Origin: a virus
Strand: one strand, 5' to 3'
IMG/VR virus record: IMGVR_UViG_3300025941_000112
Coordinates: 1-20,734 of that record
DNA: 20,734 nucleotides
The notes under the pieces were generated by a model. It did not search any database. It saw only the letters and a program-made list of their open reading frames with translations, and had not been told where the DNA came from. Shown here in pieces: positions 1 to 20,734 of the stretch (positions are counted from its first letter, which is position 1; every line of letters starts with the position of its first letter). The position numbers and the translations under genes were made by a program.

Positions 1-145
1 TCAACTGCACCGCTGTTTGCAGGAACAGCAGCGGTGCTTCCGACAGGGACTTGGAGCGTTCGCCCGCGAAGGTGCGCAACTCGATGTCGATCCGCATCCG
101 AGTCAACTCACCATGGAGGTATGCGCGACTGGAGAAGACGGTCAT
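1..145 (-). CDS. Hypothetical early protein, 3' end outside the window
   Basis: Leftward reading frame that begins with an ATG at 145 and stays open to the left edge, giving 48 visible residues starting MTVFSSRAYL. The ATG overlaps the stop codon of the upstream leftward gene in an ATGA, which is the main reason to call it. The visible part is charged (RMRIDIELRTF) and has no domain I recognise. It is the third gene of a leftward chain whose members all overlap by 4 nt, so it is probably co-translated with them and controlled by the operator-bearing promoter near 627-669. Function unknown. The call rests on the overlap and the open frame; the true length cannot be seen. Confidence 0.55.
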   Translation of the reverse strand, partial: MTVFSSRAYLHGELTRMRIDIELRTFAGERSKSLSEAPLLFLQTAVQL

Positions 146-384
146 GATCGCGGCCCTCCAAACACGAGTTTTCGCAGCATTTCGTCCCAACTCTGCAAGG
201 CAGGCTTGGCGCGCGCGATGTCGTCATCGACCTGCTTCGCCACCCACTGCTCCATGTAGTGGTCCTTGGCTTCCTGCTCAGTTGCGCCCGTGCCGATCAG
301 CGAGCCGGGGCCGGCATAGGTTTCGTCATCGACACAGGTCCACTCAGATCTCAATCCGCACAAGTTGCTGGTGCGCAGTTTCAT
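142..384 (-). CDS. Small phage hypothetical protein (80 aa)
   Basis: An 80-residue soluble acidic protein. The start at 384 is chosen over an in-frame ATG at 450 because a good ribosome site (TAGGAGAG on the minus strand) lies just upstream and because the ATG overlaps the previous stop codon in an ATGA. The stretch CVDDETYAGPGSLIGTGATEQEA resembles small early proteins of temperate phages that carry a CVDxDTYxG...GxGATxxEA pattern; that family has no function I know. The C-terminal half looks helical (EAKDHYMEQWVAKQVDDD). It sits in the middle of the leftward three-gene chain, overlapping both neighbours by 4 nt. Confidence 0.7.
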   Translation of the reverse strand: MKLRTSNLCGLRSEWTCVDDETYAGPGSLIGTGATEQEAKDHYMEQWVAKQVDDDIARAKPALQSWDEMLRKLVFGGPRS

Positions 385-620
385 GAGAACTCTCCTACCA
401 ACAGGTAACCCACCACCGATGCCACCACCAACGTCAGATACACATGCCACCAGCGAGCAAAGTGCCCCGCCGATTTAACCGCTCGTGCCGGCGCACCGCA
501 GCTCGGGCAATGTCCCTGCCACAGACCGGCATGGCACCAGCAGCTGGGCCGCACACCCCGAGGTACACCGATCCTGGCGAGGTTTTCTTGTCCGGTGGAC
601 TTGTCGGGGTGCGAGGCCAT
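381..620 (-). CDS. Small single-pass membrane protein with CxxC motif (79 aa)
   Basis: First gene of the leftward chain. The N-terminal half carries a cluster CWCHAGLWQGHCPSCG, with a CPSC pair that could bind a metal as a small zinc ribbon. The C-terminus is a hydrophobic segment, about residues 57-76 (WHVYLTLVVASVVGYLLVG), likely one membrane helix. The stop overlaps the next ATG (ATGA at 381-384). No Shine-Dalgarno sequence precedes the ATG at 620. Instead a TTGACA / 17 bp / TACGCT promoter is placed so that transcription should begin at or next to this ATG, so the message may be leaderless. Function unknown; it is predicted to be switched off by the repressor in a lysogen. Confidence 0.6.
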   Translation of the reverse strand: MASHPDKSTGQENLARIGVPRGVRPSCWCHAGLWQGHCPSCGAPARAVKSAGHFARWWHVYLTLVVASVVGYLLVGEFS

Positions 621-626
621 GGGGAG

Positions 627-655
627 AGCGTAAACCCGGAAACGGGAGTTGTCAA
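627..655 (-). promoter_or_regulatory. Leftward early promoter (pL-like)
   Basis: On the minus strand a perfect -35 box TTGACA (650-655) is followed by a 17-bp spacer and a TACGCT -10 box (627-632). One palindromic operator fills the spacer and a second overlaps the upstream edge of the -35 box, so a bound repressor would block polymerase. The expected start point is about 620, the A of the first leftward ATG. The arrangement is repeated almost base for base at 1437-1479. Confidence 0.7.
633..648. promoter_or_regulatory. Repressor operator, left pair, promoter-spacer site
   Basis: Imperfect palindrome AACCCG-GAAA-CGGGAG. The core CCCG-N4-CGGG is shared with the other operators. It lies inside the spacer of the leftward promoter, 21 bp (two helical turns) from its partner at 654-669. 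Confidence 0.65.
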
Positions 656-669
656 CCCGAAAGCGGGTT
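654..669. promoter_or_regulatory. Repressor operator, left pair, -35 site
   Basis: Perfect 6-bp inverted repeat AACCCG-AAAG-CGGGTT, the most symmetric copy of the set. It overlaps the upstream edge of the TTGACA box of the leftward promoter. Its reverse complement shares 14 bases with the site at 1437-1452. Confidence 0.7.
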
Positions 670-706
670 TATTATTGCTGCGTTTTATTCTGCAGCGCGG
701 AAGGAG

Positions 707-967
707 TTAGGCTGAAGCGGGAGGTTTCAGGCGAGCGAAGTCGAAGACAAACCAGAGCGTGGCGGCGACAACATACAGGAAGGTTTCAACAGGAAGGAAT
801 CCGCTTGTGTTGATTGATCCTGCAATTCCAAAGAGTGCGGATGCATGCACCATCGTGAGACGGCTCAAGGTGCGTAATTTACGGGCGAAGATCCACAGGA
901 ATAGTCGCGAGACCAAGCCGTAGACCAAGGTCGCGGCGATAAAATATCCGACCCAGGCGGCAGTCAT
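707..967 (-). CDS. Small membrane protein in the rexB position (86 aa)
   Basis: An 86-residue hydrophobic protein with about three membrane segments: residues 4-28 (rich in A, V, F, L, W), about 38-52 (LTMVHASALFGIAGS) and 60-78 (VETFLYVVAATLWFVFDFA), with Arg/Lys between the first two. A perfect ribosome site AGGAGG (974-979, minus strand) sits 6 nt before the ATG. It follows the repressor gene in the same direction and ends before the left operators, so it is probably made in the lysogen with the repressor. Lambda rexB, also a membrane protein, has this position between the repressor gene and the left operators. A role in superinfection exclusion is inferred from position only; no sequence family is recognised. 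Confidence 0.75.
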   Translation of the reverse strand: MTAAWVGYFIAATLVYGLVSRLFLWIFARKLRTLSRLTMVHASALFGIAGSINTSGFLPVETFLYVVAATLWFVFDFARLKPPASA

Positions 968-1078
968 TATCGGCCTCCTAAGATCTCTAGACTTCTTCAG
1001 TTAAATCGGCGTTCCCGGCTGAATGGTCCAGTTTGTTGTGCGTTTGCGTCTCTAGTAGCGTCAAAATGGCCGCTGGAC

Positions 1079-1411
1079 TTAGGCTGATTTCACGTTGTCC
1101 GCGTGGCGGTCGCGACGCTTGGGGAAAGGGTCATCAGCCTTAGCTGCTTTTGGGACGGTCAATAGTTCCGCGACGGACAAGCCTAGTGCACGCGCCATAG
1201 CGTCCACAGCTACTAGACGTGGACTGCGCTCCCCTTTGAGGGCTGATCGAATAGTTTCTTTTCCGACGCCAGAGCGTTTGGCGAGCTCGGCGATCTGGTC
1301 GGTTTCGTTTTCCGCAGAGCGGAAAGCCAGCGGCATCAACTCGAGCAGTCGATCGCGTAGCAATCGGCCGATCACGTCGTTTGGCAGCGTCGGTGTCTTA
1401 GGTCGTCCCAT
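1079..1411 (-). CDS. HTH transcriptional repressor (cI-like, short)
   Basis: A 110-residue protein with an XRE-type helix-turn-helix in its middle: DQIAELAKRSGVGKETIRSAL followed by ERSPRLVAVDAMARALGLSVAELL (about residues 38-84). The start at 1411 (MGRPKTPTLP) is preferred to an in-frame ATG at 1489, which would place the operators inside the coding sequence. It is transcribed away from the cro-like gene with the paired operators between them, which is why I call it the lysogenic repressor. Unlike lambda cI it has no C-terminal S24 peptidase domain, only a basic charged tail, so RecA-stimulated self-cleavage is unlikely. It could also be a Cro-type factor with the roles of the two genes reversed. 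Confidence 0.8.
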   Translation of the reverse strand: MGRPKTPTLPNDVIGRLLRDRLLELMPLAFRSAENETDQIAELAKRSGVGKETIRSALKGERSPRLVAVDAMARALGLSVAELLTVPKAAKADDPFPKRRDRHADNVKSA

Positions 1412-1421
1412 CCATTGCGAC

Positions 1422-1450
1422 GATATAGCTGAAACCCTCCCGCTTTCGGG
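1422..1450 (-). promoter_or_regulatory. Possible weak promoter of the repressor gene
   Basis: On the minus strand TATATC (1422-1427) could be a -10 box, but the -35 position (1445-1450, CCCGAA) is poor and lies inside an operator. A weak promoter needing activation by repressor bound next door would fit a lambda pRM-like design. The predicted start, about 1415, lies only about 4 nt before the repressor ATG. Confidence 0.25.
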
Positions 1451-1452
1451 TT
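1437..1452. promoter_or_regulatory. Repressor operator, right pair, -35 site
   Basis: Sequence CTCCCG-CTTT-CGGGTT with the shared CCCG-N4-CGGG core. It overlaps the upstream edge of the TTGCGT -35 box of the rightward promoter and also the -35 position of the possible repressor promoter. Confidence 0.7.
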
Positions 1453-1479
1453 GCGTACTCCCGGAAACGGGGTTACAGT
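1451..1479 (+). promoter_or_regulatory. Rightward early promoter (pR-like)
   Basis: TTGCGT (1451-1456), a 17-bp spacer, then TACAGT (1474-1479). The spacer holds the operator at 1458-1473. The predicted start is about 1486, two bases before the ATG of the cro-like gene, which lacks a clear ribosome site. Aligned with the leftward promoter, the sequence from the upstream operator to the -10 box is nearly identical. Confidence 0.65.
1458..1473. promoter_or_regulatory. Repressor operator, right pair, promoter-spacer site
   Basis: Sequence CTCCCG-GAAA-CGGGGT, core CCCG-N4-CGGG, 21 bp from the first right-hand site. It sits in the spacer of the rightward promoter in the same place as the site at 633-648 in the leftward promoter. 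Confidence 0.7.
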
Positions 1480-1487
1480 CACGAGTC

Positions 1488-1694
1488 ATGGAATCCCTCT
1501 ACGACTTCGTTATGGACCGCCTTGAAAAAGCCAAAGGCGGCTGGCCCACAGTTGCGGAGGGCAGTGGAGTGTCCTTGCGCACCCTCGAAAAGATTGCACG
1601 GCGCGAGATCAAAGATCCGGGCGTCAGTCATATCGAAAAACTCGCTGGTTACTTCCGCGAGCAGCCGAAGAATCGGCGCGCTGCGGTGAATTAA
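1488..1694 (+). CDS. Cro-like HTH regulator (68 aa)
   Basis: A 68-residue basic protein whose central part WPTVAEGSGVSLRTLEKIARREIKDPGVSHIEKLAGYF has the spacing of a phage helix-turn-helix: VAEGSGVS as the first helix and turn, LRTLEKIA as the recognition helix. The start is ATG 1488 (MESLYDFVMD). The frame is open far upstream, but that part is only the antisense of the repressor gene. It is divergent from the repressor and the first gene of the rightward transcript, the position of lambda cro. No ribosome site is evident; the message probably starts within 2 nt of the ATG. It is expected to act at the CCCG-N4-CGGG sites, possibly in competition with the repressor. Confidence 0.75.
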   Translation: MESLYDFVMDRLEKAKGGWPTVAEGSGVSLRTLEKIARREIKDPGVSHIEKLAGYFREQPKNRRAAVN

Positions 1695-1718
1695 TTCTTG
1701 TTATGCGAAGAATGGCAC

Positions 1719-1734
1719 AGCCCGGATACGGGTG
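1719..1734. promoter_or_regulatory. Fifth operator-like site downstream of the cro-like gene
   Basis: AG-CCCG-GATA-CGGG-TG keeps the full CCCG-N4-CGGG core of the other four sites, about 25 bp past the cro-like stop codon. The outer bases are less well matched and it stands alone with no clear promoter. An 8-base core in a GC-rich 20-kb window can occur by chance, so this is tentative. Confidence 0.4.
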
Positions 1735-2165
1735 TAGTTCTTCGCAACATAACTACGCCCTTTCTTCGCCCGTCCAGATCGGTGGGCTCGTCTCACGCGA
1801 TGCTGCATGGCCCAACGGTAGGCAGCCGGGCGTCCAAATGAAAATGCCCGGAGGTAAACCTACCGGGCACTAGTCAATTCAAGCGTGCGTGAGGTTGTGA
1901 CACTGACGCGCACGGCTCAAATCGCCATCAGGGGAATCTAGCGCAGGCGATAGGACCGAGTCAAAGAGAGGGTCCGAGCTAGCACGGGGCAAAGGTCCGT
2001 GAAAGTGCTTCTCAAGGTGGAGTCTTTGCATGACCACCCCTGACCGGCTCTACAGGGCTCTCGGTCGTCAGGAAGGGCTCCAGACCTGAGGTTCGTACTC
2101 GGGAATGGGCCTTGTGCACCTGCCGGATACGAGATCAGCCATCAGGGGTATCTGGAGGGGGTTGG
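1735..2165. other. Gene-poor region after the cro-like gene
   Basis: No convincing coding sequence is seen here on either strand. The start holds an inverted repeat (GTTATGCGAAGAA at 1699-1711 against TTCTTCGCAACATAAC at about 1738-1753), then a GC hairpin at 1845-1869. An imperfect repeat of about 20 nt with the identical core GCCATCAGGGG occurs at 1924-1934 and 2138-2148. Tiny frames of 19 and 24 codons are present but have little support. The stretch may hold an untranslated leader or an antitermination or promoter region for the genes that follow. Confidence 0.4.
1837..1869 (-). terminator. Possible leftward rho-independent terminator
   Basis: A 7-bp GC stem pairs 1845-1851 (TGCCCGG) with 1863-1869 (CCGGGCA) around a short loop. 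Read on the minus strand, TTTT follows directly (1841-1844). There is no T tract on the plus strand, so it would act on transcripts coming from the right, shielding the immunity region from leftward read-through. No leftward gene is seen to its right. Confidence 0.4.
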
Positions 2166-2396
2166 ATGTTCAGGGTTAGCGAGCAGTGGATCCGGGCTCA
2201 CCAGAGTGGGAACGGAGGTTGGAACCGGGATCAGTTGGCTTGCCTCGGTGTGAAGTGGCCACCGACTCAGGGTTGGATACACAGGGTGGTCGGAATCGAG
2301 ATTTCTAATCAGGCCAAACTACGCTTTGAGCAAATGCGGGGTCTAACAATGAAACAGAGAAAAGTAGGGCAGTCGCCGCAGGCGAAACTCTTATGA
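2166..2396 (+). CDS. Phage hypothetical protein with WPPxxGW motif (76 aa)
   Basis: A 76-residue protein starting MFRVSEQWIR. ATG 2166 is chosen because GGAGGGGG lies 5-7 nt upstream; an in-frame TTG at 2112 has no such site. The segment GGWNRDQLACLGVKWPPTQGW (residues 19-39), followed by VVGIEIS, fits a family of small temperate-phage proteins I know by the pattern W-x3-QL-x-LGV-x-WPP-x2-GW-x5-GxxI, which has no assigned function. The basic tail (MKQRKVGQ) could bind nucleic acid. Its stop overlaps the next small gene in an ATGA. First confident gene of the rightward set after cro. Confidence 0.7.
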   Translation: MFRVSEQWIRAHQSGNGGWNRDQLACLGVKWPPTQGWIHRVVGIEISNQAKLRFEQMRGLTMKQRKVGQSPQAKLL

Positions 2397-2518
2397 ACGA
2401 GCCACGAGTGATCGACGCTTATCGGACACCCGTTTCTGTTCCAGAGCTGCCAGCCAGTGACCTCGTAGGCAACACGGAACCTGCGTCTCTGCAAACGCCT
2501 CAGGGTACCGAAGAATGA
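2393..2518 (+). CDS. Hypothetical small protein (41 aa)
   Basis: A 41-codon frame starting MNEPRVIDAYRTPVSVPELP whose ATG overlaps the previous stop in an ATGA at 2393-2396, so translation would be coupled. It is acidic, Pro-rich and probably unstructured, with no domain I recognise. The 4-nt overlap matches the rest of this genome and is the only real support. It could be a chance frame. Confidence 0.4.
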   Translation: MNEPRVIDAYRTPVSVPELPASDLVGNTEPASLQTPQGTEE

Positions 2519-2570
2519 GCTGCAACAGGGCGTTCATGGTGTTTTCCACTTCCGCAGTGTAGCAAAAACA

Positions 2571-2876
2571 ATGCCGTACCCAAAATCAGCGCTGACCCCG
2601 CCAGAGCCGAAACTGAAGACCCAAGGCCAGATGATGGCACTTCTGAAGGAACGATCCGCTGCTCGGGCGCAACTGCAGTGGTTGGATCCTGTCAAGTCCA
2701 CTCAGCGCACCGCTGATGGGAAGTACGAGTTGCTGGGTTGCCGAGACGCAAAGGGCGTTGTTACGTATCACGCGCGCTGTCTGACCTACCCGCAGCCAAA
2801 ACCAATCGGCCACCACGCTGACCCGCAGTTAGCCCGCGCTATCTGCGAGGCACATCACCTCGGGGGAACAACATGA
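2571..2876 (+). CDS. Hypothetical protein upstream of the RusA-like gene (101 aa)
   Basis: A 101-residue basic protein from ATG 2571, or 81 residues if it starts at ATG 2631 (MMALLKERSA), where AAGG lies at better ribosome-site spacing; the first ATG has no such site. The middle part, YELLGCRDAKGVVTYHARCL with a conserved-looking GxxDxxG turn, looks like a short beta sheet and holds two cysteines. The C-terminal ADPQLARAICEAHHLGG looks helical. No known family recognised. Its stop overlaps the start of the RusA-like gene (ATGA at 2873-2876), so the two are probably translated together and may act together in late DNA processing. Confidence 0.6.
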   Translation: MPYPKSALTPPEPKLKTQGQMMALLKERSAARAQLQWLDPVKSTQRTADGKYELLGCRDAKGVVTYHARCLTYPQPKPIGHHADPQLARAICEAHHLGGTT

Positions 2877-3235
2877 TCACACTCAGCATTCCCGAGGCGT
2901 CTCCGAGTTTGAACGAGCTCAAGGGCAAGCACTGGAGCCACCATCAGCGCATGCGCCGGCACTGGTCGATGCTGGTATTGATCGCCAAGAACGAAGCGCG
3001 CGTCAGCATGGCGGCGCCTCCGGAACAGGTCACGGTGCAGATCACGCGGGAGGGCCGGCGAAAGCTGGACGAGGATAACCTGGCAGGTGGGCTGAAATGC
3101 CTGATTGATTCGCTGCGTGAACAGCGGCTGATCGTGAATGACGATCCGCAGCACATGACCTTGCTGCCCACGCTACAGGTCTTGATCCCGAAGACCGCCT
3201 ACCCGCGCACGCTGGTGCAGATTTGCGGAAAGTAG
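2873..3235 (+). CDS. rusA: RusA-like Holliday junction resolvase
   Basis: A 120-residue protein of typical RusA length. RusA enzymes are dimeric Mg-dependent endonucleases that cut Holliday junctions, and phages use them to clear branched DNA before packaging. Visible features are the N-terminal PSLNELKGKHW (residues 11-21), the acidic motif LDEDNLAGGLK (65-75) followed by LIDSL, and IVNDDPQH (87-94). D66 and D68 match the two metal-binding aspartates of the DxDNL signature, and D90/D91 match the later acidic position. The lysine is at 75, three residues later than in E. coli RusA, a spacing (DxDNLxxxLK) I know from other phage members. GGGGGA lies before the ATG, which overlaps the previous stop. 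Confidence 0.8.
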   Translation: MITLSIPEASPSLNELKGKHWSHHQRMRRHWSMLVLIAKNEARVSMAAPPEQVTVQITREGRRKLDEDNLAGGLKCLIDSLREQRLIVNDDPQHMTLLPTLQVLIPKTAYPRTLVQICGK

Positions 3236-3269
3236 CTCACTGCGAAAAAAGTGAGTATATGGACATGCC

Positions 3270-3581
3270 ATGAAAATCGAAATCGATCACGCAGAAGTGG
3301 AGGCGCTCCTTCGAGCCCTCGGGCGTGACGGTCCGTTCTCCCAACTGCTGTTGTCGAAACTGGAGAAAATCATGGCGACTTTGGACGATGTGGTTGCGAA
3401 GGTGACTGCGCTGGGCACGGTTGAGGACAGCGTGGTTGCGCTGCTGACCGACCTGAAGGCCAAGCTCGATGCAGCCATTGCTGCCGGGGCGGATCCGGTG
3501 AAATTGCAGGCCTTGTCGGATGCGATCGGCGCCCAGACAGACAGGCTCACCAAGGCCGTCACGGACAACACCGCGCCGTAA
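3270..3581 (+). CDS. Small helical phage protein with possible internal start (103 aa)
   Basis: A 103-residue, almost entirely helical protein. Residues 35-103 (MATLDDVVAK ... TDNTAP) resemble a common small phage protein of the form MAT(L/I)xx...VxxLLxxLKxKLDAAIAAGDP...ALxxxIGxxTxxLxxAVxxNTP, often encoded next to tail-fibre genes. Two starts are possible: ATG 3270 (MKIEIDHAEV) and ATG 3372, which has GGAG at ideal spacing. Both products may be made. The heptad-like pattern suggests a coiled coil. It ends 1 nt before the next ATG, so the following gene may depend on reinitiation. No function is known for the family; the position suggests the fibre module. Confidence 0.7.
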   Translation: MKIEIDHAEVEALLRALGRDGPFSQLLLSKLEKIMATLDDVVAKVTALGTVEDSVVALLTDLKAKLDAAIAAGADPVKLQALSDAIGAQTDRLTKAVTDNTAP

Positions 3582-3582
3582 C

Positions 3583-5040
3583 ATGGCGCTGGCGGCCCGC
3601 TCGTTCCACTGGGTTCCTAACTCAGACGCCACCCTCGACGGTCGGTGGCGGCGGGGCAATAAGCCGACTGTCGTTGCCAGCTCGTTGGGCATCGATCTCG
3701 TGGCCTTTAACGCTGCGAACATCGTGCTCACGGGCCTCGCCCCCAGTGCGCAGAGTTTCAACTACCGCCAGTACCTGACCGGAACCTCATCCGCCACCGC
3801 CACGCTCTCCGTCAATGCTGCCAGTGGGTCCTTGGGCGGGTGGACGATTAGCGGCAGCAATCTGACCAATACCGGGGTGGTGGGCAATGGGTCGCTGTTC
3901 GTCTCTGCCGATGACGGGGCAGGGACGGTCGTCAATTTCCCGATCCAGAGTTGGTCGATTGTCGCGGTCAGCACTGGCTACAAAGCCCATCGGGGCAACT
4001 ACGCCTGGAACACCGGTTACCATCCGAATGCCACGACCGACGATACGTTCATGGCCTCGGCGGGGATGGCGAAGTTCGTCGGGATTCAGATCGAGCCGGG
4101 CTGGTCGGATCTGGAAGGGGATACCCAGGGCGATTACAGCAAATGCGATGCGCTGCTCGATAGCTACCTGACCAAGTGCCAGAACCGCAATAAGCGCCTC
4201 ATGGTCAAGATGCGCGAGCGCGTCTTTGGGACGCCGAGCGGCAGTATTCCCGGAGGGGTCTTTCCCGCCTACGCGCGTAACAGCGGAATGGTCGTGGCGC
4301 CGGCGTCCGGTTCGGGGGCGGGATTCCAAGCCATTGCAGCTGTGTGGCAGGACAACTGTGCGACCGCGATTCAGAACCTGTGGACCCACATCCTGCAGCG
4401 CTACGACGGCAACCGTTACTTCGAGATGGCCTGCCCGTACGAAGAGACCACGATCAATTGGACCGGGTTAGGCGGTGATCACGCATCGGCGTGGTATCAG
4501 GTTCTCAAGACCAACTACACCGCCTGGCGCAAGGTTGCCTCACAAACACTGTTGCGGTTTCTGTGCAACTTCGTTGAAGGCGATCCCGCGCTGCTGTCAC
4601 TCTTTGCCGTGATGAAACAGTTGGGTGGGATTGCTTTTGGAGGACCGGACCCACAGGTTCCAAACCAAGGCGTGACTCACTATCCGATCGTAGTGGGAAC
4701 CAACTACCCGAGTCAGTTTCGCACTATCCAGGCTTCCTACGTGTTTCGCGGCTATCAGATCGCCAATGGGGTGGCCACACAGAACTATGAGGATCTCGGG
4801 GACCACCAGATTTGGGTGGCCGAGGTACAGAATCTCGGCATCGGCTATCGCTCGATCAATTCACCCACGGAGCTACTCACCTACGCAAACGCCTTCCAGA
4901 AAGCGCAATACCACGTGTGGGATACCTACACGGGTACGGATGGGACCTACAAGTTCAGTCCTGACATCGTGAACGCGGTGAATGCGGTGAATGGCGATGG
5001 ATTAAGAGCGCTCCCGGCTGGCAACTGGAATACCACCTGA
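3583..5040 (+). CDS. Fibre-module protein with glycosidase-like barrel, possible depolymerase
   Basis: A 485-residue protein starting MALAARSFHW at ATG 3583, one base after the previous stop and without its own ribosome site. Residues about 28-128 look like a beta-sandwich of the Ig type. Residues about 130-460 resemble a glycoside hydrolase (beta/alpha)8 barrel: FVGIQIEPGW (165-174), RLMVKMRERVF (205-215), RYFEMACPYEETT (278-290) and HQIWVAEVQN (408-417). Glutamates E287 or E288 and E414 sit where retaining glycosidases place the acid/base and nucleophile. I infer an enzyme that cuts host surface polysaccharide; the exact family is not recognised. Its stop and the next gene's start share a base (TGATG). 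Confidence 0.6.
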   Translation: MALAARSFHWVPNSDATLDGRWRRGNKPTVVASSLGIDLVAFNAANIVLTGLAPSAQSFNYRQYLTGTSSATATLSVNAASGSLGGWTISGSNLTNTGVVGNGSLFVSADDGAGTVVNFPIQSWSIVAVSTGYKAHRGNYAWNTGYHPNATTDDTFMASAGMAKFVGIQIEPGWSDLEGDTQGDYSKCDALLDSYLTKCQNRNKRLMVKMRERVFGTPSGSIPGGVFPAYARNSGMVVAPASGSGAGFQAIAAVWQDNCATAIQNLWTHILQRYDGNRYFEMACPYEETTINWTGLGGDHASAWYQVLKTNYTAWRKVASQTLLRFLCNFVEGDPALLSLFAVMKQLGGIAFGGPDPQVPNQGVTHYPIVVGTNYPSQFRTIQASYVFRGYQIANGVATQNYEDLGDHQIWVAEVQNLGIGYRSINSPTELLTYANAFQKAQYHVWDTYTGTDGTYKFSPDIVNAVNAVNGDGLRALPAGNWNTT

Positions 5041-8027
5041 TGGCCCGCAGTTGTCCAGCCCTTACCGATAATCTCACGAGTTCCTCGCCCTTTGCGACGG
5101 GACTGCCGCTCACGCTTGCCTGTTGGGTGAAGCCGACTTCTACGGGTTCCAACCGGGCCTACATGGGCATTGGCGTCAGCGGGTCTGCATTCAACCGCCA
5201 TACGCTGTCGCTGGATTTCAACGGAACCAACTTCGTCTCCGCGCAGACCACGGGAGCTTCTGCAACCGCTGAGTCGGTCACGAGCGCAGCCATTACCACG
5301 GGTGCGTGGCACTTACCGAGCGCCTCTTGGACGTCGGCCACTTCGCGCAACTCCTACCTGGATGGCGCGAGCAAGGGCGGCAGCGGGTCCAACCAGGGAC
5401 CCACCGGCATCAACCATTTCCGGGTGAGCGGGCGCTCGGATGGCTCAGGCGGTGCAGTGGCGGGTCTCATTGCGCATCTGATGGGCTGGCTGCGGGTGCT
5501 CACGGATCTAGAGCACGCGACCTTGGGTGCTGGGGTTCATCCGCGGGCGCTGGCCTGTGATTACTACTGCCGGCTGAATCAGAATGCCTCACCCGAAACC
5601 GCCGACGTCGGGAGCATGTCACTGACGGTCACGGGTACGACCTTCAGCAACGCTGACATGCCGGTCGTAGGAACGTGGTGGACCGCAGCAGCCCAGGGGA
5701 ATCTGTCCTATACGCAAGGCACCCCGATTACCGCGATTGACCTTGCGACGAAGTTCGAGGATGTCTCGAGCGCCTTCACCGGGTCTGTTCGGCAGCTCTC
5801 AGCGCCGGGAGCGGCCACGACCGCCAATGGAGCGGGGAGTGCGAGCAATACGCTGGTGGTGACCTCGGCGGCGGGATTTGCCGCCAACAGTTACTGCTCG
5901 ATCACCAATTCGACGACCCCGACGCTGATTCTCGCGATCTCCGGCACCACGTTACTACTGGCCACGACTCGCACCTGGGCCAATGGGGATAGCGTCTATC
6001 CGATCGCGCATACGGCCAAGACGTTCACCGGGCTGACGTTCACGGGAAACTCCTTTGGCGGCACACCGGCAGCAGGGGATGTGGGCAGCTATACCGGACT
6101 CTTCTTCCGCGCCACGAACAACACCACCGCCACCCTGATCGCGGATTCGGCGATCTTCAACATGACGGTGGCCTCCTCGGGGGCGGCTGCCTCCTTTACC
6201 GCCGGTCCCACGCTCACGGGTCCTACGACCGATGGATACGCCTTCAGCGCCACGAGCAACCAGACCGCCACGTGGTGGCAGGCCGCATTTCTGAAGGGCT
6301 CAGCGACCCCCACCGCGACGAACATCATCAACGGAACCGGTACGGGGTACGTCGCCCATCAGTCCACCGCGCTGACGCTGAATGTCTCGGGGACGAATAC
6401 GCTCACCGGTCTCACCTTGCCGGTCTACGACGTCTATCACTGCCTGACCAACGGCAACGGCAATTCCGCGGTCGTGAGCTTCACCGATCAGCTGAAAGCC
6501 CCGCCGTCCGGCAAGCAGTACGTGCGTGCTGTGATGACGCCGATTACGGCCATCACCAAAGCCAATCCTGCGGCGGTGACGTGTGTGGCCCATGGACGCT
6601 CGACCGGCGATGACGTGGAGATCTACGGCGTCAGTGGCATGACGCAGATCAATAACGCCCTGACCACGCTCACCAAGGTGGATGCCGATCACTTCACACT
6701 CGACGGCATCGATTCCACCGGATATAGCACCTACACCTCCGGAGGCTTTGCGACCTGGGGGCAATCGGTGGCGAATGGCTCTTCCACCGCCGTTGTGACG
6801 GGCGATGTGTTCGTGTGCGATGCGGCGGATCAGGGGGGAGTTCCGATCACACTCACCGCACAGGGAGTGCCGAGTCTCGCCACGGTCGGCGATGGATCGC
6901 GACGCAAAGCGGTATTCGATGCGTACAGCGTGTCCTTGGGTGCCCTGATCGGGTCGGCGACCGACTATGTGAACAACCGGGTGCCGATCGCGCCGAACTC
7001 TCCGAATGTGATCCCGGCGGTTTTCCTGCCGCTCAACACGGCTGCGAGCGTTACCATCGCTACTCTTGCGGTGGATCCGGAAGGCGACACTCTGACCCCC
7101 ACCACCAGCTCGAGCTATCCCGCCGGTTTATCCGGAGCTCTGACCGGCACTCCTACGGTTGCCGCCATCACCACCATGACCTGGACGTGGACCGATGCGG
7201 CCAACGAAACCGCGACGGGAGACCTGAATATCGTCACGGGCAATGTGACGGTCCCCAATCTCATCGGCAAGACGCAGAGCCAGATCGATTCCGCCCTCGC
7301 AGCGGTTTACCTCACTGCCAACTACGGCGATCAGGATGATCCGAATCCCGCAGGACCGGCTGCCCTCGGGTTGGCCATTGTGCAGAACCCGCTTGCCAAC
7401 GTCGCGGTGGCGCCCAACTCGGTTGTGAATGTGACCCGTTCCACCGGTAATGCCGCGCCCATCACGCCCCCGGTCTCTCCAGCTGTCGTCGAACGGTTCT
7501 CCAATCAGCTGGTGCAGGAGCTACAGCCGCTCAATCCCTTAAGCCCGTCGTATCTGTCGGGTGCCGAACCTCGCGAGGTTGCGGACGTGTGTGGGATCGG
7601 TGCATCCGATCAACCCGGATCCCTGTATCGGTTCTTCAAGGTGCCCAGCAACGCCCGTATCGTGACGCTTGAGGCCATCAGCGATGCGAATCCGAATCCC
7701 ACCGGATCCAATTACTGCATCGGAGTCCGTCAACCCTACGCCCGAGGCGGTGCCTTACCCACGACCGCCCGTCGTGATCCCATTCCCCTGGCGGCCCAGA
7801 TCCTCTGCTCCAATATCACCTTGGATACGGAGCGACCCCGCTGGACGAGCGTCTACGAGCCCTCTGTAGTGGGATTGAACCCCAGCAAAACGAACTACGT
7901 GCTGCGCGTCTGGGAGCTCTTAGGCCTCACCGCCGACCCGAACCAGATTTACGAAGTGGTCGTGACCGCCAAAAATCCCGGCACCCTCGGCGGCAATCTC
8001 GCGCTGCGCATGAGTTATGTCCGATGA
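5040..8027 (+). CDS. Large mosaic tail fibre / receptor-binding protein (995 aa)
   Basis: A 995-residue beta-rich protein rich in Thr, Ser, Gly and Ala. Modules in order: a lectin/LamG-like jelly roll at about 20-180 (LTLACWVKP, LSLDFNGTNF, NSYLDGASKGG); two or more beta domains at about 220-490; an FCCH-like repeat at about 500-572 (TCVAHGRSTGDDVEIYGVSG ... DADHFTLDGIDST); an Ig/cadherin-like domain at about 655-733 (DPEGDTLTP); a PASTA domain at about 737-802 (VPNLIGKTQSQIDSAL ... VVNVTRS); and a C-terminal domain at about 830-995 resembling the cement-like protein encoded at 14719-15243. This composition suits an adhesin that binds cell-surface glycans. Start ATG 5040 shares its A with the preceding TGA; the next gene overlaps its stop. 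Confidence 0.7.
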   Translation: MARSCPALTDNLTSSSPFATGLPLTLACWVKPTSTGSNRAYMGIGVSGSAFNRHTLSLDFNGTNFVSAQTTGASATAESVTSAAITTGAWHLPSASWTSATSRNSYLDGASKGGSGSNQGPTGINHFRVSGRSDGSGGAVAGLIAHLMGWLRVLTDLEHATLGAGVHPRALACDYYCRLNQNASPETADVGSMSLTVTGTTFSNADMPVVGTWWTAAAQGNLSYTQGTPITAIDLATKFEDVSSAFTGSVRQLSAPGAATTANGAGSASNTLVVTSAAGFAANSYCSITNSTTPTLILAISGTTLLLATTRTWANGDSVYPIAHTAKTFTGLTFTGNSFGGTPAAGDVGSYTGLFFRATNNTTATLIADSAIFNMTVASSGAAASFTAGPTLTGPTTDGYAFSATSNQTATWWQAAFLKGSATPTATNIINGTGTGYVAHQSTALTLNVSGTNTLTGLTLPVYDVYHCLTNGNGNSAVVSFTDQLKAPPSGKQYVRAVMTPITAITKANPAAVTCVAHGRSTGDDVEIYGVSGMTQINNALTTLTKVDADHFTLDGIDSTGYSTYTSGGFATWGQSVANGSSTAVVTGDVFVCDAADQGGVPITLTAQGVPSLATVGDGSRRKAVFDAYSVSLGALIGSATDYVNNRVPIAPNSPNVIPAVFLPLNTAASVTIATLAVDPEGDTLTPTTSSSYPAGLSGALTGTPTVAAITTMTWTWTDAANETATGDLNIVTGNVTVPNLIGKTQSQIDSALAAVYLTANYGDQDDPNPAGPAALGLAIVQNPLANVAVAPNSVVNVTRSTGNAAPITPPVSPAVVERFSNQLVQELQPLNPLSPSYLSGAEPREVADVCGIGASDQPGSLYRFFKVPSNARIVTLEAISDANPNPTGSNYCIGVRQPYARGGALPTTARRDPIPLAAQILCSNITLDTERPRWTSVYEPSVVGLNPSKTNYVLRVWELLGLTADPNQIYEVVVTAKNPGTLGGNLALRMSYVR

Positions 8028-8305
8028 AGAACGTTGAAATGGTGCGTATGCGCTTGGCCCGAGGACTGGATCATAGCTTGAAGCAGTTCCTCTCCTGGCT
8101 CTCCTGCACCGATGGCAATACCCAGGAGATCGACCAGCTGCGCGATGCCCTGAACCGTACGAACCTCAAGCCGGAGCCGGAACTCATTGCCAAGCTCACG
8201 GAGACGGTCTTGGAGCATTTGGGCCACAAGACCCAAGTGAATGGCATTCCCGCCAACGGCTATGCCGCGATGTCCAAGGCACGCCGGGTGGCTGCAAAGC
8301 TTTAG
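8024..8305 (+). CDS. Hypothetical helical protein downstream of the fibre (93 aa)
   Basis: A 93-residue protein, helical and mixed in charge (QEIDQLRDALNRTNLKPEPELIAKLTETVLEHL), ending with a basic helix (KARRVAAKL). The ATG at 8024 overlaps the fibre stop in an ATGA; a second in-frame ATG lies at 8039. No family recognised. Position suggests a fibre-assembly or chaperone role, or an orphan gene before the terminase; neither can be shown from the sequence. Confidence 0.55.
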   Translation: MKNVEMVRMRLARGLDHSLKQFLSWLSCTDGNTQEIDQLRDALNRTNLKPEPELIAKLTETVLEHLGHKTQVNGIPANGYAAMSKARRVAAKL

Positions 8306-8325
8306 AACCAAAGTAGTTCGAGATA

Positions 8326-8610
8326 GTGGCCAAGGGTAAGAAATACGGCGGACGCTCCAAGGGGACGCCTAATAAGGCCACGCTGGCTGCCAGGGAGGCG
8401 ATCGGCAAGTTTGAGCGCGGTAATGCACACCGACTGCAGGGCTGGCTGGATGAGATTGCGAAGGACGAGGGACCTCTTGCCGCACTCAACTGCTTCACAG
8501 ACTTGCTTGAGTATCACGTGCCAAAGCTCGCGCGCACGGAGCATACCGGCAAGGATGGGGACGACTTGGCCATCAAGGTGATTGCCGCTCCTCATGATTC
8601 GAAGTTGTGA
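8326..8610 (+). CDS. terS: Probable terminase small subunit
   Basis: A 94-residue protein starting with GTG at 8326 (MAKGKKYGGR). Basic N-terminus KGKKYGGRSKGTPNKATLAA, then a helical part with RLQGWLDEIAKDEGPLAALNCFTDLLEYHVPKLAR and a polar tail. I know this pattern (GGRxKGTPNK ... LEYHxPKLART) from genes directly upstream of large terminase genes in podovirus-like phages, where they are annotated as small terminase or DNA-packaging proteins. The basic segment could recognise the packaging site, and the helical part could form the ring. It is somewhat shorter than classical small subunits. The stop overlaps the TerL GTG (GTGA at 8607-8610), so the two are translated together. Confidence 0.65.
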   Translation: MAKGKKYGGRSKGTPNKATLAAREAIGKFERGNAHRLQGWLDEIAKDEGPLAALNCFTDLLEYHVPKLARTEHTGKDGDDLAIKVIAAPHDSKL

Positions 8611-9920
8611 ACTTCACCGCCCGGCAGCTGCAAGCTCAAGCCCTGCTCGCAGGAGAGGCGACTCAGATCCTGCTCTATGGGGGTTCGCGCTCCGGCAAGA
8701 CATTCCTGCTCGTGCGTGCTGTGGTGATGCGAGCGCTCAAGGCTGCGCATTCACGTCACGCGATCCTGCGCTTTCGCTTCAATCACGTGAAAGCCGCGAT
8801 CGTGCACGACACTTTTCCGAAGGTCATGCAGGTGTGCTTCCCGCAGGTGACCTATCGGCTAGACAAGACCGATTGGTTCGCCGAGCTACCCAATGGGGCC
8901 ACGATCTGGTTTGGAGGATTGGACGACAAGGAGCGCACCGAAAAGATCTTGGGTCAGGAATACGTGACTATCTACCTGAACGAGTGCAGCCAGATTCCAC
9001 TGTCATCGCGTGCGATTGCGCTCACTCGCTTAGCTCAAGCGGTGATGCAGCATGTGGAGGGCGAGGACGACTCGCCACTCAAGCCGCGGATGTATTACGA
9101 CTGCAATCCACCGCCCAAGAATCACTGGTGCTATCTGCTGTTCGTTGCCAAGAAGGATCCGGGCACAGGACATCCGTTGACCCATCCCGAGAACTACGCT
9201 GCTCTGCAGATGAATCCTGCGGACAACGTGGAGAACCTGGCACCCGAGTATCTGGCCACTCTGGAGTCGCTCTCCGAGCGCATGCGCAAACGGTTCCTGA
9301 AAGGCGAGTTCGGCGAGGCCAATCCAAATGCGCTGTGGACCGAGGAGACTTTGGAGCGCTGGCGAATCCTGAATGCGGAGCTGCCAGATATGCAGCGCAT
9401 CGCGGTGGGGGTCGATCCTTCCGGCTCGGACGATGAAAACAACGAGGACAACGACGAGATCGGAATCGTGGTGTGCGGACTGGGACGTGATGGTCTCGGC
9501 TACGTACTCGAGGACTGCACCGTCAAGGCCGGCCCATTGACATGGGGCCGGATCGCGACCAATGCATATGACCGACATGAGGCAGATGTGGTGGTTGGGG
9601 AAGTTAACTTCGGTGGCGCAATGGTCTCGCACGTGATTCAGACCGCTCGTCCGCGAACACCGTTTAAAGCGGTCACCGCATCACGAGGCAAGGCAGTGCG
9701 CGCCGAGCCCATCTCTGCTCTGTATGAATCAGGCAAGATTCGGCTTGTGGGTGAGTTCCGCGAGCTCGAGGGGGAGCTGCTGTCTTTCTCGACGCAAGGG
9801 TACATTGGCGAGGGCTCTCCAAACCGCGCTGATGCCATGATCTGGGCATGTTACGAACTCTTCCCAGGATTGGTGCGACGTGAACAGAAAGCGCAACGCG
9901 AGCGGTATGCGATCACCTGA
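8607..9920 (+). CDS. terL: Terminase large subunit
   Basis: A 437-residue DNA-packaging motor protein. The N-terminal ATPase has Walker A GGSRSGKT (25-32) and a Walker B-like VTIYLNE ending at E126, with YYDCNPPP (163-170) as the probable coupling motif. The C-terminal RNase H-like nuclease shows VGVDPSG (D270), VVVGEVNFGG (E332) and SPNRADAMIWA (D409), the three expected acidic positions. It cuts concatemers and pumps DNA through the portal into the procapsid. The GTG start overlaps the small-subunit gene. The last residues, QRERYAIT, recur at the end of the next small protein. Length and all motifs fit an intact enzyme. Confidence 0.95.
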   Translation: MNFTARQLQAQALLAGEATQILLYGGSRSGKTFLLVRAVVMRALKAAHSRHAILRFRFNHVKAAIVHDTFPKVMQVCFPQVTYRLDKTDWFAELPNGATIWFGGLDDKERTEKILGQEYVTIYLNECSQIPLSSRAIALTRLAQAVMQHVEGEDDSPLKPRMYYDCNPPPKNHWCYLLFVAKKDPGTGHPLTHPENYAALQMNPADNVENLAPEYLATLESLSERMRKRFLKGEFGEANPNALWTEETLERWRILNAELPDMQRIAVGVDPSGSDDENNEDNDEIGIVVCGLGRDGLGYVLEDCTVKAGPLTWGRIATNAYDRHEADVVVGEVNFGGAMVSHVIQTARPRTPFKAVTASRGKAVRAEPISALYESGKIRLVGEFRELEGELLSFSTQGYIGEGSPNRADAMIWACYELFPGLVRREQKAQRERYAIT

Positions 9921-10065
9921 GCGGACCTACAGGTTGCAGGATGATCTGGCCGAGTTGCTACTGATGGCGGGTCCTCAAGGGTACGCCAAAGCCACAGCCC
10001 GTATGTTCGCCCCCGGTGGCAAGTACAACCGCGGCGCCAAGAAACAGCGCTACGCCATCACCTGA
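9907..10065 (+). CDS. Small protein sharing the TerL C-terminal tail (52 aa)
   Basis: A 52-residue basic protein from ATG 9907 (MRSPERTYRL), overlapping the TerL end by 14 nt in another frame; a GTG at 9880 with AGGA upstream would add 9 residues. A short helix LQDDLAELLLMAG is followed by FAPGGKYNRGAKKQRYAIT. The last residues, QRYAIT, match the TerL tail QRERYAIT, and the codons are similar but not identical. It may bind the same partner as the TerL tail, for example the portal. Function unknown. Confidence 0.6.
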   Translation: MRSPERTYRLQDDLAELLLMAGPQGYAKATARMFAPGGKYNRGAKKQRYAIT

Positions 10066-10066
10066 T

Positions 10067-10079
10067 TTGATTCCGTCGC
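10067..10079 (+). repeat. Intergenic motif copy 1 (TTGATTCCGTC)
   Basis: TTGATTCCGTCGC begins 35 nt before the ATG of the Ala/Gly-rich protein gene. The 13-mer is identical to copy 3 at 18054-18066, which also lies exactly 35 nt before an ATG, and shares 11 nt with copy 2 at 13597. AGGCT occurs at the same offset downstream in copies 1 and 3. Confidence 0.7.
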
Positions 10080-10101
10080 GCCCACGACAGAGGCTCGAAG
10101 C

Positions 10102-10524
10102 ATGAACATCGGACCACGATATCAGCGCGGGTATGCAGCCATCCCCTGGATTGCATCGCTGTTCACTACGGCGGGCGCAGCTGGTGCTACAGGAGCCGCT
10201 GCCGGCGGTGCAGCGGCTGCGGGTGGAGCAGCCGCCGCAGGGGCCGGAGCGGCTGCCGCAGGAGGGGCTGCAGCGGGTGCAGGATTAGGCGCTGCGGCCG
10301 CCGCCAGTGCGGCTGCGGTGGGAGCTGGGGTGTTGGCGAATAAGTTGCTCGCGCCCAAAGCGCCCAGCATTGCCGGCATGGCACCTCCGACGGTCGACCA
10401 GGCCAAACAGGCGCAACAGGCCACGGATCGCATTCGGTTGCGCAAAGGAGTTCTGGCCAACATATACGGGGCGGGAACCGGTGGCACGCCCTCGATCGGG
10501 ACCAAGAGCCTGCTCGGCCAATGA
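10102..10524 (+). CDS. Ala/Gly-rich virion-associated protein (140 aa)
   Basis: A 140-residue protein whose residues about 19-80 are almost only Ala and Gly, with a few Val and Leu, forming a long low-complexity hydrophobic stretch that could insert into a membrane. The C-terminal part (VDQAKQAQQATDRIRLRKG ... GTKSLLGQ) is polar; the closing (T/R)KSLLG-type motif is one I know from small proteins encoded near portal genes in many phages. Proteins of this kind are often annotated as internal or injected virion proteins, but that is inferred here. The ribosome site is GAGG about 8 nt before the ATG. Its stop overlaps the portal start (ATGA). Confidence 0.65.
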   Translation: MNIGPRYQRGYAAIPWIASLFTTAGAAGATGAAAGGAAAAGGAAAAGAGAAAAGGAAAGAGLGAAAAASAAAVGAGVLANKLLAPKAPSIAGMAPPTVDQAKQAQQATDRIRLRKGVLANIYGAGTGGTPSIGTKSLLGQ

Positions 10525-12164
10525 GCGAGGCTGACTGGTTCTTCAAGCAACAGGCGAAGCTCGCCGAGAACCGCAACCAGTGGGATGCGTGGTGGCAACA
10601 GATCGCCTACCGAGTCATGCCCTCACAAGCGACCTTCCAGGTTGATGACGTCGAGGGCACCAAGCGCATGGAGCGGCTGTTCACCGGTAAACCCGTGATC
10701 AGCAATGAACGCTTCGGGGCGGTGCTGGATGACCTGCTCACTCCACGTACGCAGGAATGGCATGGGTTGACGCCCCAGGACGAAGACGAGCTGGGGGATG
10801 ATCAGGACGTCAAGGTATACCTTGAGCGGTTGAACAAACTTTTGTTTGCGTTGCGCTATCGTCCCGCGGCCAACTTCGCCGCTCAGAAGTCCCAGGGCTA
10901 CCTGTCCGTGGGTGCATTCGGGAACTCGTGTCTATTCGTGGATGAGGACATCGGCAAAGGCCCCCGCTACAAACACCTGTTCCTCAAGGAGCTGTTCTGG
11001 GCCGAGAATCACGCCGGCATCATTGACACGATGTATCGCAAGTATTCTCTGTCGGCTCACCAGGCGGTGCAGTGCGCCAAGCTCTACGGGTGGAGCGCAT
11101 TACCCGAAGCCATCACGAAGGCCGCACAGGACGAACCGTTCAAGAAATTCGACTTTCTGCACTGCGTGAAGCCGAATCAGGAGTTGATCCCGAGTCGCAA
11201 AGACTATCGTGGGATGCCGTGGAGCTCGTACTACGTGAGCTACGAGGGCAAGACGGTCCTGCAGGAAGCGGGCTATCACGCGTGGCCGTTCGCGATCGGA
11301 CGCTATCTGCTGGCGCCGAATGAGACCTATGCGCGGTCCCCTGCCATGGCCGCGTGGGGCGCGATCCTGACCTTGAACGAGGAGAAGAAGACCGTTCTAC
11401 GGGCGGGACAGAAAGCCGTAGACCCACCCTTGCTGCTGACCGAGGATGGGGCGCTGGAACCCTTCAACATGCGCTCTGCTGCATTGAATCATGGCGCGCT
11501 GAACAGTGAAGGCGTGCCGCTTGTGCAGCCGTTGCAGGGCGGGGAGAACATACCACTGGGACTCGAGTTGATGGCGCTTGAGCAGACCGAGATCGAGGAT
11601 TCGTTCTTGGTCACGCTGTTCAAGGTGCTGACCGACAATCCGCAGATGACCGCGACACAGGTTCTGGAGATCGCGCAGCAGAAGGCCACTTTGCTGGCAC
11701 CGGTGATGGGCCGGCAGCACTCGGAAGATTTGGGCCCGCTGATTGGGCGTGAGATCGATATCGCCTCGCGCATGAGCCAGAACGCCTGGATTCTGGAGGA
11801 GATGCCGGATAGCTTGCGCGAGCGGGGAGGGCAGTACCAGATCGAATACCGTTCACCCTTGGCGCGTGCCATGCGTGCTCAGGACGGGGTTGCGATCATG
11901 CGCACGTTCGAAGCCTTGCCCGCTGCCCAAGCCCTGGACCCGCACTCCACCATGGTTATCGATGTGCCGGCATCCGTGCGCGAACTTGCCGAAATCAACG
12001 GGGTACCGGCCAAACTGATTCGCGACAAGAAGACCTACGAGCAGATGGTGCAGCTGGCGCAGCAGCAGACGGATCTGCAGCAAGCCGCGGTTGCAGCACC
12101 GGGGATCTCCCAGGCCGCGCTCAATGCCACGAAAGCGGATCAGATCCGGGCAGGGCAGGCTTGA
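10521..12164 (+). CDS. Portal (head-tail connecting) protein
   Basis: A 547-residue portal of the podovirus head-to-tail connector family. Twelve copies are expected to form the ring at the packaging vertex that binds the terminase and later the tail tube. Family-like features: N-terminal helical part with WDAWWQQIAYRVMPSQATF (about 21-39), VISNERFGAVLDDLLTPRTQEWHGL, the ARSPAMAAWGAILTLNEEKK wing/stem transition (about 272-291), and a long C-terminal helical region with QQ-rich repeats (QMVQLAQQQTDLQQAA) that probably form the barrel. Length is normal for the family. The start overlaps the upstream stop in an ATGA, and its own stop overlaps a TTG start downstream. Gene order TerL, small genes, portal, scaffold, capsid supports the call. 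Confidence 0.92.
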   Translation: MSEADWFFKQQAKLAENRNQWDAWWQQIAYRVMPSQATFQVDDVEGTKRMERLFTGKPVISNERFGAVLDDLLTPRTQEWHGLTPQDEDELGDDQDVKVYLERLNKLLFALRYRPAANFAAQKSQGYLSVGAFGNSCLFVDEDIGKGPRYKHLFLKELFWAENHAGIIDTMYRKYSLSAHQAVQCAKLYGWSALPEAITKAAQDEPFKKFDFLHCVKPNQELIPSRKDYRGMPWSSYYVSYEGKTVLQEAGYHAWPFAIGRYLLAPNETYARSPAMAAWGAILTLNEEKKTVLRAGQKAVDPPLLLTEDGALEPFNMRSAALNHGALNSEGVPLVQPLQGGENIPLGLELMALEQTEIEDSFLVTLFKVLTDNPQMTATQVLEIAQQKATLLAPVMGRQHSEDLGPLIGREIDIASRMSQNAWILEEMPDSLRERGGQYQIEYRSPLARAMRAQDGVAIMRTFEALPAAQALDPHSTMVIDVPASVRELAEINGVPAKLIRDKKTYEQMVQLAQQQTDLQQAAVAAPGISQAALNATKADQIRAGQA

Positions 12165-12436
12165 GCCTCGTCAGCGATCAGGGCATCTACCTGCCCGCCA
12201 AAGCCTTGGGCGACCAGTTGGAGCAGGAGATTCGTCTGGCTCTCAACCATTACTGGCCTACGGGGTGGACGCTGGATATGGTCAAGAAGTACTGCCAGCG
12301 CGTGCGGTTGGACAGCGACGAGGCCGAGACCTTCTATTGCGATGGCGTACCCTTGCTGCGCATCTACCCGGTGAAGTCTGAAGTCGTCGGCAAAAAGCTA
12401 CGCATGACGCAACAGGTCGATAGGCTCTACCGGTGA
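12161..12436 (+). CDS. Small protein between portal and Bbp19-like gene (91 aa)
   Basis: A 91-residue protein with a TTG start at 12161 inside the portal stop (TTGA); no nearby ATG would leave a sensible product. Contains NHYWPTGWTLDMVKKYCQRVRL (helical) and a short beta part LLRIYPVKSEVVGKKLRMTQ. It looks like a small alpha/beta fold with no family I can name. It is coupled to both neighbours (its own stop overlaps a GTG start), so it is probably made in step with the portal and may be a head-completion or assembly factor. Confidence 0.65.
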   Translation: MSLVSDQGIYLPAKALGDQLEQEIRLALNHYWPTGWTLDMVKKYCQRVRLDSDEAETFYCDGVPLLRIYPVKSEVVGKKLRMTQQVDRLYR

Positions 12437-12720
12437 GCCTCTTCGAGCGCATCAAGCGCAAGCGGCTCGCCTACCTCAATACCCTGTGCGTGGAGGGGAA
12501 GCCGCACCCGGAAGCCGCGATTATGTTGCGTGACCTCAAGCGCTTCTGCGGCATCAACAAAGGCGGCATTGTGGTGAGCCCGATCTTGCGTATGGTGGAC
12601 TCTCACGCGAGCGTGTACCGCGCTGGAATGCGGGACGTATACTTGCGCATCGCGAAGATGATCGACCTCGACGAAACCGACCTTGGGGAATCCAATGACG
12701 ACCGAAGCAGCAGCGAGTAG
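12433..12720 (+). CDS. Bbp19-like phage protein (95 aa)
   Basis: A 95-residue protein with a GTG start at 12433 (GTGA overlap with the gene before). The pattern YLNTLCVEGKPHPEAAIMLRDLKRFCG ... GGIVVSPILRMVDSHASVYRAGMRDVYLRIAKMIDLDE fits the Bbp19 family named after a Bordetella phage BPP-1 gene, whose members contain F-hydrophobic-x-G, LRDLxxFC and GRRExxLRI-type segments. The role is not established; the gene is regularly found between portal and scaffold genes. Its 3' end overlaps the scaffold gene by 26 nt. It supports assigning this phage to a BPP-1-related lineage. Confidence 0.65.
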   Translation: MSLFERIKRKRLAYLNTLCVEGKPHPEAAIMLRDLKRFCGINKGGIVVSPILRMVDSHASVYRAGMRDVYLRIAKMIDLDETDLGESNDDRSSSE

Positions 12721-13495
12721 TGAGGCAGCAGGAAGCACCTCTGGCGAAGCCGCGAACCAACCGTGGTATCCGGACACCGTCAAGGACTATGTCACCAACA
12801 AGGGCTGGAAGGAATCAGCGGACGTCATCACGAGCTATCAGAATCTCGAGAAGCTCATTGGTGAGGACAAGGCGGGCCGTACCGTCATCCTGCCGAAAGA
12901 CGAGAAGGACACCGAGGGCATCAAAACCTTCCGGGCCAAACTCGGCGTTCCCGAAGCGCCCGACAAGTACGAACTGCCCGCGCCTCCCGGAGAAGGTGGG
13001 GCGAATCTCATCAAGGAAGCCTCAGCCTGGTTCCACGAAGCCGGCATCCCGAAATCGGCAGCGCAAGCCATCACCTCCAAATGGAACGCGCACATCGAAG
13101 GGCTGATCAGGGCGCAGGAGACCCAGGCGCAGACCGAATCTCACGCTCAGCTGGAGAAACTCAAGGGTGAGTGGGGCCAGGAGTTCGACGCCAAGGCCGA
13201 ATACGCGCGACGCTTCCTGAAAGCCGCTGGCTGGGACGATGCCAAGATGGCGACCTACGAGCGCACCTTTGGCACCGCCACCATGCTCAAGGACTTCTAC
13301 CAGTGGGGATCGAAGGTTGGGGAGCCGGGCTTCTCGGCAGCCGATAGCGCGAGCAGTTCCTTCAACATCACCAAAGAGGCGGTACAGCGGCAGTTCAAGG
13401 AGCTGCAGGATGCCCGTATCGCTAACCGCATCACGGAGAAGGAGTTCCACGCCAAGATGGCGGTGCTCGGACCGCAGATGGAGGCGGCTCGTTGA
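12695..13495 (+). CDS. Capsid scaffolding protein
   Basis: A 266-residue acidic, helical protein from ATG 12695 (MTTEAAASSE), chosen over a TTG four codons upstream because GGGGA is 6 nt before it. The N-terminus is Ala/Glu/Ser rich and disordered. It is followed by WYPDTVKDYVTNKGWKESAD and VITSYQNLEKLIGEDKAGRT, then a PxxPDKYELP segment and long helices with ESHAQLEKLKGEWGQEFDAK. The order SYxNLEKLIG ... AGR-hydrophobic-P ... KLGxPxxPDKYEL is typical of scaffolding proteins upstream of major capsid genes in this lineage. It guides procapsid assembly and leaves before or during packaging. The C-terminal ITEKEFHAKMAVLG probably contacts the capsid protein. Confidence 0.85.
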   Translation: MTTEAAASSEAAGSTSGEAANQPWYPDTVKDYVTNKGWKESADVITSYQNLEKLIGEDKAGRTVILPKDEKDTEGIKTFRAKLGVPEAPDKYELPAPPGEGGANLIKEASAWFHEAGIPKSAAQAITSKWNAHIEGLIRAQETQAQTESHAQLEKLKGEWGQEFDAKAEYARRFLKAAGWDDAKMATYERTFGTATMLKDFYQWGSKVGEPGFSAADSASSSFNITKEAVQRQFKELQDARIANRITEKEFHAKMAVLGPQMEAAR

Positions 13496-13596
13496 AGGAG
13501 CGGCTGAAGGTCGTTCTGTCGCTTACGTTGCAGGCCGTCATCGGGTTGGCCTTCATTTACTCGCTGATTGTGTTCCTGTTCTCCAATCACAAGTAG
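13492..13596 (+). CDS. Very small single-pass membrane protein (34 aa)
   Basis: A 34-codon frame starting with TTG at 13492 inside the scaffold stop (TTGA overlap), encoding MKERLKVVLS LTLQAVIGLA and ending FLFSNHK. A charged N-terminus (KERLK) is followed by one hydrophobic helix at about residues 7-30. GAAGGAG, which could help initiation, lies inside the gene rather than before the start. The stop-start overlap and the clean membrane-helix composition argue against chance. It could be a small inner-membrane protein affecting lysis or assembly; nothing in the sequence tells which. Confidence 0.5.
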   Translation: MKERLKVVLSLTLQAVIGLAFIYSLIVFLFSNHK

Positions 13597-13607
13597 TTGA
13601 TTCCGTC
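13597..13607 (+). repeat. Intergenic motif copy 2 (TTGATTCCGTC)
   Basis: Directly follows the TAG of the 34-residue membrane protein and opens the 177-nt leader of the major capsid gene. The 11-mer is identical to those at 10067 and 18054, but here the ATG is 177 nt away. The GAGGCTCG that copy 1 shows before its ATG recurs at 13763-13770, so the two halves appear split by an inserted structured segment. Confidence 0.7.
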
Positions 13608-13724
13608 CCCGTCCTTATGCATCGTCAGCTTGAGCCGACAAGGTTACGCGCCCCGGCTGACCGGTTGAAAGCAACTCGCCCGCGCTGAGTGTCATCAGCG
13701 AAGGATCTGGCCCCTCGCGGATAA

Positions 13725-13767
13725 GCCTCTTCCGAAAACGGTTCCCACACGCGTTTTCGCATGAGGC
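13725..13767 (+). promoter_or_regulatory. Leader hairpin covering the capsid ribosome site
   Basis: Pairs GCCTC (13725-13729) with GAGGC (13763-13767) and CGAAAACG (13733-13740) with CGTTTTCG (13752-13759), separated by a symmetric 3 x 3 internal loop and closed by an 11-nt loop. The outer strand contains GAGG, the only ribosome-site-like sequence before the capsid ATG at 13774. Another pairing, 13624-13629 with 13656-13661 (GTCAGC/GCTGAC), lies upstream. The helix could hold back initiation, stabilise the 5' end of a processed message, or be part of a terminator or antiterminator; no T tract follows it. Confidence 0.55.
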
Positions 13768-13773
13768 TCGGCC

Positions 13774-14682
13774 ATGTCCGTCAACATTCCCAGTTGGTAC
13801 GTCAGCACCTACAACCAGAACATCGTGCAGCTGCTGCAACAGAAGCAGTCACGCTTGCGTCAGGCTTGCATGCCTGCGACGGGTGTCGGCGAGCAGATGA
13901 GTCCGGTCGATCAGATCGGCTCCATCGAAATGCAGGACGTCACGACCCGCTTCGCCCCGATGGGACGGGTGGATGCCGCGGTTGACCGGCGCTGGGCGCG
14001 TCCGAACGATGCGGACCTACCGCAGCTGATCGACACGTTCGACAAGCTCAAGATCATCACCGACCCGCAGGGGATCTACGTCACCAATGCGGTCTCGGCG
14101 GCCAATCGCAAGTACGACGATGTGATCGGCAACGCCTTCTTCGCCTCTGCCGCCACCGGTAAGACGGGCGCCACCTCGACCGCGTTCGATACCACCAACC
14201 AGACGGTGAGTGTGAATGTGGGCGGCACGGATTCACCGTTGAATGTCGCGAAGCTGGAGAAAGGACGCACGATCTTTCTCGCCAACGAAGCGGACTTGGA
14301 GAACGACGACATCTTTGTCTGCATCACCTCCAAGGATCATCTGGCGCTGATGAGCGAGATTCAGGTGCTGAGCCTGGATTTCAATGAGCGTCCGGTCTAC
14401 AACAGTCGGGGCCTGATCACCTCATTCCGCGGCTTCAATTTCATCCACTCGGAGCGCCCGTGGGCCACCACGGAAGCCACCGACGATGCCGCCGGAAGCT
14501 CCCGCCAAGTCCCCATGTGGCTCAAGAGCGGCATGCACGTGGTCACCTGGAATGACATCAATACCTCGGTCAGCGTGCGCAACGACATCCAGGGCGAGCC
14601 CTACCAGGTGTACGTGAAGATGAGCGTGGGCGCGACGCGCAACGAGGAAAAGAAAGTCGTCAAGATTTGGTGCGGTAGCTGA
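13774..14682 (+). CDS. Major capsid protein
   Basis: A 302-residue coat protein of the HK97-type fold as found in BPP-1-like podoviruses. Recognisable parts: N-terminal helix MSVNIPSWYVSTYNQNIVQL, then RLRQACMPATG, the MDV-type segment IEMQDVTTRFAPMGRVDAAVDRRWARP, a long central helix region NAVSAANRKYDDVIGNAFFASA, the variable loop GKTGATSTAFDTTNQTVSVN, and the closing PYQVYVKMSVGATRNEEKKV and VKIWCGS. It follows the scaffold gene and precedes the cement-like gene, as expected. No N-terminal prohead protease domain is present and no protease gene is nearby, fitting a separate scaffold system. Its 177-nt untranslated leader is the longest gap in the head gene cluster and may tune its high expression. 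Confidence 0.9.
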   Translation: MSVNIPSWYVSTYNQNIVQLLQQKQSRLRQACMPATGVGEQMSPVDQIGSIEMQDVTTRFAPMGRVDAAVDRRWARPNDADLPQLIDTFDKLKIITDPQGIYVTNAVSAANRKYDDVIGNAFFASAATGKTGATSTAFDTTNQTVSVNVGGTDSPLNVAKLEKGRTIFLANEADLENDDIFVCITSKDHLALMSEIQVLSLDFNERPVYNSRGLITSFRGFNFIHSERPWATTEATDDAAGSSRQVPMWLKSGMHVVTWNDINTSVSVRNDIQGEPYQVYVKMSVGATRNEEKKVVKIWCGS

Positions 14683-14718
14683 TCTGAAATCGCTTCCGTA
14701 TCCACTTTGGAGTGAAAC

Positions 14719-15243
14719 ATGGCAATTGATCTGACTCTCAAGTCCACGGCTATCGCGAACCGCGAAGCGACCCCGCGCGTGGCCAACAACCCGGGTGCCG
14801 GTGGTTCGGGCCGTAACTTCCGGGTATATGGCTACATTGCCTCGGTCACTGCATCGCTCTCGGCAACCTCGGTCATCCGGCTGGTGGAAGTACCGAGTAA
14901 TGCGATTGTGACGTCTGTGAAGGTCTCTTCGGGCGCGCAGACCGCGGGCAAGTTCAACATCGGGGTGTATCGCAAACCCCAGGATGGTGGGTTGGTCGCG
15001 TTCACCTCATCCGACTCCTTCTTCACGACCGACCTGGACTGCGCTGCCGCAGTAGTGGATCAGGAATGCGTCATGAAGGCCACCTCCGGCAATACGCTCG
15101 TGAAGCGCAACCAGCCGCTGTGGCAGGCGATCGGCATGGCCGCGGATCCCAAGACGGGGCTGGACATCTGCGCCACCGTGCACACGACAGATGTCACCAC
15201 GGGCACCGGTGCATTGGGCGCCGTGGTCGATTACACCCTGTAA
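14719..15243 (+). CDS. Capsid cement / decoration-like protein (174 aa)
   Basis: A 174-residue beta-rich protein directly after the major capsid gene, preceded by TTGGAGTG. In BPP-1 the gene in the same place makes a jelly-roll cement protein that locks the capsid; position, size and beta content fit that role here. Features: a Gly-rich N-terminal arm (PGAGGSGRNFR), LVEVPSNAIVTSVKV (55-69), FNIGVYRKP (79-87), PLWQAIGMAADP (133-144) and a closing VVDYTL. The pattern from VPSNA to the C-terminus is repeated in the last 130 residues of the 995-residue fibre (VPSNARIVTLEA, VWELLGLTADP), so the two share a domain. Three cysteines (C108, C117, C151) could form a disulfide. Confidence 0.7.
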   Translation: MAIDLTLKSTAIANREATPRVANNPGAGGSGRNFRVYGYIASVTASLSATSVIRLVEVPSNAIVTSVKVSSGAQTAGKFNIGVYRKPQDGGLVAFTSSDSFFTTDLDCAAAVVDQECVMKATSGNTLVKRNQPLWQAIGMAADPKTGLDICATVHTTDVTTGTGALGAVVDYTL

Positions 15244-15252
15244 GGAGCGCGC

Positions 15253-15447
15253 ATGGCCTCCCGATTCTATGGTGCGAACGTGGGGGCGATGCAGCCCACG
15301 GACGTGACGGAATCCGCCTCCACGACCTCGAGCGCCGTGGAGATCCAGATCGATCTCACCAAGACCACGAGCCGCATCGCAGTCCTGCAGGCCCTGGAAG
15401 CGCTGACGAACTACCTGCGCGTCAAAGAAAACGACCCGATCGGGTAA
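15253..15447 (+). CDS. Small phage protein after the cement-like gene (64 aa)
   Basis: A 64-residue protein with a good ribosome site (GGAG, 15244-15247) before ATG 15253. The pattern MASRFYGANVGAMQPTDVTESASTTSSAVEIQIDLTKTTSRIAVLQALEAL matches small proteins I know from phage head gene clusters (MASRFYG-N ... Vxx-DLTK ... VLxALExIxNxI), which have no established role. A short beta part is followed by a C-terminal helix. It is translated between the cement-like gene and another small beta-rich gene, with gaps of only 3-9 nt, so a minor virion or head-completion role is likely. Confidence 0.7.
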   Translation: MASRFYGANVGAMQPTDVTESASTTSSAVEIQIDLTKTTSRIAVLQALEALTNYLRVKENDPIG

Positions 15448-15450
15448 GCC

Positions 15451-15744
15451 ATGAGTTCCACCTCGGGCGGCAACCTCATCACCAACGGAGCGGCGTCGAG
15501 CAACAAAGTTGCGTGGCAGGGGGGAATGGGTGTCATGACCGTTGTGGGCACCTTCAGCGGCGCGACCATCAAACTACAGTTCGTGGGGCCTGACGGCTCG
15601 ACCCTAGTTGATGCGGGCGCGGGAACCACGTTCACGGCCGCAGGGGCGGGTGTTTTCTACCTGCCGCCATGTCCCATTCAAGTGACCATCACTGGCGGAC
15701 CTCCTTCGGGTATCTACGCAAGCGTCGCTCGCGTACCGAGCTAG
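15451..15744 (+). CDS. Small beta-rich phage protein (97 aa)
   Basis: A 97-residue protein starting MSSTSGGNLITNGAASSNKV, almost all predicted beta strand, with TVVGTFSGATIKLQFVGPDGSTLVDAGAGTTFTAAGAGVFYLPP and a PIQVTITGG turn. The LQF-x-GPDG and GVFYLPPxxI segments are of a type often encoded beside phage capsid and decoration genes. I would guess a small jelly-roll or Ig-like virion protein; function is not known. It begins 3 nt after the previous stop and ends 2 nt before the next ATG, so the three genes form one translational unit. Confidence 0.65.
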   Translation: MSSTSGGNLITNGAASSNKVAWQGGMGVMTVVGTFSGATIKLQFVGPDGSTLVDAGAGTTFTAAGAGVFYLPPCPIQVTITGGPPSGIYASVARVPS

Positions 15745-15746
15745 TG

Positions 15747-17285
15747 ATGCGCCGCTTACTCGCACTATTGTTGGTTTGTCTGGCGGCCACAAGTTCTGCC
15801 GACGTGACCGGTCCTGTGTCCCCGCTCGGTGGGGGTACCATTTCCAGCACCACGGCCGTACTTCCGGTCGGCACGTCTTTGTATCCGGTCTTTCAGAATC
15901 AGGCCGGTTCCACGATCAACGCCACGAATGGCTCTGCCACGATTACGTGCGTTATGGGCTGCTCCAGTTTCTACGTCGGGGCACTGATCTTTCAAGCGAC
16001 TGCATTCCCCAGCAACGCCACCGTCAGAGATATCAGCGGTAGTCCCAGCATCGTCATGAGCAAGAACGCCTCGGCGGATGTGACCGCTGGTGTCGCCTCT
16101 ATCGGCTACAACAAGTTCGATACCACGAGTGCACTCCTTACCAACAATCTGGCCGCGCAAAATATCTTCGCCGGTCAGGCTTCTCAGAACAGCTCCAACT
16201 GGTCCGATGAGTGGCTGCCGACCTATTGCAACCGTGCGGCTGTCTGCGCGCTAGGGCTGCCGGGCAAACAAGATACTGTATTGTCTGGACTTCGTGTCAG
16301 CGACAATACGGGGGCCTCTGCGGTCGGTTCCATCAACATGACCGCACTGTCCATCAACGACAATACGGGTACTTCTCACGCACTCTGGGGGCTGTATCTA
16401 CAGACGTTGGTCTCTGCAGGTGCTGGAACGAGTTCTCTTCAGTTCGGCAGCGAAAGCGACATCTCGAACCAGAATACGGCTGTCAATGTCGATCCATTCG
16501 GTTACAACGTCCTGAGCGCGACCGTCGCTCAGCGGTTGGGGTGCGGAGCGGGGGCATTGAGTCAAACCTCGTGCGCCGCCGCTATGGACATCGTCCCCAA
16601 CGGGGCGACGTTTCGCACGGGTATCAACATTTCGAGCACCGCACTTGATGCCTCCGTACTCACTCATCCCTCGGCCTTCTCGATGCCCTCAGGGACTAAC
16701 GGCTATTCGCTCTCGTGGTACCGCCAGACCGGCTACTCGGCGCCCAGCTGGCAACAGTACGCAACGAACACGACAACGGATGGCAACTTCATATCCATGG
16801 GAGATACGGCCCTTCTGATTGGTGGCGCCGCTCGGAACTGGGCCAGTATAGGTAAAACCGCCATTACCTTTGGAAATACCACGGACAATCCAACCTTTAC
16901 TGTGTCGGGCAGTGGGGCCATCAGTCTAAATGGTGGCGGGGCGACGACGACGCAGGCGCTGAATGCCAGTTACCTCAATGTTACTTCTTCAGGAACTGTG
17001 CCGACTACGGGTCTCTATCGCCCTTCCGCCAGCATTCTTGGGCTCAGTTCCAACTCCGCATTAGCCGCGCAGTTTGACGCCTCACAGAACTTCATTCCCT
17101 CGGCAGCCGTGGGTCTCAAGATGCTTACGGTAGCAACGCTGCCAACTTGCAACGCGGGCGCGAAGGGCTTCATGTACGCCGTCTCGGATGCCGCAGCGAC
17201 TCCGGTCTATAACGCAACTGTGGCTGCCGGTGGTTCTGTATCCATTCCGGTTTACTGCAACGGCACGAACTGGACCAATCACTGA
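15747..17285 (+). CDS. Fibre-like protein with a Sec signal peptide (512 aa)
   Basis: A 512-residue protein from ATG 15747. The first 18 residues are a textbook signal peptide: MRR, then LLALLLVCLAA, then TSSA before DV, a good signal peptidase I site; no lipobox. The mature part is rich in Ser, Thr, Asn, Gly and beta strand (SDNTGAS and NDNTGTS repeats, FTVSGSGAISLNGGG), like a fibre shaft. Its C-terminus (LPTCNAGAKGFMYAVSDA ... IPVYCNGTNW) is a type I know from phage fibre tips. All eight mature cysteines form four close or domain-sized pairs: C68/C72, C161/C167, C266/C276, C468/C504, which fits disulfides made in the periplasm. It may be an exported prophage product acting at the cell surface, or a virion fibre with an unusual leader. 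Confidence 0.65.
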   Translation: MRRLLALLLVCLAATSSADVTGPVSPLGGGTISSTTAVLPVGTSLYPVFQNQAGSTINATNGSATITCVMGCSSFYVGALIFQATAFPSNATVRDISGSPSIVMSKNASADVTAGVASIGYNKFDTTSALLTNNLAAQNIFAGQASQNSSNWSDEWLPTYCNRAAVCALGLPGKQDTVLSGLRVSDNTGASAVGSINMTALSINDNTGTSHALWGLYLQTLVSAGAGTSSLQFGSESDISNQNTAVNVDPFGYNVLSATVAQRLGCGAGALSQTSCAAAMDIVPNGATFRTGINISSTALDASVLTHPSAFSMPSGTNGYSLSWYRQTGYSAPSWQQYATNTTTDGNFISMGDTALLIGGAARNWASIGKTAITFGNTTDNPTFTVSGSGAISLNGGGATTTQALNASYLNVTSSGTVPTTGLYRPSASILGLSSNSALAAQFDASQNFIPSAAVGLKMLTVATLPTCNAGAKGFMYAVSDAAATPVYNATVAAGGSVSIPVYCNGTNWTNH

Positions 17286-17336
17286 TTGCGGCAGCGCGTA
17301 TTGAAACGCGATTGCCTTGGAGTAGTCTCCGGGCCA

Positions 17337-17987
17337 ATGAGCGCCGTGTCGATTCCTTCGGATCCCTATCTTTATTTCGGGAACATGGACCCGAGATCGC
17401 AACAGCACAAGATCCCCAACTTTGTGGGGCTCGCGCTGAAGCCGAACAATCCTCGTGAGATAAAACACAACGCGCTAGATCCGCTGCCGTTCGCGAATGG
17501 CACGATTCGGAAGATCCAATCGGAGGATGTTTTCGAGCATCTGCCGAGGGCCGCCGTTCCGGGTGTGCTTAATGACGTCTACCGCGTGCTTGTTACTGGC
17601 GGGCTGTTTCGCCTGAGTATGCCGGACTATCGCAGTCCGCTGCTGAGGCGGCGTAGCTACTACGACGACCGCGGTCGAGTCATGGGCGATGCGATGATGG
17701 GCGGTACGACGGTTTACGATCCCAAGACCACCACCGTCATATCGAAGTTCTGGAGCGACGGCAACGCGCACCTGTGGTTTCCGACCTATGAGCAGGTGCT
17801 GGAGATCATTGTCCAATCGAATTTGCGACTCTGCTCCAAGATCGATTTCTATCAGTACTTCATCGACGACGAGCGGTTTGTATGCAACCCGTATCCGCTC
17901 AATGAGATGTATGTGGGTCGCTCGCCTCCCTTCGACATGCGAGCGGGTGGCAAGCCCATTTCGATTATCGTGGACTTCATAAAGTAG
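17337..17987 (+). CDS. Methyltransferase-like protein with degenerate SAM loop (216 aa)
   Basis: A 216-residue protein from ATG 17337 (MSAVSIPSDP); in-frame TTG codons at 17286 and 17301 are alternatives, and none has a strong ribosome site. Residues about 41-98 follow class I methyltransferases of the Methyltransf_11 type: HNALDPLPFANGTIRKIQSEDVFEHLP, then VLNDVYRVLVTGGLFRLSMPDY. The N-terminal position where LHLGCG is expected reads LYFGNMDP, so the glycine-rich SAM loop is lost or changed. The C-terminal half (YDPKTTTVISKFWSDGNAHLWFPTYEQV) resembles sugar or glycan methyltransferases. Placed between the exported fibre-like gene and the tail tube genes, it looks like an added accessory gene; it may modify a surface glycan, or be an inactive binding protein. 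Confidence 0.6.
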   Translation: MSAVSIPSDPYLYFGNMDPRSQQHKIPNFVGLALKPNNPREIKHNALDPLPFANGTIRKIQSEDVFEHLPRAAVPGVLNDVYRVLVTGGLFRLSMPDYRSPLLRRRSYYDDRGRVMGDAMMGGTTVYDPKTTTVISKFWSDGNAHLWFPTYEQVLEIIVQSNLRLCSKIDFYQYFIDDERFVCNPYPLNEMYVGRSPPFDMRAGGKPISIIVDFIK

Positions 17988-18002
17988 CCCCTCGCATCTG
18001 AC

Positions 18003-18035
18003 CTCCCTGCCGGTCTCTAGGCGCATAGCAGGGAG
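18003..18035. other. Strong hairpin between methyltransferase-like and tail genes
   Basis: A perfect 8-bp stem, CTCCCTGC (18003-18010) with GCAGGGAG (18028-18035), around a 17-nt loop. It begins 15 nt after the TAG of the methyltransferase-like gene and lies 19 nt before motif copy 3. No T tract follows on either strand, so it is not a classical rho-independent terminator. It may protect or mark a transcript end or a processing site. Confidence 0.5.
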
Positions 18036-18053
18036 CCGCAGAAACACCAAGCA

Positions 18054-18066
18054 TTGATTCCGTCGC
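18054..18066 (+). repeat. Intergenic motif copy 3 (TTGATTCCGTC)
   Basis: TTGATTCCGTCGC begins exactly 35 nt before the ATG of the tail tubular protein gene and is identical over 13 nt to the copy at 10067, which has the same spacing to its ATG. CAAAGGCT at 18075-18082 aligns with CAGAGGCT at 10088-10095. Confidence 0.7.
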
Positions 18067-18088
18067 TGGCCTATCAAAGGCTTAGGCG

Positions 18089-18691
18089 ATGACCACCGAA
18101 GTCTCCATCGCCAACCGGGCGCTCACGCTCCTCGGTTCGGATCTCATCATTGCGCTCACGGACGACACCAACCGCGCCCGGGTGATCAGCGCGAACTACG
18201 CCCCCATCCGCGATGCGGAACTCGCGCGCCACCGCTGGCGGTTCAGCATTCAGCGGGTCTCGCTGGCGGCTTTATCCGCGACTCCAGACTCGGACTACGC
18301 GCGACAGTTCCAAGTCCCTGGCGACTTCCTGAAGCTCATCGAGGGAGGCGATCTCGTCTCCCATGCGGATTTGACAGATTACCGCACCGGCTCGTGCACC
18401 TTGTGGTCCCGGGAAGGAGACAAGATCCTCACCAACCTCCCGGCTCCTCTGCATATCCGCTACATCGCGCGCATCACGGATGCGTCGCTGTTCGATGCGG
18501 CGTTTGCCGAAAGTCTCTCAGCCCGGCTCGCGGATGAATGCTGCGAGCGCATCACACAGTCAGACTCGAAACGCCAGATCTGTATGGCAGCGTACAAGCG
18601 TGCGATATCGGAGGCGAAACTCGCCAACGCACTCGAGGTTGCGTCCGAATCCGTGGCTGATGGGGAATGGGTGATGGCGAGGGCGCGGTGA
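18089..18691 (+). CDS. Tail tubular protein A-like (gp11-type adaptor)
   Basis: A 200-residue helical protein starting MTTEVSIANRALTLLGSDLI. The opening IANRALxLLG ... ALTDDTNRARVISANYAPIRDAELARHRWRFSIQR is typical of the T7 gp11 / tail tubular protein A family, which forms the ring joining the portal to the tail nozzle in podoviruses. Other family-like parts are QFQVPGDFLKLIEGG, RYIARITDASLFDAAFAESLSARLADECCERIT and a polar C-terminal helix. Length is normal. It is followed with a GTGA overlap by the nozzle-like gene, as gp11 is followed by gp12 in T7. The gap before it contains a hairpin and the repeated TTGATTCCGTC motif, perhaps the start of a separate transcription or processing unit. 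Confidence 0.88.
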   Translation: MTTEVSIANRALTLLGSDLIIALTDDTNRARVISANYAPIRDAELARHRWRFSIQRVSLAALSATPDSDYARQFQVPGDFLKLIEGGDLVSHADLTDYRTGSCTLWSREGDKILTNLPAPLHIRYIARITDASLFDAAFAESLSARLADECCERITQSDSKRQICMAAYKRAISEAKLANALEVASESVADGEWVMARAR

Positions 18692-20734
18692 GGGCATCCC
18701 CGATCCTCACCAGCTTTAACGCAGGTGAGCTCTCCCAGAACATCTCCGGCCGTACGGATCTGGCCAAGTACTTCGCGGGCTGCCATCGGATCGAAGGCTT
18801 TCTGCCGCTCGTGCAGGGGCCGGCGGTTCGTAGGGGTGGTACCCGCTATGTATCGCCGGTCAAAACCCAGACCGATCGGTGCTGGTTGCTCAAGTTCGAA
18901 TTCTCGGCCACGCAAGCCTTCGTGCTGGAGTTTGGGGATCTGTACGTGCGGTTCTATACCCTCGGAGGAGTCTTGCTCTCGGGAGGTGTTCCCTACGAGA
19001 TCGTCAGCCCCTACGCGCTTGCGGATCTGACCAATGCGGATGGGACCTGTGCGCTGAATGTCGAACAATCCGGCGACGTGCTCTATATCGCCAACCGCTA
19101 TCGAACCTACGCCCCGCGAAAACTGACCCGTATTAGCGATACCAATTGGGTCTTTTCGATCTATCAGCCTGTGCAGGGACCGTTCCTCGAGCAAAACGAC
19201 CCCTCCACCTCTACGACAACCGTCTATGCCTCCGCTTCCACCGGCTCGGTCACATTGACGGCCTCTGCCGCGCTCTTTGCGGCCACCGATGTAGGGCGGC
19301 TCATTCGACTTGAACTGGAAAACAACAACCTTTCAACCTGGGAAGTACACGTTGCCTACAACGCCAACGATTTGGCGCGCTTCGACGGCAAGACCTACAA
19401 GGCACTGAATGCCGCGACCTCCGGCACGAACGCGCCCACGCAGGAACATGGAACAGCCTACGACGGCAAATCCACCACGGGCGTGCAGTGGGACTATCAG
19501 GACTCGGGTTATGGCATCGCCCGCATTACAGCCTTTACGGACTCCACACACGTCACCGCAACGGTGATCGTGGACAGCAAGAACGGACTGAAACAACTGC
19601 CGGCCAATGTGGTGGGGGCACCGAATGCCACCGCCCGCTGGTCGCTGGGGGCCTGGTCTGCGACCACCGAATATCCGGCCTGCGTGAAGTTCTTCCGCAA
19701 CCGGCTCTTCTGGTTTGGAAAGCTGCGGTTCTGGGGGACCGTTCCCAACGACTACGAGAACATGACCGGGGACCTCTTCGGTGAGGTGACCGCGGATTGT
19801 GCGATCTGGCTGCAACTAACCGCCCAGGATGTGAATGCGATTCTGTGGGCGCAAGCCATGCAGAAGATGGTCATCGGAACCGGGGGCGGAGAATTCACCT
19901 TTGCGGAAGCCTCCAATACCGAACCGCTGGGACCGGCCAACTACAAAATCGATCCCCAAGCCAAGAAGCGGGTTAGGGCGGTGCAACCGCTGGTGGTGGG
20001 ATCTTCGCTGCTCTACGTCCAACGGGCGGGGCGCAAATTGCTCGCGCTCGACTACCGGCTGGAGCTCGACGCCTTCGTGCCGACAGACCTGGCAGTGCTC
20101 TCCGATCGCATTACCCGCACTGGGATCATCGACATTGCCTATCAGGGGGAACCGTACTCGATTGTCTGGTGCGTGCTCAGTAACGGCAAACTGGTGGGAT
20201 TTACCTACGACAAAGACCAGGAAGTCACCGGGTGGCATCGTCACCCGATTGGCGGCAATGGATTTGTTGAGTCTGTGTGTGTCATTCCCGCCACCGATGG
20301 CTCCCGGGATGAAGTGTGGTTGATCGTCCAGCGCACCATCAATGGGGTGACGACCCGGTACGTGGAGGTGATGCAACGGCCGTGGGAATCGGCGGACGAG
20401 GATGGGACGGGAGGGGATGATCAGGCAGACGCCTTTTACGTGGATTGTGGGCTGACCTATTCAGGGGTTCCGGCCACGCTCATCAGCGGGCTGTCACATC
20501 TGGAAGGGCAGACCGTGCAGATCCTGGCGGACGGCGCCGTACAGCCCTCCCAGCAAGTCCTGTCGGGTCAAATTACCCTCGTGCGCGCTGCGAGTACCGT
20601 GCAGGTCGGCCTTCAGGCCTCGGCCCGCCTCGTGACCATGCGCTTGGAAGGCGGCGGGGGAGATGGGACGAGTCAGGGCAAGATCGGGCGCATCCATAAA
20701 CTCGTCGTGCGCTTCCTGGATACCGCGCTCGGCA
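18688..20734 (+). CDS. Tail nozzle-like protein (gp12-type), 3' end outside the window
   Basis: A frame of 682 codons from GTG 18688 (VRASPILTSFNAGELSQNIS) to the right edge with no stop. The opening SFNAGELSxxxxGRxDLxKYxxGCxxxxxFLPLVQGPAxRRGGTRYV is the hallmark of podovirus tail proteins of BPP-1-like and related phages that occupy the T7 gp12 nozzle position. Residues about 218-275 (YNANDLARFDGKTYKALNAATSG ... VQWDYQDSGYGIARIT) look like a small carbohydrate-binding-type insertion. Later parts, NRLFWFGKLRFWGTVPNDYENM and VQRAGRKLLALDYR, fit the family beta-propeller. The GTG overlaps the stop of the gp11-like gene. The last visible residues (KIGRIHKLVVRFLDTALG) are near the family C-terminal region, so most of the gene is inside the window. 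Confidence 0.85.
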   Translation, partial: MRASPILTSFNAGELSQNISGRTDLAKYFAGCHRIEGFLPLVQGPAVRRGGTRYVSPVKTQTDRCWLLKFEFSATQAFVLEFGDLYVRFYTLGGVLLSGGVPYEIVSPYALADLTNADGTCALNVEQSGDVLYIANRYRTYAPRKLTRISDTNWVFSIYQPVQGPFLEQNDPSTSTTTVYASASTGSVTLTASAALFAATDVGRLIRLELENNNLSTWEVHVAYNANDLARFDGKTYKALNAATSGTNAPTQEHGTAYDGKSTTGVQWDYQDSGYGIARITAFTDSTHVTATVIVDSKNGLKQLPANVVGAPNATARWSLGAWSATTEYPACVKFFRNRLFWFGKLRFWGTVPNDYENMTGDLFGEVTADCAIWLQLTAQDVNAILWAQAMQKMVIGTGGGEFTFAEASNTEPLGPANYKIDPQAKKRVRAVQPLVVGSSLLYVQRAGRKLLALDYRLELDAFVPTDLAVLSDRITRTGIIDIAYQGEPYSIVWCVLSNGKLVGFTYDKDQEVTGWHRHPIGGNGFVESVCVIPATDGSRDEVWLIVQRTINGVTTRYVEVMQRPWESADEDGTGGDDQADAFYVDCGLTYSGVPATLISGLSHLEGQTVQILADGAVQPSQQVLSGQITLVRAASTVQVGLQASARLVTMRLEGGGGDGTSQGKIGRIHKLVVRFLDTALG

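Follow-up and report, generated by a model that had tools for sequence, protein, structure and literature searches.

Canonical sigma70 promoters have the form TTGACA-N17-TATAAT, in which positions 2 (A) and 6 (T) of the -10 hexamer are the most conserved. In the cI gene of phage lambda, the start codon is located at the transcription start. The lambda cI mRNA is leaderless (PMC9031893). The late promoters of phage 7-11, a phiEco32-like phage, are bipartite (GTAAtg-16-aCTA) and are recognized by a phage sigma factor together with the host core enzyme (PMC8948821).

The locus analyzed here lies in a virus record of 20,734 bases, probably a fragment, the whole of which is referred to as the window. 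Its promoters share with canonical sigma70 promoters a -35 box (here TTGATT), a 17-bp spacer and the -10 A and T, but CYGTC is conserved after the -35 box, G replaces T at the first -10 position, and a C follows the -10 box. As in phage 7-11, bipartite promoters that would be served by host core RNA polymerase are dispersed before virion genes; their boxes are different, however, and whereas 7-11 encodes its own sigma factor (PMC8948821), none was recognized in relatives of the window phage. The start codons of two of the genes coincide with the predicted transcription starts, as in lambda cI, although virion genes and several promoters are concerned here and the leaderless status is a prediction. 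Riboswitches and autoregulatory operators resemble the leader of the capsid gene in consisting of a compact multi-helix domain followed by a hairpin over the ribosome site, but the capsid leader has no match in Rfam 15 and precedes a phage capsid gene. We found no description of the promoter or the leader in the open-licence literature; the promoter class appears to be known in kind but unusual in consensus, and the leader appears to be undescribed in these sources.

We consider it highly probable that the repeated element TTGATTCCGTC is the -35 region of a virion promoter used by host RNA polymerase with a sigma70-family factor; its first and third copies should give leaderless transcripts, and capsid synthesis is probably subject to translational control as well. 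The features on which this reading is built are collected in Table 1.

Table 1. Promoters, genes and RNA structures of the virion gene cluster (window coordinates; scores are from the position-weight scan).
Feature	Position	Strand	Description
Promoter 1	10067..10095	+	Extended -35 TTGATTCCGTC 10067-10077, -10 GAGGCT 10090-10095; 24.6 bits
Promoter 1, predicted start	~10102	+	ATG of the Ala/Gly-rich gene heading the portal operon
Ala/Gly-rich gene behind promoter 1	10102..10524	+	Followed by portal gene 10521-12164
Promoter 2	13597..13625	+	Extended -35 TTGATTCCGTC 13597-13607, -10 CATCGT 13620-13625; 21.1 bits
Promoter 2, predicted start	~13632	+	Upstream of the capsid leader
Capsid mRNA leader, structured core	13634..13731	+	P1 and P4 with C/ACAA-type internal loops, P2, P3
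Hairpin GCCTCTTCCGAAAACG/CGTTTTCGCATGAGGC	13725..13767	+	Covers the capsid ribosome site GAGG 13763-13766; identical in L004
Major capsid protein gene	13774..14682	+	PHROG 3437
Promoter 3	18054..18082	+	Extended -35 TTGATTCCGTC 18054-18064, -10 AAGGCT 18077-18082; 19.8 bits
Promoter 3, predicted start	~18089	+	ATG of the tail tubular A-like gene
Tail tubular A-like gene	18089..18691	+	PHROG 394

Three copies of a conserved element lie between virion genes

An exact search of the whole record located TTGATTCCGTC at three positions, all on the plus strand, with no fourth exact copy on either strand; the reversed pattern was also absent. The three plus-strand intergenic copies reported in the first-pass annotation were thus recovered, and the scan confined the motif to these three gaps, with no copy in coding sequence. 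Copies 1 and 3 each precede an ATG by 35 nt, as that annotation had stated, and copy 2 is 177 nt from the capsid ATG. The genes around the motif were assigned by PHROGs to the terminase large subunit, the portal (head-tail adaptor), the capsid and two tail proteins. In relatives, the small genes that follow this promoter share the C-terminal part of the Ala/Gly-rich protein.

A three-fold 11-mer is by itself unremarkable, being present in 29-39% of order-1 to order-3 Markov simulations. Because only 2.2% of the segment 3270-20734 is non-coding, the chance that all three copies would fall into gaps is about 1e-5. Further relatives were gathered through capsid and tail-protein searches and their contigs were then inspected. 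In L004 (capsid identity 95%), the motif is found in the same three gaps, the promoter 1 sequence is identical, and promoter 2 is at the same position, as it also is in L005. L005/G002 (capsid identity 65%) carries TTGACTCTGTC at the same place 5' of the capsid gene and TTGATTCTGTCGCT 37 nt upstream of the tail tubular gene, and more distant phages have TTGAYTCYGT[C/T] ahead of the corresponding genes. The repeated sequence is a real, conserved element.

Short homologies of this type could instead mark recombination joints of exchangeable virion modules, as copies 1 and 3 adjoin segments that are replaced in L004 (the terminase and the stretch upstream of 18014) and the motif surroundings stay 87-96% identical to L004. 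This explanation predicts neither a second block at a fixed distance (see below) nor a strand bias, however, and copy 2 sits inside a collinear conserved stretch; we give it only a very slim chance.

A second box is positioned 17 bp downstream of the first

The relatives share the two-part consensus TTGATTCYGTC-N12-GATRTTC. Nineteen sites on eight contigs were selected on the ten leading bases alone (TTGAYTCYGT), and in 19 of 19 a hexamer whose second base is A and whose sixth is T starts exactly at +23 nt; such a hexamer occurs at no other offset from 14 to 44 in more than five of the 19, and at +23 in only 4 of 35 one-mismatch sites, although sites within one genome or in close relatives are not fully independent. 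The resulting spacer is 17 bp in every case, within the 16-18 bp that sigma70-type promoters require, and the bases between the two blocks show no conservation. The second box is mostly GATATT or GATGTT in the relatives, as opposed to the three window boxes listed in Table 1, and its first position is G in 20 of 24 sites.

These findings alter the initial description of the locus in several respects. The statement that no sigma70 -10 box fits downstream was misleading, since a degenerate -10-like box with A2 and T6 follows TTGATT by 17 bp in 19/19 sites. The CAxAGGCT block noticed at a common offset behind copies 1 and 3 is real and corresponds to the -10 box of the window, but the CATCGT block at the same offset behind copy 2 had been missed. 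A partial match at 14693 received no support, as no site above 9 bits was found there in a leave-one-genome-out scan. The window -10 boxes agree with the sigma70 consensus at 2-3 of 6 positions, a poor overall match, and a scan of 9900-18200 with standard sigma70 and terminator consensus sequences flagged nothing at the sites.

The box-to-box spacing is the same whether the start codon is 35 or ~177 nt away, which bears on the proposal that the motif acts in translation or mRNA processing at a set distance of 35 nt from start codons. The equal distances at copies 1 and 3 and the AGAGG/AAAGG sequences near their ATGs would fit such an element. The distance to the start codon is nevertheless 177 nt at the capsid gene of the window and 46-56 nt in G003, G007 and G011 with the box spacing unchanged, and processing or translation readings are disfavored because the spacing is kept at capsid copies whose start codon is at least ~170 nt off. 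We regard them as very unlikely. From the alternatives offered in the first-pass annotation, that of a phage-specific late promoter is best supported: the architecture points to a sigma70-shaped promoter, whose lateness is presumed.

Virion-gene sites are the top matches in near-complete relatives

Position-weight scans were performed with the scanned genome left out of the matrix. In each near-complete relative, the virion-gene sites were the top matches: G003 and G004 each contain four strong sites, and G005 contains three together with a weak site (12.1 bits) before the tail fibre gene. (G003-G005, at 38.7-44.4 kb, were called near-complete by judgement; genes cross the contig ends in G004 and G005.) The sites stand before the small head gene of the portal operon and the capsid, tail tubular A and tail fibre-like genes. 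In the window, which ends ahead of any tail fibre gene of that place, the three promoters score highest and the next best match has 12.2 bits. L166 contributes two additional sites. A DNA-pattern scan of IMG/VR with both boxes returned family members and chance matches, many of the latter within one conserved coding region of contigs with a GC content of 0.42-0.48.

Dispersed identical motifs ahead of virion genes are a T7-like pattern, and a promoter for a single-subunit phage RNA polymerase was considered. Two blocks with 12 unconserved bases between them do not suit a T7-type promoter, and no gene for such a polymerase (RNA_pol) was detected in the three near-complete relatives under conditions in which the T7 positive control was detected at 1e-109. 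A T7-type reader is extremely unlikely.

A search of five relatives for Sigma70_r2, r4 and r4_2 gave nothing over the cut-off, although very divergent factors could escape it, and the sub-threshold region-4 matches that were examined were an HNH protein and a Cro/CI-type HTH protein. G003 carries an integrase gene, and G003-G005 encode CI/Cro-type HTH proteins. When eight contigs were compared all against all by BLAST, the shared genes were mostly structural, and no non-structural gene was common to all promoter carriers. Because a T7-type polymerase, a recognizable sigma factor and a shared non-structural gene are all missing from these sets, the most likely reader is the host polymerase, working with a presumed sigma70-family factor. 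The promoter reading is supported by the distant phages L019, L181 and L190, in which TTGACA-N17 promoters are located upstream of the same capsid leader; apart from these few sites, a generic sigma70 search upstream of 44 leaders gave mostly chance-level results.

Two features, the conserved CYGTC and the G that opens the -10 box, are atypical of plain sigma70, which fits them poorly. Their conservation beyond the needs of sigma70 could mean that the same promoter depends on a phage or alternative sigma factor, or on sigma70 aided by an activator at CYGTC; such a dependence would account for late expression of the genes. The bipartite late promoter of phage 7-11 (PMC8948821) is a precedent for a phage sigma on host core enzyme. 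On the other side stand the empty sigma-family searches, which very divergent regulators could have evaded, the identity of the sub-threshold matches and the lack of a common non-structural gene in the promoter-bearing phages. We view such a dependence as possible, at odds well short of even.

Start codons coincide with predicted transcription starts

In copies 1 and 3, only 6 nt separate the -10 box from the ATG, and their mRNAs should for this reason be leaderless, as judged from box positions. The constant 35 nt at these copies would then follow from the start codon sitting at the predicted transcription start. Fourteen non-capsid sites have the start codon 6-9 nt past the -10 box with no Shine-Dalgarno sequence in between, and eight others have it 17-27 nt past the box, seven of these with a Shine-Dalgarno sequence. 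AGAGG/AAAGG is present inside some of the -10 boxes of the window clade, including those of copies 1 and 3, and could be a Shine-Dalgarno sequence for read-through mRNAs; because it may serve such transcripts, leaderless initiation stays a prediction.

The predicted capsid transcript begins with a covarying structured RNA

The transcript from promoter 2 would begin at the foot of a structured leader. The covariance-model match in the window (88.1 bits, E 1.6e-14, with the window itself among the ten seeds) starts no more than 2-3 nt from the predicted transcription start. In the fold, an ACAA/C internal loop interrupts P1, P2 carries a GAAAG loop, P3 follows, and P4 contains the second internal loop, C/ACAA. 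The same internal-loop module is present in both P1 and P4, where the hairpin loops lie at opposite ends, and the two modules are possibly twin binding sites.

In the ten seeds, 14 of 21 pairs have changed on both sides, giving a covariation score of 0.523 compared with 0.155 for shuffled controls. Among 55 distinct leaders, 96.6% of cells are paired and the score is 0.657, as against 0.147 ± 0.011 when shuffled and at most 0.094 when slid, in an alignment that was fitted to the model, which favors its score. The inner pairs of P4 are invariant and so give no covariation signal. RNAalifold yielded no structure from 45 leaders aligned by sequence alone, because loop lengths vary; a structure assigned by hand to the ten seeds, combined with the covariance model, succeeded. 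An Rfam 15 search matched the leader to no family and gave one unrelated, snoRNA-like sub-threshold hit elsewhere.

Of 58 loci retrieved solely by way of the tail protein, 19 contained the leader. The capsid gene lies 3' of the leader in nearly all of the loci that were checked, with at most ~50-60 nt to its start codon. One exception, L169:4050-4147 (minus strand), has the leader ahead of a tail-fibre-like gene. The leader is far commoner than the promoter and is also found in phages without TTGATTCCGTC; the loci are L165-L228, L043, L045-L067, L163, L164 and L229. It is present as well in Nitrosovibrio sp. Nv4, an alphaproteobacterial MAG and the deposited uncultured phage genome MW202898. 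The covariance model detected no leader in the pelagiphages HTVC010P, HTVC203P, Skadi-4 and Baldr, in Alteromonas phage ZP6 or in MW202510. Among 274 genomes of the Nitrosovibrio class, two capsid relatives were found, one being Nitrosovibrio itself and the other lacking a leader match. The leader is a strongly covarying, widespread structured RNA.

Downstream of P4, a hairpin pairs the ribosome site with a conserved CCCUUC strand (GCCUCUUC in the window). The GAGGCTCG sequence that the first-pass annotation had observed ahead of the capsid ATG does recur there, but it constitutes the ribosome-site arm of this hairpin and lies outside the promoter. In the window, the predicted pairing of the ribosome site is 1.00, of which 0.70 is with the CCTCTTC strand; across 44 leaders it averages 0.93, with 0.62 to the CCCUUC strand, values to be read against the readiness with which GC-rich sequence pairs. 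Because the last hairpin of the leader covers the ribosome-binding site and would mask it, a further, translational layer of control over capsid synthesis is probable, and the leader probably controls the amount of capsid protein made.

A tentative model for capsid control

In the combined model, host RNA polymerase with a sigma70-family factor would recognize the two boxes and express the virion genes, with initiation just past each -10 box and late timing both presumed. Transcripts from copies 1 and 3 would begin at or beside the ATG. Somewhat short of an even chance, in our estimate, is the further proposal that the leader represents a large undescribed RNA class that switches capsid translation and is paired with a promoter set making leaderless virion mRNAs. 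The GCCCUUC strand would have two alternative partners, P4, whose domain it would close (GGC:GCC, GAAG:CUUC), and the ribosome site, which it would mask; capsid synthesis would be switched by a ligand or virion protein that binds the two C/ACAA modules. In the predicted folds, the alternative GAAG:CUUC pairing reaches only 0.01, so the switch is a hypothesis drawn from conservation.

These results provide a legible map of how virion genes would be controlled in podovirus-like phages that have come to light almost exclusively in metagenomes, with one promoter class in about four copies per phage and no T7-type polymerase or recognizable phage sigma factor. If the model is true, the capsid leader is a new RNA family with members in dozens of phage contigs as well as in two bacterial genome assemblies, and it would make the balance of capsid to scaffold and portal in such phages directly testable.

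Other features of the window

The window terminase large subunit gene (8607-9920) is swapped relative to L004 (4861-6348): its product is 21% identical to the G001/L004 counterpart and 81% identical to that of G004, whereas its neighbors are 97-98% identical to G001/L004. A possible 34-aa hydrophobic protein with a TTG start is encoded at 13492-13596, in L004 as well; the reading frame overlaps the end of the putative scaffold gene (PHROG 3742, 12683-13495), and its stop codon touches promoter 2. Upstream of promoter 3, positions 18003-18035 contain an eight-base inverted repeat, CTCCCTGC...GCAGGGAG, with no T run, which is not kept as such in L004. Palindrome-like repeats (CCCGGAAACGGG and CCCGAAAGCGGG / CCCGCTTTCGGG) at 628-676 and 1437-1476 flank an HTH_3 regulator gene (1079-1489, minus strand) and are likely repressor operators.
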